From: Clostridiales bacterium Firm_16
Lineage (GTDB): Bacteria; Bacillota; Clostridia; Saccharofermentanales; Saccharofermentanaceae
Length of the DNA: 64,000 nucleotides
Assembly (NCBI GenBank): GCA_001604185.1
Contig: LVAV01000018.1
Coordinates: 1-64,000, forward strand
Direction of reading: 5' to 3'
Below the pieces are notes generated by a model. That model had not been told where the DNA came from and did no database searches. It was given only the letters and a program-made list of their open reading frames with translations. Position numbers and translations under genes: made by a program. Every line of letters begins with the position of its first letter. The stretch's first letter is position 1. Shown here in pieces: positions 1 through 64,000 of the stretch.

Positions 1-66
1 GTGGTTTTTTGTTTCGCACGCTTCCTTCCTCGCGTGCTCAACGGAGTCACGACTCCACAATAGAAG

Positions 67-96
67 AGCCCTCGTCCGATTTACCGGTCGAGGGTT
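67..96 (-). terminator. Terminator after anti-sigma gene
   Basis: An 8-bp stem (AGCCCTCG at 67-74 with CGAGGGTT at 89-96, one G-T pair) lies 30 bases past the stop of the minus-strand gene ending at 126. On the minus strand it is followed by a pyrimidine-rich CTTCTATT tract. Confidence 0.55.
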
Positions 97-125
97 CTTG
101 CTGTTTCTGGAATAGAGGATGTGTA

Positions 126-1151
126 TTATCCGACTTCAGACTGGATGACTACTGTCTCGTTGACGATCTCATCTTGAGGTGGAACGCGGGAGCTGACCTG
201 CACGGACTCTACATCATCTACGTTGATGACCCGGTCGAAGAAGAAGACCGTACCGCCGTCCAGTCTGCCGCAGACATAGTTGGCTGTGGCATGTGCATCA
301 AAAGTGGTTCCATCTTTCAAGGTAATGTTGACATCGAGGATCTCCCAAGGGCTGTAGAAGCCGAATACACAGATGGAGATCGGAGAGATCTCATACTTGA
401 CACCGTTTGCATCCTCAGAAGCTCTGCGCGCCAGATCTTTTCCCAAAGGAATCGGGATCGTCTCATGCTCCATGGTCCATTCGCCACTCATTTTCAGATC
501 ATCCTTTGTCGGATCCTGCCACTCACCCATCGTGACCGGGAAAACCGAGACAACCAACGTAAGCGTATCCGTATCCATATCCGGCATCATTCTGTCCAGG
601 ATGATGTAGTCATAGCAATACAGGCATTCCTTCGTGGATCGCACCGGATCGACCACAGTCTTTCCGCTCCCGATGATACCGAAGTTGTAATAACTGTTAT
701 CTGTGATCCAGCCGCCTTTGTCCTTATTCGTTTCTTCATCCCAGTAGTATGTGTCTACTCCTCCGGGCTTAGACAGCGTGTACTCTACCACGGCACCCTG
801 TCCGTCACTGAGGGCACCCACGATCGTAAGTACACTTCCGTCATCGAAGGTTCTCGTGATGGGGGTATAGACCGCATTCTGCTCCAGCTCTTCCACGATT
901 GATTCCTTCGTGTTCGGCCAGATGTGGCTGACGATCCCTTCACCGGTCGCCGCATAGTACACAAATGGTGTCGCCACGATCAGAGCCGCCGCTGTCGCTG
1001 CCAATGCCACCACGCGTCCGGTATTTCTTCTCGGCTGAAGTTCTCTGCGATAGGACTTCAGAAGGTTCTTCTTATTCTTCTCATAATTCTTCGAGAACAC
1101 ATGCTCTTCGCCTGGTCTGTCGAATTCTTCTATAGATATATCATTTCTCAT
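126..1151 (-). CDS. Membrane anti-sigma factor-like protein
   Basis: A 341-residue protein with a basic cytoplasmic tail of about 45 residues, one membrane segment at roughly 46-68, and an outer part of about 270 residues with no catalytic motif I recognise. This is the layout of membrane anti-sigma factors of Bacillota with a DUF4179-type outer domain. The ATG at 1151 lies inside the last codons of the sigma gene (11-nt overlap), so the pair is translationally coupled. AAGGCGG sits 8 nt before this ATG; an in-frame GTG at 1160 is the alternative start. The expected job is to hold the partner sigma factor at the membrane until an envelope signal arrives. The signal cannot be read from the sequence. 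Confidence 0.7.
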   Translation of the reverse strand: MRNDISIEEFDRPGEEHVFSKNYEKNKKNLLKSYRRELQPRRNTGRVVALAATAAALIVATPFVYYAATGEGIVSHIWPNTKESIVEELEQNAVYTPITRTFDDGSVLTIVGALSDGQGAVVEYTLSKPGGVDTYYWDEETNKDKGGWITDNSYYNFGIIGSGKTVVDPVRSTKECLYCYDYIILDRMMPDMDTDTLTLVVSVFPVTMGEWQDPTKDDLKMSGEWTMEHETIPIPLGKDLARRASEDANGVKYEISPISICVFGFYSPWEILDVNITLKDGTTFDAHATANYVCGRLDGGTVFFFDRVINVDDVESVQVSSRVPPQDEIVNETVVIQSEVG

Positions 1152-1662
1152 AATCGGCACCGCCTTCTCTCAGTTTTGCTTTCGCCCGTTCGTATCTCTT
1201 GCGGACAAGGGGTTCGGAAATACCCAGCTTCATGGACGTTTCCTTGACACTCAATTCATCGAGGGCCAGGCACTCCGTCACCAGCCTGTATTTCTCGGGC
1301 AATTTCCTGACAAGGCTTCTCAGGCTGTCTCGGTCCTCTATGCCCATCTCTTCTGACTGCGACGTTCCCACATATTCCGATAATTCTTCAAACTCCGGAA
1401 CCCCTGCGATTTCCTTGGTACGTTGATTGTAGATATCGATGGATGCATTTCGGATCACGGTGATGATGTACTTCTTACAGTCATCGGAAGTCGGATCTTC
1501 GAAACAGGCCTGACTTCGCATCAGCCTTACAAAAGCGTCCTGCACCGCATCTTCGGCCGCAAATGTGTCATGCAGGATATTGTAAGCTACCCGATACATC
1601 TTCTGCTCATAGAGCGCATAGCACTGTTCGATGAATCTGACTGACGGATGCTCTTTCCGCAC
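1141..1662 (-). CDS. ECF RNA polymerase sigma factor
   Basis: A 173-residue protein, the usual ECF length. Region 2 is near residues 25-50 (AEDAVQDAFVRLMRS) and the region 4 helix-turn-helix near 119-165 (LPEKYRLV, then LSVKETSMKLGISEPLVRKR). There is no sigma 1.1 or region 3. It should direct RNA polymerase to envelope- or stress-response promoters. The start is GTG at 1660-1662, preceded by AGGAGGTGA, a near-perfect ribosome-binding site, 10 nt away. It is first in a two-gene operon with the coupled anti-sigma gene. A TATACT box on the minus strand lies upstream near 1696-1701 but I find no convincing -35. Confidence 0.9.
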   Translation of the reverse strand: MRKEHPSVRFIEQCYALYEQKMYRVAYNILHDTFAAEDAVQDAFVRLMRSQACFEDPTSDDCKKYIITVIRNASIDIYNQRTKEIAGVPEFEELSEYVGTSQSEEMGIEDRDSLRSLVRKLPEKYRLVTECLALDELSVKETSMKLGISEPLVRKRYERAKAKLREGGADYEK

Positions 1663-1798
1663 GATTGAATCACCTCCTGAAAAAGTCTTTCACTAAGTAT
1701 AACTGTCGAAATCCGGGAAATGTGACAATTTGATTTGTTTTTTTCGGACAATTCACCCGCATATTTATAAAGTAAGGTTAAAGAGTGACGTCTTTCAC

Positions 1799-1827
1799 TT
1801 GACAATCTCGCTCCAAACAGTTTCAAT
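1799..1827 (+). promoter_or_regulatory. Putative sigma-A promoter for PAP2 gene
   Basis: TTGACA at 1799-1804, a 17-nt spacer, then TTCAAT at 1822-1827 (4 of 6 matches to the -10 consensus). It lies about 40 nt before the PAP2 start codon. Confidence 0.45.
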
Positions 1828-1868
1828 TATTCTGATATCAGATTGACTATAGATTAGGGAAGCACACT

Positions 1869-2543
1869 ATGGAAGTGAAGCACAAGTGTAAAACATTGCT
1901 GCCAATGTTGGTATTTGCGGTCATATACATGATCTGTTTTTACCTTCTTGAGCGTTATGATGCTACATATTACTTTGTTCCGGAGATTGCCCTGGATTAT
2001 CGGATCCCCTTTATTCCGGCATTCGTGATTCCGTATTTCCTGTGGTTCCTGTGGGTTCCCTTCGCATGTTTATACGCATTATTCGCGGATGAACCCGCCT
2101 ATAAGAAGATGAGCCGCATGCTCATGATCGGCATGGGTATCTTCATTATCGTGTCCGCCCTCTTCCCGACGAAGCTCCACCTTCGTCCGGGCACAGTATC
2201 CGAGGACAGCATCTTCGGTTCCCTCGTCGCCTCTCTTTATAAGACGGACACACCTACCAATGTATTCCCGAGTATCCATGTTTATAACACACTGGTACTC
2301 TTCTATGTGATCTTCCAGGGCAGCTGCAAGTTGTTCAGAAACAAGATCTTCCGCGGATTCACGATCCTGATGACCGTTTCGATCTGTTTGTCGACGTGTT
2401 TTCTGAAGCAGCACGCCATTATGGACGTGGTTGCGGCCACGATCATGCTGGCTGTCGTCGCACTGGTCTATGAAGCCGTAGCACGTAAATGGAACGAAGC
2501 CCACGAGCACGTCGGCCAGAGTTCTTTTCCCGGACAGGAGTGA
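1869..2543 (+). CDS. PAP2-family membrane phosphatase
   Basis: A 224-residue integral membrane protein with about six hydrophobic segments. It carries the PAP2 signatures PSIH at 134-137 and STCFLKQHAIMD at 175-186, whose histidines form the phosphatase active site. The conserved LKQH/D arrangement resembles inositol phosphorylceramide synthase-like or lipid phosphate phosphatases. Likely substrates are phosphatidic acid or a prenyl or other lipid phosphate at the membrane face. The next gene, a GT2 glycosyltransferase, starts 5 nt after this stop, so the two are co-transcribed and may act on the same lipid. The ribosome-binding site is weak (AGGGAA). Confidence 0.85.
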   Translation: MEVKHKCKTLLPMLVFAVIYMICFYLLERYDATYYFVPEIALDYRIPFIPAFVIPYFLWFLWVPFACLYALFADEPAYKKMSRMLMIGMGIFIIVSALFPTKLHLRPGTVSEDSIFGSLVASLYKTDTPTNVFPSIHVYNTLVLFYVIFQGSCKLFRNKIFRGFTILMTVSICLSTCFLKQHAIMDVVAATIMLAVVALVYEAVARKWNEAHEHVGQSSFPGQE

Positions 2544-2548
2544 TTACT

Positions 2549-3574
2549 ATGAGTAACAAGATCCTGACCATCACAGTACCCTGCTATAACTCAGAAGCTT
2601 ACCTGGACCGCTGTATCCAGTCCCTTCTGCCCGGTGGCGAAGATGTGGAGATCATTATCGTGAACGACGGATCTTCGGATAAGACCGGCGAGATCGCAGA
2701 TAAATACGCGCAGGAATACCCGTCTATCGTCCGCGTCGTCCATAAGGAGAACGGCGGACACGGATCCGGTGTCAATGCAGGTATTCGCGAAGCCCAAGGC
2801 GCTTTCTTCAAAGTCGTGGACAGTGATGACCGTCTTATGCAAGAAGGTCTGAAGGAAGTTATCTCCTTCTTGAAGGAGACTCTCGAGAGCGGTCGTTCTC
2901 TGGATATGCTTCTTTCCAACTATGTCTACGACAAGAAGGGTTCCCGCCGCAAGTTCACCATGAAGCCGAAAGGCGTGCAGGAGGATACCTTCCTGGAGTG
3001 GAAAGACATCCAGCACATCAAGAAGTACCACTATATCCTGATGCATTCCATCATCTACCGCACGCAGCTCCTCCGGGACTGCAAGCTGGAGCTGCCGGAG
3101 CATACCTATTACGTCGATAACATCTTCGCTTTCCAGCCTCTGCCGCACGTGAAATCGATCTACTATAAGGATATCGACCTGTACTGGTACTTTATCGGCC
3201 GCGAAGATCAGTCCGTCAACGAGGATAACGTGATCCGCCAGATCGACCAGTATATCCGTGTGGTCAAGATCATGACGCAGATCTATCACGACAGCAAGGA
3301 AGCGAATACAGATCCGAACTGTCTGGAGTATATGCTGGACTATCTTGAGATCGTCCTGACCATCACCTGCACCTTCCTGAGCATCCACCCGACACAGGTG
3401 GAGATGGATAAGAAGAAGGATCTGTGGCAGGCCATCGAGGAGATCGATGCGGATACGGCAAAAGAACTCCACCACCGGACTTCTTTGATCCTGACGAATC
3501 TACCCGGTAAAGCAGGGTGCCACGTCAGTAAACAGATCTACAGAGCATGTTCGAATGTACTGGGCTTGAATTGA
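2549..3574 (+). CDS. Family 2 glycosyltransferase
   Basis: A 341-residue GT-A fold enzyme. The nucleotide-binding strand is TITVPCYNSEAYLDRCIQSL at residues 7-26, followed by IIIVNDGSSDKT, and the metal-binding motif DSDD lies near 91-94. The C-terminal half, with aromatic-rich YYKDIDLYWYF, is typical of WcaA-like cell-surface transferases. It should move a sugar from a nucleotide-sugar to a lipid or polysaccharide on the cytoplasmic face. ATG 2549 is chosen because GGAG lies 8 nt upstream; the reading frame stays open further upstream only through overlap with the PAP2 gene. A terminator stem begins inside the last codons. The acceptor is unknown. Confidence 0.9.
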   Translation: MSNKILTITVPCYNSEAYLDRCIQSLLPGGEDVEIIIVNDGSSDKTGEIADKYAQEYPSIVRVVHKENGGHGSGVNAGIREAQGAFFKVVDSDDRLMQEGLKEVISFLKETLESGRSLDMLLSNYVYDKKGSRRKFTMKPKGVQEDTFLEWKDIQHIKKYHYILMHSIIYRTQLLRDCKLELPEHTYYVDNIFAFQPLPHVKSIYYKDIDLYWYFIGREDQSVNEDNVIRQIDQYIRVVKIMTQIYHDSKEANTDPNCLEYMLDYLEIVLTITCTFLSIHPTQVEMDKKKDLWQAIEEIDADTAKELHHRTSLILTNLPGKAGCHVSKQIYRACSNVLGLN

Positions 3575-3590
3575 TGTTCAAGCCTTTTTT
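3563..3590 (+). terminator. Rho-independent terminator overlapping stop codon
   Basis: GGCTTGAA at 3563-3570 pairs with TTCAAGCC at 3577-3584, followed by six T. The stop codon TGA of the GT2 gene lies in the 6-nt loop. Confidence 0.9.
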
Positions 3591-3600
3591 CTTGCATAAC

Positions 3601-3630
3601 AAAGCCCCGCGGTTCTTCTGACCACGAGGC
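3601..3630 (-). terminator. Terminator of the efflux operon
   Basis: On the minus strand, GCCTCGTGGT and ACCGCGGGGC form a 10-bp stem with wobble pairs around a 7-nt loop, followed by TTTGTT. It lies 44 bases past the second adaptor gene. Confidence 0.6.
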
Positions 3631-3673
3631 CCTGTCATTCTCCCTTTTTGTCCTCGGAAAGTGTCTTTGTTAT

Positions 3674-6181
3674 TTATCGCTTGAAGCTGTTGTTGAAGGT
3701 ATATTCGATGGTATCCGCATAGCGATAGTACACGGTCTCACCGGAAGAAAGTCCGGATACGATCTGAACATCGGTGCCGTCTGAAAGCCCGGTCTCCACT
3801 TCTTTTCTGCCGTCCAGAGTATCGGTCTTCTCATCGTAGATGGTGTAGACATAGGTCTTGCCACCCTTCTCTTCCAGTGCGGCTACCGGGATCGTCATGC
3901 AGTCCTTGGTCTCGCCGACCTCGATCTGGATACCGGCGTTCATGCCGGACAGCATCTGCTCGGTTCTTTCGACGGAGATCGTTACGGTGAACTTGGTATT
4001 GCCGCTCTCATAGCTGCCTTCGATGGGAAGGGATACTACTTCACCGTCGAAGCTCTGGCCCGGAAGGGCATCCAGGGTCACGATAACTTTCTGACCTTCG
4101 TAGAGGTCGTGGATATCCAGTTCATCTACGCTGATCTCGATAGACATGGTATCCTTCGGAGAAATACTGTACAGTTCTGTTTCCGAAATGGTGTAGGAAA
4201 CCTGCTTCTTCGTTTCTTCCTGCTGGGTCGAGCCGCTGCCCGGATATCCGGAACCGGTGCCGCCGGAAGGCATGCCCGGCATACCGGACTGACCGCCCTG
4301 GCCACCGCCCATACCCGGAGTGGAAGCTCCCGGCTGGGAAGGATTCGTGGGTTGTGCGGAATCCCCCGGCTGAGACGGGTCACTTGGCTGGGCTGAATCG
4401 CCCGGCTGGGACGGAGCAGCTGTTTCAGAAGGTGCGGGCTGGGAAGGATCCCCCGGCTGGTTTCCGTCACCGGGTTGTCCCGGATCTGCCTGCTGAAGGG
4501 ATACATCATCCCCGGAGAGGTCGACCAATGCTACGTATTCCTCGATCTCACCTGTCTCCGACTCTTCGCTCTCCTCTTCCTCGTCCTCCGGAAGTCCGGA
4601 GATCTCACCGGACATTTCGGCGCGGATCTCGCCGCTCTTATACAATTCGAAAAGCTGACTCATCTGCTTTTCCAGCGTCTCTCTCTGCTGCTTCAGGTTG
4701 CTGTAATCTGAAGAATGCTCGGTGTCTTTCAGTGTGATCAAGGTCTTGTCAGCAGTTACCTTGTCATCGACGTCCACATTCACCTTCTCCGGTACACCGC
4801 GATAGGCGGTGATCTTCAGAGGGCTGTTGACGGCCAGAGTCGTCTTGCAGATGGAGGTACCGTCTTCTCTCTTGATGGTGACGGATTCATCGTACCGGGC
4901 TTTCTCATCGGAAAGAGTGATGGTGGTGACGCCGTTCTGGATCGTAGCTACACGTCCGGTCACTTCCGTCTCATCGGACAGAACGATGATTACCGGATCG
5001 CCGACGGAGAGGCCGGTGTTGATGGAGATCTCTGCCTTCATCAGGCCGTCCAGCGAAAGGATCATGAGAGCACCATGCTGTGCCATGGTATCCACCAGTG
5101 CCGTGCCTTCTTCTGCAAAAACCGCCTTCACGCGTCCTGCCGAGGGGGCAGTGATCTTGTCTGTATCATCGTTTTTCACCGATGTGGCCAGTTCCGAATC
5201 CAGGTCACTCATCAGGTCCTGGATGTCCTTGATCTGGGACAGGACCGAGGTCTTGTTTACTGTTGCGATGAGGTCGCCTTCCTTGACGATATCTCCGTTA
5301 GATACCGCGTAAGATTCGATCTCGAACTCACCCGGATGGGAGAAAGATGTGGTCTCCTGTACTTTCAGGGAACCGCCGGAAAGATACTTCGTGGAGATCG
5401 CTTTATTCGATGCTTCCGCGGAAAGCACATTCTCCTTTACCGTCACGGAGGACTGAACAGCCTCCTTAACCTGTGGCAGCATCTTCAGGATGATACCTGC
5501 GATCAGTACCGGGATCAGAAGCAATACCCAGTATGGCTTCTTTCTTCTCGGCTCGTCATCCTCATCGTTCTGCATCTGCTGTGCGTCTTTCTTGGCCTTA
5601 GCCTGAAGCTTCTTCTGCTTGGTCAGATGTACCAGCATAACGATACAGAAGATATCTACTGCCGCGCAGATGGAGACGATCAGGATCCAGTAGTTACGTA
5701 CGGTATTCAGAAATCCGCCCTGGCTGCTTCTCGAACGACTTCCCGTACGGCTGCCGGGGAAACCTCCAAACGGATTTCCGCTCTGGTCACCCTCGGAATC
5801 ACCCTGAGGGAAATTGAAGTTTCCGGAGAAACTCGAAGGATCGAATCCTTCCGGCATGTTATCGGTGTTGAAGTTCTGTCCGAAGTTTTCCGGATTGAAA
5901 TTGCCCGGGAAATTCTCGCCATCGATCTCACTTGGAAGAGCGGATGTATCGAACCCCTCCGGCAGAGTAAATCCGCCGTTGCCGGAACGTCCGGAGTCAT
6001 CGGAACCTTCACTTCCACTGCCCGGAAATCCGCTGAAGCCCGATGGCATTCCGAATCCACCCGGACCTCCGGATGCAAATCCGGAAGGAATCGCGAAACG
6101 AAGGATCAGCGTCGCTGCAAGGATCAATGTAAAGATGACGAGCAATACAATATAGAGTGCTCTTGATTTAAAGAATTTCAT
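3674..6181 (-). CDS. Large MacA/HlyD-like efflux adaptor with extra low-complexity regions
   Basis: An 835-residue protein. A signal anchor at about 7-29 is followed by a Gly/Ser/Phe/Asn-rich stretch (about 33-155), two further hydrophobic segments (about 161-185 and 217-236), then HlyD-type lipoyl/beta-barrel segments and a long QPGD/SQPG repeat near 575-660. The C-terminal barrel closes with the usual VPVAALEEK-type segment. In the MacA family this subunit joins an ABC permease to the outer part of the exporter. Here it is last of four genes, 6 nt after the permease; GGAGG lies 10 nt before ATG 6181. It is about twice the normal adaptor length, and a different, shorter adaptor heads the same operon. 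Confidence 0.8.
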   Translation of the reverse strand: MKFFKSRALYIVLLVIFTLILAATLILRFAIPSGFASGGPGGFGMPSGFSGFPGSGSEGSDDSGRSGNGGFTLPEGFDTSALPSEIDGENFPGNFNPENFGQNFNTDNMPEGFDPSSFSGNFNFPQGDSEGDQSGNPFGGFPGSRTGSRSRSSQGGFLNTVRNYWILIVSICAAVDIFCIVMLVHLTKQKKLQAKAKKDAQQMQNDEDDEPRRKKPYWVLLLIPVLIAGIILKMLPQVKEAVQSSVTVKENVLSAEASNKAISTKYLSGGSLKVQETTSFSHPGEFEIESYAVSNGDIVKEGDLIATVNKTSVLSQIKDIQDLMSDLDSELATSVKNDDTDKITAPSAGRVKAVFAEEGTALVDTMAQHGALMILSLDGLMKAEISINTGLSVGDPVIIVLSDETEVTGRVATIQNGVTTITLSDEKARYDESVTIKREDGTSICKTTLAVNSPLKITAYRGVPEKVNVDVDDKVTADKTLITLKDTEHSSDYSNLKQQRETLEKQMSQLFELYKSGEIRAEMSGEISGLPEDEEEESEESETGEIEEYVALVDLSGDDVSLQQADPGQPGDGNQPGDPSQPAPSETAAPSQPGDSAQPSDPSQPGDSAQPTNPSQPGASTPGMGGGQGGQSGMPGMPSGGTGSGYPGSGSTQQEETKKQVSYTISETELYSISPKDTMSIEISVDELDIHDLYEGQKVIVTLDALPGQSFDGEVVSLPIEGSYESGNTKFTVTISVERTEQMLSGMNAGIQIEVGETKDCMTIPVAALEEKGGKTYVYTIYDEKTDTLDGRKEVETGLSDGTDVQIVSGLSSGETVYYRYADTIEYTFNNSFKR

Positions 6182-6187
6182 AGTACA

Positions 6188-7378
6188 TTAACCTCCGTAG
6201 TGCAGCGCATCGATCGGTTTCATCTTTGCGGCTTTATTTGCAGGATACAGTCCGAATACGATACCGATCAGGAAACAGAACCCGACGGCTACCAGAACGA
6301 CGGTACCGTTCATGTTAAAGGAAATACTCAGGCTGGATACCATGATCCCGATCACCTGCAGGATCGACCAGGAAAGGCCGATACCGATGGCGCAGCCCAT
6401 CATGCAGAGCACGACGGCTTCCAGCAGGAACTGGGAAAGGATCACGCGGCGGTTGGCGCCGATGGCCTTTCTGACACCGATCTCACGGGTACGTTCGGTA
6501 ACGGTTACCAGCATGATGTTCATGATGCCGATACCACCTACGATCAGGGAGATGGCTGCAATACCGCCCAGCAGGATCGTCAGCGCGGATGTGACACTGC
6601 TCATGGTGTTCTCCAGGGTATCCTGGGAGCTGACAGAGAATGCATCTTCGTCATCCTCGAAACGCTTCATGAGGATCCGGTTCATGGTCTCTTCTGCATC
6701 CTTCATGGTGCCGTTCTCTGCCGCACCGATATAGAAAGAAGTGACTTCCAGTGAGGCACTGTTGCTCAGGCGGACCAGACTGGTATAAGGAATATAAGCT
6801 ACATATGAGTCCTTGGCAAAAACTCTTGTCAGCGAGTTGTCATCGTCTTCGATGACGCCCACTACGGTGAATTTAACACCGTTAATCGAGATCTCCTGAC
6901 CGATGCAGTCGGTATATCCCACGAGTTCGGAAGCCAGTGTCTCGTTGATGACACATACATAAGTATGGTTATCGATGTCAGAGCTTTTCAAGAAGCGTCC
7001 GAGCAGAAGGGACAGGTCCTGGATCGTGTCATATGTGGCACTGACGCCATATACATCTATGGTCTCGGATGTACCGCCGTGCTTACCGGTGAAGCTTTCC
7101 TTGGTATAGGCCGCGGCGTTGCCGATGGTGTTTTCTTCGTCCATCCATTTAGACAGGTCTTCCAGATATACCGGAGCGCCCTTGTTATCGGAGATACTCA
7201 CGGTCAGAAGATTACTTCCCAGGCTGGAGATGGTGTCTGTTACGGAACCTGTCGCGCCGTTTACGAGGCTGACCAGGATAACCAGGGCCATAACACCGAT
7301 GATAATGCCCAGCATGGTAAGAAAAGCTCTCAGCTTGTTACTGCCGATGGATTTGATCGCCATTTTGAAGGTCTGCAT
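6188..7378 (-). CDS. MacB-like ABC transporter permease
   Basis: A 396-residue permease with the MacB/FtsX layout: one N-terminal membrane helix (about 17-42), a large extracytoplasmic domain of about 220 residues, and three C-terminal helices between about 270 and 390. GVRKAIGANRR before the second helix is the family's cytoplasmic coupling motif. MacB-type proteins move substrate by mechanotransmission rather than by a transmembrane channel; substrates include peptides and antibiotics. The start ATG shares its A with the TAA stop of the ATPase gene (TAATG), so translation is coupled. Confidence 0.9.
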   Translation of the reverse strand: MQTFKMAIKSIGSNKLRAFLTMLGIIIGVMALVILVSLVNGATGSVTDTISSLGSNLLTVSISDNKGAPVYLEDLSKWMDEENTIGNAAAYTKESFTGKHGGTSETIDVYGVSATYDTIQDLSLLLGRFLKSSDIDNHTYVCVINETLASELVGYTDCIGQEISINGVKFTVVGVIEDDDNSLTRVFAKDSYVAYIPYTSLVRLSNSASLEVTSFYIGAAENGTMKDAEETMNRILMKRFEDDEDAFSVSSQDTLENTMSSVTSALTILLGGIAAISLIVGGIGIMNIMLVTVTERTREIGVRKAIGANRRVILSQFLLEAVVLCMMGCAIGIGLSWSILQVIGIMVSSLSISFNMNGTVVLVAVGFCFLIGIVFGLYPANKAAKMKPIDALHYGG

Positions 7379-8094
7379 TATCTCTTCACCTCCGTGATCC
7401 GTCCATCCAGGATGTTGATGCTGCGCTCTGCCTGCTTGGCCACTTCGCTGTCGTGAGTGATCAGGACGATGGTATTGCCCTGACGGTGAAGTTCGTGAAA
7501 GATCTGCATGATCTCTTCACTGGTCTGGGAGTCCAGGTTACCTGTCGGCTCGTCGGCCAGGATCAGAGACGGTTTGGTGGCAATGGCTCTGGCGATGGCC
7601 ACACGCTGCTGCTGTCCGCCGGAAAGTTCTGTCGGATAGTGGCTGGCACGCTTCTCCAGCTTGACTCTTGTCAGTGCTTCTTCCACGCGGCGGTTTCTCT
7701 CCGCACGCTTTACTTTCTGGTAGATCAGCGGAAGCTCTACGTTCTCTTCTGCGGTCAGTTTCGGGATCAGATTGAAGTTCTGAAAAACAAATCCGATCTT
7801 CTTGTTGCGGATCTTGGCCAGTTCTCCCTCGGAATAATCTTCGATCGGGATCCCGTCCAGGATGTATTCGCCGTCGTCGGCAATATCCAGGCATCCGATG
7901 ATGTTCATAAGTGTGGATTTACCACTTCCGGATGGTCCGATGATGCTGACGAACTCGCCTTCTTTCACGTCCAGTGTGGCATGATCCAGTGCATGGATCA
8001 CTTCGCGGCCCACCTGGTAATTCTTACACACGTCCTGAAGGCGGATCATGGTCTCTTTCTCTTTTACTTTCTCTTTCACTTTTTCTTTCGCCAT
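7378..8094 (-). CDS. MacB/LolD-type ABC transporter ATP-binding protein
   Basis: A 238-residue ATPase with Walker [10 protein letters not shown] (52-60), signature [14 protein letters not shown], Walker [13 protein letters not shown] and switch [14 protein letters not shown] is typical of the LolD/MacB/FtsE group. It powers the permease encoded next. The start at ATG 8094 is preceded by GAGGTGG at 7 nt and follows the adaptor stop by 10 nt. An alternative ATG at 8049 would drop the unusual (KEKV)n N-terminus but has a poorer ribosome-binding site. The frame stays open about 100 codons further upstream only because the Gly/Ser repeat of the preceding gene has no stops in this frame. Confidence 0.92.
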
Positions 8095-8104
8095 AGAAGC
8101 CACC

Positions 8105-9835
8105 TCAACTTCCGCTACGGGATCCGCCTGGGAATCCTCCGTTGCCGGAGCCGCTGCGCGAGCCGCCGGAACCACTACGGGAACCGCTGCCCGAACCGCC
8201 CGGGAATCCTCCGGAGCCACTGCCGGAACCGCCCGGGAATCCGCCGTTGCCGCTACCGGATCCACCCGGGAAGGAACCGCCCGGGAAAGAACCGCCGTCA
8301 CCGCCGAAGCCGCCCGGGAATGTGAAGCCGCCCATGTTGGAGCTCTTCTTCTCCTGGTAGTAAACAACATCGCCTTCTTTGAGGCCGCTCTTGATCTCAA
8401 CATAACTGCTGTTGGAAAGGCCCGTCTCGACTTCAGTCATGCCGCCGAGAGCGCCGGTCTCTTCATCATAGGAAGTATAAACATAAGCTGTGGAACTGGT
8501 CTGCTTCAGTGCATCCAGCGGGATAATGAGCGTATTGTCGACGCTTTCGATGGTGATGCTGGCCGAAGCGCTCATGCCGGAAAGCATGCCTTCCACTTTA
8601 TCCAGTTCGACGGTGGCGGTATAGGCCGTCACACCACTGGAATTCTCGCCGCTCTTATCGATGGCCGTGATGACACCCTTGAAGGTATCTTCGCTGATGG
8701 ATGTAACGGAAACATCAACCTGCTGGCCCACAGAGAGGGACAGGATATCCGTCTCGTCGATGCTGACGGAAATCGTCATTTTCTTATCCGGGCAGACACT
8801 GAAAGTGGAGGTTGTCTCTTCTGTCGTTTCTTCATCTGCTGTCGGAGGAACCGCACGTACGGTACCTTCGTAATCGGAGTAGATGGAACCTTCGCGATAG
8901 AGTTCTACCAAAGTCAGCAGCGACTCTTCCAGCTCTGTACGCTGGCTGAGAAGCTTCTCATAGTTTGCGGTATAAGATGTATCTTCCAGCTTGAAAAGTT
9001 TCTTGCCGGATGTGACTTTCGTATTTTCGGACACTTCACAGGACTTGATGGTTCCTGCAAAACCGACGATGGAAAGCGGGTCGTGGATATACAGTTTTCC
9101 GGTTCCGAGAGTATTGTCTTCCGCGTCTTTTACCGTGACGGAATCTTCGAAGAGAGGACCATTATCCGTAACGAGGATCGTAACTTTCTCTCCGGATTTC
9201 GATTCCACTTCACCGTCATATTCTTTCTCTTCTGAAGTGATCACCTTCACGGCATTGCCGACGGAAAGATCTTTGGCATCCAGATCCACGGCCATGTATC
9301 CGTCCAGGGAAAGAAGCATCAGGGCGTTATGCTCCATCATGACGGAAGAAACATCGTTGCCTTCTTCTGCGTAGATCTTCTTGACCCGTCCTGCGACAGA
9401 AGAAGAAATGGTATCTTCGATCTCTTCATCCGCAGCATCCTTCAACTGGGTGTCCAGTGAATCGATACTGGCCTGTGTCTCGGACATGGCTGACATAACA
9501 GAAGACAGATCCACCAAAGCGATCTCCTGACCCTTGGTTACGCTGTCTCCTACTTCGACCTTGACCTCAGAAAGCTTCACGCCTTCCGGAATATCCTGAG
9601 TCTTTGTTTCGTCATCCTGCAGACGTCCCGTTCCGTATACTGTGGTGCTGATGGAGCTGCTCTCCACCGTCGCCGACTTGATGCCGGTATCGGATGTAGT
9701 GGCATACTTCTCCTTGATCCGATCCTTGAAATAGATCGTCGCCGCGGTCACGATACCACCTATAAGTAATAGGATAACTATGATCTTAATGACCTGCGAA
9801 ACTCTTACTTTCTTTTTCCGTCTTTTGTGTTCCAT
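8105..9835 (-). CDS. MacA/HlyD-like efflux adaptor (first of two)
   Basis: A 576-residue protein. A basic N-terminus and one membrane anchor (about 14-36) are followed by HlyD-like lipoyl, coiled and beta-barrel segments (for example GRVKKIYAEEG and SIVGFAGTIKS), and the C-terminus is about 55 residues of Gly/Ser/Phe/Pro repeats. It heads the operon adaptor - ATPase - permease - second adaptor. ATG 9835 is chosen because GGAGG lies 10 nt upstream; an ATG at 9853 has none. The barrel sequence is recognisably related to the second adaptor (both have an AEEG...MLSLDG stretch), which suggests an old duplication. The Gly/Ser tail may reach through the cell wall. Confidence 0.82.
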   Translation of the reverse strand: MEHKRRKKKVRVSQVIKIIVILLLIGGIVTAATIYFKDRIKEKYATTSDTGIKSATVESSSISTTVYGTGRLQDDETKTQDIPEGVKLSEVKVEVGDSVTKGQEIALVDLSSVMSAMSETQASIDSLDTQLKDAADEEIEDTISSSVAGRVKKIYAEEGNDVSSVMMEHNALMLLSLDGYMAVDLDAKDLSVGNAVKVITSEEKEYDGEVESKSGEKVTILVTDNGPLFEDSVTVKDAEDNTLGTGKLYIHDPLSIVGFAGTIKSCEVSENTKVTSGKKLFKLEDTSYTANYEKLLSQRTELEESLLTLVELYREGSIYSDYEGTVRAVPPTADEETTEETTSTFSVCPDKKMTISVSIDETDILSLSVGQQVDVSVTSISEDTFKGVITAIDKSGENSSGVTAYTATVELDKVEGMLSGMSASASITIESVDNTLIIPLDALKQTSSTAYVYTSYDEETGALGGMTEVETGLSNSSYVEIKSGLKEGDVVYYQEKKSSNMGGFTFPGGFGGDGGSFPGGSFPGGSGSGNGGFPGGSGSGSGGFPGGSGSGSRSGSGGSRSGSGNGGFPGGSRSGS

Positions 9836-9913
9836 TAGACATTTTCCTCCCATGATGACATATCATCTATGGGTACGATACCATTGCTACCTTAAATGAA
9901 ACTTAAAGTTGGA

Positions 9914-9941
9914 TATATAGTAAGTATTATTCCCGCGTCAA
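9914..9941 (-). promoter_or_regulatory. Putative promoter of the two-adaptor efflux operon
   Basis: On the minus strand: TTGACG (9936-9941), a 16-nt spacer, then TATATA (9914-9919). It lies about 80 nt before the first adaptor and abuts the terminator of the LRR gene upstream. Confidence 0.5.
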
Positions 9942-9982
9942 AAGGCGCCTCCCCGTGATGTTCACACCGGGCAGACGCCTTG
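9942..9982 (-). terminator. Terminator after LRR/DUF4214 gene
   Basis: Long stem: AAGGCGCCTCCCCGTG-like and complementary AAGGCGTCTGCCCGGTG arms around a short loop, with one or two bulges. The T-run is poor on the minus side (TTTT then GACG); on the plus side GCTTTTTG follows, so it may work in either direction. Confidence 0.6.
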
Positions 9983-10016
9983 CTTTTTGAACTTTTGTTT
10001 CAGAGCTTTTACCGTA

Positions 10017-12602
10017 TCAGGCGATGGTGCCTCGTTCGATGCCGTAGGACTTACAGATCTTGGTGAATTCCGGTGACTGGGCAAAGAATGCCAGGATACT
10101 GTGGCGGTTCTGTCTTCCGCCGCTCATCTCACCGAGCCAGTAGTCCATCTCGTTTTCGGCCGGGGCGCGGTCCATGAAAGTGGTATAGAGACGCAGGAGG
10201 TATTCCCTGTTCGATGTTTTGTATCCGATGAATTCTTCACTCTCGAAGAAGAACTGTGCCGCTTCTGCTCCGTTCTTCTCCAGGTTCGTCAGCGCCAGAG
10301 ACCAGTATTCCAGACCGTTACTTTCCGGTGCGCGGTTCAGGCAGCATGTATAAAGTCTTGTGGCAAAACCCAGTGCCTTCTGAGAGGCGCGGGCCGCTTT
10401 ATGGTAGATGGCACCGGAACGGACACCGTAGTCGGCGCAGACATTGCACCACTCTGTGGACTCAATAAAATCATTCACGACTTCGACTCTCGTCTTCTTT
10501 CCGCCGCGGATGGCATTGACCCAGCCCTGCTTTCCCTGTGCATCGGAAGCACGATTGAAGAAAGTCTGATAAAGTGTCTCCACGAAGTCTTCTACAGAGA
10601 GATTCCGCTTCATGAATTCCGGTGCATCCAGAAGGAAATATCTGGCGCAGTCTGCACCGGTCTTACCCTTTTCCACTACCTGGTCGACCCAGAAAGATTT
10701 GCCCTGCGGATCGGATTGACGGTTCAGTGCCACGGTATAAAGACGTTCCACGAACGCTTCGAAACCGCCACCGGTTTCAGACCTGTCTTCGTTGATGATC
10801 AGTTTCACTGTCTGATCCAGACTCAGTGTGGCATCAAGAGACGGGGACGAATAGTAATACGCATCGTCACGGGATTCACATTTGAGATCTTCTTTGGCCA
10901 TGAGTTTGATCAGCGTTTCACACTGACGGATATCCAGAGCAATGAATGCATTCTTCTCACAGCGAAGATGCTGAAGCGATGTCAATGGAGTAACGTCCAG
11001 CTGGATCAGTTTGTTTCCGGAACAGTCCAGTTCAGCAAGCGGCTTGCAATAAAGAAGATCCAGATCAACGAGTGCGTTGTTGGAAACATTGCATTTCTCC
11101 AGGACGTCATTTCGTGTCAGATCGATGCTTTCCAGTTTGCAGTTGGAACAGTTCAGGCTGAGCAGTTTATTCGCCTTCGTCGGATCCAGTGCCGTTAACG
11201 GATTATTCTGACAATACAACTCCAGAAGATGTGTGTTCGCTTTAAGATCCAGTTCAGAGAATGCGCAGAAAGAACAATCCAGTTTCTCAACTCTGGTGCA
11301 TGTCGAAAGATCCAGTTCGCTGAGCAGGTTCTGACTGCAGTTCAATTCTTTAAGCTGTACCAGGTCAGAAAGATGCAAAGACCGGATCTGGTTATTACTA
11401 CAGCTCAGAGACTTAAGCGGACACTTTTCCGTGAGGGGAAGTTCTGTCAGCTGATTGTTATCTACCGCCACCTTCTCCAGTTTGGGTTTATTGGAAAGAT
11501 CTACAAAACCGATCTGGTTATCGCTGCAGTCGATTTCTCTGAGGATCTTTGCCTGGGACACATCCAGTTCCGTCAGCTGATTCTTACTGCAGTTCAATAT
11601 CTCCAGTTTGTCTTGTTTCTTGAAAGGAAGTGTCTTGATCGAGTTCTCCGAACAATTGACTTCCATCACATATTTGTTTCCTGTCAGATCCAGTTCCGTC
11701 AGCTGATTTTTGCTACAGTTCACTTTCTTGATGAATGTAATCTGACTGAGATCCAGTTTCGAGATCCGGTTCTCCTCACAGGAAAGGATCCTCAGTTTGG
11801 TGCAGGAATGCAGATCCAGTTCTTCAAGTGCGGTACGGTCACACACCAGTTCGCGCAGTTCCGATTTCTGCTCGAAAGTGATCTTCGAGATCGGGATCTC
11901 ATCACAATGCAGGACCTGAAGATTTCTGTTCTCACTTAGATCCAGACTCTTGATCTGATTCTTCGGGTAGTCGCCCAGAGCCACATCTCCGACATAATGG
12001 GATACACCACAGTGGAGTTCTTTTAACATTGCATTGTGTTTTACATTCAGACTCACGAGATCATTATCGCAGCAGTTGAGCTCGACAAGATTTGCGAAGT
12101 CATCTAAATTCAGAACACGTAAGTAATTCGATGAGCAGTCCAGTCTCTCCAGGCTCAGCGGATTGATTTCCAGGTCACTGATCTTATTACCGTAACACAC
12201 CAAAGTTTTCAGTTTGGAGTTCTGACTGAGATCCAGTTTCGTGATCTGGTTTTCGGGACAATAGAGTTCTTCCAGATAGGCCAGATATTCTACGCCCTGC
12301 AGATTATGTAGTTCACCGATGTTCGAGTACAGTTTCAGGATCTTCGCTTTGGTGATCTCGTCGGGATCCAGTATCGAGTTTCTGTTCTTATCAAAATCTT
12401 GTTTCACGATTTTCCGAAGAGGCTCTTCGGGAAAGTGTTCTTCATCGATCGGTATCGGTAGAAGATCTTCCGTATCTTCTTTGTTCGTTTCTGATATCAA
12501 TTCACTGTCTGCGAAAACATAAAACTTTTCGCTGATCTTCCACGCGAAAGCAGGCAGGATCAACGACGCCATGGCGATGGCGATCCATTCATTCTTCTTC
12601 AT
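10017..12602 (-). CDS. Secreted LRR protein with EF-hand-like loop and C-terminal DUF4214 module
   Basis: An 861-residue exported protein. A hydrophobic N-terminal segment (about 5-22) serves as signal or anchor. An EF-hand/dockerin-like calcium loop (DKNRNSILDPDE, near 62-73) follows, then about 24 leucine-rich repeats of 20-23 residues with the pattern LxxLxCSxNxLxxLDLS, and a C-terminal module of about 248 residues made of three or four DUF4214-type units (RLYTVALNR, TLYQTFFNR, RLYTCCLNR, RLYTTFMDR). LRRs normally bind proteins; DUF4214 occurs in surface and S-layer-associated proteins. ATG 12602 is chosen for its GAGG site; an ATG at 12629 is possible. The same module ends three other genes in this window. 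No sortase or SLH signal is seen. Confidence 0.85.
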   Translation of the reverse strand: MKKNEWIAIAMASLILPAFAWKISEKFYVFADSELISETNKEDTEDLLPIPIDEEHFPEEPLRKIVKQDFDKNRNSILDPDEITKAKILKLYSNIGELHNLQGVEYLAYLEELYCPENQITKLDLSQNSKLKTLVCYGNKISDLEINPLSLERLDCSSNYLRVLNLDDFANLVELNCCDNDLVSLNVKHNAMLKELHCGVSHYVGDVALGDYPKNQIKSLDLSENRNLQVLHCDEIPISKITFEQKSELRELVCDRTALEELDLHSCTKLRILSCEENRISKLDLSQITFIKKVNCSKNQLTELDLTGNKYVMEVNCSENSIKTLPFKKQDKLEILNCSKNQLTELDVSQAKILREIDCSDNQIGFVDLSNKPKLEKVAVDNNQLTELPLTEKCPLKSLSCSNNQIRSLHLSDLVQLKELNCSQNLLSELDLSTCTRVEKLDCSFCAFSELDLKANTHLLELYCQNNPLTALDPTKANKLLSLNCSNCKLESIDLTRNDVLEKCNVSNNALVDLDLLYCKPLAELDCSGNKLIQLDVTPLTSLQHLRCEKNAFIALDIRQCETLIKLMAKEDLKCESRDDAYYYSSPSLDATLSLDQTVKLIINEDRSETGGGFEAFVERLYTVALNRQSDPQGKSFWVDQVVEKGKTGADCARYFLLDAPEFMKRNLSVEDFVETLYQTFFNRASDAQGKQGWVNAIRGGKKTRVEVVNDFIESTEWCNVCADYGVRSGAIYHKAARASQKALGFATRLYTCCLNRAPESNGLEYWSLALTNLEKNGAEAAQFFFESEEFIGYKTSNREYLLRLYTTFMDRAPAENEMDYWLGEMSGGRQNRHSILAFFAQSPEFTKICKSYGIERGTIA

Positions 12603-12640
12603 AACATGCAACCTCAAATTTCTTCCCAATCTACTTCCTA

Positions 12641-12669
12641 ATTATTGCATAGAAAATCGCGTGATTCAA
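12641..12669 (-). promoter_or_regulatory. Putative promoter of the first LRR gene
   Basis: On the minus strand: TTGAAT (12664-12669), a 17-nt spacer ending in TGC, then AATAAT (12641-12646). It lies about 40 nt upstream of the start codon, directly after the terminator of the histone-like gene. Confidence 0.5.
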
Positions 12670-12673
12670 ACAA

Positions 12674-12705
12674 CAAAAAAAGACCGTGGAAAAAATCCAC
12701 GGTCT
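12674..12705 (-). terminator. Rho-independent terminator of histone-like gene
   Basis: A perfect 10-bp stem: AGACCGTGGA (12681-12690) and TCCACGGTCT (12696-12705), 5-nt loop. On the minus strand it is followed by seven T. Confidence 0.92.
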
Positions 12706-12735
12706 TCTCTGAAATCTACTTCGTTGATCTACGAA

Positions 12736-13182
12736 TTAGAAAAGCTCAACAGCCTTTCCGTCTGCATCATAAATCTTCTTCTCACCGGCAACTACATAAA
12801 CGTCACCGCCGAGCTTAGCAGCCTTCTTCTCGATATCCTTAAGTGCGATCTGCTGGCCATCGATTTCGAAGATGATCTTGCCGAGCTTCTTAACTGCCTT
12901 CTTAGCCGGAGCCTTCTTAGCAGCAGCCTTCTTTGCAGGAGCAGCCTTCTTAGCCGGAGCAGCTTTCTTAGCAGCCGGAGCAGCCTTCTTAGCAGCCGGT
13001 GCAGCTTTCTTAGCCGGAGCCTTCTTAGCAGCAGCCTTCTTTGCAGGAGCCTTCTTAGCAGCCGGTGCCTTCTTAGCAACAGGAGCCTTCTTCACTTCTT
13101 CTTTCTTAGCCTCAGCAACTACCGGCTTAACCTCAGCAGCAACTTCCTTAGCAGCATCTTTGTTTGCACTTGCTTTTACCAT
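12736..13182 (-). CDS. Histone H1-like Lys/Ala/Pro-rich protein with C-terminal DUF6465-like domain
   Basis: A 148-residue, strongly basic protein. Residues 1-35 are Ala/Lys/Glu-rich, about 30-95 are AAKKAPAKKA-type repeats like the tails of eukaryotic H1 and bacterial Hc1/AlgP-like proteins, and the last 50 residues form a folded-looking domain (KIIFEIDGQQIALKDIEKKA). From memory that domain resembles DUF6465 of Clostridia; this is not verified. The tail should bind DNA or RNA non-specifically, suggesting nucleoid compaction. It is monocistronic with its own extended -10 promoter and strong terminator, and AGGAGG-type GGAGG lies 9 nt before the ATG, so it is probably well expressed. The repeat DNA is itself highly repetitive and may be unstable. 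Confidence 0.75.
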   Translation of the reverse strand: MVKASANKDAAKEVAAEVKPVVAEAKKEEVKKAPVAKKAPAAKKAPAKKAAAKKAPAKKAAPAAKKAAPAAKKAAPAKKAAPAKKAAAKKAPAKKAVKKLGKIIFEIDGQQIALKDIEKKAAKLGGDVYVVAGEKKIYDADGKAVELF

Positions 13183-13257
13183 ATCACGTGTCCTCCATTA
13201 ATCTAATCTGATATTTTTCAAGCAAACCTAAAACTGCATCTTACTCGATGCAAATTC

Positions 13258-13263
13258 ATTATA
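13258..13263 (-). promoter_or_regulatory. Extended -10 promoter of histone-like gene
   Basis: On the minus strand, TG-T-TATAAT: a perfect -10 hexamer with the TGn extension, 75 nt before the start codon. No good -35 is visible. Confidence 0.6.
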
Positions 13264-13377
13264 ACATATTCAAAAAAATCTGTACTATGTACAATCTGCC
13301 GATTATTTAAACACTTTTCGCTTTATTTGTAACATATTTTGAACGACAAAACGTGATTCATACATGCATTATTTTTT

Positions 13378-13965
13378 TCAACCGCGGATCACACGTTCCA
13401 GTTCAGATGAATTCAGCAGTTCTACATTCGGATCATGGAGCTTTTTAATACTATATAAAAATACGACACCAATATAATAATCGGCTGCTTTCTTCGCATC
13501 ACCTTTTGCAAAAAATCCTTCTTTCTGTCCTTGTGAAATGATGCGGCTCATCACATCCATGAGATGATTTTCCGATGCTTTTTTCTTCTCTTTTCTTCCC
13601 ATCATCTGCTCATAAAATGCGAGATAAAAATACGCACAATACATCTCATTTTCGGAAAGATTTTTCAGGATAAAATCTGAGATGTAACGAAGCTTTCTGA
13701 CAGGAGGTACATCCTTGTCATTGATCTTATCGATCTCTTCTTCTCCGATTCTTTCTCGAGATAATTTCTGCACTTCATAGAACAGATCTTCCTTCGATGT
13801 GAAGTAACTGTAGATCGATCCTTGTGCAATACCGATGGCCTTGGAAAGATCTCCGATCTTGGTTCCATCCAGACCATGTTTTGCGAAGTAAAAAACGGAT
13901 TCATCGAGTATCTTATTTCGCTTATCTTCGCGAATCTGTGCACACTGTTCTCTTGATTTCGGCAT
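13378..13965 (-). CDS. TetR/AcrR-family transcriptional regulator
   Basis: A 195-residue regulator. Its N-terminal helix-turn-helix (about 14-60) has TKIGDLSKAIGIAQGSIYSYF followed by KEDLFYEV, the TetR signature split here to stay short. The C-terminal ligand domain is divergent. ATG 13965 is chosen because GGAGG lies 6 nt upstream; the open frame reaches 14145 without a ribosome-binding site. A promoter with a palindrome over its -10 lies about 80 nt upstream, consistent with autorepression. Its other targets may be the neighbouring Sel1/J-like/HIRAN operon or the histone-like gene; neither is proven. Confidence 0.9.
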   Translation of the reverse strand: MPKSREQCAQIREDKRNKILDESVFYFAKHGLDGTKIGDLSKAIGIAQGSIYSYFTSKEDLFYEVQKLSRERIGEEEIDKINDKDVPPVRKLRYISDFILKNLSENEMYCAYFYLAFYEQMMGRKEKKKASENHLMDVMSRIISQGQKEGFFAKGDAKKAADYYIGVVFLYSIKKLHDPNVELLNSSELERVIRG

Positions 13966-14042
13966 GGGAATCCTCCTTCGGCGATGCGTCCGTCTCGCGC
14001 CGATTTCAGGCGCTGTGGTTTGACTGAATAATTGTTCATTTC

Positions 14043-14057
14043 CAGAATAGCATTCTG
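14043..14057. promoter_or_regulatory. Candidate TetR operator palindrome
   Basis: CAGAAT-AGC-ATTCTG, a perfect 6-bp inverted repeat around 3 nt. It covers the -10 hexamer of the tetR-like promoter, where a bound dimer would block polymerase. Confidence 0.5.
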
Positions 14058-14072
14058 TTTTCGAGAATGCAA
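14044..14072 (-). promoter_or_regulatory. Promoter of the TetR-family gene
   Basis: On the minus strand: TTGCAT (14067-14072), a 17-nt spacer ending in TGC, then TATTCT (14044-14049). Good -35, optimal spacing and a TGn extension. The leader is about 70 nt. Confidence 0.6.
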
Positions 14073-14163
14073 CCACTACGGAAGAAGTTGTATTTTCCGA
14101 TGGAAAATCATCTATTGGGGAAGAAGAAAAAAGATACATTCGCATATCTTTTCGAAATACAAT

Positions 14164-14197
14164 AACCGACAGAAAGAGGACACTTTTTCTGTCGGTT
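14164..14197 (-). terminator. Hairpin after the HIRAN gene
   Basis: A perfect 12-bp stem (AACCGACAGAAA with TTTCTGTCGGTT) just after the stop of the minus-strand HIRAN gene. The T-tract is weak (ATTGTATTT), so termination is likely but not certain. Confidence 0.55.
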
Positions 14198-14211
14198 ACC
14201 GTATAGTGAAA

Positions 14212-14607
14212 TCAGACATCTATCAGATAAATGCCTATGGAGATTTTCGAAAAATCGTGTTTCGTTTCCACAGAACGGATCTTCGCACGAAGAAGTTTTC
14301 CTGCATCCATCAGCCGTGCAAAAATCACATTATCCTGTTCCGGAATGTATCCGATTTTTTCTCTTTTTTCTGTCAGGATCACGACTGCATTTTCATCGAA
14401 TTTATTCTTCTCTCTTTCGAGGAGAAGTGTCTCTCCGATCTTACGATCGACGAGCAATGTTTTATCCTTGATATGCATCGTACCTGCAACAAAAGAATCG
14501 AAGAGATGGATCTCCTTGATCAGAGGTTGAAGTACACATCCCATATCTCCTCTTCCGATCACGGAAGACAGTTCGCCGAAATTGATCTTGCTTAATCCTT
14601 GTTCCAT
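14212..14607 (-). CDS. Stand-alone HIRAN-domain protein
   Basis: A 131-residue protein whose residues about 30-125 match the HIRAN pattern: FVAGTMH, then LLLEREKNKFDENAVVIL, then KIGYIPEQDNVIFARLMDAGK. HIRAN domains (first named in HIP116/Rad5 proteins) recognise DNA ends or stalled-fork structures and are often fused to helicases or nucleases. Here the domain stands alone as last gene of a three-gene operon. Its start overlaps the end of the J-like gene by 16 nt, indicating coupling. The enzyme it might guide is not obvious in the operon. Confidence 0.82.
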   Translation of the reverse strand: MEQGLSKINFGELSSVIGRGDMGCVLQPLIKEIHLFDSFVAGTMHIKDKTLLVDRKIGETLLLEREKNKFDENAVVILTEKREKIGYIPEQDNVIFARLMDAGKLLRAKIRSVETKHDFSKISIGIYLIDV

Positions 14608-15377
14608 AAAATTCTCACGTCCCCTCCGTTCAGGAAAAGATCCAGCATCTCTTCCAGTTCGATCTTATACTTCTGATACCGTTCAATCTCATCGAGGATC
14701 TCTTCGTGTCTTTCTTCGATCAGTTCCTCCTGCATGAACAACTCACGGAACTGATACGGATCGGTATTGATAATGGTCTCGATCTCTTCTTCCAGATCCT
14801 TCACACGCTGGTCGATATCGTCGATCTCGATCTGCGCTTCAACATCCATACCCAGTTCTTCCATTCGATGGATCGCCAGTATCTTGATCTCCGAAAGTTC
14901 ATCCTCATCACTTCTGTGATAAGCACGAACTGCACGGTGCCAGAGTTCTTCCAGGATCTCATCCTCAACAGACTTCGGAAGAATATCCGGATGGATCATT
15001 TTCGCAATGTCACGATAAAGACGCTTCGCATGCAGAGCCACATGTGTAGGAACGATCTTTCTCTCCTTCACCATTTCCAGATCATGCATCATCTGCTTAA
15101 GATCCTGATAGTATTGCTGCATCTCCATCTCGATGATCTTCTTCATCTCTTCGGTCTGTACACTCTTACCACTGTTGACCTGTGCCTGACAGTAATGGAT
15201 CTTTTTCTTAAGTTCGATACATGCCACTTTCGTTTCGAAAAGAGAGTAGATCTCTTCTCCGAATTCGTGCAGATAATCCTGCTCCAGGATTGCGGCTTCC
15301 TTGCGCAGCTGGTCACGCCGCATCACCAGCCGGATGTATTTCTCGTATTCACTGTCTGTGATCTTATAGATTGCCAT
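14592..15377 (-). CDS. Coiled-coil protein with J-domain-like HPD motif
   Basis: A 261-residue, charged, mostly helical protein with long predicted coiled coils at about 15-110 and 185-250. In the middle (about 122-165) RLYRDIAKMIHPDIL followed by ELWHRAVRAYHRSDEDEL resembles the part of a J domain around the HPD tripeptide, which in DnaJ proteins triggers Hsp70 ATP hydrolysis. The rest of a canonical J domain is not evident, so co-chaperone activity is inference. It begins right after the Sel1-like gene (15378) and overlaps the HIRAN gene. No enzymatic motif is visible. Confidence 0.7.
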   Translation of the reverse strand: MAIYKITDSEYEKYIRLVMRRDQLRKEAAILEQDYLHEFGEEIYSLFETKVACIELKKKIHYCQAQVNSGKSVQTEEMKKIIEMEMQQYYQDLKQMMHDLEMVKERKIVPTHVALHAKRLYRDIAKMIHPDILPKSVEDEILEELWHRAVRAYHRSDEDELSEIKILAIHRMEELGMDVEAQIEIDDIDQRVKDLEEEIETIINTDPYQFRELFMQEELIEERHEEILDEIERYQKYKIELEEMLDLFLNGGDVRILWNKD

Positions 15378-16256
15378 TTATACCACCTCAAATCCGTAAA
15401 GTATTCTGTTGATCGTTGTCAGTTTCTCTTCTCCGATCATGGCCTTGGAGATAAACTCCGATACACTTCTATACCACTTTCCCCTAAACTCCACCGTGCA
15501 TTCATCCCCCTCCTGATGTGCCTGCACGATATACTTCTTCTGCTCGTAATAAAATGCGATCTTCACCGGTCTCTTCATCAGATAATACAGATCGAAAAGA
15601 TCGAAATCCGTGTCGTCAAAATCGATCAGCTCGTAGAGATCGTTGACCAGCCAGTCCATGATGTTAAGATTCCCGAAGAAGGCATTGTAAGAGATTCGCT
15701 GCGCCAGAAAAACCTTCGCCTGCATATAAAGATCGACTGCCTCATCGATCCTGTCTTCGTCCTGACGGATCCTCGCAAGTCTCGTGTAGATCTCCGGGAT
15801 CGGTGCATCCAGATTATTCTGCCGTCTCACCTTCTTATACAGACCCTCGATCATGGACTTGTATTTGTCCATATCCTTCTGCACGTAGTATCCGTTCTTA
15901 TACATATCCGCAACTTTATACGTCGCGATCATGTCCCCCTTCTCCATACACTTGGAGAAACACTTGAAGGCCTGCTTATAATCCTTCACTCCTGTCCTGC
16001 CGTAATACCAGATATATCCCAGACAGGAATAGGCTTCTTCGAAATCGTGATCGGCTGCCATCTCATAGTAACGAAGAGCCAGATCAAACTTGCGAAGCTC
16101 GTAATAGTATCCGCCCAGTTCCATCATGTATCGCGGATCATCTTCTGTCTCGATCAGGTAACCCAGTGCTTCAGTAAACAGAAACTTGTCATCGTCAGAC
16201 GGATTATCGCTTCTGTAAAACTTGTTGATGATTCTCTTAGCCTGCATGCTGTCCAT
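15378..16256 (-). CDS. Sel1/TPR-repeat protein
   Basis: A 292-residue helical-repeat protein. Residues about 35-150 contain Sel1/TPR-like units (YMMELGGYYYELRKFDLALR, then AYSCLGYIWYYGRTGVKDY, then ATYKVADMYKNGYYV). Such repeats form protein-binding scaffolds. The C-terminal 120 residues are not recognised. ATG 16256 follows GGAGGAG at a normal distance; the frame extends to 16346 without a ribosome-binding site. It is first in the operon Sel1 - J-like - HIRAN, and all three lack catalytic motifs, suggesting an adaptor complex. Confidence 0.8.
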   Translation of the reverse strand: MDSMQAKRIINKFYRSDNPSDDDKFLFTEALGYLIETEDDPRYMMELGGYYYELRKFDLALRYYEMAADHDFEEAYSCLGYIWYYGRTGVKDYKQAFKCFSKCMEKGDMIATYKVADMYKNGYYVQKDMDKYKSMIEGLYKKVRRQNNLDAPIPEIYTRLARIRQDEDRIDEAVDLYMQAKVFLAQRISYNAFFGNLNIMDWLVNDLYELIDFDDTDFDLFDLYYLMKRPVKIAFYYEQKKYIVQAHQEGDECTVEFRGKWYRSVSEFISKAMIGEEKLTTINRILYGFEVV

Positions 16257-16564
16257 ATCTGTCTCCTCCTTACTCTTGATTCTCGATGCTGTCGTAAACG
16301 TCTCTTGCCTATCGTCACCTATATTCTGCCTCATCCGCTGTACCATAAATGGGTCAGCAAAACACCCCGCTCATTGCAAAAATTGAAAAACTAAACTGGA
16401 TTTTCCAGAATTTTGCAAAACTAAATGCACGTCACAGGCCTCGCTTCTCAGGGTTTAGAAAGATTGCTATAATATTTTCACGAAATTGTGTGACACTCGG
16501 CACAGAAAGATTGATTAGTAGGTTGAAGAGAAACAACGGATGACCCGTAAAGGAGACTTTAGCC
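16257..16564. other. Divergent intergenic region (308 bp)
   Basis: No gene. It separates the leftward Sel1 operon from the rightward sigma operon. It holds the extended -10 of the sigma gene, a weak leftward candidate (TTGCAA, 17 nt, TTTAGT on the minus strand), a small palindrome CTGGA-TTT-TCCAG at 16396-16408 in that spacer, and two similar stretches containing TTGCAAAA and CTAAA. Confidence 0.6.
16465..16473 (+). promoter_or_regulatory. Extended -10 promoter of second ECF sigma operon
   Basis: TG-C-TATAAT, with the perfect -10 at 16468-16473. It lies about 90 nt before the start codon. No clear -35. Confidence 0.5.
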
Positions 16565-17122
16565 ATGGATGACAGCTCCATCGTCAATTTATTTCTCGAT
16601 CGCAACGAAGATGCGATCAAGCATACCTCCACCAAGTATGGTGCCCGTCTGCGCAATATTTCGTACGGCATCACCGCATCGCACCCGACCTCCGAAGAGT
16701 GTGAGAACGACACCTATCTCGAAGCCTGGAAGCGCATTCCGCCACACGAGCCCAGGACTTACCTGATGCCTTTTCTGACGAAGATCATACGCGCGATCTC
16801 CATCAACCGGTGCGTCAGCGAGAACCGTCTGAAAAGAAAGGCATACATCCTGGAACTTACTTCTGAGATGGAACAGTGTCTGCCTTCGGATCTTTCCGCG
16901 GAAAAAGAACTGGAAGCTCAGTTTCTCGGCGAGGTCATCAGTCGTTTCCTTCACGAACAGTCCGAAGAAAAGTGTGCATTCTTCATGCGAAGATACTTCT
17001 ATCTGGAAACCGCTGCCTCTATTGCACAGCGGTACGGATATAAGGAGAGCAAAGTCAGAATGACACTTATGCGAATGAGACAGGATCTCAAAGCATATCT
17101 GGAAAAGGAAGGGATACTATGA
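16565..17122 (+). CDS. ECF RNA polymerase sigma factor (second)
   Basis: A 185-residue sigma-70-like protein. Region 2 is near 30-75 (HPTSEECENDTYLEAWKRIP) and a divergent region 4 helix-turn-helix near 145-180 (LETAASIAQRYGYKESKVRM). GGAG precedes the ATG by 9 nt. It overlaps the anti-sigma-like gene by 4 nt (ATGA). It is only distantly similar to the sigma factor at 1141-1662, so this is a separate regulon, not a duplicate. Confidence 0.85.
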   Translation: MDDSSIVNLFLDRNEDAIKHTSTKYGARLRNISYGITASHPTSEECENDTYLEAWKRIPPHEPRTYLMPFLTKIIRAISINRCVSENRLKRKAYILELTSEMEQCLPSDLSAEKELEAQFLGEVISRFLHEQSEEKCAFFMRRYFYLETAASIAQRYGYKESKVRMTLMRMRQDLKAYLEKEGIL

Positions 17123-18051
17123 ACGGCAAAGATCTACTCGACAGCATGTCCTATGTTGATGATGACCTCATCGAGAAAACAGAAGTCCGCCCTGCTCCCT
17201 CTGCTCTGCCAACCCGTCAGGCCGAGAAACAAAGACGCAGGAAAATATGGAGCGGCATCGGCATCGGTCTCTGTGCCGCTGCGATTGTATGCATCGGGTT
17301 TGCTGCATGGAAGAGCAGCGGATTCGGTCTTTTTTCATCCGAAACCTACGCAACTACAACGCCTTACAAGCCCACTACTACAGCACCCTGGACGGAGACA
17401 TCAACCTTGCCGACAAGCGAAGATGTTACCACAACGACACTCGATTATACTACGGACAGTTCATGGCCCGACGATTCGACATGGCCCGACGATTCGACAC
17501 GGCCTTCCATTCCTACAGATGATACTGTTCCTTCAGAGATCTTCTACTATCCCCTGCCTGACATAGACACGGAATCCGCACAGTATTCACCGGACAAAGC
17601 ATCCGGAGAAGTACCCAATGACAGCATCGGTGCTGTTCCCGGAGATATCCTTCTGCCCCCTTCCTTAGAAGAAATGGCAGCCATGCCGGATTACAAAGAT
17701 GACTATTTCGCTGTATCGATCCAGGTCTGTCACTTCGCATTCATCGATGAGTTCATCGCAAGTTACGAAGAACAGTACCGAGCCGGCACTATATCTGAAG
17801 AGGATTACGCATTCTGCACAAGTTTCGATTATCTCAGCCAGATATATGACGACGAGATCTTCAACGCGATCCAGGAAGAGATCAACCGCCTGCGTCTCCT
17901 CGGCTATCACCTGGAACTGGAAGACTCGACCCGCGTCGGATGCGACGAATACTACCGCGTCTTCCTCAAAGGCTACCTCACCGGCGAAGAACTCTCCACC
18001 TTCAAGAACGACTCCCGCTACGGCTACCGCATCACCTGGCTCGCAGAATAA
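17119..18051 (+). CDS. Membrane anti-sigma-like protein with Thr-rich stalk
   Basis: A 310-residue protein with a cytoplasmic tail of about 42 residues, one membrane helix (about 43-64), a Thr/Ser/Pro/Asp-rich stalk (about 78-150) containing two DDSTWPDDST-like repeats, and an outer domain of about 150 residues. The stalk suggests a sensor held away from the membrane or within the wall. Translational coupling to the ECF sigma gene (ATGA overlap) is the main reason for calling it an anti-sigma factor; no zinc-binding ZAS motif is seen. Confidence 0.65.
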   Translation: MNGKDLLDSMSYVDDDLIEKTEVRPAPSALPTRQAEKQRRRKIWSGIGIGLCAAAIVCIGFAAWKSSGFGLFSSETYATTTPYKPTTTAPWTETSTLPTSEDVTTTTLDYTTDSSWPDDSTWPDDSTRPSIPTDDTVPSEIFYYPLPDIDTESAQYSPDKASGEVPNDSIGAVPGDILLPPSLEEMAAMPDYKDDYFAVSIQVCHFAFIDEFIASYEEQYRAGTISEEDYAFCTSFDYLSQIYDDEIFNAIQEEINRLRLLGYHLELEDSTRVGCDEYYRVFLKGYLTGEELSTFKNDSRYGYRITWLAE

Positions 18052-18068
18052 CGCACCAACCTTCACGC

Positions 18069-18160
18069 GAGAGCCAGACACAATCCACGGCTCCAAAGAA
18101 GCGCAGAAACAAACAATTCCGCACAAACCCTCCCGCGGGAGCCAGACACGATTTCACGGG
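18069..18160. repeat. Imperfect direct repeat downstream of anti-sigma gene
   Basis: Two copies of a roughly 25-bp unit, GAGCCAGACACAATCCACGG near 18074 and GAGCCAGACACGATTTCACG near 18140, each preceded by CGCG and Gs. The second copy runs into the left arm of the long palindrome at 18148. Confidence 0.6.
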
Positions 18161-18272
18161 AAATATAGTGAACATAAAAAAACCTGTTTCCGCGCGATTC
18201 CGCAGGGCGAAGCCCGAGGACCAGCACGGAAACAGGTTTTTTCATGTACAGTTTAAGACCCCGTGAAATCGT
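18148..18272 (-). repeat. Long palindromic element A with conserved core, including a terminator
   Basis: Outer arms ACGATTTCACGGG (18148-18160) and CCCGTGAAATCGT (18260-18272) are perfect complements. Inner arms around 18176-18192 and 18227-18242 (AAAAAACCTGTTTCCG) are a bidirectional terminator. The apex (18193-18226) contains the core TTCCGCAGGGCGAAGCCCGA followed by GGACCA. The right arm covers the last 20 bases of the leftward permease gene. The same core, with different arms, occurs at 55923-56089. Confidence 0.8.
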
Positions 18273-19083
18273 ACCTGGCGACCCCCAGCATCCAAAACTT
18301 ATAACTTAGGTAGAAGAATAGTACTCCCAGTGCCGGTGCGCACCATGTCAGTACGGGTATATTTCCGGATTCCAGGATCGCAAGACTCGGATAGTAGGCC
18401 ACGAATGCGATGGGGATCACGAAGGTAAACAGGATACGGAATACTCCGTGGAAAATACTGGCCGGATACTTCGCGAAATCCTTAAAACGGAACATGATGA
18501 CCATGACGTATCCGGAACCGATGATCCAGAAGCAGGTGGCCGCCGCCGCGTTCATGATCGCGATCATGAAGAGGGAAGCTGTCAGGAGGAACAGCACCAG
18601 TTTCGCGATCACGAGGGGCGTGACGGGTATGCCGATGTGGACCCACGCATAGATCAGCGTGCCGATACCGAATGCGAACTGACCCAGGCCCTTCACATCG
18701 AAGACTTCCGACATGAAGTAGAAGAATACATTGATAGGCCGGAAGCAGTACTTGATAAAGTCACCGGACTGGACCTGGAAACGCAGGTTCCAGTTATTAT
18801 CGAAGAAACACTGTACAGGTGTCAGCGCGATCAACGAGAATCCGTACAGGAACAGCATGTGGTAGTAATCCCATCCGTTGATGCTCGGGAAGTTCTTGAA
18901 GAGGATCAGGAAGGTCACAAATCCGCTGAGGTTCGTCATGATCATGCCGATGGTGGAGATCACGAAGTCCGCACGGTAACTCATCTTACTCTTCAGATCC
19001 TGTACCAGGATCTTTCTGTAGATGCGAAGATAGAAACCGAAACCTCTCCTCTTCTTTGTCTCTTTTAAAGTAGTATCACTCAT
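18253..19083 (-). CDS. ABC-2 family transporter permease (DUF990-like), second subunit
   Basis: A 276-residue polytopic membrane protein with six predicted helices between about 45 and 270. LCR-like residues in QVQSGDFIKYCFRPINVFFY match the ABC2_membrane_6 (DUF990) group, where two such permeases pair with one ATPase. ATG 19083 is chosen because GGAG lies 8 nt upstream; ATG 19101 is possible. It is last of the operon ATPase - permease - permease. The substrate is unknown; this group includes viologen and drug exporters. Its last 20 bases form one arm of palindromic element A. Confidence 0.82.
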   Translation of the reverse strand: MSDTTLKETKKRRGFGFYLRIYRKILVQDLKSKMSYRADFVISTIGMIMTNLSGFVTFLILFKNFPSINGWDYYHMLFLYGFSLIALTPVQCFFDNNWNLRFQVQSGDFIKYCFRPINVFFYFMSEVFDVKGLGQFAFGIGTLIYAWVHIGIPVTPLVIAKLVLFLLTASLFMIAIMNAAAATCFWIIGSGYVMVIMFRFKDFAKYPASIFHGVFRILFTFVIPIAFVAYYPSLAILESGNIPVLTWCAPALGVLFFYLSYKFWMLGVARYDFTGS

Positions 19084-19121
19084 TTTCTCATCTCCATTCA
19101 TTGCTTCACACACTCCCGGAC

Positions 19122-19931
19122 TCAGCCGCCGTTGACTGTGATCTTTCTGACCGAATGATTCCAGAACAGGATCCCGGCTACGGTCAGGATGACACACCAG
19201 GCCAGCTGCAGACCGAACATCGGCAGTAAACCTTCCAGAGTATCCGTGCCGTTTTTCTTAAGAAGGATCGTCAACGGGATGTCATAGACGGCGCGGAAGG
19301 GAAGAAATTCGACGATCTTTCTGAAGAATTCCGGGAAGAACGCCAGAGGGATCGAAGCGCCCGAAAGCAGCAGAACGATGGTCTCTTTAACAATGTTAAT
19401 TCCCCATGTGGACTCGGTGTAGAGGCAAATCGTCGCTACGATCATCTCCATACTGAAGTTCACGATCAGGGCAAGTATGGTTGCCACGATAAAGTACAGC
19501 AGGTTGAAGCCCATAGGGATCGCACCGTGGGTCACGATCATGACTACGATGAATGTCGGAACGAAGGTCAAGGCGAAAAGTACCACATGCGATCCGGAGT
19601 AACTCCAGAAAGTATAGGTCCGAAAGTTCATCGGTTTTAAAAGGTCCAGTATGATCTTTCCCGACTGGATCGACCGGCTCATATCCCAGACCACAAACAT
19701 CTCCAGGAAATTGAAGAGCGCGGTGGCCAGGATCAGGTAGATCATGGTGTCGGTAAAAGTCATGCCGTTGACCACTTCTGTTCCGGCGGAGGCGTAGATA
19801 GCTTTCCACAGGAAATATACCAGCACCAGATAGATCAAGTTGGCAAAAAGCGTGACCGCGGTGCCGAGGCGGTACTGGAGAGATTCCATGATCCCCGCCC
19901 GGGTCAGCGCCAGGTGTCTTCGCATATTCAT
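19122..19931 (-). CDS. ABC-2 family transporter permease, first subunit
   Basis: A 269-residue protein with six predicted helices, of the same DUF990-like type as the next gene (IQSGKIILDLLKPMNFRTY corresponds to its QSGDFIKYCFRP). The two probably form a heterodimeric channel. ATG 19931 with GGAGG 10 nt upstream is preferred; a GTG at 19940 overlaps the ATPase stop. Spacing to the ATPase is 5 nt and to the next permease 38 nt. Confidence 0.82.
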   Translation of the reverse strand: MNMRRHLALTRAGIMESLQYRLGTAVTLFANLIYLVLVYFLWKAIYASAGTEVVNGMTFTDTMIYLILATALFNFLEMFVVWDMSRSIQSGKIILDLLKPMNFRTYTFWSYSGSHVVLFALTFVPTFIVVMIVTHGAIPMGFNLLYFIVATILALIVNFSMEMIVATICLYTESTWGINIVKETIVLLLSGASIPLAFFPEFFRKIVEFLPFRAVYDIPLTILLKKNGTDTLEGLLPMFGLQLAWCVILTVAGILFWNHSVRKITVNGG

Positions 19932-19936
19932 AAGGA

Positions 19937-20944
19937 TCACTCCTCCTTCTCGTTCTTGGTGTCCACCGAAGTATTGTCATCAGAAGAACCCTGTTCCGGA
20001 GTTTTTGCCGCAGAACTGCCTTCATAGATCTTCTTGATGACCTCTTCCGTGGAGATCTCCTGGAGCTGAATATCCTTGATCTTCTGCTCCTTCTGCTTCC
20101 TTAAGATGACATCCATGACGTCTTCCTTCGATTCATCGATGACCCGCTCTTCCCAGGTGTCGTCTGCGTGACGGATGCGGAGGGTTCTGTAAGACCCGAA
20201 ATAGGACTTCAGATGCTCGATGTCGTTGTCGTAGATCTTCTTACCTTCGTCGATGATGACGATCCTCTTACAAAGAGCGTCAACGTCGCCCATGTCGTGC
20301 GTTGTAAGAATGACGGTCGTGTTCTTCTCGGCATTGAGACCCTGGATCAGAGAACGGATCTTAGCCTTCATGGACACGTCCAGACCGATGGTCGGCTCAT
20401 CGAGAAATACGATGGCCGGATTGTGCAGGAATGCCGCGAGGATATCGCTCAGGGTTCTCTGGCCGAGAGACATCTGACGGACCGGCTTGTGGAGGATCGG
20501 TTCGATGTCAACCAGCGAGCGATACAGCTCCAGCATGTCTTCGTACTCCTTCTTCGGTACCATGTAGATATCACGCAGAAGGCGGAAGGATTCGATCAGC
20601 GGCAGGGACCACCACAGCTGGCTTCTCTGCCCGAAAACAACTCCAATGTGTTCCGAGTTTTTGGTTCTTTCTTTGTAGGGCACCACGCCGTTGACGATGA
20701 TCTCACCGGATGTCGGTTCAAGAACGCCGGTCATCATCTTGATGGTCGTGGACTTACCGGCACCGTTTGGTCCCAGGTAGCCGATGATCTCGCCGCGAGT
20801 GATCTCAAGGGATACGTCCTTGACGGCCGAGATGGTCTTATAATCTCTCGAGAAGAGATCTCGGATGCTTCCCTTCAGACCTTCGTGACGGTTCAGGATC
20901 TTAAAGTCTTTGCAGATGTTCTTCATTACGATTGCGTTTTCCAT
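19937..20944 (-). CDS. ABC-2 transporter ATP-binding protein
   Basis: A 335-residue ATPase. Walker A is GPNGAGKST (about 67-75), the signature is MSLGQR rather than LSGGQ, and Walker B is IVFLDEPTIGLD. The SLGQR signature is usual in ATPases paired with DUF990 permeases. The C-terminal 100 residues, ending Glu/Ser/Asp-rich, are an extra domain probably contacting the permeases. ATG 20944 is chosen because AAGGG lies 9 nt upstream; the frame is open to 21064. It drives the two permeases encoded after it. Confidence 0.9.
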   Translation of the reverse strand: MENAIVMKNICKDFKILNRHEGLKGSIRDLFSRDYKTISAVKDVSLEITRGEIIGYLGPNGAGKSTTIKMMTGVLEPTSGEIIVNGVVPYKERTKNSEHIGVVFGQRSQLWWSLPLIESFRLLRDIYMVPKKEYEDMLELYRSLVDIEPILHKPVRQMSLGQRTLSDILAAFLHNPAIVFLDEPTIGLDVSMKAKIRSLIQGLNAEKNTTVILTTHDMGDVDALCKRIVIIDEGKKIYDNDIEHLKSYFGSYRTLRIRHADDTWEERVIDESKEDVMDVILRKQKEQKIKDIQLQEISTEEVIKKIYEGSSAAKTPEQGSSDDNTSVDTKNEKEE

Positions 20945-21044
20945 ATCTTTCATCCCTTCTAAATGTGTTTCTAACTGGTTGTGTTTCGGGTTTTCTATGT
21001 TTGATCGTTGTCTTGCGTCATTCACTGTACGACGGGCAAAAGAA

Positions 21045-21063
21045 TGGCCGCATAACGCGGCCA
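21045..21063 (-). terminator. Terminator after GNAT gene
   Basis: A perfect 7-bp stem (TGGCCGC and GCGGCCA, 5-nt loop) followed on the minus strand by TTCTTTT. It separates the acetyltransferase from the ABC-2 operon. Confidence 0.75.
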
Positions 21064-21079
21064 CGTAAAAGTGTCTACG

Positions 21080-21565
21080 TTATAGTGGTTTTTCCATGTA
21101 TCCGCATGTGAACGGGAAGAAATCGAATTTCTTCGTTCCAAGGTGCATAAAGCCTTTCGACTCATACCATTTGCGAAGGCGGGTATTCTCTTCTACGATG
21201 CCGATGAACAGTTTCGTGCCACCGTTCTCTCGTACTCGGGCAAAAGCATCCTGCAGAAGTGCATCACCGATCTTCTCGTGGCGGTGCTCCGGAAGTACGC
21301 AGAGGTTATTCAGTTCCCAGGGCTGCTCGCTTTGTTTGGCGAGAGAGTAGTAACCGAGAAGTTCGCCTGAATCGGAGAAGAAACCGTACATCGGTCGTTT
21401 TTCGACTTCATACTGGTATATGAGGCGCTCTTCTGTTGTGGCGAATGCGGTAAATCTAGGAGCATTTTCCTGCGTAAAACCGAGGTCTTCTGCAACGGTC
21501 ATAAAGCTGGTTCGGATCACACCTACGCACATTGGAATCTCTTCTTTTCTGATCTCTCGTATCAT
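21080..21565 (-). CDS. GNAT-family N-acetyltransferase
   Basis: A 161-residue acetyltransferase. The acetyl-CoA-binding segment is LCVLPEHRHEKIGDALLQDA (about 92-111), the R/Q-x-x-G-x-G/A loop being RHEKIGDA, and KWYESKGF near 137 is the usual C-terminal motif. It transfers an acetyl group to an amine; the substrate cannot be told. It is monocistronic, with GGAG before the ATG and a terminator after the stop. Confidence 0.88.
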   Translation of the reverse strand: MIREIRKEEIPMCVGVIRTSFMTVAEDLGFTQENAPRFTAFATTEERLIYQYEVEKRPMYGFFSDSGELLGYYSLAKQSEQPWELNNLCVLPEHRHEKIGDALLQDAFARVRENGGTKLFIGIVEENTRLRKWYESKGFMHLGTKKFDFFPFTCGYMEKPL

Positions 21566-21726
21566 GTCTCTTCTCCTTTCTTATCGTGATAGATCGCCTG
21601 CCCGTATCCTTTTACTTTAGTATCCCACATTTTCTTTCGCATATGTTCTTCGGGCTTGCTTTTCTTTACGATTGCAAGTATATTGTATACGTAAGTGCTT
21701 TTATACAGGATAAATGCGAAAATTTT

Positions 21727-21760
21727 ATAACAATCTTCTACGCTCTTGGAAGATTGTTAT
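21727..21760. promoter_or_regulatory. 12-bp inverted repeat upstream of AraC gene
   Basis: ATAACAATCTTC (21727-21738) and GAAGATTGTTAT (21749-21760) are perfect complements around 10 nt, 26 bp before the start codon. In RNA it would be a stable hairpin followed by GATTTTA; in DNA it could be a regulator site. Its position suggests control of the AraC gene. Confidence 0.55.
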
Positions 21761-21785
21761 GATTTTATGGAAGATGAGGTAAGGT

Positions 21786-22694
21786 ATGAACCGCGAGAAG
21801 ATGGGATTGATCGTTAAGAGAGATGACGGTTCCGAGATCGTCAACTATGATGATCCCCAGTTTCCTTCCTACGTATTTGAGGGCTGGGTCAAGCCGAAAG
21901 TCACCTGGGAGCGCGTTCCCCACTTCCATGAGGATATCGAGATGTGTACTGTCACGAAGGGGAAGATGGCTTACTCTGTAAATGGTAAGACGATCATGCT
22001 CCACGAAGGCGATACCATCTTCATCAATTCTAACCAGATCCATTATAGTATGTGTATTGATGAGGAAGGCGCAAGATATGTCATCTTCATTGCCGATCCG
22101 GGGATACTGAATTCTTCCGTTGCGGTCGAGATGCAGGCGATCCGCCCCATCATCGAGAACAAGGATCTTCCCTATCTTCGTTTCCGGGATATCGATGAGA
22201 TGACGGAAGAAGTCTATCGTCTGATGCACAGTCTTCTTCCCGTCCGTCACTGTGCCTTCGAAGTAACCAAGCAGTTCTTCCAGATCTGGAATCTCATCAT
22301 CAAGCGGAGTGAGATCATCGGTGCTCTGGGCCGGGAAGAAGCACCGGATGCGAAGATGCAGACTTTCAAGACCATGATGGCCTTCATTTCCAACGAATAT
22401 CAGCGGCCTCTCACCCTGGACGAGATCGCCGGGTCGGCCAACATCAGTAAGTCACTTTGCAATCTGCTTTTCAATCAGTACGTCAGCGAGTCACCCGTCA
22501 ACTACCTCCTGCACTTCCGTGCACGAAAAGTTGCCGAGTATCTTCGTTCCAGCAATCTGAACATGACAGAGATCGCCACACTTTGCGGATTCACCGGTAC
22601 CAGTTATATGAGTGAAACTTTCAAGAAATTCTTCGGCAGTGCCCCGAGAGATTACAGAAAACAATGGGCCGCCATCACCACTTCTGTGAAGTAA
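21786..22694 (+). CDS. AraC-family regulator with cupin sensor domain
   Basis: A 302-residue regulator. An N-terminal cupin-like domain (about 30-110, WERVPHFHEDIEMCTVTKGK) probably binds a small ligand such as a sugar, and the C-terminal double helix-turn-helix (about 200-298) has LTLDEIAGSANISKSLCNLL and MTEIATLCGFTGTSYMSETF. AraC proteins of this type usually activate carbohydrate genes, but no sugar operon lies beside it. GAGGTAAG precedes the ATG, and the inverted repeat at 21727-21760 lies just upstream. Confidence 0.9.
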   Translation: MNREKMGLIVKRDDGSEIVNYDDPQFPSYVFEGWVKPKVTWERVPHFHEDIEMCTVTKGKMAYSVNGKTIMLHEGDTIFINSNQIHYSMCIDEEGARYVIFIADPGILNSSVAVEMQAIRPIIENKDLPYLRFRDIDEMTEEVYRLMHSLLPVRHCAFEVTKQFFQIWNLIIKRSEIIGALGREEAPDAKMQTFKTMMAFISNEYQRPLTLDEIAGSANISKSLCNLLFNQYVSESPVNYLLHFRARKVAEYLRSSNLNMTEIATLCGFTGTSYMSETFKKFFGSAPRDYRKQWAAITTSVK

Positions 22695-22699
22695 TCTGA

Positions 22700-23116
22700 T
22701 CAGCCCAGCTTCCAGATTGCGTTGTAAGCGATCTGACGTACGAATGTGTCACCGAAATCTTCGAGGTCGATACCGTTGGCTGTGCTGTTGTATACGCGAT
22801 TTACGATGCTTGTGTTGCGGATCCAGGACGGCAGTGTATTGATCATCTCATGGATGAAGATGTGTGCGTAGATCTCTTTCGCCATAGCTGCTTCGCTCAT
22901 GCCCTCGATGGCCTTGCTGGCGATGATCTTCTTTGCTTCTTCTACACAAGCCTCATGGTCCAGATCTACATCGTTGATGCCAATGTTCATGGTCTTGATC
23001 GCACCGTGCTGAATGAAATCTGCTTTCTTCAGGTTTGTCAGACCACACTTCAGAAGTGCTGCAAAAGCGACTGTGATGATGGCGATGATGACGATTACCT
23101 TGAACATTGTTTTCAT
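22700..23116 (-). CDS. Small membrane-anchored protein of unknown function
   Basis: A 138-residue protein with one N-terminal membrane segment (about 5-22, signal or anchor) and a mostly helical rest with no motif I recognise. It is convergent with the AraC gene, with 5 bp between stop codons, and has its own GAGG site before the ATG. Nothing here gives a function. Confidence 0.65.
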   Translation of the reverse strand: MKTMFKVIVIIAIITVAFAALLKCGLTNLKKADFIQHGAIKTMNIGINDVDLDHEACVEEAKKIIASKAIEGMSEAAMAKEIYAHIFIHEMINTLPSWIRNTSIVNRVYNSTANGIDLEDFGDTFVRQIAYNAIWKLG

Positions 23117-23236
23117 TTTTCTGTACCTCGTTTCGTTCTTTATGGTTTCATTCTAAAGAAATCCCACGAGGCGTCCCATCGATACACCTTACACCGCACT
23201 TACACTTTTGTAAGATTGGGAAAGCAAGGTATAAAA

Positions 23237-23265
23237 ACACCGCAGGAAGGGCATTCCTGCGGTGT
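23237..23265 (-). terminator. Rho-independent terminator of second LRR gene
   Basis: A perfect 11-bp stem, ACACCGCAGGA and TCCTGCGGTGT with a 7-nt loop, followed on the minus strand by TTTTAT. Confidence 0.88.
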
Positions 23266-23297
23266 CATCAACATCCGACCGGCGAGGTCATTTCCAC

Positions 23298-26200
23298 TCA
23301 GATGGTTCCTCTCTCGATACCGTACTGCTTACAGATCTTCGTGAACTCCTCGCTCTGCGCGAAGAATACCAGTACGCTGTGTCTTGTCTGTCTGCCGGCT
23401 TTGAGTTCGCCGCTCCAGTAATTCACACCATCATCTGTGCATACTCTGTCCATAAAGGTTGCATAGAGTTTCTCGACAAAGGCTCTTTCTGACATATCCA
23501 ATCCGAGGAATTCCTCCGACTCGAAGAACTGCAGTGCCGCAGCAGCTCCGGTCTGTTCCAGGTTCGTCAATGCCAGTGACCAGTATTTCAGACCGCCGTC
23601 TTCTGCATCACGTCCCAGACAGCAGGTATAAAGACGGGTCGCAAACCGGATCGCGTTATCGGACGCACGGGTCGCTTTATGGTATTGCGCTCCGGATTTG
23701 ACGCCATAGGAAGCGCATACATCACACCATTCTGTTGATTCAATAAAGTCATTTACTACATCCGTGCGGGTCTTCTTTCCACTATTAATGGCTTCTACCC
23801 AGCCCTTCTTTCCCTCTGCATCCGACTGACGATCGAAGAAGGTCTTGTAAAGTGTCTCAACAAAATCATCCACATTCAGATTTCTGTTCATGAATTCCGG
23901 GGCATCCAGCAGGAAGAAACGTGCACAGTCTGCACCTGTCTTTCCTTCTTCCACGACCTGCTTGACCCAGAATGCTTTTCCTTCCGGATCGGAACTACGG
24001 TTCAGTGCGATCGTGTAGAGCCGCTCTACGAAGGTTTCGAATGTTCCACTCAAAGATTTCTGTGGCTCGAAGTGGTCCTGACCGACACAATTATACTTCG
24101 GCTTCTCTTTGAACAGATTCAAGCGCAGATCAACATAGTTCAGATTATTAAAATAGCTTAGATCCAGTTCCGTAAGAAGGTTGTCACTAACATCGATGTA
24201 AAGCAAGTTAGGATTCTTACTCAGATCCAGACTGGTCAGATCCATACTACAAAGGCTGATTTCTTCCAGATCCGGCAGGAAGCTGATATCTACTGTACCT
24301 ACCTTCGATCCATATAAACAGAGTCCGTGCAGTTTCACATTCTTGCTGAAGTCCGGAAGTTCATCGAATGTAGTTTCCGGGCACCACAACGATCCAAGAT
24401 TGAGATTATGGCTCACATCCAGTTTCGGTATTTTGCAATGGTCCATACTCAAGTATTCAAGGTTCTTGCAGGCCGACACATTCATCTGTCCGATCGTGCA
24501 AGTGTATAACATTATTTCTCTCAATTTTGTATTTGGGGAAAAATCAAGTTGTTGCAGATTTCCGTCAAAGCAGACGAAACTCTCAAGTCTCGGATTCTGG
24601 CTCAGATCGAGAGAAGTAATACTTTTTGCATCTATACATAATTCAACCAGTAACGACTGCTTACTAATATCAAGTTTAGTCAATTGAGGCGTAATAAGAT
24701 TCAATGACTCCAGTTTCGGATTCTGGCTCAGATCCAGCGTATCGATCACATTACTTTTCAGGATGATTCCCTCAAGTTCCGGATAATTGCCGACTTTGAC
24801 GGATGTAAGACTTTCACAATACAGAAAGAGCCCCTTCAGATTCGATCTGTCAGGAAGTTGCAGTGTTTTCAGAACCGGTGCCTCCAAAAGCACAGTTTCC
24901 AACTGTTTACTGTCAGACAGATTCAGCGAAGTCAGTTTCTCATCAACGATATTTACTATCTTAAGGTTCTTGTTTCCGCTAAGGTCCAGTATCTCTGCAG
25001 AAACATCAATATACAATTCAGAAATCATATCCAGCTTTGTCAGATCCAGTTTCTGAATTCCTCGTGCAAAACAATCCAGCGTGACTACGTTTACGCATCC
25101 GCTGATATCTACTGTCTTTATGTATCCCCTGTGATCCATTCCTTCGTCGATACTGATTTCTCGAAGGGCAACATTCTTACTCAGATCAAAGTCAGTTACT
25201 TTGGTATCATTACAACTGATTGATGTTAAATTCGTGAAATACTCAATTCCCTTGATTGAATAGATCTCCATATAATTCAGGTTCATCGATTGTACAGATG
25301 CCAGTTCCGATGCACTGAAATACCCATCCTGATTCCTGTCAAATTCGAGTACAAAGAAACGGAATTCCACATCCGGGAATGTATTCTCGTCGATCTTACA
25401 GACATTTTTCACCTGTTTCTTGCATGAGACCTTTGTTGCCTTGTCGAAAGAAAGCCAATAATATATGTCACTCTGCCAATCCGTGTAGAACGCATAATAT
25501 GTTCCCCTGTCTTCCAGTTTTTTCTCGTCATATACATCCGCGATCTGTGTGGCTCCGATTTCCAGCTTTGCTATTTTATTTCCTTCTGTGCTGCAAACGC
25601 AAAGACCCTGGTTCTGGCTCAGATCCAGCGAGGTCAATTGATTGTTGTCACAATCCAGTTTTACTAACGGAAGACACTTAGTTACATCAAGTGCAGTAAT
25701 TTTGTTGGAGCTGCATACAAGTTCACTAAGACAACCGTTGTGTGTTACATCCAGTTTGGACAGTTTGTTCTCCCTGCAATCAAGACTCTGGAGAAGAGGA
25801 AGCATACTGACATCTAATTTGCTCAGATTATCATTCATGCAAGACAATCCCAGCAATTCTACATTATGGGATACGTCCAGAGAGTTCAAAGGATTGTAGT
25901 CACAGAACAGAAATTGCAGATGTGCGTTTGTTGACAGATCCAGCTCATGTAGTTTATTACAATCTACAATGAGGTCTCTCAGGTTCTCACATCCACTAAC
26001 GTTAATTGATTCCAGTTCACCTTCAATCTCGAATTCTTCTCCTTTTTCATCAATATACGATATGCCGCCTGAACAATTTATAACCTCCAGATTTTTGTAC
26101 CCTGAGAAATCCAAAGATTTGATATGGTTGTATCCACAATACAATTGCGTAAGGTAGGCATTCTTGCTTATATCTACTTCCGTTAATTCATTTCCCGCAC

Positions 26201-26498
26201 AATTCAGGCATCCCAGATTGGGGAAGTATTCGACGCCTTTAACTGAAGTGACATTTTGCCCGCTACAGTTTAAATCACCTACCGTTTCCCTTTCTTCTGC
26301 GGACAATTTCCCATCTTTATTCTCATCGAATTCTTTTACAACTGAACGGAAATTGGCATCCGGAAAATGGGCTGCATCGATGGCAATATCGGAACCCGAT
26401 GACCCAGCGTTCTCCGTGTCGGCCTGAAGCATTCCTGAAGCAACTCCTAATACCAACGGCACGGCCAGTGTGGCTAACAGCACTTTTGCTTTTCTCAT
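23298..26498 (-). CDS. Secreted LRR protein with two EF-hand-like loops and C-terminal DUF4214 module
   Basis: A 1066-residue exported protein. The signal peptide is about 1-27 (ending near LQADTENAG). Two units follow, each an EF-hand-like loop (DENKDGKLSAEE near 59; DRNQDGYFSASE near 385) and then leucine-rich repeats, so the LRR half seems to be an internal duplication. The last 245 or so residues are the DUF4214 module shared with three other genes here. The repeats contain many LDLSxNxxL units. Expected location is the cell surface; the ligand is unknown. The gene is monocistronic with a strong terminator. No LPxTG or SLH motif. Confidence 0.85.
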   Translation of the reverse strand: MRKAKVLLATLAVPLVLGVASGMLQADTENAGSSGSDIAIDAAHFPDANFRSVVKEFDENKDGKLSAEERETVGDLNCSGQNVTSVKGVEYFPNLGCLNCAGNELTEVDISKNAYLTQLYCGYNHIKSLDFSGYKNLEVINCSGGISYIDEKGEEFEIEGELESINVSGCENLRDLIVDCNKLHELDLSTNAHLQFLFCDYNPLNSLDVSHNVELLGLSCMNDNLSKLDVSMLPLLQSLDCRENKLSKLDVTHNGCLSELVCSSNKITALDVTKCLPLVKLDCDNNQLTSLDLSQNQGLCVCSTEGNKIAKLEIGATQIADVYDEKKLEDRGTYYAFYTDWQSDIYYWLSFDKATKVSCKKQVKNVCKIDENTFPDVEFRFFVLEFDRNQDGYFSASELASVQSMNLNYMEIYSIKGIEYFTNLTSISCNDTKVTDFDLSKNVALREISIDEGMDHRGYIKTVDISGCVNVVTLDCFARGIQKLDLTKLDMISELYIDVSAEILDLSGNKNLKIVNIVDEKLTSLNLSDSKQLETVLLEAPVLKTLQLPDRSNLKGLFLYCESLTSVKVGNYPELEGIILKSNVIDTLDLSQNPKLESLNLITPQLTKLDISKQSLLVELCIDAKSITSLDLSQNPRLESFVCFDGNLQQLDFSPNTKLREIMLYTCTIGQMNVSACKNLEYLSMDHCKIPKLDVSHNLNLGSLWCPETTFDELPDFSKNVKLHGLCLYGSKVGTVDISFLPDLEEISLCSMDLTSLDLSKNPNLLYIDVSDNLLTELDLSYFNNLNYVDLRLNLFKEKPKYNCVGQDHFEPQKSLSGTFETFVERLYTIALNRSSDPEGKAFWVKQVVEEGKTGADCARFFLLDAPEFMNRNLNVDDFVETLYKTFFDRQSDAEGKKGWVEAINSGKKTRTDVVNDFIESTEWCDVCASYGVKSGAQYHKATRASDNAIRFATRLYTCCLGRDAEDGGLKYWSLALTNLEQTGAAAALQFFESEEFLGLDMSERAFVEKLYATFMDRVCTDDGVNYWSGELKAGRQTRHSVLVFFAQSEEFTKICKQYGIERGTI

Positions 26499-26570
26499 AA
26501 TGATCCTCCTTGTTTGAAATACTCTGTTTTCAAGAAAGCATCTCCCCCCAAGAGACTACATCTATACAAA

Positions 26571-26599
26571 GTAGAAATTTCCTGGCTGCAGATTTCTAC
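26571..26599. repeat. Small inverted repeat upstream of second LRR gene
   Basis: GTAGAAAT (26571-26578) and ATTTCTAC (26592-26599) around 13 nt, about 75 bp before the start codon at 26498. It could be an operator or leader hairpin. Confidence 0.35.
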
Positions 26600-26660
26600 A
26601 GCATCTGTATCTTTAGTATACATTAGATGTGCTCTTTGTATGTCCATTCCAAAAAAAACA

Positions 26661-26689
26661 AAGGGTCATCTCGGAATGAGACGACCCTT
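26661..26689 (-). terminator. Rho-independent terminator of third LRR gene
   Basis: AAGGGTCATCTC and GAGACGACCCTT pair with one mismatch around a 5-nt loop. On the minus strand TTTGTTTTTTTT follows. Confidence 0.88.
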
Positions 26690-26726
26690 CGATTACTCAA
26701 TTATTCTTTTGATTAATCTCTACGGA

Positions 26727-29630
26727 TCAGATAGTTCCTCGATCGATGCCGTACTGTTTACAGATCGAAGTGAATTCCGGAGACTGGGCAAAGAACGAGA
26801 TCACGCTCTTTCTGGTCTGTCTTCCGGCCTTGATCTCTCCGATCCAGTAGTTGACTTCACTGGCAGCCGGTTCTCTGTCCATGAAAGTCGTATACAGTCT
26901 CGTGATGTAATCCTCGTCAGTAGTATTGAATCCTACAAACTCTTCACCCTCAAAGAAGAACTGGGCCGCCTGGGCACCGGTCTTCTCCAGGTTGGTCAGA
27001 GCCAGGGACCAGTATGTGAGACCGCCTTCTTCTGCTTCACGCTTCAGGCAGCATGTATAAAGACGGGTCGCGAAGTTGATGGCATTCTTGGATGCCTTCG
27101 TCGCTTTATAGTATTTGGAACCGGACTTGACTCCGTATGTGGCACAGACATTGCACCACTCGGTAGACTCGATGAAATTGTTAACTACAACTGCACGGGT
27201 CATTCTGCCACTGTTGATCGCATCTACCCAGTTCAACTTACCCTCTTCATCCGATTCACGGTCGAAGAATGTCTTATAGAGTGTCTCGACAAAATCTTCT
27301 ACAGAAAGATTACGCTTCATGAATTCATCTGCATCCAGGAGGAAGAATCTTGCGCAGTCTGCACCGGTCTTTCCTTCCTCAACGACCTGCTTGACCCAGA
27401 AATCTTTTCCTTCCTTCTCCGACGGACGATTCAGGGCAACAGTATAGAGTCGCTCGACAAAGTCCTCGAAGGTCGGATCATTCGGAGTCGGTGTCGGGAC
27501 CGTAGTAGGCGTTACCGGTGTAGGTGTCGGAGGAGTTGGTGTCGTGTCGCCCGGCGTTGGCGTCGGAGGCGTAGGCGTCGGAGGAGTCGGTGTCGTTCCA
27601 CCCGGTGTTGGTGTCGGAGGCGGTGTAGTCTCAGGGGCCTCATTGGATACTAACAAAGTAGCGCTAAAACGGGAGTGGTTGCCATAGAAAACCTTTCCGG
27701 CTTCCGGAGTCTGACCTATTACATACAGTTCCTTCGATGCATCCGTGCCCTTATCCAATTCCACTGTGATCTCGACATAGCAGAACCCATGCCACTTCAG
27801 TTCCTGTGTAAGTTTTTTCTTGGCTTCATTACACTTCATACCGACAAGATCCGGAATGGTTATCGGCGGCAGCGGTGTCGGCTTTGTATACGGTTGTCTT
27901 GTCAGGGTTACATCTTTATTGAATCTCAGGAAGAAATATCCGTCTTCCTCTTGGCTTTCATAGTAATAGTACTTACCGTCTTGCAACTTCGGTTCGTGAT
28001 TATCGACCAGGTTTTCCAATGCCGTACATCCGTAGATGTTCAGATAATTAATTTTCGTTCCGGCTACATCCACGCATACCAGTTTCGGGGTGAAATTCAG
28101 GGCCAGTGAATAGATTTCCGAATCTACGCAAGCGACGACTTCCAGATTCTTGTTCTGGCAGAAGTCCAAAGATTTTATTTTTGTCCTGCTGACATCCAGA
28201 TCGACCAGGTTTGAAAAGTATGACAGATCCAGGTCAGAAATGCCTGTATCTTCAATCCAGAGGTTCTCAATAGCGCGGTTTTCGGAAAGATCGATCTCGG
28301 TGATCGTGGTGCCTCCGATGTTAAGAGTTGTCAGCTTTCGGTTCTTGCTGACATCCAGTTTTGCTATAGAATTGTCTCTCACAGAAAGAGTTTCCAGATT
28401 CGGCAGCATGGAAACATCAATTGACGTAATCTTGTTAGCGCCAACATAGAGTTCCATGAGTTTGGTATTCTTACTGACATCGATCTTGCTGATCTCATTT
28501 TCACCGACATCCAGGGATTCCAGTTTGGAGAGGCAGGATACATCGACAGATGTAAGTTTAGCATCATAACACATTACTGACGTCAGCGACAGATTCTTGG
28601 AAAAGTCAAGAGACTTAATGGGAGTACTGCAAAGTTCTAAAATCTCAAGTTTCGTGCAAGCAGACAAATCCAGACTAGAGATGTTGCTGTCATCGATCAT
28701 CAATTCTACAAGCTCCGCCTGTTCATCAAGTTTCAATCCGTTCAGTTCACTTCCGTACAGCTGCAACGTCTTAAGTTTTGTGCATCCCTTGAGAGAAAGA
28801 GTCTGTAATTTTGTATACATGCAGCTCAGAGTCTCGAGTTCTGCGTTATCACTGATATAAAGCTTCTCCAGGTTCTGAAGATCCTCAGCGTTTCCGAGGA
28901 TCAGCTCCTTCAGTTTCGTCTCGCGGCAATTCAGGGTTGTCAGACTCGGGCATTCGTAAACATCGAGTGTTTCAAGAGGATTCTTGCTGCAATCCAGATA
29001 GGCAAGTGACTCTGCATCAGAAACATACAATTCCTTCAATTCATTTCCGTAGCAGATCAGTTCTTCTAGTAAATCAAAATCGGGGATACCCAGTTCCGTC
29101 AGCTTACAATCCGAGCAGTTCAGTTTTACAAGAGAAGACGTAGAGAAAAAATAGATTTTCTCGATTGGCGTTCCCTTACAGTTGAGAATCTGGAGATTCG
29201 GGCATTCACAAAGATTCAGCGTCGTCAACTTGGTCCCGCTGCAATTCAACTCATACAGAAAACCGTTCGACGGTGCCAGCTCCAACTCTGTGATCTCACA
29301 TCCGGAGCAATCCAGTTTCTCCAGTGCGGACAGGTATTCTATACCTGTCAGATCCTTGATACCGGAGTTGGCCAGGTTCAACTCTGTGATCTTTTCGATT
29401 TCGTCATCCTGAAGATACCCGTCTGAATTAAAATCGTATTCCGTAAGAACTTCACGGAACTTGGCATCCTTGAAATTCTCAGGCGAGATCTGGGCAACGT
29501 CTTCGAGGATCTGGTTCGAACCTTCATCTGCACGGGTCTGCGACGCAGGAACCGACCAGGCCGCTACGACCAGAGCACCAAGTGCTGCCGCGCCGGCTAC
29601 AATGCTTTTTCTCTTCCACATGTTATGCAT
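26727..29630 (-). CDS. Secreted LRR protein with PASTA-like domain, Thr/Pro linker and DUF4214 module
   Basis: A 967-residue exported protein: signal peptide (about 1-34), EF-hand-like loop DFNSDGYLQDDE near 67, about 22 leucine-rich repeats to about 560, a PASTA-like unit (about 610-675; IPDLVGMKCNEAKKKL and YVIGQTPEAGKVF), a PTPTP/PGGTTPT linker of about 55 residues, and the shared DUF4214 module (about 720-967). PASTA domains bind peptidoglycan or beta-lactams in kinases and PBPs; here one could hold the protein to the wall. The ATG follows GGAG by 9 nt. It lies directly upstream of its paralog at 23298-26498, each with its own terminator. Confidence 0.85.
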   Translation of the reverse strand: MHNMWKRKSIVAGAAALGALVVAAWSVPASQTRADEGSNQILEDVAQISPENFKDAKFREVLTEYDFNSDGYLQDDEIEKITELNLANSGIKDLTGIEYLSALEKLDCSGCEITELELAPSNGFLYELNCSGTKLTTLNLCECPNLQILNCKGTPIEKIYFFSTSSLVKLNCSDCKLTELGIPDFDLLEELICYGNELKELYVSDAESLAYLDCSKNPLETLDVYECPSLTTLNCRETKLKELILGNAEDLQNLEKLYISDNAELETLSCMYTKLQTLSLKGCTKLKTLQLYGSELNGLKLDEQAELVELMIDDSNISSLDLSACTKLEILELCSTPIKSLDFSKNLSLTSVMCYDAKLTSVDVSCLSKLESLDVGENEISKIDVSKNTKLMELYVGANKITSIDVSMLPNLETLSVRDNSIAKLDVSKNRKLTTLNIGGTTITEIDLSENRAIENLWIEDTGISDLDLSYFSNLVDLDVSRTKIKSLDFCQNKNLEVVACVDSEIYSLALNFTPKLVCVDVAGTKINYLNIYGCTALENLVDNHEPKLQDGKYYYYESQEEDGYFFLRFNKDVTLTRQPYTKPTPLPPITIPDLVGMKCNEAKKKLTQELKWHGFCYVEITVELDKGTDASKELYVIGQTPEAGKVFYGNHSRFSATLLVSNEAPETTPPPTPTPGGTTPTPPTPTPPTPTPGDTTPTPPTPTPVTPTTVPTPTPNDPTFEDFVERLYTVALNRPSEKEGKDFWVKQVVEEGKTGADCARFFLLDADEFMKRNLSVEDFVETLYKTFFDRESDEEGKLNWVDAINSGRMTRAVVVNNFIESTEWCNVCATYGVKSGSKYYKATKASKNAINFATRLYTCCLKREAEEGGLTYWSLALTNLEKTGAQAAQFFFEGEEFVGFNTTDEDYITRLYTTFMDREPAASEVNYWIGEIKAGRQTRKSVISFFAQSPEFTSICKQYGIDRGTI

Positions 29631-29707
29631 TTATGCACACTCCTTTCACGGAAACTTCCGTTCGATCTGCTTGCACACGGATCGATAACAATAATAGTCA
29701 TGCACTT

Positions 29708-29713
29708 ATTATA
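29708..29713 (-). promoter_or_regulatory. Putative -10 of third LRR gene
   Basis: A perfect TATAAT on the minus strand preceded by GGG, about 78 nt before the start codon. No clear -35. Confidence 0.4.
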
Positions 29714-29757
29714 CCCTATTTCGCTAATCTCCGAGATGATATCAAAGGCATTTGCGG

Positions 29758-29763
29758 TATAAT
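29758..29763 (+). promoter_or_regulatory. Putative -10 of zinc-ribbon gene
   Basis: A perfect TATAAT about 140 nt before the start at 29906, divergent from the LRR promoter 45 bp away. No clear -35. Confidence 0.4.
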
Positions 29764-29905
29764 TTAATTGTACGGAAAGAACTACCCGATTGCTCACGCA
29801 CACCATCTACGAGGTGAAAGATGAATACGCGACAGAGCTTTTCCCTAAGAATAATGAAGCATCGTCTTCGGAAGATACAGAACACTAGATCAAGGAGGGC
29901 ATATC

Positions 29906-31180
29906 ATGATCACATCATGCAAGAATTGTGGAAGCCCGGTGACTTTCGATCCGAATTCCCAACAAGTCGTATGTCACGTCTGCGGAAGCATACAGACCAT
30001 CACTGACGCAGGAACCGAGGGTGCCTATCAGGAGATTGTACCTCAGTTCCAGGAACCGGTCGCACCTTCTCCGGATGCTGCGGTGACCGGTGGTCCTGTA
30101 CAGGAATTCATGCAGTACTACGTGTACAGCTGCAGTGCCTGTGGCGGCGAGATCGTCATCAATGGTTCCGAAGCATCTACTACATGTATTTACTGCGGCA
30201 GTCCCAGCGTGGTTTTTAACCGTGTCGCAGAAGGAAACCGTCCGGACTATATCATCCCCTTCGCCATCTCCAAGGAGACTGTTATTGAGATGCTTAAGGG
30301 CCGTTTTCACGGCGGATCCTATGTGCCGGACGAATTCAAAAATCTCAATCCCGATCTGGTGCGTGGAATCTATATTCCTTACTGGCTGGTGGATGCATAC
30401 CATACTGAGTCTTCCATTATCAGCGGTACGACTACATCCGAGAGAACTTCCAAGGTCCTCTACTTCGGACGAAGTGCACGGCTTCAGATGAACCAGGTGC
30501 CGGTGGAGGCCTCCATCATGCTGAGCGACGAGAGTTCGAAACGTCTGGAGCCTTACGATTTCTCACACATCCGTCCTTTCGACGAGTCATATCTGCTGGG
30601 TTTCTATTCCAATATGTCGGACCTGACTTTCGGACAGCTTCGGACCTATATCGACCAGCGGGCCTCGGATGCCTATAAGCGAAAGATCACTGCGGATGTT
30701 ACGGCGTACCATACGAGCATCATGCATACCCGTTCTACTACACTTATTGATTCGAATATCAAGTATCTGCTGGTTCCGGTCTGGTTTGTTACCGTCATGT
30801 ACGAAGGAAAACCGCATACCATTCTCGTAAACGGAGATACCGGCAAGATCGTCTGTGGTCTTCCCTATAACAAGAAGCGCTTCAAGAGGAATGTGATCGC
30901 GATCGCTTCTGCAGTGGGCGGTGCTTATGCTCTGTTCCACTTCCTGGTCGCCAACATCGGCACCGGAATGGCCAGTTTCTTCGGCGAAGTACCTGCCGAA
31001 ACCCGCGGTTTCATGTCCGCCATCACTGGTATCACGTCCTTCATCCACTCGGTACCGTTCCTTCTGGTAGCACTCGTCGTATTCCTTATCGGACTACACA
31101 AGCACCAGCAGCTGCTACGTCAGATCGAGAGAACACAGTCCGAAGACATTTTCAACTTCACGAAGAAGAGACAGGGGTGA
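29906..31180 (+). CDS. Zinc-ribbon membrane protein
   Basis: A 424-residue protein. It has two N-terminal zinc ribbons (CKNCG with CHVCG at about 5-27; CSACGG with CIYCGS at about 75-98), a soluble middle part of about 200 residues with a YIPYWLVDAY-like segment, and two hydrophobic segments near the C-terminus (about 335-358 and 380-400). It resembles the other zinc-ribbon protein at 62377-63951 in layout. Such TFIIB-type zinc-ribbon proteins are common in Bacillota and uncharacterised. AAGGAGGG precedes ATG 29906. A small membrane protein gene follows at 5 bp. Confidence 0.8.
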   Translation: MITSCKNCGSPVTFDPNSQQVVCHVCGSIQTITDAGTEGAYQEIVPQFQEPVAPSPDAAVTGGPVQEFMQYYVYSCSACGGEIVINGSEASTTCIYCGSPSVVFNRVAEGNRPDYIIPFAISKETVIEMLKGRFHGGSYVPDEFKNLNPDLVRGIYIPYWLVDAYHTESSIISGTTTSERTSKVLYFGRSARLQMNQVPVEASIMLSDESSKRLEPYDFSHIRPFDESYLLGFYSNMSDLTFGQLRTYIDQRASDAYKRKITADVTAYHTSIMHTRSTTLIDSNIKYLLVPVWFVTVMYEGKPHTILVNGDTGKIVCGLPYNKKRFKRNVIAIASAVGGAYALFHFLVANIGTGMASFFGEVPAETRGFMSAITGITSFIHSVPFLLVALVVFLIGLHKHQQLLRQIERTQSEDIFNFTKKRQG

Positions 31181-31184
31181 GTTT

Positions 31185-31499
31185 ATGATATTGTCATTGA
31201 TCATCAGTATTATCCTGGGATTACTGTTCGGCGCAGGTGTTGCGTTCCTGGTCTGCAGTATTTCCTTAAGCAAATCCAATAACTATGGTGACACCACTGT
31301 CAACGACCAGCCTCTGATCAGCCAGTTAACCATCACGAACCGCGCAAACAACATGGTCCGGACCAACATGTCTTTCGAGAATTATCTGACCCAGAGCATG
31401 CAGGAAACCGTGAACAGCGATCACCACAAATATCTCATGGGCCGTTCCATCAAGGGACGTGACGACGAGCTGGTGACCCACGAGCGAGCCGTCCGCTAA
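31185..31499 (+). CDS. Small single-span membrane protein
   Basis: A 104-residue protein with an N-terminal membrane helix (about 3-25, glycine-containing) and a polar tail with no known motif. It lies 4 bp after the zinc-ribbon gene and shares its GGGGTGAG ribosome-binding site region, so it is probably co-translated and may be its partner at the membrane. Function unknown. Confidence 0.65.
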   Translation: MILSLIISIILGLLFGAGVAFLVCSISLSKSNNYGDTTVNDQPLISQLTITNRANNMVRTNMSFENYLTQSMQETVNSDHHKYLMGRSIKGRDDELVTHERAVR

Positions 31500-31522
31500 T
31501 GACGAACGCCCCAGGCAGGTGT

Positions 31523-31565
31523 GTACGACAGTTTTTCATTTGGCGAGGATTACGTCGTATGATGG
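31523..31565. repeat. 43-bp direct repeat, copy 1
   Basis: Begins GTACGACAG and ends ACGTCGTATGATGG. Identical to the copy at 31745-31787. TACGAC and GTCGTA near its two ends could pair as a short stem. Confidence 0.9.
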
Positions 31566-31744
31566 GACAAACTCAGGCAGGTGCATATGACGGAATTGCA
31601 GTTTGAGCGCTTCTCGTCCTACGTTTTTCCCTGAATTGTAGGACTGTTTAAGTTTTTCCAGAAGATCCGTCGTATGATTTCAGCCGGAACGTAGGACTAT
31701 TTTTTACTCAAGCATAGAAACCGTCTGATAAAATTGCATGAAAC

Positions 31745-31787
31745 GTACGACAGTTTTTCATTTGGCGAGGATTACGTCGTATGATGG
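31745..31787. repeat. 43-bp direct repeat, copy 2
   Basis: Exact copy of 31523-31565, starting 222 bp after it. Confidence 0.9.
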
Positions 31788-31972
31788 CGGGACCGCGATC
31801 ACGTACATACGACAGATCTACGAATTGTGAGATTTCTGTCGTAGCGTATCACGGAACAGATCGCATCGCTGACCAGATTTCCGCAGACAAGAACACGGCC
31901 GCAGTTCGGGCAGGAGCGCAGCCGCAACGCAGACGAGAGCATCGCAGACCTGCACTATCACAAACATAAAAA

Positions 31973-32004
31973 GAGGGACCTCAAAATCACTTTTGAGGTC
32001 CCTC
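31973..32004 (-). terminator. Rho-independent terminator of gap
   Basis: A perfect 14-bp stem (GAGGGACCTCAAAA and TTTTGAGGTCCCTC, 4-nt loop) followed on the minus strand by TTTTTATG. Confidence 0.93.
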
Positions 32005-32030
32005 ACTTTTAACTTTTTAAACCGAGTAAC

Positions 32031-32048
32031 TATTAGCCCAGCTCAGCG
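32031..32048 (-). repeat. Partial duplicate of the gap 3' end
   Basis: On the minus strand this reads CGCTGAGCTGGGCTAATA, matching the last codons and stop of gap (CGCTGAACTCGGCTAATA at 32072-32089) at 16 of 18 positions, about 41 nt downstream. Confidence 0.6.
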
Positions 32049-32073
32049 TTTATGCCGAACTCTTTCGAATCTA

Positions 32074-33075
32074 TTAGCCGAGTTCAGCGAAGTACTTGAT
32101 TGTACGAACCATCTGAGATGTGTAGGAGTTCTCGTTGTCATACCAGGAAACTACCTGAACGAGGTTGTCAGCGCCAACCATTGTCTGTGTAGCATCGAAG
32201 ATAGAACCGAATGTAGAACCAACGATATCAGAGGAAACGATCTCGTCCTCGTTGTAACCGAAGGACTCGTTAGCAGCAGCCTTCATAGCAGCGTTGATCT
32301 CTTCCTTAGTAACGGACTTCTCAACTGTAGCTACGAGAATTGTTGTAGAACCTGTCGGTGTCGGAACACGCTGAGCGGAACCGATGAGCTTACCGTTGAG
32401 CTCCGGGATAACCAGGCCGATAGCCTTAGCAGCACCTGTGGAGTTCGGAACGATGTTAACTGCGCAAGCACGGGATCTTCTGAGGTCACCCTTACGCTGC
32501 GGGCCATCGAGAGGCATCTGGTCGCCTGTGTAAGCATGAATTGTGCTCATGATACCGGACTTGATGCCAGCGAGGTCGTTAAGAGCCTTAGCCATAGGAG
32601 CCAGACAGTTAGTTGTGCAGGAAGCAGCAGAGATGATCTTGTCATCAGCTGTCAGAGTTGTGTGGTTAACGTTGTAAACGATTGTCGGGAGGTCATTGCC
32701 AGCCGGAGCAGAGATAACAACCTTCTTAGCACCAGCATTGATGTGAGCCTGAGCCTTCTCCTTAGATGTATAGAAACCGGAGCACTCGAGAACTACGTCT
32801 ACACCGAGCTCACCCCAAGGGCAATTGTTAGCATCCGGCTCTTTGTAGATCTTCAGTGTCTTACCGTTAACTGTGATGGAATCCTCACCAGCGGAAACGG
32901 TATCCTTCAGAGCGTAGGAACCCTGAGCGGAGTCATACTTCAGAAGATGAGCGAGCATCTTCGGGGATGTGAGGTCGTTGATAGCAACTACTTCGTAGCC
33001 TTCTGCGCCAAACATCTGACGGAAAGCAAGACGGCCGATACGACCAAAACCATTGATTGCAACTTTAACTGCCAT
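32074..33075 (-). CDS. gap: Glyceraldehyde-3-phosphate dehydrogenase
   Basis: A 333-residue glycolytic enzyme that converts glyceraldehyde 3-phosphate, NAD+ and phosphate to 1,3-bisphosphoglycerate in the cytoplasm. It has the Rossmann motif NGFGRIGR at 7-14, Asn-Asp at the end of the second strand (NDL, favouring NAD over NADP) and the catalytic cysteine in SAASCTTNC (about 151). Length is normal. It stands alone with a good sigma-A promoter, an AGGAGG site and a 14-bp-stem terminator, typical of a highly expressed housekeeping gene. No pgk or tpi lies beside it. Confidence 0.97.
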
Positions 33076-33143
33076 GTTAAAATCCTCCTATATTTTCCCC
33101 AGACGGGGATAGTTAATTAAGCTGTGCAAATCGCACCGATAAA

Positions 33144-33172
33144 ATTCTACAACAGAATCACTTTTATTACAA
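33144..33172 (-). promoter_or_regulatory. Promoter of gap
   Basis: On the minus strand: TTGTAA (33167-33172), a 17-nt spacer, TAGAAT (33144-33149). The leader is about 65 nt. Confidence 0.65.
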
Positions 33173-33334
33173 TCAGATTTCAAAGCAAAAAGACGAAAAA
33201 CCTCGAAAAAGCACTAAAACTTTAGGTTTTTTCACACAAATGATTTTCATTAGAAAAGCGCCCTTCATGGGGTGCCTCTCTCCCCTTTCCTGCGGCCGTG
33301 CCCCATTCCTGCGCCTCAGCCGTCCCGACGGGCG

Positions 33335-34711
33335 TTACTCGTCCCTGGTGATATTCTTCACCCACTTATATTTCTTATAGTGGATATAGACTGCAGGGAT
33401 CTTCACGAATTCATCCAGCGTCAGGATCGCGGCCACCGCCACTACAGGCAGTTTCCAGACGAAAGCCGCCAGGAAGCCCAGCGGGACTACGACACACCAG
33501 AGGGTCACGCAGTCACAGATCATGCCGAACTTGGTATCCCCGCCTGCCGGGAAGATACCGCCGATAACGGTGGAATTCAGGGAATTTCCGATGATATAGT
33601 AACCGCCCATAAGGAGCATCCACTTCAGGTAGCCGTTCGCCACTTCTGACAGATCTGTCGGGATCATGAGGATCAGCGGCGTAATAGCCACGATCACCAG
33701 ACCACTGACAAATCCCACTGCCAGGGACAGCCGGACGAATTTGCCTCCGGCACGTCTGGCCTTCTCCAGCTCCCCTGCGCCCAGCATTTTGCCGACGATA
33801 ATGCCTGCGGCCGTACAAAGACCCCAGCACACACTGCAGAGAATGCTTCTGACGATGGATGCGATAGAATTGGCCGCCGTCGCGTCATTTCCCAGATGCC
33901 CCATGATTACGGAATACATGGTGACACCGCCGCCCCAGCCGAACTGGTTGATCATGATGGGAAAAGAGTATTTCCAGAAATCCTTATGGATAAACTTCTT
34001 GGTGAGGGCCACAAGTTTCCGGATACGGAACTTCGTGACATCGGTTTTGGCGACGGCAATAGTGACCATTACACACTCGAGGCCGCGGGAAAGCACTGTC
34101 GCCAGCGCCGCACCCTCGATACCCATCTTCGGCGCCGGACCCAGTCCGAAGATAAAGATGGCGTTGAGGATAATGTTGATCACGACGCCCAAGGATGCAA
34201 TAACCGAGCTCAGTGTCGTCTTGTTACAGATCTTCATGAAGCACAGATACGGATCCACATAGGCCATAAGCAGGAAAGACAAAGACACGATCCGCAGGTA
34301 CTTCACACCGCCCGCGATCATGGCTTCATCGTTGGTAAACACACGCATCAGCAAGCGCGGGCAAGCCAGGGTCGCTGCGGTAAAGAGCGCACCCACCAGA
34401 AGCGAATAACGCAAAGTCGTACCCAGAACATCCTCCAGTGCGATGGGGTCCTTCTTGCCCCAGTACTGGGATCCCAGGACCGTCGCGCCCGTCAGAAAGG
34501 TGTTCAGAAAAAGAAAGAAAACGAATGTCACCTGGCCGGCCAGAGAAACTGCCGACAGCGAAGCCTGGTCCAGGAATCCCAGCATAAAAGCATCGGATGC
34601 CGTGACCAGTGACGACATAAAATATTGAAAAATAATCGGTAACACAAGAACGCAAAGCGCCTTATAGAACGCTTTGCGGTCAGTAATGTCCGGGAAAGTG
34701 TTTTCTTTCAA
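33335..34711 (-). CDS. MATE-family efflux transporter
   Basis: A 458-residue protein with 12 predicted helices in two six-helix halves (first half ASDAFMLGFLDQASLSAVSL, second half SIVRSILCSVCWGLCTAAGI). MATE proteins export cationic drugs or metabolites using a sodium or proton gradient. It is monocistronic. The ATG at 34711 follows an AGAGAGGG-like sequence. Downstream is only a weak GC hairpin near 33257-33277. The substrate is not predictable. Confidence 0.9.
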   Translation of the reverse strand: MKENTFPDITDRKAFYKALCVLVLPIIFQYFMSSLVTASDAFMLGFLDQASLSAVSLAGQVTFVFFLFLNTFLTGATVLGSQYWGKKDPIALEDVLGTTLRYSLLVGALFTAATLACPRLLMRVFTNDEAMIAGGVKYLRIVSLSFLLMAYVDPYLCFMKICNKTTLSSVIASLGVVINIILNAIFIFGLGPAPKMGIEGAALATVLSRGLECVMVTIAVAKTDVTKFRIRKLVALTKKFIHKDFWKYSFPIMINQFGWGGGVTMYSVIMGHLGNDATAANSIASIVRSILCSVCWGLCTAAGIIVGKMLGAGELEKARRAGGKFVRLSLAVGFVSGLVIVAITPLILMIPTDLSEVANGYLKWMLLMGGYYIIGNSLNSTVIGGIFPAGGDTKFGMICDCVTLWCVVVPLGFLAAFVWKLPVVAVAAILTLDEFVKIPAVYIHYKKYKWVKNITRDE

Positions 34712-34830
34712 GGAATCTTACCCTCTCTTTATTATTGTTTTACAGTTTGATTATATCATGAAAAACTCCGCCCCATACGTGCTATGCTTATACTACAGGT
34801 AAATAGATTTTCATAGTAGGAGGTATTAGT

Positions 34831-35514
34831 ATGGAATCTTTAAAGAAATACATTGCCGAACTGATCGGTACGTTCGTACTGGTTTTCTTCGGTTGTGGAA
34901 CTGCATGCAAAGTCGGCTGTGATGCCGCCAATGGCTCCGGCTACATTCTCACCGCTCTGGCTTTCGGTCTTGTGATCGTCGCAATGGCGTATTCGATCGG
35001 TAACATCTCCGGATGCCACATCAACCCGGCCGTTTCTCTGGCCATGCTCATCAACGGAAAGCTGTCTATAAAGGATTTTCTCCTTTATGTCTGCTCTCAG
35101 ACCGTCGGTGCCGTTCTCGGCGCACTCTGCCTCGGCGCATTCGTTGGTTTTGACTCCAACCTCGGTGCCAACGCACTCTACAATGGCGACGTATTCTTGT
35201 CCTTCGCCATCGAAGTCATTCTGACATTCGTATTCGTTATTGCGATCCTGGGTGTTACATCCAAGGTTGAGAACAGCAGCATTGCCGGCCTGGTAATCGG
35301 TCTGACACTGGCTCTGGTACACATCCTCGGCATCGGCTTCACCGGCACATCCGTTAACCCGGCAAGAAGCGTAGGCCCTGCAATCATCGCAGGTGGCAAA
35401 GCCGCTACAGAATTGTGGGTATTCATCGTAGCACCTCTCTTCGGTGCAGCATTCGCCGCAATCATCTATCGTTTCCTCAGCGCTCCTGAAAAGAAAGCCG
35501 CAGGAACAAAGTAA
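34831..35514 (+). CDS. Aquaporin Z-like water channel
   Basis: A 227-residue MIP-family channel with six helices and both half-helix motifs, INPAVS (about 70) and VNPARS (about 182). Compared with E. coli AqpZ the selectivity-filter residues Phe (ALAFGL), His (LVHILG), Thr (TGTSVNPA) and Arg (NPAR) are all kept, so a water channel is more likely than a glycerol facilitator. TAGGAGG precedes the ATG. It is monocistronic and ends at a strong terminator. Confidence 0.92.
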   Translation: MESLKKYIAELIGTFVLVFFGCGTACKVGCDAANGSGYILTALAFGLVIVAMAYSIGNISGCHINPAVSLAMLINGKLSIKDFLLYVCSQTVGAVLGALCLGAFVGFDSNLGANALYNGDVFLSFAIEVILTFVFVIAILGVTSKVENSSIAGLVIGLTLALVHILGIGFTGTSVNPARSVGPAIIAGGKAATELWVFIVAPLFGAAFAAIIYRFLSAPEKKAAGTK

Positions 35515-35563
35515 TTCGTTGACAACTTGTAACACAAGTTTCAATACTAAACCAAACCGAACA

Positions 35564-35606
35564 AGGCCGTCCCGATGATACCAATCACGAGACGGCCCTG
35601 TTTTTT
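35564..35606 (+). terminator. Rho-independent terminator of aquaporin gene
   Basis: GGCCGTCCCGATGA and TCACGAGACGGCC form an imperfect stem, followed by CTGTTTTTT on the plus strand. It may also serve the convergent gene ending at 35620. Confidence 0.82.
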
Positions 35607-35619
35607 CTGTACGGGAATA

Positions 35620-37710
35620 TTAGTCTTGTACAAAGATGATTTTCTTGCCGCCCCGCTTCCTCATCTCATGATTACTGAGTTTGACGTAGCTGACGAACAG
35701 ATCCGGCGGCAGCGGCCGTGAGTAATATGCCCCCTGGATGAAGTCTACACTGCAGCTCGTTGCCAGGTCCGCTTCCTTGACGGTCTCGGCACCGGCAACC
35801 ACAGTCTTGACGTCCATCTTGCGCATCAGGTCAATGGCATTCTCCAGCACGATCTGATCACGCTTGGATTCCATCGCGTCCGCCAGCATGGCCCGGTCGA
35901 ACTTCACATAATCGAAAGGCAGCGCACGTACGAAGGAAGTATTGCCTCCGGTGGCACCGAAATTATCCAGTGCGAATCCGTAGCCTTCAGTAGACAGGAT
36001 CTCGATATTTCTTTCCACCAGCATCAGGGACGCCTCTGTGGCCGTCTCCGAGATCTCGAAAACGATCATGTCATGCGGCACATCGTATTCCTTCAGGATC
36101 GCATCCACCTTCTTCGGATAGGACGGCATAGCCAGATCCGTCAATGCCACGTTGACACCGATCTTCTCCAGCCCCAGCACACTCTTCGCATTACGGTCAC
36201 GGACGAAGGCACAGACCTTACGAAGGACCTGCTCATCGATCAGGGCGGCCAGGCCCCGCATCTCGGCGATCGGCATGAACTCCGCCGGCGACAGTGGTCC
36301 GTACTGGCTGTGCTCGAATCTTACCAGCGCCTCAGCCATGGTGAACTTAGAAGAAGCCACATCGAAGACCGGCTGCAGGTGGATATCGAAACTCTCCGAA
36401 TCGATGGCACGGGACAGTTCTTTTTCAATAGAAACCTGGCGGGAAATGTCCTCCAGCTTCTGCTCGTCGATGGTGACAATATCGCCCTTCGGTACAGTAG
36501 GCAGCACCAGTTCCACGACTTTGCAGAGGTCCGCTCCGGATGCAAAAGAACTTGTCTCGCGGATTTCTACGATGGTTTCGATGAGTCGGAGCTCCATGCC
36601 CAGGACCTCGAAAGGCTCCTTGAAGCGGGCGCGTACTTTGTCAATGAGAATGTCCTGGTCCAGTTTCGATGCGCACACGATGGCGAACTGGTTACTCAGA
36701 AGACGGAAGGCCCACACGTCCGGAAGGGCCGTATCCATCGCCCGGCCGTCCCCGCACTTCGCGGAAAGCGTCTTCTCTTCCGTCGGTTCTGCCGACTCCG
36801 TCGTCTCGACTTCCGGCTGCTTTCTCTTGCTGCGGATGTCCGGGGAGAAAGAATCGAAGAATTCGGCCACGCTCTTGAGCGTGCGGTTGCCGATGGAATA
36901 ACCGAATACGGAGTTGATACGCTTGAGGTTCTCGACCTTGACGATCACGACGGAGTAGGAATACTCCTGCAGGATCAGCTCGTCGATGAAGTTGGTCATG
37001 GCATCGATGTTCAGAAGTCCCGTGGTCGGGTCCTGCACTTCCTCGGTCTTATCGAGGACGAAGTAGATCAGCAGAAGCCCCATCGCCAGGGCAAAGCCGG
37101 AAAGCAGCATCTGCGGGAAGAAGATCTCCGCCACCACGGAACCGGCTGTCAGAAGGCTCAGGCCCATCAAGGTACGGAAGACACCCTCGCGAAGAGTTTT
37201 TCTATATCGGAAGGCCATGACGGCCGTGAATCCTGCGGCAAAAATGAACGCACCGTGGATCGCCCAGATCAGGGATCCGCGGGTCACTCCGGACTCTGTA
37301 ATAGCAAAATATCCTCGGGTGCCTACACCGACAGGTGTAAGGAATACGAAGATCACGCCGTAGAATGTCACCACCAGGGACATGGAAAGATCGTTACTCT
37401 TTCTCTTTCTCGTCACCGTCAGGACGTATGCCAGAAGCAGACTTGCCAGAAGCGGCTGGACGATATAGTACACCAGGCTCACCAGGACCACCACGGCACC
37501 CTTGACTCTGTCCACATTCTGGAAGAGCGCGGCCTGGGCGGTCATCAGGGCAAGATACGGGAAACTGTATAGAAGTGTAACGGCGAAGATCTTATTCTGA
37601 TGGATGGGGAGCTGCCTGTGGCGGAAAAAGCGCATGCATAACGTGGCCACGATCAGCAGGGCGCAAACCGGGACTGCGTACATGTAATCGATCGTCAGAG
37701 ACATCGGCAT
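35620..37710 (-). CDS. Membrane protein with degenerate GGDEF and divergent EAL domains
   Basis: A 696-residue protein: seven or eight membrane helices (about 8-215), a GGDEF-like domain (about 225-365) whose active site reads RLLSNQF instead of GGDEF, and an EAL domain (about 425-690). The EAL domain keeps EALVRF, NVALTDL, FEISETA and VKFDR, but the metal-binding DDFGTG is DNFGAT and the usual AEGVET is AGAET. Cyclase activity is excluded by the motif, and phosphodiesterase activity is doubtful. It may instead bind cyclic-di-GMP as a receptor. The start is ATG 37710 with GGGAGG 5 nt upstream. Confidence 0.85.
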   Translation of the reverse strand: MPMSLTIDYMYAVPVCALLIVATLCMRFFRHRQLPIHQNKIFAVTLLYSFPYLALMTAQAALFQNVDRVKGAVVVLVSLVYYIVQPLLASLLLAYVLTVTRKRKSNDLSMSLVVTFYGVIFVFLTPVGVGTRGYFAITESGVTRGSLIWAIHGAFIFAAGFTAVMAFRYRKTLREGVFRTLMGLSLLTAGSVVAEIFFPQMLLSGFALAMGLLLIYFVLDKTEEVQDPTTGLLNIDAMTNFIDELILQEYSYSVVIVKVENLKRINSVFGYSIGNRTLKSVAEFFDSFSPDIRSKRKQPEVETTESAEPTEEKTLSAKCGDGRAMDTALPDVWAFRLLSNQFAIVCASKLDQDILIDKVRARFKEPFEVLGMELRLIETIVEIRETSSFASGADLCKVVELVLPTVPKGDIVTIDEQKLEDISRQVSIEKELSRAIDSESFDIHLQPVFDVASSKFTMAEALVRFEHSQYGPLSPAEFMPIAEMRGLAALIDEQVLRKVCAFVRDRNAKSVLGLEKIGVNVALTDLAMPSYPKKVDAILKEYDVPHDMIVFEISETATEASLMLVERNIEILSTEGYGFALDNFGATGGNTSFVRALPFDYVKFDRAMLADAMESKRDQIVLENAIDLMRKMDVKTVVAGAETVKEADLATSCSVDFIQGAYYSRPLPPDLFVSYVKLSNHEMRKRGGKKIIFVQD

Positions 37711-37830
37711 GGTATCCTCCCCGCGGGCATAGCAAACCAGCCCGCCTGTTCCTTGTTCATTTCTATTTTACACGATTCCGGGCCAAAGGTCTTGAATAAA
37801 AGTCGGCTGTTTTATGAATGATTTGTGTAT

Positions 37831-37836
37831 TATAAT
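37831..37836 (+). promoter_or_regulatory. Putative -10 for membrane protein gene
   Basis: A perfect TATAAT within GTGTATTATAATG, about 107 nt before the start at 37943. No clear -35. Confidence 0.35.
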
Positions 37837-37942
37837 GTAAAAGATACACACAAAAGCCGTTCGCAGCGCCCCCCGTCATGCCGGCAGGATGTCGCTGTTC
37901 AGGGTTTTTCCCGTATACGGCTTCAAGGATATGGAGCGTGTT

Positions 37943-39631
37943 ATGCCAGGATTAAAAAAGAAAAGCAGCGAGAAGATAACGGGATTCCAGTGGATCCTGC
38001 TCGGGTTCATCGCGGCCCAGCTTCTCATGATCATCTACGTCAACCTCACGCAGCTGCGTGCTCTGACCAATTACGACAGTTCCATCTCCTATCTTCTTAC
38101 CAGGAAAATGTGGGAACAGAATACTCTGACCCCTTCCGGTTTTGCCCACATGGTGCTGTACCCGCTGAGCAATCCGGTGCTTCCTGCCTATCTTCTGAGT
38201 TATGTGACGAAGGACATCTTCCTTTCCTTCGGTATCGGCAATATTCTTTTCGTCGGACTGATGCTTGCGTCCTTCCTCTTCCTGCTCCGTGAGCTGGATC
38301 TGAACGGGACCTTCCGCAAGTTCGCCGTGATCATGCTGCTGACGCCTTACACGGCAAGTTATGCAACCGAGAATGCGCTGGACTACTTCTCCATGACCTG
38401 CATCTCCTACTGCCCGTATACCAGCCGCCTGATCTTCCTGTTCCTGATCAGTGCCCTTTATATCCGTTTCATGAAGGGAAAGAAGAACCTCACGACATGG
38501 ATCCTTGCCATCGTCAGTGTTCCCTTCGCATTCCTCATGGGATGCTGCTCCGGTATCTCCCTTCTGCTTCTTCTGTGCGCACCTTTTGTACTGCACAGCC
38601 TGATCCGTTGTCTTGCCAGAAACCGTTTCAGAGAACTGAAGGATGCGTCTTCTCTGTATTCCATCCTCGTCTCGGCAGGACTTCTGGCCGGCGCCCTGGT
38701 GGCTCCGGTACTGGTATCTTACTCCAGCCGTTCTGACGGCATCATCTGGGTCGGTGCCGATAATCTGCTTTCGAATGTACACGGAATCATCGGAGGATAT
38801 TTCTCCCTGACTTCTGCCTTACCTTACCAGAGCGAAGTGCCGGTGGCCAGCAAGATGGGTATCGCCTTCGGCGTTCTCCTGTGCATCGCTCTGCTCCTTC
38901 TTTTCGGTTTTATCCTGCAGAGCCGCAAGCTCATCAAGCAGAGATCTTTCGACCATCCGCTGTTCCCGTTGCTGGTGCTGGTCTTCGTCAATCTCTTTAT
39001 CTTCCTTTTCGCAGATGTCCGTCTCAGTTCACCGCTGATCGAGACCCGCTACATGATCCCCGTTCTGGTATGCTTCATGCTTTTCTCCTGCGAATATTAC
39101 CAGAACTTCCTGGGCAGCACCCAGAGCATGGTCAAGAAATTTGCCCTGCCCGTCGTTCTGCTGGCCTTCCTCTTTTCCAATACGCTTTCTTACTATTCCC
39201 TGTTCCATCACCGTCTGGACTTCAACCGTTATGACCAGATCCAGAATGTGATCCAGACACAGGGCACGCCGCTGGTATATGCCTACGGAGATTCTGTGGG
39301 TGCCACCTGCCGTATCCTCCGGGTACTGGATCCGGATCACACCTACCACCAGATCGAGAGTGATTTCTCTACTATCATCACCTTCTGCGACTCTACGGAG
39401 ATGCAGACCGCCGATGAGTATTCCGGTGCGGTATGTCTGCTTTCCACTAAGGAAGCCTTCGAGCAGATCCCGCCTTCCATTGCGGCATCCTACACCCATA
39501 TCGCCACTGTCGATAACGTGGAGATCTACTACGCGCAGACCAATCTTCTGACCCGCGAATACCTGGCTTCGGACAAGTCTTCCGAGGGTGAGATCCAGGT
39601 AGTGGACGACCCTGTTCACGTAGTGGCGTGA
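37943..39631 (+). CDS. Polytopic membrane protein, possibly GT-C glycosyltransferase-like
   Basis: A 562-residue protein with about 12 predicted membrane helices across residues 15-445 and a soluble C-terminal part of about 115 residues. The layout (many helices, an early loop with NYDSSISYLLTRKMWEQNT, a late soluble domain) recalls GT-C enzymes or flippase-like envelope proteins, but I see no decisive motif. ATG 37943 is chosen because GGAG lies 6 nt upstream; ATG 37931 and 37889 are also in frame. It is followed by a terminator and is convergent with nothing nearby. Confidence 0.6.
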   Translation: MPGLKKKSSEKITGFQWILLGFIAAQLLMIIYVNLTQLRALTNYDSSISYLLTRKMWEQNTLTPSGFAHMVLYPLSNPVLPAYLLSYVTKDIFLSFGIGNILFVGLMLASFLFLLRELDLNGTFRKFAVIMLLTPYTASYATENALDYFSMTCISYCPYTSRLIFLFLISALYIRFMKGKKNLTTWILAIVSVPFAFLMGCCSGISLLLLLCAPFVLHSLIRCLARNRFRELKDASSLYSILVSAGLLAGALVAPVLVSYSSRSDGIIWVGADNLLSNVHGIIGGYFSLTSALPYQSEVPVASKMGIAFGVLLCIALLLLFGFILQSRKLIKQRSFDHPLFPLLVLVFVNLFIFLFADVRLSSPLIETRYMIPVLVCFMLFSCEYYQNFLGSTQSMVKKFALPVVLLAFLFSNTLSYYSLFHHRLDFNRYDQIQNVIQTQGTPLVYAYGDSVGATCRILRVLDPDHTYHQIESDFSTIITFCDSTEMQTADEYSGAVCLLSTKEAFEQIPPSIAASYTHIATVDNVEIYYAQTNLLTREYLASDKSSEGEIQVVDDPVHVVA

Positions 39632-39635
39632 CTTC

Positions 39636-39676
39636 ACTCTTGTAGAAGATCCGCAGGATCCGGAGCAAGAGTTTTT
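39636..39676 (+). terminator. Rho-independent terminator with inner stem
   Basis: ACTCTTG (39636-39642) and CAAGAGT (39666-39672) form the outer stem, followed by TTTTT. An inner GATCC-GCA-GGATC stem sits in the loop. Confidence 0.75.
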
Positions 39677-39690
39677 ACCATAGAATACCG

Positions 39691-39707
39691 GGAGGTTCTT
39701 TCCTTTG
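39691..39707 (+). promoter_or_regulatory. Ribosome-binding site deciding a TTG start
   Basis: GGAGG at 39691-39695, then 9 nt, then TTG at 39705-39707. No ATG or GTG in frame nearby has a comparable site. Confidence 0.75.
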
Positions 39708-40823
39708 CGAAAAATACTGGACTACATTCGCGATGAACAACGGACTTTTGATGAGTTCCCTTTCAATAATATCGATGCCTTGATCCTGGCTGAAGCGACC
39801 TACTTTCAGTGGGAGGAGATCATGGAGGACATCTGGACGCCGGAATGGCCGTATAAGCCTTCGGATTCGCTGTTCCTGCACGACATGCCCGCTTCCGATG
39901 CGATGCCGCTTTTCGGGCAGTTCTCGGCCGACTCCGGCAAAAACTTTAAGATGATCGATTCGCTTCGGAGCAGTGCGCGGTACGGCAACGTCTCTGTTTC
40001 TCATCTGTGCACACATACTGACATTACTGAAGAGATCCAGTTCGCGGCCATGTGTTTTCACATTCCGGACGGAACCTGTTTTATTGCCTTCCGCGGTACC
40101 GACGGCACGCTGATCGGCTGGAAGGAAGACTTCCAGTTGTCCTACCGCTTCCCTGTCCCGGCGCAGACCGAGGCGGCCCGGTATGTTTCTTATCTGGCCC
40201 GGGAACTGGCGCCGGATATCCGCTTTTATATCGGAGGACACTCCAAGGGCGGCAATCTCTCGATCTACTCTGCCACCAGCTGTGTCGATTCCATCAAGGA
40301 CCGGATCCTGAAGGTCTTCTCTTTCGACGGTCCGGGATTTGCTTTCAACCATCACGAGACCGAGGAGTATAAGAAGATCGCTTCTTCTATCTTCCACTAC
40401 GTTCCTCAGGCCTCTTTCGTCGGCATGCTGCTTCAGAGCGCGCCGGGTACGAAATACATCGCCAACCGCTCCCTGTGGCTTATGCAGCATAGTCCTTTTA
40501 CCTGGGAGATCAGAGACGATGACTTTGCCTATGTCGATGATCTGGACAAGAATGCCCGGGCCCGAATCGGTGCCGTCGACAGCTGGCTCGCCGATATGTC
40601 TTTCGACGAGCGCCAAAGCTTCACGGAAATGATGTATAAGATCGCCACCTCTTCCGGTGCCAGAAACATTTTCTCCCCGGATGTATCCTGGGGGACCAAG
40701 ATGTCTCACATCGTTGAGATCACCAAATCCACAGACGCCAAGTCCAGGGCCCGCATCGTCGAGACCCTGCGTCTTCTGATCCTTCTTTCCTTCCGTCAGA
40801 AAAAAGAAGCGAAGAAATCCTGA
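39705..40823 (+). CDS. Mbeg1-like (DUF2974) alpha/beta-hydrolase
   Basis: A 372-residue predicted lipase/esterase. The N-terminal segment (LDYIRDEQRTFDEFPFNNID then ALILAEATYFQWE) is typical of DUF2974 proteins. The nucleophile elbow is GGHSKGGN (Ser near 182), and FDGPGF and a later Asp/His complete the usual lipase layout. It lacks a signal peptide, so it is probably cytoplasmic. It starts with TTG behind a strong GGAGG site. Members of this family are found throughout Clostridia; substrates are not established. Confidence 0.85.
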   Translation: MRKILDYIRDEQRTFDEFPFNNIDALILAEATYFQWEEIMEDIWTPEWPYKPSDSLFLHDMPASDAMPLFGQFSADSGKNFKMIDSLRSSARYGNVSVSHLCTHTDITEEIQFAAMCFHIPDGTCFIAFRGTDGTLIGWKEDFQLSYRFPVPAQTEAARYVSYLARELAPDIRFYIGGHSKGGNLSIYSATSCVDSIKDRILKVFSFDGPGFAFNHHETEEYKKIASSIFHYVPQASFVGMLLQSAPGTKYIANRSLWLMQHSPFTWEIRDDDFAYVDDLDKNARARIGAVDSWLADMSFDERQSFTEMMYKIATSSGARNIFSPDVSWGTKMSHIVEITKSTDAKSRARIVETLRLLILLSFRQKKEAKKS

Positions 40824-40996
40824 TCCTGCTTCGGGATATCGAATTATCGAAACATCGAAACTTCTTGGCATCAAAAGTCGGCAAAATCGGGCAAATACCC
40901 GACGCCCATGTGTTTTCCAGTCTTTTTCTGTGATATTCTAGCCTTGTATTGGTTTGAAAAGGACACCAAAGCGTGTCACTGAAAGCAGGTGGGAAA

Positions 40997-43759
40997 ATGC
41001 AAAGGAAAAAGAGTATCCTCAGTTTCGTTCTAATACTGACTATTCTGTCAGGTCTGTGGTGCGGGAACAGCACTGTACTGGCACTTCCAACTATAGAAGT
41101 ATCGATTTCCGAGGATCTATTCCTTACATGGGGGGATGTGGAAAATGCAACTGAGTACCGCTACTGGTTGAGTGGCAGCGGTAGCAACTACGAGTACAAA
41201 CTCACTGAGAAACCTTTCAATCTTGGTGCTGTTATGGACTCAAATCTCAAGCCTTCAGGCAGCTATACCCTGTGGATGTATGCTTATAACGGAAGGGAGC
41301 GCATCGCCAGCAATACTCTCTCTTTTAACTACGAGTCTCCTTACGAGAGGCTTGCCGCCCCACAGAATATCCGCATCGAAGGAACCGAACTGGTCTGGGA
41401 TCCGTGTGTATCCTCAAGCGGTTCAAGTGTCAGATATTTCATAAACTGGGAAGCCAATCCTATCAACATGGGAAGATGCGGTGGCTCCCTGACAGTATAT
41501 GACAACAAGGTCGACATGGCCTTTTTCCACAGAGATGGCACATACACTTACACATTCAAAATATTCGCGAGGGCAGATGGCTGCGTAGACTCCCCACAAA
41601 CAACCAAAACACTGGAATACACATGGCACCTTCCTGCTTTACAAAACGTATCGATTAAAGATGGAATCGTTTCTTGGGATGTGTCTGAAGAAGAGCTGGA
41701 CTATACGTATATGTTGGATCTTACCAATTTACAAATGGGATATACAACGATCTCAGGAAATATCGTTATATATAACAACAGAGCGTATTGGAATTTAGCA
41801 AATGAAGCCACCAAATCATCTTCTCAAAATTATGAGGAAGGAGAGAAGATCATCTTTAATATTCTGGCATTAAAAGACGTAAAAATCGGGAACGCAACCG
41901 CATCTCAAATAGTCAAGCAGATGTACGAAGGCGAATGGAACTTTAGCGTAATCGAGTATCCCATCAAATTCCAAGGCGAACGCCAGACAAGCAAAGACAA
42001 TATTTTTACAAATAATTTCTATAAAAGCATCTACGCATACATTCCTAGTGAAAACAGACTGATTGGAAAAGGTATTTTCGATTATATTCCAGACAGTCTG
42101 TTCACTAACGAAAAACAAATTGATGTACACTTCGAATCAGATAAAGATCTATACATTTCCGGCGAACATGACATCCGGGTCATCGATCCGATGTTCCAAT
42201 CTGCGGGAGCGATCATTTTCGATAAAGACTGTAATCTGAAGGCTACTACCTCCACAACTTTCGCCACGGCAAAAACTATCAGCATTCTTGGTTCAGATTT
42301 CAATCTCACTTCGACCAGTGACGTTCCTTTGTCTGCAACTTCAGGCATTATTGTCAACCCGGCTAACACCCAGGATGCTGTCGAGATCACCACCTCGGGA
42401 GGATTCGCGGCTATGCGTACCACTGGTGGCAAGATCACACTGGAGCAGACGAGTATCGTCGAGCCAGAAAACGGAACTCTTGGCAAGGACGCCAAGACCA
42501 TCTACGAGAGCGACGGACAGACTCCGGCTTCTCATGTTAAGCTTGTAAAGCAGACACCTACTCCAACTCCGACAAAGAAGCCCACACCTTCACCGACTAA
42601 AAAGGCAACACCTTCGCCTACAAAGAAAGTAACGCCCACCAAGAAGGCTACACCTACGCCTACGCCGACGAAGAAAGTAACGCCCACCAAGAAGGCCACA
42701 CCTATTCCGACGAAGAAGACGACACCGACCAAAGCCCCGACAAAGGCACCTACGAAGGCACCAACAAAAGCACCTACGAAGGTACCGACCCCAAAGCCTA
42801 CGGTTTCACCCACGCCTACGAAAAAAGTGACACCGACGAAGGCGCCGACAAAGGCACCGACAAAAGCGCCTACGAAGGCACCAACCCGAAAGCCTACGGT
42901 TTCACCCACACCTACGAAGAAAGCAACACCGACCAAGACTCCGACGAAAGCTCCTACCAAGGCGCCTACGAAGAAGCCGACTGTTACGCCGACTCCTGTG
43001 AAGGATCCGACATTCGAGGATTTCGTGGAAAGACTTTACACTGTTGCCATGAACCGCAAGTCCGATCCGGAAGGAAAGAAATTCTGGGTCAACGAAGTCG
43101 TGAATAACGGCAGGACCGGTGCAGACTGTGCCCGTTACTTCCTGCTGGAAGCACCGGAATTCATGAACCGAAATCTTTCCGTGGAAGACTTCGTTGAGAC
43201 CTTGTACAAGACATTCTTCGACAGAGCTTCTGACGCAGCCGGCAAGAAAGGCTGGGTCGAGGCCATCAAGAGCGGAAAGAAGAGCCGCGAGGAAGTCGTG
43301 AATGACTTTATCGAGTCCACCGAGTGGTGTAATGTCTGCGCGACCTACGGCGTCAAATCCGGCGCGAAGTGGCACAAGGCGACCATCGCATCGAAGAATG
43401 CCATCGAATTCGCCACCAGACTTTTCACCTGCTGTCTGAACCGTGAACCAGATGCATCCGGCGTGGAATACTGGTCACTGGCACTCACCAATCTCGAGCA
43501 GACAGGATGTTCTGCCGCCAAGGAATTCTTCACAAGCAAGGAGTTTGTCGACTTCAAAACGACGAACGATGAGTACCTTAAGAGACTGTACCGCACCTTC
43601 ATGGGAAGAGAACCGGCCGCCAGTGAAGTCACGTACTGGATCGGCGAGATCAAGGCCGGAAGACAGAGCCGGGAGAGCATCATGGCATTCTTCGGGCAGA
43701 GCGAAGAGTTCACCAAGATCTGCAAGCAGTACGGTATCGACCGCGGCGAGATTGCCTGA
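40997..43759 (+). CDS. Secreted protein with Ig/FN3-like repeats, Thr/Pro/Lys stalk and DUF4214 module
   Basis: A 920-residue exported protein: signal peptide (about 1-30), at least three beta-rich FN3-like units (about 31-300; each has a LxWxxVxxAxxYxY-type strand), a further region of about 190 residues with AGAIIFDKDCN and an auto-transporter-like beta pattern, a Lys/Thr/Pro/Ala stalk (about 515-670; TPTKAPTKAPTK repeats), and the DUF4214 module (about 672-920). It is the only one of the four paralogs without leucine-rich repeats. The start is ATG 40997 with AGGTGGG just upstream; GTG 40973 is the alternative. The stalk is expected to be extended and possibly glycosylated. Confidence 0.82.
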   Translation: MQRKKSILSFVLILTILSGLWCGNSTVLALPTIEVSISEDLFLTWGDVENATEYRYWLSGSGSNYEYKLTEKPFNLGAVMDSNLKPSGSYTLWMYAYNGRERIASNTLSFNYESPYERLAAPQNIRIEGTELVWDPCVSSSGSSVRYFINWEANPINMGRCGGSLTVYDNKVDMAFFHRDGTYTYTFKIFARADGCVDSPQTTKTLEYTWHLPALQNVSIKDGIVSWDVSEEELDYTYMLDLTNLQMGYTTISGNIVIYNNRAYWNLANEATKSSSQNYEEGEKIIFNILALKDVKIGNATASQIVKQMYEGEWNFSVIEYPIKFQGERQTSKDNIFTNNFYKSIYAYIPSENRLIGKGIFDYIPDSLFTNEKQIDVHFESDKDLYISGEHDIRVIDPMFQSAGAIIFDKDCNLKATTSTTFATAKTISILGSDFNLTSTSDVPLSATSGIIVNPANTQDAVEITTSGGFAAMRTTGGKITLEQTSIVEPENGTLGKDAKTIYESDGQTPASHVKLVKQTPTPTPTKKPTPSPTKKATPSPTKKVTPTKKATPTPTPTKKVTPTKKATPIPTKKTTPTKAPTKAPTKAPTKAPTKVPTPKPTVSPTPTKKVTPTKAPTKAPTKAPTKAPTRKPTVSPTPTKKATPTKTPTKAPTKAPTKKPTVTPTPVKDPTFEDFVERLYTVAMNRKSDPEGKKFWVNEVVNNGRTGADCARYFLLEAPEFMNRNLSVEDFVETLYKTFFDRASDAAGKKGWVEAIKSGKKSREEVVNDFIESTEWCNVCATYGVKSGAKWHKATIASKNAIEFATRLFTCCLNREPDASGVEYWSLALTNLEQTGCSAAKEFFTSKEFVDFKTTNDEYLKRLYRTFMGREPAASEVTYWIGEIKAGRQSRESIMAFFGQSEEFTKICKQYGIDRGEIA

Positions 43760-44312
43760 TCAGCAGCTAGGCGAATAAGCTTCCCGGTTTGTCTTCAAGG
43801 CAAGCGAGTTAATAACAGATGAGAATATACGACCGAATTGGGGAAACGCCTGGTTCGGTCGTATTCGTTACCCCCTTGATTCGACGGATAATGCAGGATC
43901 TCCAAAACTGTCGTACGATTTTTGCTTTTTTTTCGTACGATTCTGCGTTTGAACTTAAAACAGTCGTAAAAACCTAATGCAATCTTACGACGGATTTGGT
44001 GTGGATCAATAGAATCGTCGTACATTTCGAGGAAAAACGTACGACAGAACCTGCGTTCTCGACAATTCCGTCGAACGAAGTGCCATGAAAATACGACGGT
44101 TCTTTCGTCCTTGGCAATTCCGTCGAACGAAGTGCCATGAAAATACGACAGTTCCCTCATCCTGGGCAATTCCGTCGAACGCCTCGATAGATACTGCTCC
44201 CCAAAGCGTGGACACACTTCACTATCAGTTTGTCCGACATTTAAATGCTTGAACCCACATAGTGCACATGCTCAAACAAGGAATGACTTATGGATTGATG
44301 CCTGGTACAAGA
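43760..44312. repeat. Gene-free region with TACGAC/GTCGTA motifs
   Basis: No credible gene. TACGAC or GTCGTA occurs nine times between about 43828 and 44150. The first pair forms an 11-bp stem (ATACGACCGAA at 43827-43837 with TTCGGTCGTAT at 43854-43864) that may end the DUF4214 gene's transcript. The 52-bp tandem repeat lies at its right end. Confidence 0.65.
44063..44186. repeat. 52-bp tandem repeat, about 2.3 copies
   Basis: Units start at 44063, 44115 and 44167, exactly 52 bp apart, each with CAATTCCGTCGAACG. The first 35 bases of units 1 and 2 are identical; the rest differ mostly by transitions. Unit 3 is truncated. Each full unit contains one TACGAC. Confidence 0.88.
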
Positions 44313-44351
44313 AGAGCCATCCCTTTGTGTGGATCACATCGGGATGGCTCT
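44313..44351. terminator. Terminator, probably bidirectional
   Basis: A perfect 11-bp stem (AGAGCCATCCC at 44313-44323 and GGGATGGCTCT at 44341-44351) with a 17-nt loop that can itself fold. TTTAGTTTTG follows on the plus side, TCTTG on the minus side. It is the nearest terminator for the flotillin operon. Confidence 0.75.
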
Positions 44352-44385
44352 TTAGTTTTGCTTTTTTCCCTTTCGGGCAGCGGGC

Positions 44386-46053
44386 TTACTCGTTATCGTC
44401 CATTGTCTCCTTCGGGATCTCTCTTGTCCAGATCGGACCCTCATCCTTCGGAGCCTGCGGAGCGACCGGTGCCTGCGGAGCTGCCGGAGCCTGCGGTGCA
44501 GCCGGGGCTGCAGGAGCTGTCGGCGCAACCGGGGCTGCCGGGGCAGCCTGTGCTACAGGAGCAGCCTTTACTTCTTCTTTCTTCACTTCCGCCTTCGGCT
44601 CAACCTTTGCAGGAGCCTTAGATGCAGCAGAATCGGTCAGATTCTTGTCCGAAGCGCTCTCTACAGAAAAGTCGGAACCATCTGCGTTCTTCATCTTCTT
44701 GCCGAGGAACTCCGGCAGAGACATACCGGCCATCTCGAAGATCTCGTTCATCGGAGGTACACTCTTCATGAGACCGGAGATGAAATTGGCGGTCGAGCTC
44801 TTGCCGTCTGTGCCTGCGCCTGCTCCGCTGTCCCAAACGGTTACCTTGTCGATCTTCAGGTCGCGGATAGCTTCTACCTGGATCTTCATGAGGTCTTCCA
44901 TCTTATCTGCCAGCATGAGCATCATCGCATTCTTGGCGTCGCCACCTGCGGCTGCCACGATCTTCTCGAAACCTGCGGCCTGCTTGGACAGGATCTCCTG
45001 CATACCACGAGCCTGAGCTTCCATCTTGGCGTAGATAGCGGCCGCTTCACCGGCTGCCTGTCTCTTGATTCTCTCAGCTTCTGCTTCAGCAGCCAGCTCG
45101 ATCTCTCTCTTATTGATCTCAGCCTTAACGATTACGTCTGCCTCGAGGGTAGCCTTCTCACGAGCGGAACGGGAAAGTTCTGCTTCTTTCTCAGCTGCGT
45201 ACGCTTCTTCCAAAGCCTTAGCTGCCTGAACCTTCTCAGCTGCGATAGCAAGTCTCATAGCCTCAGCGGCCTTCTCACGACGTACAGCCTCAGAATTGGC
45301 AACTTCGATCTTAGCGGCGTTCTCACCCTTGATAGCCATGGAGTTGGCGGATGCAACCTGGATACGCTGATCTTTCTGAGCCAGCGCCTCACCGATGGAA
45401 CCGTCTCTCTCTTTCTCAGCAACGTTCTTCTTCGCGTCGTTGATAGCCTTAGCGGCAGCTTCCTTACCAAGAGCGGCGATGTATCCGGACTCGTCGCTGA
45501 TATCCGTTACGTTTACGTTGATCAGACGGAGACCGATCTTCTTGAGCTCTGTCTCCACGTTTCTGGAAACAGCTTCCAGGAACTTGTCACGGTCGGTGTT
45601 GATCTCCTCGATGTCCATCGTAGCGATGACCAGACGGAGCTGACCGAAGATGATATCTTTTGCCAGTTCCTGGATCTCATTGAGCTTGAGGCCCAGCAGA
45701 CGCTCCGCAGCGTTCTGCATGATACCGGGCTCGGTGGAGATACCAACTGTGAAGATAGACGGTACGTCGATACGGATGTTCTGTCTTGACAGTGCGCTCT
45801 TGAGGTCGACTGAGATCGAGAGCGGTGTCAGGTCGAGGTATTGGTAAGACTGAATGATCGGCCAAACAAACGCAGCACCACCGTGAATACACTTTGATGA
45901 ACGTGCGGATCCATCCGCATTCTTGCCGACCTTACCATAGATGACCATGATGCGGTCTGACGGGCACTTTCTGTATCTTGAAAGGAAAATCAAGAACAGC
46001 GTGAAAGCCAACAGCGCAATGACTACTAAAAGACAAATTACTTCAAATGGCAT
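44386..46053 (-). CDS. Flotillin-like SPFH membrane-scaffold protein (FloT type)
   Basis: A 555-residue protein with an N-terminal membrane hairpin or anchor (about 5-25), an SPFH domain (about 30-210), a long Ala/Glu-rich coiled coil (about 210-360, AEAEAERIKRQAAGEAA), and a Pro/Ala-rich C-terminal tail (about 490-545, APAAPQAPAAPQAP) that is unusual for the family. Flotillins organise functional membrane microdomains. ATG 46053 is chosen because GGAGG lies 8 nt upstream, against 2 nt for ATG 46059. It follows an NfeD gene, the same pairing as yuaF-floT in Bacillus subtilis. Confidence 0.92.
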   Translation of the reverse strand: MPFEVICLLVVIALLAFTLFLIFLSRYRKCPSDRIMVIYGKVGKNADGSARSSKCIHGGAAFVWPIIQSYQYLDLTPLSISVDLKSALSRQNIRIDVPSIFTVGISTEPGIMQNAAERLLGLKLNEIQELAKDIIFGQLRLVIATMDIEEINTDRDKFLEAVSRNVETELKKIGLRLINVNVTDISDESGYIAALGKEAAAKAINDAKKNVAEKERDGSIGEALAQKDQRIQVASANSMAIKGENAAKIEVANSEAVRREKAAEAMRLAIAAEKVQAAKALEEAYAAEKEAELSRSAREKATLEADVIVKAEINKREIELAAEAEAERIKRQAAGEAAAIYAKMEAQARGMQEILSKQAAGFEKIVAAAGGDAKNAMMLMLADKMEDLMKIQVEAIRDLKIDKVTVWDSGAGAGTDGKSSTANFISGLMKSVPPMNEIFEMAGMSLPEFLGKKMKNADGSDFSVESASDKNLTDSAASKAPAKVEPKAEVKKEEVKAAPVAQAAPAAPVAPTAPAAPAAPQAPAAPQAPVAPQAPKDEGPIWTREIPKETMDDNE

Positions 46054-46070
46054 TTTCATTTCCTCCTAAA

Positions 46071-47171
46071 TTATGTATGTTTGGTCACAATCAGTGTTGT
46101 ACCCTTAGTAATGCCGATCACCGTCACCTGTGAACCGGTGGGGATCTTCTCTTCTTCGTCCGTGACCGCCTCGAATTCGCGAAGCTGGTCCTGGACCTTT
46201 ACCATGATTTTTCCCGGCTGTTCGCGCTTCCCCGGGATCGGGATATAGACTTCAGCAGAAAGTCCAAGCGCGTAGCGAAGATTGACTGTTCCGTCTGACT
46301 GGATCTTCAGCATTCCCCACAGAGCCAGGGCCATCAGGAACATTCCTGCGAATCCGCAGATGAAAGCAAGTAAGCTTGCCACCACCAGCGGAAGTCCCGC
46401 CTTGAGGAACACCAGACCGGTCCATCCGAAGAGGGAGAAGAATGCGATGATCCCCTGCATCGAGAAGAGCCGGAATCCGGATCCGTGTGTCTTGTCGGCG
46501 CGGTCCACGTATGTTCTTCCATCCGGAAGATCGTGGTCCGGTATACCTACGTCCGGGCCGTTGTACATCGGCACGTGCGGTGCTGCTTCTGCCAGATAGA
46601 TATCTCCGGTGTGCACATCCACCACCACGCTGCCCTGCAGCTGACCGAAGTCGTGGGCAACCTGACCCACATTGCTGTGGCCGCTGTCCATATCATGATT
46701 ATAATCGAAATTGCCATGTCCGTCAGCGCCAAAATCACTTGCATCTGCTGTCACATCGCCGTGAGTTCCGAAATCGTGCCCCACATCTGCGTGAATGTCT
46801 CCGACGTCCACGTCTGCGCCGATGTCGTGATTGAAATCTCCGTTCAGCGGGCCTACATCGCCATGACCGAAATCATGTCCGAAGTCGTGGCCGAATCCGT
46901 GTCCTACGTCTGCGTTGGCATCGAAGTCGTGACCGAAGTCTCCATGGCCGTCGCCGAAATCATGTCCGGCATCCATATCGTGTCCATGTCCGAAATCGTG
47001 ATCGTGTCCGCCAACATCGTGTCCGTTGATATCACCGGCTGCATGGGAAGCGGCGCCGATCAGCAGAAGAACAAACTGGAAGATCAGCAGCACTGTGAAT
47101 ACTACGGCAATGCAGGCGAAGATCTGTTCCGGAAGGGACAGTGCTTCAAACCAATTCATGAGAAATTCCAT
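46071..47171 (-). CDS. NfeD-family membrane protein with large His/Gly/Asp-rich insert
   Basis: A 366-residue protein: an N-terminal helix (about 16-42), a His/Gly/Asp/Phe-rich segment (about 43-165) built from GHD, HDFG and DVGHG units, two or three further helices (about 235-300), and a C-terminal OB-fold NfeD domain (about 305-363, ending GITKGTTLIVTK). NfeD partners anchor or regulate flotillins. The roughly 25 histidines in the insert suggest metal (zinc or nickel) binding, which is not normal for NfeD. It is co-transcribed between the DUF1836 regulator and flotillin; AAAGGAG precedes the ATG. Confidence 0.88.
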   Translation of the reverse strand: MEFLMNWFEALSLPEQIFACIAVVFTVLLIFQFVLLLIGAASHAAGDINGHDVGGHDHDFGHGHDMDAGHDFGDGHGDFGHDFDANADVGHGFGHDFGHDFGHGDVGPLNGDFNHDIGADVDVGDIHADVGHDFGTHGDVTADASDFGADGHGNFDYNHDMDSGHSNVGQVAHDFGQLQGSVVVDVHTGDIYLAEAAPHVPMYNGPDVGIPDHDLPDGRTYVDRADKTHGSGFRLFSMQGIIAFFSLFGWTGLVFLKAGLPLVVASLLAFICGFAGMFLMALALWGMLKIQSDGTVNLRYALGLSAEVYIPIPGKREQPGKIMVKVQDQLREFEAVTDEEEKIPTGSQVTVIGITKGTTLIVTKHT

Positions 47172-47193
47172 TGTGATTCTCCTTTCTTAAGAT

Positions 47194-47721
47194 CTACCCT
47201 GCTTCCTCCAGAAGTCTCTCGGCTTCCTTCTTCAGCACGATGGAAAAGTGTGCGGTGTAAAGTATGGTCAGGAGCTTTCTGACCTGCTCCCTCGCGGTCT
47301 TCGAGTTACTAAAGTTCTGGGCATCAATGGCACGGTCAATAATGTCATTCAGCTTCGTCTCCACCCGGATCGGGTCTACCGGCGACATCGCCAGCAGGTG
47401 ACATAACGCGGCGTATACCATGTTATCCTGATCCACCATCCGTAAGAGGTTCACGATCCGGTCCAGAGAGAACACATCCTTGAAGTAGTTCAGGATCGCC
47501 AGCCTCACGAACCGGTCCCGGTCATATAGTTTCTTCACCGGGGAGTCTACAAACCCTCGCTTGACCCAGTTCTGAACGGTATGTGCTTCGACTCCGAGAA
47601 GCTGCGTGACCTGCCGAAGTTGCATTCCGCCCATGAGAAACATCGGTGTCAGGATCTGGTCGATATCCTGAAGATGTTCCTGGGAGACAGGGATCAAAGT
47701 CCCTGGTAGATAGATGCTCAT
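47194..47721 (-). CDS. DUF1836 / MerR-like regulator
   Basis: A 175-residue protein with a winged-helix region (about 28-75, MQLRQVTQLLGVEAHTVQNW then VKRGFVDSPVKKLYDRDR) like MerR proteins and a helical C-terminus. DUF1836 proteins are common in Bacillota and uncharacterised. It is first of the operon regulator - NfeD - flotillin and may control it. ATG 47721 follows AAGGAGG by 9 nt; the frame is open to 47781 without a site. Confidence 0.82.
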   Translation of the reverse strand: MSIYLPGTLIPVSQEHLQDIDQILTPMFLMGGMQLRQVTQLLGVEAHTVQNWVKRGFVDSPVKKLYDRDRFVRLAILNYFKDVFSLDRIVNLLRMVDQDNMVYAALCHLLAMSPVDPIRVETKLNDIIDRAIDAQNFSNSKTAREQVRKLLTILYTAHFSIVLKKEAERLLEEAG

Positions 47722-47951
47722 CTGCAGTCGCCTCCTTTCGGATTTTTGCTCAAACTTACCTGATTGTGGATATAATAGCACACGGTCACGTGACTGTCAA
47801 GTATGTTCGTCAGAACTTTTCAAGGCGTCACATCTACGCGAAACTTCGCATCAAAACGGGACAAGTTCTTTTGCCTCATGAGAAGGATCCATCCCCTTTT
47901 CATGTATAATAGAAACAGATATAATTGCGTAACGAGAATCCTGTTTCTCAG

Positions 47952-47967
47952 GGAGGGATATACGTTG
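47952..47967 (+). promoter_or_regulatory. Ribosome-binding site deciding a second TTG start
   Basis: GGAGGG at 47952-47957, then 7 nt, then TTG at 47965-47967. Confidence 0.7.
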
Positions 47968-48912
47968 TCATTTCAGAAGAATTTCTTTGCCGGTTCGGAC
48001 GGTAAGTCCAAGATCGCTTACTTTATCTGGTCCCCTTCTGTTCCCGCCCGGGGCGTGGTGCAGATCGTCCACGGCATGTGTGAATATATGGGACGCTACA
48101 CGGAGCTGGCGCTTTTCCTGGCTGAGAAGGGCTATGTAGTCTGCGGCGAAGATCACATGGGTCACGGACAGAGCGTCGGCGAGAAAGGCACCTTCGGTTT
48201 CTTCGCCAGAAAGGGCGGCGCCGATCTTCTTGTCGAGGATGTGGAGATCCTGCATAAGATCATGACCGACAGTTATCCGAACAAGCCTTATATCGTGATG
48301 GGGCATTCCATGGGATCTTTTATTGCCAGGAACTGGTACGCCAAGTACGGATCGACCTGTTCAGGGCTGATTCTCTCCGGCACTGCCGTTGCCAACCCCC
48401 TCATGGGTCCTCTCAAGGCCCTCGCCCATGTGCAGAAATGTTTCCTCGGCTCGAAAAAGCCCGCGACTTTTCTTGCCGGAATGATCAACAAGCAGTATCT
48501 CAAGAAGATCAAGGAGCCGCTCTATCCTGCGGACTGGATCTCCTACGATCAGGAAGTCGTGAAGAAATATATGGGAGACCCCTTCTGCACTTTCACCTTC
48601 ACACATGCTGCGTATATCGACCTCTTCACATTGCTGAAGCGTTGCAATACCGATGAGTGGTATGCACAGATCCCTAAGGATAAGCCGATCCTGCTTCTGG
48701 CAGGTGACGAGGATCCGGTGGGAGATTATGGCGCAGGACCGAGGAAGATCTATGACAAGCTTCTTGCCACCGGGCAGCAGAAGGTCTCTATCGACATCCG
48801 TCACGGCATGCGTCATGAGCCGCACAACGAGATTGGACGCGAAGCCATCTACCAGCGGTATGCCGCATATCTTTTCGACAATTTTGTCAGGAGAACGACG
48901 GTGGAAATGTAA
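47965..48912 (+). CDS. Lysophospholipase / monoacylglycerol lipase-like alpha/beta-hydrolase
   Basis: A 315-residue serine hydrolase of the monoacylglycerol lipase group (Hydrolase_4). The nucleophile elbow is GHSMGS (Ser near 110), the acid is in GDEDPVGDYG (about 255) and the histidine in HGMRHE (about 284). VQIVHGMCEYMGRY is the family's oxyanion region. It is expected to hydrolyse lysophospholipids or monoacylglycerols. It starts with TTG behind GGAGGG; the frame continues upstream to 47803 with no site. A TATAAT lies at about 47909. Confidence 0.88.
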   Translation: MSFQKNFFAGSDGKSKIAYFIWSPSVPARGVVQIVHGMCEYMGRYTELALFLAEKGYVVCGEDHMGHGQSVGEKGTFGFFARKGGADLLVEDVEILHKIMTDSYPNKPYIVMGHSMGSFIARNWYAKYGSTCSGLILSGTAVANPLMGPLKALAHVQKCFLGSKKPATFLAGMINKQYLKKIKEPLYPADWISYDQEVVKKYMGDPFCTFTFTHAAYIDLFTLLKRCNTDEWYAQIPKDKPILLLAGDEDPVGDYGAGPRKIYDKLLATGQQKVSIDIRHGMRHEPHNEIGREAIYQRYAAYLFDNFVRRTTVEM

Positions 48913-48948
48913 TCCGACTCCGTAAAACTAAATACATTACATAAGATC

Positions 48949-48982
48949 AGGCCGCATCGAAGGATCCAACTTCGGGCGGCCT
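48949..48982 (+). terminator. Hairpin after lysophospholipase gene
   Basis: AGGCCGCATCGAAG and CTTCGGGCGGCCT pair with one bulge. No T-run follows on either strand, so its terminator role is uncertain. Confidence 0.45.
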
Positions 48983-49038
48983 GTCTGTGTAAAAATGAAA
49001 AAGAAGTGTGTGATGTGTCTGTGGGGATAGCTTGTGTG

Positions 49039-49236
49039 TTAGTTACCGAATGCTTCTTCCATTACTTGAGCATTGACGCTGTTATGCGCCTCTACCTTCT
49101 CCGTAGCGGACTTGGCAGCGCCCAGAAAATCGTTCGCGCTAAACCAAACTACAACGGCGAGGATGAGAATGATCGCAATGACCAGCACCATCTCTAAAAG
49201 GGTAAAGCCTCGGCGGTTTTTGTACAGAACTTTCAT
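49039..49236 (-). CDS. Short orphan type IV pilin-like protein
   Basis: A 65-residue protein with a prepilin peptidase signal: basic leader MKVLYKNRRG then FTLLEMVLVIAIILILAVVV, with the conserved Glu at +5 of the mature form. Only about 30 residues follow the hydrophobic helix, against 100 or more in ordinary pilins. It has AGGAGG 6 nt before the ATG and a nearly consensus promoter, so it is not an obvious pseudogene. No assembly genes (pilB, pilC, pilD) are in the window. It may be a minor pseudopilin, a truncated gene or a competence-type subunit. Confidence 0.72.
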   Translation of the reverse strand: MKVLYKNRRGFTLLEMVLVIAIILILAVVVWFSANDFLGAAKSATEKVEAHNSVNAQVMEEAFGN

Positions 49237-49281
49237 ACTACACCTCCTGGATTTTTACATTTTGTTCACATTTACGTCATA

Positions 49282-49310
49282 ATTATAATCCCGTATTTTT
49301 GGAAATGCAA
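49282..49310 (-). promoter_or_regulatory. Near-consensus promoter of orphan pilin gene
   Basis: On the minus strand: TTGCAT (49305-49310), a 17-nt spacer, TATAAT (49282-49287). The leader is about 40 nt. Confidence 0.72.
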
Positions 49311-49334
49311 TGGGTTTTGTTGAAAAAAGTTACG

Positions 49335-49372
49335 AAATTTCGGGAAATTTCCAGATATTGCCAAGTGGCAAC
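49335..49372. promoter_or_regulatory. Palindrome cluster upstream of pilin promoter
   Basis: Two copies of the palindrome GAAATTTC start at 49335 and 49345, one helical turn apart, followed by TTGCCA-AG-TGGCAA at 49359-49372. All lie 25-62 bp upstream of the -35, where an activator would bind. Confidence 0.4.
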
Positions 49373-49588
49373 GTAAATTTTCGCAATTTTCGGCTTCGTT
49401 TTATCTTTTACTTAATCAGAACAACGTCTTTTGTAGTACAAAGTGAACTTAAGAACACAAATATGCAAATACTGTCAATTTTACACACCAAATTGTTCAT
49501 ATCATGGTATGGAAATGCGAACACAATATGGTATCAAAATGTCTTTCCACCCCAGGCAATTGTGAACTGACACTCGTTAACATAAAAA

Positions 49589-49625
49589 ATCGCCCCCGCG
49601 TGATGCATCATCGCACGGGGACGAT
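49589..49625 (-). terminator. Rho-independent terminator of aconitase-family gene
   Basis: On the minus strand ATCGTCCCCGTGCGATGA and TCACGCGGGGGCGAT form a 15-bp stem with a tetraloop-size apex, followed by TTTTTTATG. Confidence 0.92.
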
Positions 49626-49688
49626 CCCTTCTTATTATTCAATTATTCCTCTTTGCTGCCTTCCGGTCAGCGGAGAATTCGCTTGGCC

Positions 49689-51977
49689 TTATACTCGGTT
49701 GTAATTGATCAGGCAACCCTTGAGAATGATCTGACGTTCTTCATCAGTCAGGTCACCCAGACGCAGGTCAAATTCCTTCAGTCCGTCCTTACCGACTGTG
49801 TAGGCCTTGATGACTTCGGTCTTGTTCTCAACTGAAGCACGGATACCCGGAACAAAGATGTAATCCAGGTTCTTGAACGGAAGCTCGCCTTCCTCGATCA
49901 GGAACGGCAGCATACCCCAGTTGATCAGGTTACTTCTGTAACGCTTGGTAGCATACTCATTGGCAATATTGGCCCAGCCGCCCAGTACCTTCTGGCAGGA
50001 AGCAGCCTGCTCACGGGCAGAACCGTCACCCGGTTTCACGGCAAAGATGGTGGAACCGAATCCGGTGTTGTCCTTATGAACATCCGGGAAGTCCTTCTTG
50101 ATGGTCTGCATCACGTCGTAGATCTCCGGGAAGATCTCGCAGAGCTTCTGTCCGTCTTCTCTTGCCTTCTCCACCTTCTGGATCTCCTTGGCACGTCCGA
50201 CATACTCCGGATCCTTACGGCTCAGTGTGAACTCGGCAAGGCCCAGCGGGTTGGAACGGTAAGAAGAAGTCTCACCGGAAGGGATCAGTTCGTCTGTGGT
50301 GGTTACCGGATCATGGATCTCGGAAACGCAACGCAGAACGAGGTTGTCGGTAAGAGCCACCATAGCCGGCCAGTCCTTGATGTTCGGACCGAAGTGGATC
50401 TCGTGATCCGGATCTGCCACGCCCTTGGAATCGAATACACGGTTCGCATAGATATTGGAATCGAAGAAATACTTATACTTGCCGAACTCGCCGTCGAACT
50501 CGGTAGCGGCAGTCAGCTCGCCCTGGTTCGCTGCTGTGGCTGCGATGGAACGTGCATCCATGAGTGCCACGGAAGAGATCTGACCGTTCTGGAGCTTACT
50601 GCCTTCACGGTTCGGGAAGTTTCTCGTAGAGTGACGGATGCTGAATGCATTGTTGGCAGGTGTGTCACCGGCACCGAAGCACGGTCCGCAGAACGCGGTC
50701 TTGATGATGGCACCGGTCTCCATGATGGTAGCGGCACAGCCGTTACGAACCAGTTCCATATATACCGGCATGGAAGCAGGATATACGCTGAGTGTGAACT
50801 CGTTGCTTCCGATGTACTTGCCCTTGAGGATATCTGCAGCAGCGCAGATGTTCTCGAATCCACCACCGGCACATCCGGCGATGATTCCCTGATCTACCAT
50901 GAACTTACCGTTTCTTACCTTGCTTCTGAGAGAGAAATCAACGGCATCACCGAGGGAAACCTTGGCGCGCTTCTCCACATCGTTGAGGATATCGTCCAGA
51001 TTGGCCTTAAGGTCTTCGATGGTGTATGTGTTACTCGGATGGAACGGCATAGCGATCATCGGCTTGATAGCAGAAAGATCGATCTCTACCACGCCGTCGT
51101 AGTAAGCGACTTCACCCGGATTGAGTTCCTTATAGTCTTCGGAACGGCCGTGGATATCGTAGAAGTTCTTCACCTCATCGTCGGTCTGCCAGATGGAAGA
51201 CAGGCAGGTGGTCTCGGTGGTCATTACATCTACACCGATACGGAAGTCGGTGCTCAGGGATGCAACACCCGGACCTACAAACTCCATGACCTTATTCTTT
51301 ACATAACCGTTAGCAAAAACAGCGCCGATAATAGCCAGAGCTACGTCCTGCGGGCCGACACCCTTTACCGGTGCACCCTTAAGATAGATAGCCACCACAC
51401 CCGGCATGTTGATGTCGTAGGTCTGGTTGAGGAGCTGCTTAACCAGCTCCGGTCCGCCCTCACCCATGGCCATGGTGCCCAACGCACCATAACGCGTGTG
51501 AGAATCCGAGCCCAGGATCATTTTGCCGCCACCGGCCAGCATCTCACGGGCGAACTGATGGATAACAGCCTGATGCGGCGGTACATACACACCACCGTAC
51601 TTCTTGGCACAGGAAAGACCGAACATGTGGTCATCCTCGTTGATGGTACCACCTACTGCGCAAAGCGAGTTGTGGCAGTTGGTCAGTACGTACGGTACCG
51701 GGAACTTGGTCAGTCCCGAAGCACGGGCTGTCTGGATGATACCTACGAAAGTAATGTCATGGGATGTGAGCTTATCGAACTTGATCTTCAGCTTCTCCAT
51801 GTTGCCGGAGGTATTGTGATCTCTCAGAATACCGTAAGCGATCGTCTCCTTCTTCGCTTCTTCTTTGGTTACAGACTTGCCGGTCTTGGCAGCAATGGCT
51901 GCCGCAGCCTCCTGATCGTCCGGGATGATCTCACTGCCACGCAGAAGATAGGCTCCGGAATTAAGTAAAGAAATCAT
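49689..51977 (-). CDS. Aconitase-superfamily hydratase (YbhJ-like)
   Basis: A 762-residue enzyme of the aconitase superfamily, expected to catalyse a reversible dehydration/hydration on a [4Fe-4S] cluster. [12 protein letters not shown] (about 155) matches the family's DSHT motif; cluster cysteines are probably Cys in IIAGCAGG (about 365) and both in FCGPCFG (about 430); SAREQAA (about 650) matches the SSREHAA substrate loop. The sequence departs from true AcnA/AcnB and is closer to proteins annotated YbhJ or simply hydratase, so citrate specificity is not assured. It stands alone with no citrate synthase or Idh beside it. ATG 51977 follows AAGGAGG. Confidence 0.85.
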
Positions 51978-52000
51978 AGAAACCTCCTTGATATACACAG

Positions 52001-52043
52001 GATCAAGATTCTTATGCAAAAACTCTTGCGCCCCATCTTGATC
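52001..52043 (-). promoter_or_regulatory. Leader hairpin of aconitase-family gene
   Basis: In the mRNA, GATCAAGAT and ATCTTGATC pair (9 bp), with an inner GCAA/TTGC stem and a 6-nt loop. It lies between the promoter (52064-52091) and the ribosome-binding site. Confidence 0.5.
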
Positions 52044-52063
52044 TTTCGATACTAAACATACTT

Positions 52064-52091
52064 ATTATATGGAAATCGAGGGAAGTTGCAA
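52064..52091 (-). promoter_or_regulatory. Promoter of aconitase-family gene
   Basis: On the minus strand: TTGCAA (52086-52091), a 16-nt spacer, perfect TATAAT (52064-52069). Confidence 0.6.
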
Positions 52092-52272
52092 GAACAACAC
52101 GGGAAGGAACCTTCATGTATCCTCACTTTTCGTCATTCATTCTCCCTCCCCGGCCGTCTGCCGACAGACCGGGAGGCAAAAAAGTGTTCATAACTTCGCA
52201 ACAATTCTTGCGATTCTTTGTAGTACTATGATATTGGTAATCATATGCTCTGAAAGGATCAGGAGTTACGCA

Positions 52273-54237
52273 ATGGACACAAGAAAGAAAGTAGCAGTAT
52301 TCTCTGCCAACATCTACGAACCCATGACCCATGCCATCCAGGAAGGCATCAGCAAGGCTGCCCTGGAGCTTGGAATCAAGGTCATTTATTTTGCCAGCTT
52401 TAGTGATTCCTTCAGCGGCAAGATCTACGAGCAGTATAGAAACTACGACGAGGGTGACGTTGTCTCCTTCGAGCTTCCGGATCTGGACGATTTCGACGGC
52501 ATCATCCGTATCGACCTGTCTTATGGTCCTTATACCCTGGAGCATCTGGACGCACGTCTTGCCAAGACCAATATCCCGGTCATCAACGTGGGCGGCTACG
52601 ATGAGCGTTATTTCAACGTCGTCAGCACCGAGGGCGATGCCTTCACTAACATTGTGGACCACCTGGTCAATGTGCATGGCTGCAAAGATATCTACCACAT
52701 CGCCGGTCTTCGTGAGAGAAGTTTCACCCAGCCCCGTATCGACGCCTATCGCAGAGGTCTGGAGAAGAACGGCATTCCTTATGACGAGAACAAGGTCTAC
52801 TACGGTACACTGTGGCACGATTGCGGTGAACCGGCACTGGACTATATCCTGGAAGACTGCAAGAAGAACGGCAAGAAATATCCGGACGCCATCGTCTGCG
52901 CCAACGACTACTCGGCCGTTGGTCTCATCGGCGCCTGCCACGCCCGCGGCATCGATGTTCCGGGCGATCTTCTTGTTACCGGTTACGATGGTCTGGAAGA
53001 AGCCAAGCAAGGTTACCCCTCCATCACTACCGGAGTCCAGCCTTTCTACCAGGCAGGATACGAGGGCATCTATTCATTGACAAAGATGTGGGACGGAGTC
53101 GACATGGGCGAGAATCTTCTCATCCCGGCCGAGCTTCTGTGTAACCAGTCCTGTGGCTGCAAAACCATGAATTCCTATAACGTGGACGATATCCGAAGCA
53201 TTTACACCCAGCGTCTGGACCGTGTGTCTGATCTGGCCCAGGCCACTACCGGCCTGATCCTGAGCATCTCCAGTTCCAGTACCATGGAGGAATGTTTCCG
53301 GGAGATCACGCGGAATTCCGCTATTGATTCCGGATTTACCAACATGCTCTTGTGTCTGGCTCCCGACTGGGAGAATCAGCGCATCATCGGAGAAGATTTC
53401 TCGAAGCTCGATGAGGAGATGACAGTCGTAGCCGGCTTCATCGGCGACAAGCCCGTCAAGCGTGAGACCTTCCGAAAGCAGGACCTGCTCCCTCCGAAGC
53501 TGCTGGCGGATCCGAATCCGTACTACATTTTCTCGATCCACCATCTTCAGTATTACATGGGATATCTCATCGTATCTCCTCAGAACCAGGCTTTCGAAGC
53601 CATGTTCATGAAGTCCTGGCTGGTTAACCTCGGTTCCATGCTGGAGAACTGGAGAATCCGTCAGAAACTGAATATGGCTGTCCAGCGAATGGAGAATCTC
53701 TACAACCGAGACATGCTGACGAACCTATATAACCGTCACGGCTATGAACAGTTCTTCGCCGACATCTTCCAGGAGTGCCGGGCAAAGCGGATTCCCATGT
53801 GTGTCATGATGATCGACATGGACGACCTCAAGCTTGTCAACGATAACTACGGCCACGCCGAGGGCGACTACAGCCTCTGCACCATCGCCGACGGCATGCG
53901 TTTCGCCTCCACCAACGGAGAAGTCTGTCTGCGAACCGGCGGTGACGAATTCGTCGTACTGGCCAAGAATTATTCCGAAGTCAAGGCTACGACCTATTCC
54001 AAGACTTTGTGTGAATTCATCGCCAACCGCATCTCCCGCGACAAGAAGAAATACAGTTTTCAGGTCAGCATCGGCGTCTGCATCAAGGTACCGCCGAAGG
54101 AGATCCCCGAAGCGAATCCAGGCGACAATGGCGAGTTGAGCGAGGACACCATCCGCGACTTCTCCGAGGAATATCTCCGTATCGCCGATGCCGAGATGTA
54201 CGAAGAGAAGAAAGCCCACAAAGCAGGACGCGATTAA
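52273..54237 (+). CDS. LacI-type ligand-sensing diguanylate cyclase
   Basis: A 654-residue cytoplasmic protein: an N-terminal periplasmic-binding-protein-like domain of the LacI regulator kind (about 5-280, KKVAVFSANIYEPMTHAIQE), a linker or GAF-like region (about 300-470), and an intact GGDEF domain (about 485-650; DMLTNLYNRHGYEQ and TGGDEFVVL). With GGDEF intact it should make cyclic-di-GMP, controlled by a sugar-like ligand. LacI-fold sensing fused to GGDEF without a helix-turn-helix is unusual but known. ATG 52273 follows AGGAG by 7 nt. I see no RxxD inhibitory site in the usual place. A candidate promoter (TTCTTG, 16 nt, TATGAT) lies near 52205-52232. Confidence 0.88.
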   Translation: MDTRKKVAVFSANIYEPMTHAIQEGISKAALELGIKVIYFASFSDSFSGKIYEQYRNYDEGDVVSFELPDLDDFDGIIRIDLSYGPYTLEHLDARLAKTNIPVINVGGYDERYFNVVSTEGDAFTNIVDHLVNVHGCKDIYHIAGLRERSFTQPRIDAYRRGLEKNGIPYDENKVYYGTLWHDCGEPALDYILEDCKKNGKKYPDAIVCANDYSAVGLIGACHARGIDVPGDLLVTGYDGLEEAKQGYPSITTGVQPFYQAGYEGIYSLTKMWDGVDMGENLLIPAELLCNQSCGCKTMNSYNVDDIRSIYTQRLDRVSDLAQATTGLILSISSSSTMEECFREITRNSAIDSGFTNMLLCLAPDWENQRIIGEDFSKLDEEMTVVAGFIGDKPVKRETFRKQDLLPPKLLADPNPYYIFSIHHLQYYMGYLIVSPQNQAFEAMFMKSWLVNLGSMLENWRIRQKLNMAVQRMENLYNRDMLTNLYNRHGYEQFFADIFQECRAKRIPMCVMMIDMDDLKLVNDNYGHAEGDYSLCTIADGMRFASTNGEVCLRTGGDEFVVLAKNYSEVKATTYSKTLCEFIANRISRDKKKYSFQVSIGVCIKVPPKEIPEANPGDNGELSEDTIRDFSEEYLRIADAEMYEEKKAHKAGRD

Positions 54238-54275
54238 AGAGCTTCGTATACTCTCTGACAAACAAGTCTACGCAA

Positions 54276-54311
54276 TAGGACGGAAGTACAATTACCTGCA
54301 CTTCCGTCCTA
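54276..54311 (+). terminator. Rho-independent terminator of diguanylate cyclase gene
   Basis: A perfect 12-bp stem, TAGGACGGAAGT and ACTTCCGTCCTA, with a 12-nt loop, followed by CACTTTTTA. Confidence 0.85.
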
Positions 54312-54349
54312 CACTTTTTACTTCAAAAACTCTCGCCTCGTGGGTTCTG

Positions 54350-55846
54350 TTATTTGAGTTTCTTCTCCAACTCTTCGATGACGATCTCCAGTGCTTTGAT
54401 ACGCGCATATTTCTTATCCACGGATTCCAGAATATGCCACGGCGCGAACTTCGTGCTGGTCTTGGCGATCATCTCGTTGATGGCGTCTTCGTAGACATCC
54501 CACTTCTCACGATTGCGCCAGTCCTCCTCCGTGATCTTCCACTGCTTCTCCGGTGTATTCTGACGATCGGTAAATCTTTCCAGCTGGGTATCCTTATCGA
54601 TCTGTACCCAGAACTTGATGATCACCGCACCCCAGTCGTCCAGTTCTTTCTCGAATTCATTGATCTCGTTATAGGCCCGCTTCCAGTCGTTCTCGGAGCA
54701 GAATCCTTCAATCCTTTCCACCATGACACGACCATACCATGTGCGGTCGAAGATCGCCACATGTCCGTCTTTCGGAAGACGTGTCCAGAAACGCCACAGA
54801 TAGTGACGTGCCTTCTCATGCGGCTCCGGGCTGGCAATGGGATGTACTTCATAGCCACGCGGATCCAGCGCCTCGGCGATACGCTTGATGTTGCCTCCTT
54901 TACCGGCCGCATCCCATCCCTCGTATGCAATGATCAGCGGCACACGTTTTCTGTATAGACGGTTATGCAGTTCAGAAAGACGATCCTGGAGCTTATCCAG
55001 TTTCTCCTTATACTCCTCGTCGGTCAGTTCTTTTCCCTCCAGAGGAATTTCAGAAAGCTTCGGCATCTTCACCAGCGGGAAAGTATTCTGCAGAAGCGGC
55101 ACAGCCAGCGAGTGATTCTGCAGCGCGATCTCGATGCCCTCATTCATGCGCTCGAGGACCTGCAGCTCCGTCCACTTCTCGGACTTCGCATCCACGATAT
55201 ACCACGGCGCCGACGACGTATCCGTATCCTCGAGATACTTCTCGAAGATCTTCTCACAGGCTTTGTAGTGCTTGTTCTGCCACACATCGCCTTCACTGAC
55301 ACGCCACTTGGTATCGATATCTTCCTTCAAGGCATCGATGCGTTTCTTCTGCTCGTTTTCCGATATATGCATGAAAAATTTCAGCACCAGGTATCCGTTA
55401 TCTGTCAGTTGTCTTTCGAACCTTCTGATGCTGGCAATACGCTTCTCATAAAGGGTGTCGGACAAGTCACCATTCAGGCGGTCCATCACGATCTCGTTCA
55501 TCCAGCCCGTGTTATAGAAACGGAATTTTCCTGCTTCCGGAAGCGCTTCAAAGTATCTGCAGAGGAATGGTTTTCTCTTCTCCAGATCTGTCGGCATATC
55601 GAAGGTCGCGACCTTATAGAAACGCGGGTCGATATTGTTGATGACATTACCGATAAGAGTACCCTTACCGGCCGTGCCCCAGCCTTCGACAAGAACCACC
55701 ACCGGTAGCTTATTGTCCTTGATCTTGTTCTGATTCACAAAAAGAAGATCTTCCTGTTCCTTCAACCGGGATTTCAGGATATCCTTCTCAGGCTTCTCGT
55801 TCAGATATGCGTTCTTGAGCACGGTCACCGCCTCCTTCAAAATCAA
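54350..55846 (-). CDS. pap: Polyphosphate:AMP phosphotransferase (two PPK2 domains)
   Basis: A 498-residue protein of two tandem PPK2 domains. The N-terminal domain has Walker A GWGTAGKGT (about 54-62) but YNTGWMNE where the active FDRSWY-type motif should be; the C-terminal domain has Walker A GWDAAGKGG (about 308) and an intact FDRTWYGRVMVERIEG. Two-domain PPK2 enzymes make ADP from AMP and polyphosphate, with the C-terminal domain catalytic, as expected here. It lies in the same direction as the cardiolipin synthase gene, separated by palindromic element B. Confidence 0.88.
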   Translation of the reverse strand: MILKEAVTVLKNAYLNEKPEKDILKSRLKEQEDLLFVNQNKIKDNKLPVVVLVEGWGTAGKGTLIGNVINNIDPRFYKVATFDMPTDLEKRKPFLCRYFEALPEAGKFRFYNTGWMNEIVMDRLNGDLSDTLYEKRIASIRRFERQLTDNGYLVLKFFMHISENEQKKRIDALKEDIDTKWRVSEGDVWQNKHYKACEKIFEKYLEDTDTSSAPWYIVDAKSEKWTELQVLERMNEGIEIALQNHSLAVPLLQNTFPLVKMPKLSEIPLEGKELTDEEYKEKLDKLQDRLSELHNRLYRKRVPLIIAYEGWDAAGKGGNIKRIAEALDPRGYEVHPIASPEPHEKARHYLWRFWTRLPKDGHVAIFDRTWYGRVMVERIEGFCSENDWKRAYNEINEFEKELDDWGAVIIKFWVQIDKDTQLERFTDRQNTPEKQWKITEEDWRNREKWDVYEDAINEMIAKTSTKFAPWHILESVDKKYARIKALEIVIEELEKKLK

Positions 55847-55922
55847 GATTTTAGTAGTACTCTCATTCTATCACGTTTGGATATGTCGCGAGAATCCTTT
55901 TCGGAAGCGGTCCCACGCAGAT

Positions 55923-56089
55923 GACTCACTTCTCCGATTTTCTGAATCACATTTGTAGATCGATCGCTTTTTCGGATTCTTTCGACGAGTGTTTCCGCAG
56001 GGCAAAGCCCGAGGACCAACGAGGAGGAAGATCCGAAAAAAAACGATCGTATTCAGAAATCGGTTATCAGAAAATCGGAGAAATGAGTC
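55923..56089 (-). repeat. Long palindromic element B with the same core as element A
   Basis: Arms GACTCACTTCTCCGATTTTC (from 55923) and its complement ending at 56089 match at 22 of 23 positions, and the pairing continues inward at about 70 percent to 55985/56025. The apex holds the core TTCCGCAGGGCAAAGCCCGA then GGACCAAC. The right arm is exactly the last 23 bases, stop included, of the cardiolipin synthase gene. Confidence 0.8.
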
Positions 56090-57602
56090 GAAGTACCAGA
56101 CGGAACAAACTCCATGCTTTGTGGTAGTTGAGTTCCTCCGGCAGTACCTCATCTGACTCTTCGAATGACTTCAGGAGATCCTGTGTCACTTCGTGAACGG
56201 TGTCAGTATTGCACATCCATACGGCACTTTCGAAATGCAGGTACAGACTTCTGTAGTCCCAGTTTACCGAGCCGACGATAGCGGCGCGATCGTCAATGAC
56301 GACGGTCTTGGAGTGCATGAATCCCGGAGTGTATTCATAGACATGTACACCTCCGCGTACCAGGTCACGGTAATAAGAACGGGTGGCCTGGTGGATCATC
56401 CACTTATCGTATTTACTCGGTGCCACGATGCGGACATCCAAACCGCTTTTCGCCGCAAGGCAGAGTGCCGATATCATGTTCTCATCCAGGATCAGATACG
56501 GGGTACTGATGTAGATCGATTTCTTGGCGGCGGTGATCATGTTCATGTATACATTCTCACCTACGTATTCACGATCGATAGGTGTATCACAATATGGCTG
56601 TACGAACCCGTCGTTATGGATCGGACACGGCTCGTCTTTCCAAGGATAGAAATCACTGATCTTCTCTTCTTCCGTGCTGAAACTCATCCATACCTGAAGG
56701 ACGAATACTGTCAGACTCCAGGCACCTTCGCCTTCGAGCATGACAGCGGAATCTTTCCAGTATCCGAAGCGTTCTTTCTCATTTACATATTCATCGGCCA
56801 GATTCAGGCCTCCGCAGAAAGCGATCTTACCGTCGATGGATGCGATCTTTCTGTGGTTACGGTTATTCTGAATAGTCGTAAAGAAAGGACGGAAAGGATT
56901 GAAGATCTGGCACTTGATACCCAGCGCTTTCATCTGCTCCGGGAAGTCCGAAGGAAGACTCAGGAAACATCCCATATCGTCATACATCAGACGCACATCA
57001 ACACCGGATTTTGCCTTCTCTTTTAAGATCTCCAGAATGGAATCCCAGAATACACCTTCACCGATGGTGAAGTACTCCAGGAAGATATAATTCTCCGCCA
57101 GGCGAAGCTTCTCCAGAAATATCGGCCAGAACCGTTCGCCCGGAGAAAGATATTGTGTCGTCGTGTTCTTATAGACGGGGAAATGCATGGTGTTCTGAAG
57201 ATAATCTACATTACGAAGATACTCCGGGAATTCCTCTTCGATCTCATCTCGAACTTCCACGGATTCAGGAAGATCTTCGGCAGAATCTTCTACTGTTTTC
57301 TGCAGATTCTTGGCGTAGTATGCAGTAGTCATCTGAGTATTGAGGAACACATAAAGCACGCCGCCGAAAACCGGGAACATCAGGATCAGGAATACCCAGA
57401 TCAGACGGTATCCACCCTTATCGTTCTTACTGACCACATAAAGCGCAACAATTACGCTGATCACACGGAACAATACGGATGCGATATCCGAATAAAGTGT
57501 ACCCGCAGCAATCAGGAAAATAAACGATGCAATTTCAATCAGCAGGATCAGAATGATCACTGCTCGTCTCATTAAAAGAGACTGAAACCATTGTTTGCGC
57601 AT
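56067..57602 (-). CDS. cls: Cardiolipin synthase (phospholipase D family)
   Basis: A 511-residue membrane enzyme: two N-terminal helices (about 12-55) and two phospholipase D domains with HKD motifs, HRKIASID (about 246) and HSKTVVID (about 426), each followed by GG or GS and N. It joins two phosphatidylglycerol molecules to make cardiolipin and glycerol. The length is normal for Bacillota Cls. AGGAGG precedes ATG 57602. Its 3' end forms an arm of palindromic element B. The GT4 glycolipid gene and lipases nearby suggest a lipid-rich neighbourhood. Confidence 0.93.
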   Translation of the reverse strand: MRKQWFQSLLMRRAVIILILLIEIASFIFLIAAGTLYSDIASVLFRVISVIVALYVVSKNDKGGYRLIWVFLILMFPVFGGVLYVFLNTQMTTAYYAKNLQKTVEDSAEDLPESVEVRDEIEEEFPEYLRNVDYLQNTMHFPVYKNTTTQYLSPGERFWPIFLEKLRLAENYIFLEYFTIGEGVFWDSILEILKEKAKSGVDVRLMYDDMGCFLSLPSDFPEQMKALGIKCQIFNPFRPFFTTIQNNRNHRKIASIDGKIAFCGGLNLADEYVNEKERFGYWKDSAVMLEGEGAWSLTVFVLQVWMSFSTEEEKISDFYPWKDEPCPIHNDGFVQPYCDTPIDREYVGENVYMNMITAAKKSIYISTPYLILDENMISALCLAAKSGLDVRIVAPSKYDKWMIHQATRSYYRDLVRGGVHVYEYTPGFMHSKTVVIDDRAAIVGSVNWDYRSLYLHFESAVWMCNTDTVHEVTQDLLKSFEESDEVLPEELNYHKAWSLFRLVLRLISPIF

Positions 57603-57718
57603 AGGCTCCTCCTCAACTCCCTATATAATTATCAACATTCTGAAAATTAAGTCAAATATGTGTACTATTTTTGACATTGCTGCGCTACAATTTCTATGTA
57701 AGTGAAGGAGATGGTTTT

Positions 57719-59425
57719 ATGGAGAGTAATAAGAACATTTCGAAGAATTCTTTTCTTCCTTTGTGTGTGATTGCGAACTATATTCTTTGTGCCGCGATCA
57801 CATATTTAATTTGTCTTACCGGGGGCACCCCCAGCATCTATGCCAACCTGATGGTTATTCCCATCGTTCTCATCGCCTTATTTACACCGATCTGGCACAG
57901 TGTTCTTTTTGCCGCTATCGGCGGACTGTGCATGGGTCCGCTTCAATGCTGGATCGTAGGCGGTGACTGGAGTGATTTCACATGGTTGATCCGTCTTGCG
58001 GTATACGTGATCCTGGCCGCCGTCATCTCCTACATTTCTACTAAGACCAGAAAGCGCGAGAAGTTCTACGAGAAGATGGCCACCCACGATGCATTGACGG
58101 GACTGGAGAACTTCCAGAGTCTGCTTCGGATGCCGGCACCGGACTGTGCCATGTCTCTTCTGATGGTCAGTTTTCTGAACTCCGACGATATGGAAGGACT
58201 TTTCGGAAATGAATTCTATCAGAACATCATTGCCCACATCTCCCGGGATCTTCAGGATCTGATCAAGCCTTATCCGAATGCGAAACTGTATAAGGGCAGC
58301 GATCTGAACTATGCCATCACGGTCCATCACCACAGTAACGAAGAGAGCCTGGAGAATCTCCTGGCTTCCCTGGATAATCTTAGCGATGTGACCATCACCA
58401 TCGACCAGGTTCCGATCTACGTTTCCTATCGTATCGGTTTTACCGTTCTTCATGCAGGCGAGAATGTTTCCGAAGGTATGCGTAACGCCAACATCGCTCT
58501 TCGCTATACATTCCTTAAGGAACAGCAGATCAGCCGTTATACAGAGGCCATGCGGGATTACTATAAGGGCATCATGAGCATCGCCAGTGAATTTCCGGCC
58601 TCCATGGCTAAGGGCAATGTGCAGGCCTCCTATCAGACCATCCACGACGCCCAGACAAGAGAGCCGGTCAGTGTCGAGATCCTGGCCAAATGGATCCGTG
58701 AAGACGGCACCAAGATGACGGCCGAAGAATTCGTACCGATCCTGAAGAAGACTTCGTGTCTTCATGACCTGACTATGTTCATGACCAAGGAAGCCCTGCG
58801 TTATGCCAAGCTCCCATTGAATGAGAACCGTTCTTTCAGCATCAATTTCTCTTCTTCGGAACTGAACGAGAAATCGGTCCAGGAGTTTGTCCGCACCGTT
58901 GAGAATTCCGGCATCGAACCCTCGCGGGTCATCGTCGAGATCACCGGCCACTTCAATGAGGATCCGTATCTCATCCGTGAGAATCTTCAGTTCCTCCATA
59001 AGCATGGCATTCGTATTGCCATCGACTTTTTCAGTTCCGGATTCTCTTCTTATGTCGTACTGACAGATATGCCGATCGACATCATCAAGCTCAGCCGTTC
59101 CATCACTTCCCACTCCGGTAACGAGCGTGGTTATTCTCTGATCAAGAGCATCATCGCTTTTGCCAAGGAAATGGGGATCAAGACCGTTGCCGAAGGTATC
59201 GAGAACGAAGAGCAGGCACAACTGTGCTGTCAGGCCGGCATCGATTATCTCCAGGGATATCACTTCAGCGTCCCGCGTCTTCTCAGTGCCGTAGAGGAAG
59301 ATTTCGAACTGCGTAAGGTGACCTATCCGAAAGATAATGCGAAAGACACCGGCGTGGATTCTCACCCCGGCATCTCCGTAGTCCGCAAGAACGACCCGTC
59401 AGAAGAAGAGTCATCGGACGATTAA
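57719..59425 (+). CDS. Membrane protein with degenerate GGDEF and EAL-like domains
   Basis: A 568-residue protein: four or five helices (about 10-112), a GGDEF-like domain (about 125-270) whose signature reads KGSDLNY instead of GGDEF, and an EAL-like domain (about 290-545). The EAL motif is EILAKW, and DDFGTGYSS is DFFSSGFSS, so the second metal-binding Asp is lost; AEGIE and QGYHF remain. Catalysis in either direction is unlikely, so a cyclic-di-GMP receptor role is possible. ATG 57719 follows GGAG by 8 nt; a consensus TTGACA lies at 57671-57676 without a convincing -10. It is convergent with the GT4 gene and overlaps it by 4 nt. Confidence 0.82.
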   Translation: MESNKNISKNSFLPLCVIANYILCAAITYLICLTGGTPSIYANLMVIPIVLIALFTPIWHSVLFAAIGGLCMGPLQCWIVGGDWSDFTWLIRLAVYVILAAVISYISTKTRKREKFYEKMATHDALTGLENFQSLLRMPAPDCAMSLLMVSFLNSDDMEGLFGNEFYQNIIAHISRDLQDLIKPYPNAKLYKGSDLNYAITVHHHSNEESLENLLASLDNLSDVTITIDQVPIYVSYRIGFTVLHAGENVSEGMRNANIALRYTFLKEQQISRYTEAMRDYYKGIMSIASEFPASMAKGNVQASYQTIHDAQTREPVSVEILAKWIREDGTKMTAEEFVPILKKTSCLHDLTMFMTKEALRYAKLPLNENRSFSINFSSSELNEKSVQEFVRTVENSGIEPSRVIVEITGHFNEDPYLIRENLQFLHKHGIRIAIDFFSSGFSSYVVLTDMPIDIIKLSRSITSHSGNERGYSLIKSIIAFAKEMGIKTVAEGIENEEQAQLCCQAGIDYLQGYHFSVPRLLSAVEEDFELRKVTYPKDNAKDTGVDSHPGISVVRKNDPSEEESSDD

Positions 59426-60789
59426 GTATTACGCTTACGGATACGCAGCAGATGGGCATATCGGTTCGCTGCCCGATAGGCGCGCTTGGCATTTTCCTTC
59501 AAGGAATTTCTGGAAGACTGATCCTTCTCGGCCGGAATCATTTTCGCTTCCTTCAGCTTGTCGGAAGACTGGATCTTTCCCAGCGTCGCACGACGGATCG
59601 CTCTTTTTCTCACATGTCGGGCAATGGTATTCATATACGCTTCTTCCACGCGGTTAGCGAAAGTCTCTGCAGAATAAGAAGCTACTGTTTCCTCTGCATG
59701 AGACGAGAACAACGCCATCTTCTTCTCATCTGAGAAAAGTGACGTCACGATATCAGGAAGCACATCCTCTCTATCGAAAAGCACTGCATTCTCGCCGTCT
59801 TTGAACAATTCGTTGACCGCGTCATCTTTCCTTGCGATGACCGGAAGTCCGGCCGCCATGGCTTCGTAATAAGTCAATCCCTGTGTCTCGGAAGTGGAGC
59901 AGGAAATAAAAACATCACCGGTCTGGTAATATCTTCCGATCTCGGCATAAGGTACCGCTCCGGCGAAGATCACATGGGAAGACATATTCAATTTCGAGGC
60001 CAGTTCTTTTAACTCAGGAAGAGCCGGACCATCACCGATGACGAGAAGTTTTACCGTCGGCATCTTCTCCACGATCTTCGGCATCTGTTCGATGATCACG
60101 TGGATACTCTTCTCTTTCGCCACACGTCCCAGACTCAGAAGGACCTTGTCCCCTTTATTGATCCCCAGGGAACTTCTCAGATCTTCGATCTCCTTCGGAT
60201 CGAAATTCGAACGATTAAAGGGCGAGATATCGATACCTGTCGGAATGACGTAGATGGGTTTCTTCACGCCGTATTCGCAGAGACTGTGCTTGACCTTCTC
60301 CGTCGGAACGATGAGGCCTGTCGGGATATTGCAGAAGATCTTACTGTATTTCTGGGCCATGCCCGGGGTAATGATCTTCGTGACTTTGCCGTTTAAGATA
60401 TAGTGAGTATAGTCCTCCAGCATCGTGTGATAGGTATGGACGATCGGCAGATGCAGCGCCATGGAGGAAGAAAGTCCCACCATGCCCATGGAGAATTCCG
60501 TCTGGGTGTGGATAATGTCGATCTTCAGTCTCTTCAGGATCCGTACCAGACCGAAGGAATAAGGCATCGTGGTGCGGTAAGGACGTACCAGAAGCATCGG
60601 GATACTCGGGATACGGAATACCGGTGGTTTCTTATGGACACGCCGGATCACCGGTGAATTGTTGTCGGATGTAGCAAAGATATAGACACGGTGTCCCTTC
60701 TTACGTAGTGCAATAGCCAGGGTATAGATCGAGGACGTTACACCGTTGATGTCCGGAAAATAAGTATCGGTAATGATCGCTATATTCAT
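59422..60789 (-). CDS. GT4 glycosyltransferase, diacylglycerol glucosyltransferase-like
   Basis: A 455-residue GT-B enzyme. The N-terminal TDTYFPDINGVTSS, HTYHTMLEDYTHY and TPTEKVK-like stretches, and the C-terminal SETQGLTYYEAMAAGLPVIA donor-site motif, are those of processive 1,2-diacylglycerol 3-glucosyltransferases that make membrane glycolipids. The last 55 residues are basic and extra. It is expected at the inner membrane face, using UDP-glucose. An extended -10 lies upstream. Together with cls nearby it points to control of non-bilayer and anionic lipid content. Confidence 0.85.
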   Translation of the reverse strand: MNIAIITDTYFPDINGVTSSIYTLAIALRKKGHRVYIFATSDNNSPVIRRVHKKPPVFRIPSIPMLLVRPYRTTMPYSFGLVRILKRLKIDIIHTQTEFSMGMVGLSSSMALHLPIVHTYHTMLEDYTHYILNGKVTKIITPGMAQKYSKIFCNIPTGLIVPTEKVKHSLCEYGVKKPIYVIPTGIDISPFNRSNFDPKEIEDLRSSLGINKGDKVLLSLGRVAKEKSIHVIIEQMPKIVEKMPTVKLLVIGDGPALPELKELASKLNMSSHVIFAGAVPYAEIGRYYQTGDVFISCSTSETQGLTYYEAMAAGLPVIARKDDAVNELFKDGENAVLFDREDVLPDIVTSLFSDEKKMALFSSHAEETVASYSAETFANRVEEAYMNTIARHVRKRAIRRATLGKIQSSDKLKEAKMIPAEKDQSSRNSLKENAKRAYRAANRYAHLLRIRKRNT

Positions 60790-60819
60790 AATATGTTGCT
60801 CCTTCTTCCCTCCTTCTAG

Positions 60820-60825
60820 ATTATA
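60820..60825 (-). promoter_or_regulatory. Extended -10 promoter of GT4 gene
   Basis: TG-C-TATAAT on the minus strand, perfect -10, about 31 nt before the start. No clear -35. Confidence 0.5.
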
Positions 60826-60911
60826 GCACAGCGTTTCCGGGAAACTTTACTATTCTTTTGAGGTCTGCAAACGCCCTATTTCTGCGTATTTGTTGAAACT
60901 ACGTCTTGAAT

Positions 60912-60941
60912 TTGACAATTTGAGGATATATTTGTTATATC
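60912..60941 (+). promoter_or_regulatory. Putative promoter of beta-glucosidase gene
   Basis: Consensus TTGACA (60912-60917), an 18-nt spacer, then TATATC (60936-60941). It lies about 52 nt before the start codon. Confidence 0.5.
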
Positions 60942-60993
60942 TGGCCACATGATTTTGCTATACTTGTACCAAGCAAGCCAAAGGAGGAATGGT

Positions 60994-62349
60994 ATGGCTT
61001 TTTCTAACGATTTTATCTGGGGGGTAGCCGGAGCTTCGTATCAGGTAGAGGGGGCCTGGAACGAGGATGGTAAAGGCCCTTCCATCTGGGATACATATAC
61101 CCAACAACGGCAGTCACCCGTTCGCAGCCATGAGAATGGCAACATCACCTGTGACCATTATCACCACATGAAGGAAGACGTCGCTCTTATGGCGGAACTG
61201 GGCATCCGTGCCTATCGTTTCTCCATTTCCTGGCCTCGTGTTATTCCGAACGGAACCGGAGAGATCAATGCCAAGGGACTTCAGTTCTATTCCGATCTGG
61301 TAGATGAACTTCTGAAGCACAATATCGAACCACTGATCACGCTGTATCACTGGGATCTTCCCCAGGCGATCTACGATCGTGGCAGCTGGCTCAATCCGGA
61401 CATCATCAAGTGGTTCTCTGAATATACCAAGGTTATCGTGGACGCCCTTTCTGACCGCGTGCAGTACTGGTTCACCATCAATGAGCCGCAGATCTTTATC
61501 GGTCTGGGCTACAAGGCAGGTGTGCATGCACCTTTCCTGAAGGTTTCCGACCGCGATCTCGCAGTCATGACCAAGAATGTTCTTCTGACCCACGGTACCG
61601 CGATCCGTACGATCCGTGCCAATGCGAAGAAGACGCCGAAGATCTCCTGGGCCGTAACGGGACCGACTTTCGAGCCGGAGAACGACAGTCCGGAAGCCAT
61701 CGAGGAGGCAAGAAACAAGAGTTTCGAATTCAATCCGCATCTTTATATCCTTTCCAACGGCTGGTGGGCAGACCCGGTATTCCTCGGGAAGTTCCCGGAG
61801 GGTGCCGAAGAATATTTCGGACCATACTTCCCTTCTATCTCAGCGGAAGAATGGGACATTATCCGCACACCTATGGATTTCTACGGATGTAATATCTATA
61901 ACTCTATCGACAGAGATCTGGATCCGAAGCTGGCCAACGCATCGAGATGTGGTCGTCCGATCACGGCTGTTCCTTGGCCCATCACGCCGGACGTACTTTA
62001 CTGGTCTTCTAAGTTTTTCTACGAGAGATACAAGCTTCCGATCCTCATTACAGAGAATGGCTGCGCCAATGTCGACTATGTCCATCTGGACGGCAAGGTC
62101 CATGACCCGCAGCGTATCGATTTTACCAAGCGTTATCTGCGCGCATACGACCGCGCCGCATCGGAAGGCATTCCGTTACTGGGATATGTCTACTGGTCCT
62201 TTATGGACAATTTCGAGTGGGGTATGGGATACGATATGCGATTTGGTCTGGTACACGTCAACTACCAGACGCTAAAGCGAACACCTAAAGAGTCCTCTTT
62301 CTGGTATAAAGAAGTTATCGAGAGTAACGGAAAAAAGATCTGGGATTGA
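60994..62349 (+). CDS. Family 1 glycoside hydrolase, beta-glucosidase
   Basis: A 451-residue cytoplasmic GH1 enzyme of normal length. The acid/base Glu is in TINEPQ (E164) and the nucleophile Glu in LITENG (E354); YRFSISWPRVIPNG and YVYWSFMDNFEW are family landmarks. It cleaves terminal beta-glucosyl residues, probably from cellobiose or plant glucosides. There is no signal peptide. No PTS or sugar ABC gene is beside it, so it is monocistronic. ATG 60994 follows AGGAGG. Phospho-beta-glucosidases usually have a different C-terminal pocket, so a non-phosphorylated substrate is more likely. Confidence 0.93.
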   Translation: MAFSNDFIWGVAGASYQVEGAWNEDGKGPSIWDTYTQQRQSPVRSHENGNITCDHYHHMKEDVALMAELGIRAYRFSISWPRVIPNGTGEINAKGLQFYSDLVDELLKHNIEPLITLYHWDLPQAIYDRGSWLNPDIIKWFSEYTKVIVDALSDRVQYWFTINEPQIFIGLGYKAGVHAPFLKVSDRDLAVMTKNVLLTHGTAIRTIRANAKKTPKISWAVTGPTFEPENDSPEAIEEARNKSFEFNPHLYILSNGWWADPVFLGKFPEGAEEYFGPYFPSISAEEWDIIRTPMDFYGCNIYNSIDRDLDPKLANASRCGRPITAVPWPITPDVLYWSSKFFYERYKLPILITENGCANVDYVHLDGKVHDPQRIDFTKRYLRAYDRAASEGIPLLGYVYWSFMDNFEWGMGYDMRFGLVHVNYQTLKRTPKESSFWYKEVIESNGKKIWD

Positions 62350-62363
62350 CCCGGATCTTTTTT
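62331..62363 (+). terminator. Rho-independent terminator overlapping stop codon
   Basis: AAAAAAGATCTGGG and CCCGGATCTTTTTT pair with one wobble; the stop TGA lies in the loop and a T-run follows. Confidence 0.88.
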
Positions 62364-62376
62364 CTTGTACTTCACT

Positions 62377-63951
62377 TTATGTTTTCTTGAATGGATTTGG
62401 TCCGTCAGGATCGAATTCCGGCAGATCTGCCAGTCCGAACTCGACAGCCAGACTCTCGTGGGTATCCGGCTGCAGCTCATCCGGTGGCGTCTCATTTCCC
62501 ACCCGGCGGTCGAGAGGCTTCTCCGGAAGTTTTTTGCCACGTCCGAGAGAACGGTTCTGAATCTCCTGCTTCATCATGTAAAGCGGAGAATGCTCTTCCG
62601 GAAGAGGTACCGGGTTACTCGGCAAGGGCTGGGTCCGGCTCTTCTTCAGTTCCTCGTTGGCCTCTGCTCCGAAGGCTTCCGCTATCGGTACCTTGATATC
62701 GATAGTGGTCTTCGCCATCGTCTTCTCCAGACGCAGAAGCGCTTTGTCCGATGCGGACTGGCTCAACTGGGATTCCATGGCAATGGCCGATGCAACGGTA
62801 TCCACCATATACGTTCTGCAGTTCAGCGCGCTGTCCGGGTTGGTGACGTCGCTATAGGTATAGTTCTTGATCTTCTTCTTGGTATGGTTCTCGAATGCGG
62901 CTTTGGCATTCTCTGCCACGGCTTCCGTCTCCTCAGAAGGATCCGCCGACACCACCATTACAGGAGAGTCATCTCCGGTGATGCCGTTCATGTACCATAT
63001 GATACACTCGTCTTTCTTTCTTCTCTTCATCTGCCAGACCGGAATATAGGCCAGTTCGCCAAGAGGCTTGGTGTATTTCGTCTCATCTACATAAGAACTG
63101 ATCCGGAAGTGCTCGAGGTTTTCCGAGATGATGCACTCCTTGACCCAGGTACGGATCTGGGTCAGGAAGGTATTGTCCACGCTTTCGGGTTCTTTATCGA
63201 TCTGGACGAACACACAGTCCTTCGGAAGCTTCTCTTCGTCACAGGTATTGCCCTTCACCAGGAAGGGAGAAATCTTCTCGAACAGATCATCCCGGATACC
63301 GGTGCATGCGCTCTGAGGCACATTCATCCAGACCATCTCCGCATTGAAATTCTTCGGATATGGAGTGACGACGGAAGAGGTGCGCTCGAACGAGATCTCA
63401 TTCGTAGTCAGCTTATCTACAAGTTTGTCGCCCATACCGGTGGTGGCCTTGACCTGCGGTACGACGCTCATGACAGCGGCGGCGAAAAGCTGGTAATCGA
63501 ACAGGAAGCAGGGAATGTATACCGGGGAGATCGAATCTACATATTCCTTTCCCCCATAGAAACGCATACGCAGTTTCTCCTGCTTCAGGCGGTTCTTGTA
63601 GGCTTCTCTTGCCTCCTCCAGCGTATAGCGGAAAGACAGGATCTTGGTAGGAGCAGGCATGGGATGCTTGGAAGATTCTTCTTCCTCGATGTTGATTCCG
63701 CCGCAGAATGTGCAGGTACGCATCGGGATCTCAGAATCCGAGGCCATGAAATGCTTCTTTCCGCAGTCCCGGCAGACCAGAGTACGATACTTCTCACTCT
63801 GCAGGTAATTCGGCACATAGAAACCCCAGTCCACGCTCTCAATGGTATCGGCTTCTTTTAAAGGCGTAGAACAAAAGAAGCAGAGATTCTCTGCCTCTTT
63901 CTCGAAAAGCACTTGCGCGCCACAATGTGGACACCGGAAAGCTTTCTCCAT
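62377..63951 (-). CDS. Zinc-ribbon protein of unknown function
   Basis: A 524-residue protein with two N-terminal zinc ribbons (CPHCG with CFFCS at about 7-28; CRDCGKK with CTFCGG at about 59-82), a long soluble middle with LSFRYTLEEAREAYKNRLKQ, and a low-complexity tail from about 440 (PLPSNPVPLPEE). Its layout resembles the protein at 29906-31180, but it lacks that protein's membrane helices. No catalytic motif seen. The ATG at 63951 lies near the window edge, so its promoter is mostly outside. It is convergent with the beta-glucosidase gene. Confidence 0.78.
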   Translation of the reverse strand: MEKAFRCPHCGAQVLFEKEAENLCFFCSTPLKEADTIESVDWGFYVPNYLQSEKYRTLVCRDCGKKHFMASDSEIPMRTCTFCGGINIEEEESSKHPMPAPTKILSFRYTLEEAREAYKNRLKQEKLRMRFYGGKEYVDSISPVYIPCFLFDYQLFAAAVMSVVPQVKATTGMGDKLVDKLTTNEISFERTSSVVTPYPKNFNAEMVWMNVPQSACTGIRDDLFEKISPFLVKGNTCDEEKLPKDCVFVQIDKEPESVDNTFLTQIRTWVKECIISENLEHFRISSYVDETKYTKPLGELAYIPVWQMKRRKKDECIIWYMNGITGDDSPVMVVSADPSEETEAVAENAKAAFENHTKKKIKNYTYSDVTNPDSALNCRTYMVDTVASAIAMESQLSQSASDKALLRLEKTMAKTTIDIKVPIAEAFGAEANEELKKSRTQPLPSNPVPLPEEHSPLYMMKQEIQNRSLGRGKKLPEKPLDRRVGNETPPDELQPDTHESLAVEFGLADLPEFDPDGPNPFKKT

Positions 63952-64000
63952 GTTTTGTCTTCTCCCTGCCTTACGGCAACTTTATCAGTTCGGCTTAAAC

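Follow-up and report, generated by a model that had tools for sequence, protein, structure and literature searches.

A hairpin repeat with locus-specific palindromic arms, dispersed chiefly at the 3′ ends of genes in a group of mostly rumen bacteria

Dispersed imperfect hairpins that lie mostly 3′ of genes and carry a conserved mismatch or bulge are described as REP and BIME sequences of the GTAG type, associated with RAYT (TnpAREP) proteins (PMC3733652, PMC8266576); for E. coli REPs, both the mismatch bulge and the GTAG tag are reported to be needed for cleavage by TnpAREP (PMC8266576). The CGTC REPs (dRS3, RPE-4/6) are hairpins occurring in several phyla, with an unpaired CCA tail and, as far as that account goes, no known transposase (PMC3733652). 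Palindromes can also change in place: imperfect palindromes of E. coli are reported to become more perfect when the nascent strand serves as template, the template switch behind quasipalindrome mutation (PMC7202029).

The hairpin repeat described here shares the above features of GTAG-type REPs but carries no GTAG tag (4 of 159 nonredundant copies have GTAG within 12 nt of the motif), forms a larger unit with a stem of free sequence and long locus-specific arms, and occurs in genomes of which 19 of 23 lack the Y1 (RAYT) transposase. Like the CGTC REPs it often has a CCA (R1–3 = CCA in 78 of the 159 copies), but CGTC stands within 10 nt before CCGCAG in only 1 of 159, and an internal loop interrupts the stem, with no regular stem of 8–9 bp. 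As both tags fail, neither REP type was accepted as its identity, and for the same reason we liken the repeat to REP-type or terminator-type hairpins and file it as neither. With bidirectional intrinsic terminators it shares a hairpin with an A-run and a T-run (65 of 91 scored copies), but it differs in a conserved internal loop at the tip, in pairing that continues past the T-run into genes, and in the reversed runs of element B. Arms made more perfect by nascent-strand synthesis would be the likeness to quasipalindrome mutation, which is described for mutational hotspots, whereas here the arms are attached to a dispersed repeat with an inferred extension into gene ends. MITEs have terminal inverted repeats common to all copies, a direct target duplication, and a cognate transposase; here the shared sequence is central and the outer arms are locus-specific, and Y1 was the one transposase family searched. 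Integron attC sites have conserved outer R′ and R″ boxes and a variable centre; here it is the centre that is conserved, with conservation lost past about 24 nt, and an attC identity was rejected on this ground. No description of a CCGCAG/CGAGGA hairpin repeat was found in titles and abstract openings, drawn mostly from outside the subscription journals.

The window is a stretch of 64 kb from Clostridiales bacterium Firm_16, a genome referred to as G000, and contains two such hairpins, elements A and B. Element B is an imperfect palindrome of 167 nt, delimited by arm pairing and fold (55,923–56,089). Its apical motif, CCGCAG-GGC-AAA-GCC-CGAGGA, lies on the plus strand at 55,995–56,015 and includes the inner stem-loop GGGC AAA GCCC (56,000–56,010, plus strand), which corresponds to the freely varying stem of the family; the conserved unit, approximated as 24 nt on each side of the motif and without sharp edges, spans 55,971–56,039 (plus strand). 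As the first-pass annotation had proposed, the right outer arm (56,067–56,089, minus strand) consists of the final 23 nt of cls, stop codon included, confirmed by the ORF at 56,067–57,602 (minus strand), which encodes a PLD-type cardiolipin synthase-like protein (Pfam PLDc_2, PLDc, and PLDc_N). The left outer arm (55,923–55,945) is indeed an inverted copy of this gene end with one mismatch (22/23, 96% complementarity over 23 nt), and the pairing said to continue inward for some 40 bases at roughly 70 percent was measured in 30 of 45 aligned columns (67%). The match is thus far better in the outer 23 nt than further in, which looks like an older hairpin lengthened by a later event; since outer arms across the family are in general no more perfect than inner arms, we treat this young-outer pattern as a single case and not as a family rule. 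The region 55,915–56,100 (186 nt) folds with −77.9 kcal/mol on the plus strand (z −8.8) and −74.8 kcal/mol on the minus strand (z −7.4), none of 200 shuffles being as good in either case. Arm scores are 28.8 for element B and 31.0 for element A; of 1000 anchors placed at random in the window, 99% scored no more than 8.6. The top random anchor scored 28.4, and anchors could land on A or B.

Immediately downstream of cls and in the same direction lies ppk2 (54,350–55,846, minus strand, Pfam PPK2). In the transcript of cls, the right-arm A-run of element B (56,036–56,043) is read as a T-run that precedes the apex, and the left-arm T-run (55,968–55,972) as an A-run that follows it, just where the first-pass annotation had placed them and in a polarity opposite to that of most members. 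A terminator scan of 55,800–56,200 returned no terminator; on this result and the A/T polarity, an ordinary terminator was rejected for element B. The corresponding claim of the annotation thus stands for element B itself, but is not a general rule, given the 65 of 91 members that have terminator-like runs. Rfam gave no match in the window at gathering score and none at 55,850–56,150 up to an E value of 5, and over 16 other loci it returned only 5S, tRNA, and a sub-threshold miRNA match; an Rfam family was rejected as the identity of the repeat.

Element A (18,141–18,279, core at 18,200–18,220 on the plus strand) shows a gene-end overlap that the first-pass annotation did not mention: the final 27 nt of an ABC-2 permease ORF (18,253–19,197, minus strand, Pfam ABC2_membrane_6) lie within its right arm. 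The sequence GGGCRAAGCCC occurs twice in the window, in elements A and B, compared with 0.05 expected occurrences. The core loop reads GAA in A and AAA in B with the small stem kept, as annotated, and across the family compensatory change likewise keeps the pairing. These data support A and B as two copies of a single element with a common core.

Other repeats were seen in the window and its relatives. Intergenic arrays of short inverted words, with a period of about 52–53 nt in several cases, form a second repeat type (31,523–31,843 and 43,904–44,195 in the window; 3783–3925 in L347, 1325–1465 in L327, and 1165–1398 in L339). The words differ by species, being TACGAC...GTCGTA in the window and of the TACGACTAA, TTAGCCACC, and TTTACCGC types in relatives, so that spacing seems to be kept and sequence not. 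Lysine/alanine-rich repeats (AKKA type by eye) at 12,881–13,169, within the ORF 12,736–13,182 (minus strand), resemble a histone H1-like tail.

The extent of the shared unit was read from 187 elements of genus genomes and clostridial contigs (a set that omits 37 loci from other taxa, L211–L240, and L361 onward), reduced to 159 nonredundant elements by removing near-duplicates above 60% identity. Position-wise information reaches background about 24 nt from the motif on both sides, which suggests a unit length of about 70 nt; the columns about 15–24 nt from the motif are A-rich on the left and T-rich on the right. Copies at two different genes, pfl and aspS, align over about 62 nt, and the bases outside differ between the loci and pair within each. 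The tip comprises an asymmetric internal loop (5′ CCGCAG / 5′ CGAGGA), a variable stem of about 3–6 bp, and usually a 3-nt loop, on top of a longer stem at the base of the unit, in which the left side usually has an A-run and the right side a T-run. Drawn on paper, a short helix (TCC/GGA) leads to the stem through a G-A mismatch, a C-G pair, and one bulged A, or alternatively through a GCA/GA internal loop; the internal loop is present in the predicted folds of most copies.

An alignment fold (A2) showed little covariation because it was built from copies selected for their GGGC stems. For an unbiased test we used free-stem matches, found with the pattern TCCGCAG, 6–14 nt, CGAGGA, in which the CCGCAG and CGAGGA frame of the inner stem is required by the search. 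All 78 such matches listed for three genomes entered unselected: an inner stem of at least 3 bp was present in 59, of 17 kinds (among them GGGC/GCCC, GGC/GCC, GACGC/GCGTC, GGAC/GTCC, and GTCC/GGAC), compared with a mean of 17.7 and a maximum of 25 for recombined halves. The inner stem is therefore free in sequence and length, and the core-stem covariation that the first-pass annotation had suggested checking is borne out: the stems keep pairing while their sequence changes. At pfl, for example, G011 has GACGC/GCGTC and G017 GGAGC/GCTCC between near-identical flanks.

Genomes of this group of mostly rumen bacteria each have the repeat at several to tens of places, as a rule directly 3′ of a gene. 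In G000 the core, with one mismatch allowed, occurs eight times, and its reversed control not at all; a DNA search with element B found further copies that, apart from B itself, matched only around the core. The free-stem pattern gave 18 matches in G000 and 496 in all 23 genus genomes (3–49 per genome), against 11 for the reversed pattern. With a fixed stem and up to two mismatches, 22 of the 23 genus genomes match, compared with 1 of 36 other genomes of the family or order, where the single match has two mismatches and lacks this fold. A draw across the phylum (398 genomes including G000, the others by kinship from other orders or classes) contained 43 genomes with a match. The 397 genomes besides G000 had 0–6 matches each, near the control; judged by eye, almost none of the matches listed has a stem, with an exception in G370. 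Among the named clostridial matches listed, many are MAGs from the rumen or other ruminant gut. It should be noted that these are draft genomes, many of them MAGs, that ORF calls were simple (minimum of 90 or 100 aa), and that statements on single orthologous loci were partly made by eye.

The draft state of the assemblies, and a contamination of 5.4% in G000, bear on the reading that the palindromes are chance pairings or fold-back chimeras made in MAG assembly. For the family this reading is largely refuted and we consider it extremely improbable: the motif occurs in all 23 genomes with a near-empty control, arm scores lie far above swapped flanks and random anchors, separate assemblies differ by compensatory changes, and the arms are imperfect and differ between species.

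A pan-bacterial family first looked likely because matches were found in Mesorhizobium, Omnitrophica, Kaiserbacteria, and others. The broad search returned at least 117 stretches, with 80 loci among the matches listed (43 clostridial and 37 nonclostridial). In the listed clostridial loci 40 of 44 motifs score 12 or more; in the listed nonclostridial loci 10 of 38 motifs beat all 20 shuffles of their own flanks, some barely, and many motifs lie inside ORFs. With 28 of these 38 motifs failing the own-flank shuffles, the idea of a pan-bacterial family was dropped. The best look-alikes outside the clostridia, L065 (arm score 34.4), L066, L108, and L135, look genuine, and a distant kinship may exist. 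Free-stem counts exceed the control in some nonclostridial genomes (64 vs 28 in G061, 50 vs 19 in G063, 17 vs 3 in G065, 10 vs 1 in G066, and 8 vs 0 in G067) and do not stand above it in others (14 vs 10 in G060, 60 vs 54 in G062, and 37 vs 52 in G064); codon usage could explain part of the excess over the control. At several Mesorhizobium loci (L070, L074, L094, and L129 among others) the apical motif is flanked by direct repeats of a gene 3′ end, which by eye reads like that of ilvC; L129 has two apical motifs 98 nt apart. Searches for a phage or plasmid origin of the repeat gave no match, and a loosened motif found 48 stretches in IMG/VR, with an inner stem of at least 3 bp in seven and an arm score of 11 or more in none of the 48; given empty searches and viral stretches without arms, such an origin was dropped.

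Palindromic pairing in many copies extends past the conserved unit into sequence unique to the locus. A first set of 112 elements had palindromic arms with a median of about 48 nt per side and a score of 18.8; swapping right flanks between elements lowered these values to 14 nt and 4.2 (maximum 11.2). An arm score of 12 or more was reached by 127 of the 159 nonredundant copies, and 32 are without clear arms. When only sequence more than 26 nt from the motif is counted, 60 of the 159 copies lie above the 99% level for swapped flanks (10.6) and none exceeds the largest swapped-flank value of 36.6, which probably came from orthologues surviving the duplicate filter. Among 24 predicted pairs in ten aligned rows from pfl and aspS, 11 show a double change that keeps pairing, eight of them just outside the A/T runs; because the rows mix two loci, part of these double changes are differences between unrelated arms.

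Most scored copies look like bidirectional terminators: 65 of 91 have the A-run on the left and the T-run on the right, giving a hairpin followed by T on either strand, whereas the runs are reversed in four, including element B and the cls copy of G010, and 22 have neither arrangement. This polarity, together with the compensatory changes in the arms, would fit a selected RNA element: an intrinsic terminator working in both directions, or a stabiliser of mRNA ends, with an RNA-binding protein on its apical internal loop, arms matched by selection for RNA pairing, and copies spread by recombination. Such an element does not account well for arms that reach past the T-run to enter coding sequence, further than a terminator requires, nor for the reversed runs of element B and three other copies. 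In addition, G-T oppositions in the arms (92) do not outnumber A-C oppositions (109), so the wobble excess expected of a selected RNA is absent on either strand; A-G oppositions (175) exceed C-T (93), a strand asymmetry without explanation that arises in part near the motif.

The position of the copies relative to genes is again compatible with an RNA function. Neighbours were called for 107 copies, a further 17, in which an ORF call extended into the core, being skipped: convergent genes flank 49 and divergent genes nine, so that 98 of 107 are found between convergent or codirectional genes, mostly 3′ of genes, and one orientation is favoured after codirectional genes (34 vs 15, p = 0.009). 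The two sides of the repeat are not equivalent: the arm on the CGAGGA side overlaps the adjacent gene 3′ end by at least 6 nt in 47 of 83 cases, compared with 15 of 64 on the CCGCAG side, and the stop codon and the core are a median of 45 nt apart on the former side and 87.5 nt on the latter. Element A, with its right arm over the end of the permease ORF, follows the CGAGGA-side rule, and between convergent genes inverted pairs of copies occur, each facing its own gene (e.g., L284 and L193). Weighing these positions against the features of the arms, we regard a selected RNA element as possible but unlikely.

Comparison of orthologous loci shows that the unit is present in some species and absent in others. 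The cls gene was found in 22 genus genomes (in two pieces in one), in most with the same neighbour, ppk2, beside it; a core lies within 330 nt downstream in three of the 22, G000, G010, and G020, that of G020 being oriented the other way. Inspection by eye showed a one-base variant in G012, a truncated copy in G022, remnants or no element at several other loci, and in G006 a short cls–ppk2 spacer without a palindrome; element-free orthologues, which the first-pass annotation had proposed to look for, are thus many at cls. A core is present at 6 of 18 aspS loci and at 11 of 19 pfl loci, one of the latter being cut at a contig end. In the sister genomes G021 and G009 the aspS element occupies the same place with its centre in opposite orientation, which speaks against a selected RNA element, and its outer arms read TTCC/GGAA in G021 and TTCA/TGAA in G009.

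Presence and absence at cls, aspS, and pfl, the homologous unit of about 62 nt at different genes, and a mismatch and bulge inside the hairpin as described for E. coli REPs (PMC8266576) would all be expected of a transposable unit of single-stranded DNA (REP/RAYT-like, or using another HUH enzyme or recombinase) that inserts into the tip of an existing palindrome or duplicates its target inverted. We think this quite unlikely: both REP tags are rare, the Y1 transposase, the sole transposase family searched, is missing from most of the genomes, and by eye no outer palindrome without the unit was seen among the cls, aspS, and pfl orthologues.

The arms are locus-specific, and in the cls cases they match a conserved gene end. 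By eye the C-terminus of cls is conserved in nearly all orthologues, and the gene is therefore the likely source of the inverted copy, which extends over 22/23 nt in G000 and in G010 over 18 exact nt across the stop codon, weaker further in. The first-pass annotation had named the same arm without any core as evidence against its reading, and this was found in part: the inverted cls end surrounds a different apex in G005 (18 nt exact) and G018 (15 nt), and G020 keeps part of it. Three different hairpins at cls in different species thus carry inverted copies of the cls end; arm formation is therefore not tied to this core alone, and the motif may be a bystander. G004 (L263) has three direct tandem copies of about 55 nt of the cls 3′ end, at a site that in other species holds inverted copies. 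A second apical motif, CTCARACAG...CTCGTGG, is rare (five places, L381–L385, in 3 of 23 genomes) and occurs once at cls in each of the three.

The explanation that we favour, with a confidence somewhat above even, is that element B belongs to a dispersed family of REP-like hairpin units, each about 70 nt long, whose arms are made and re-matched by self-templated synthesis, mostly from the gene side. We infer this from sequence comparison; no copying event was seen, and no sister pair that differs by the presence of an arm around the same core was found. A hairpin in single-stranded DNA would let a nascent or nicked strand fold back and copy its own 5′ flank, most often a gene end, so that an inverted copy of the flank is added beyond the hairpin; the strand would then return to its template or be ligated. 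Such fold-back copying could keep the arms matched over time, and it would explain their arbitrary sequence, a length beyond that of any terminator, their joint change, and the inversion. Strand direction, or selection against copies that overwrite genes, can account for the gene side as the main source, and the data do not separate the two. Selection probably keeps copies 3′ of genes, where most could act as bidirectional terminators or mRNA-end hairpins; element B, with its reversed A/T polarity, might serve at most as an mRNA 3′-end hairpin between cls and ppk2.

A putative protein probably recognises the repeat by its constant internal loop. The Y1 transposase is not this reader in most genomes, since a profile search for it (PF01797) found one in 4 of 23, G000 not among them, and no partner protein for the repeat came out of that search. 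A decidedly unlikely variant would have the repeat as a mobile single-stranded hairpin, with a putative nicking enzyme reading the internal loop, whose insertion or upkeep duplicates the neighbouring sequence in inverted orientation: its 3′ end would prime on its own 5′ flank and write a mirror image of the gene end, and the hairpin would grow outward and could flip. We know of no described mode of transposition that duplicates a neighbour in inverted orientation in this way.

With more than 100 natural palindromes that have a common tip and often gene-derived arms, the growth and homogenisation of long inverted repeats can be tracked between species. With such a set one could test whether fold-back synthesis acts on gene ends as an evolutionary force, and the conserved loop points to a putative protein that reads the internal loop whatever the sequence of the stem.
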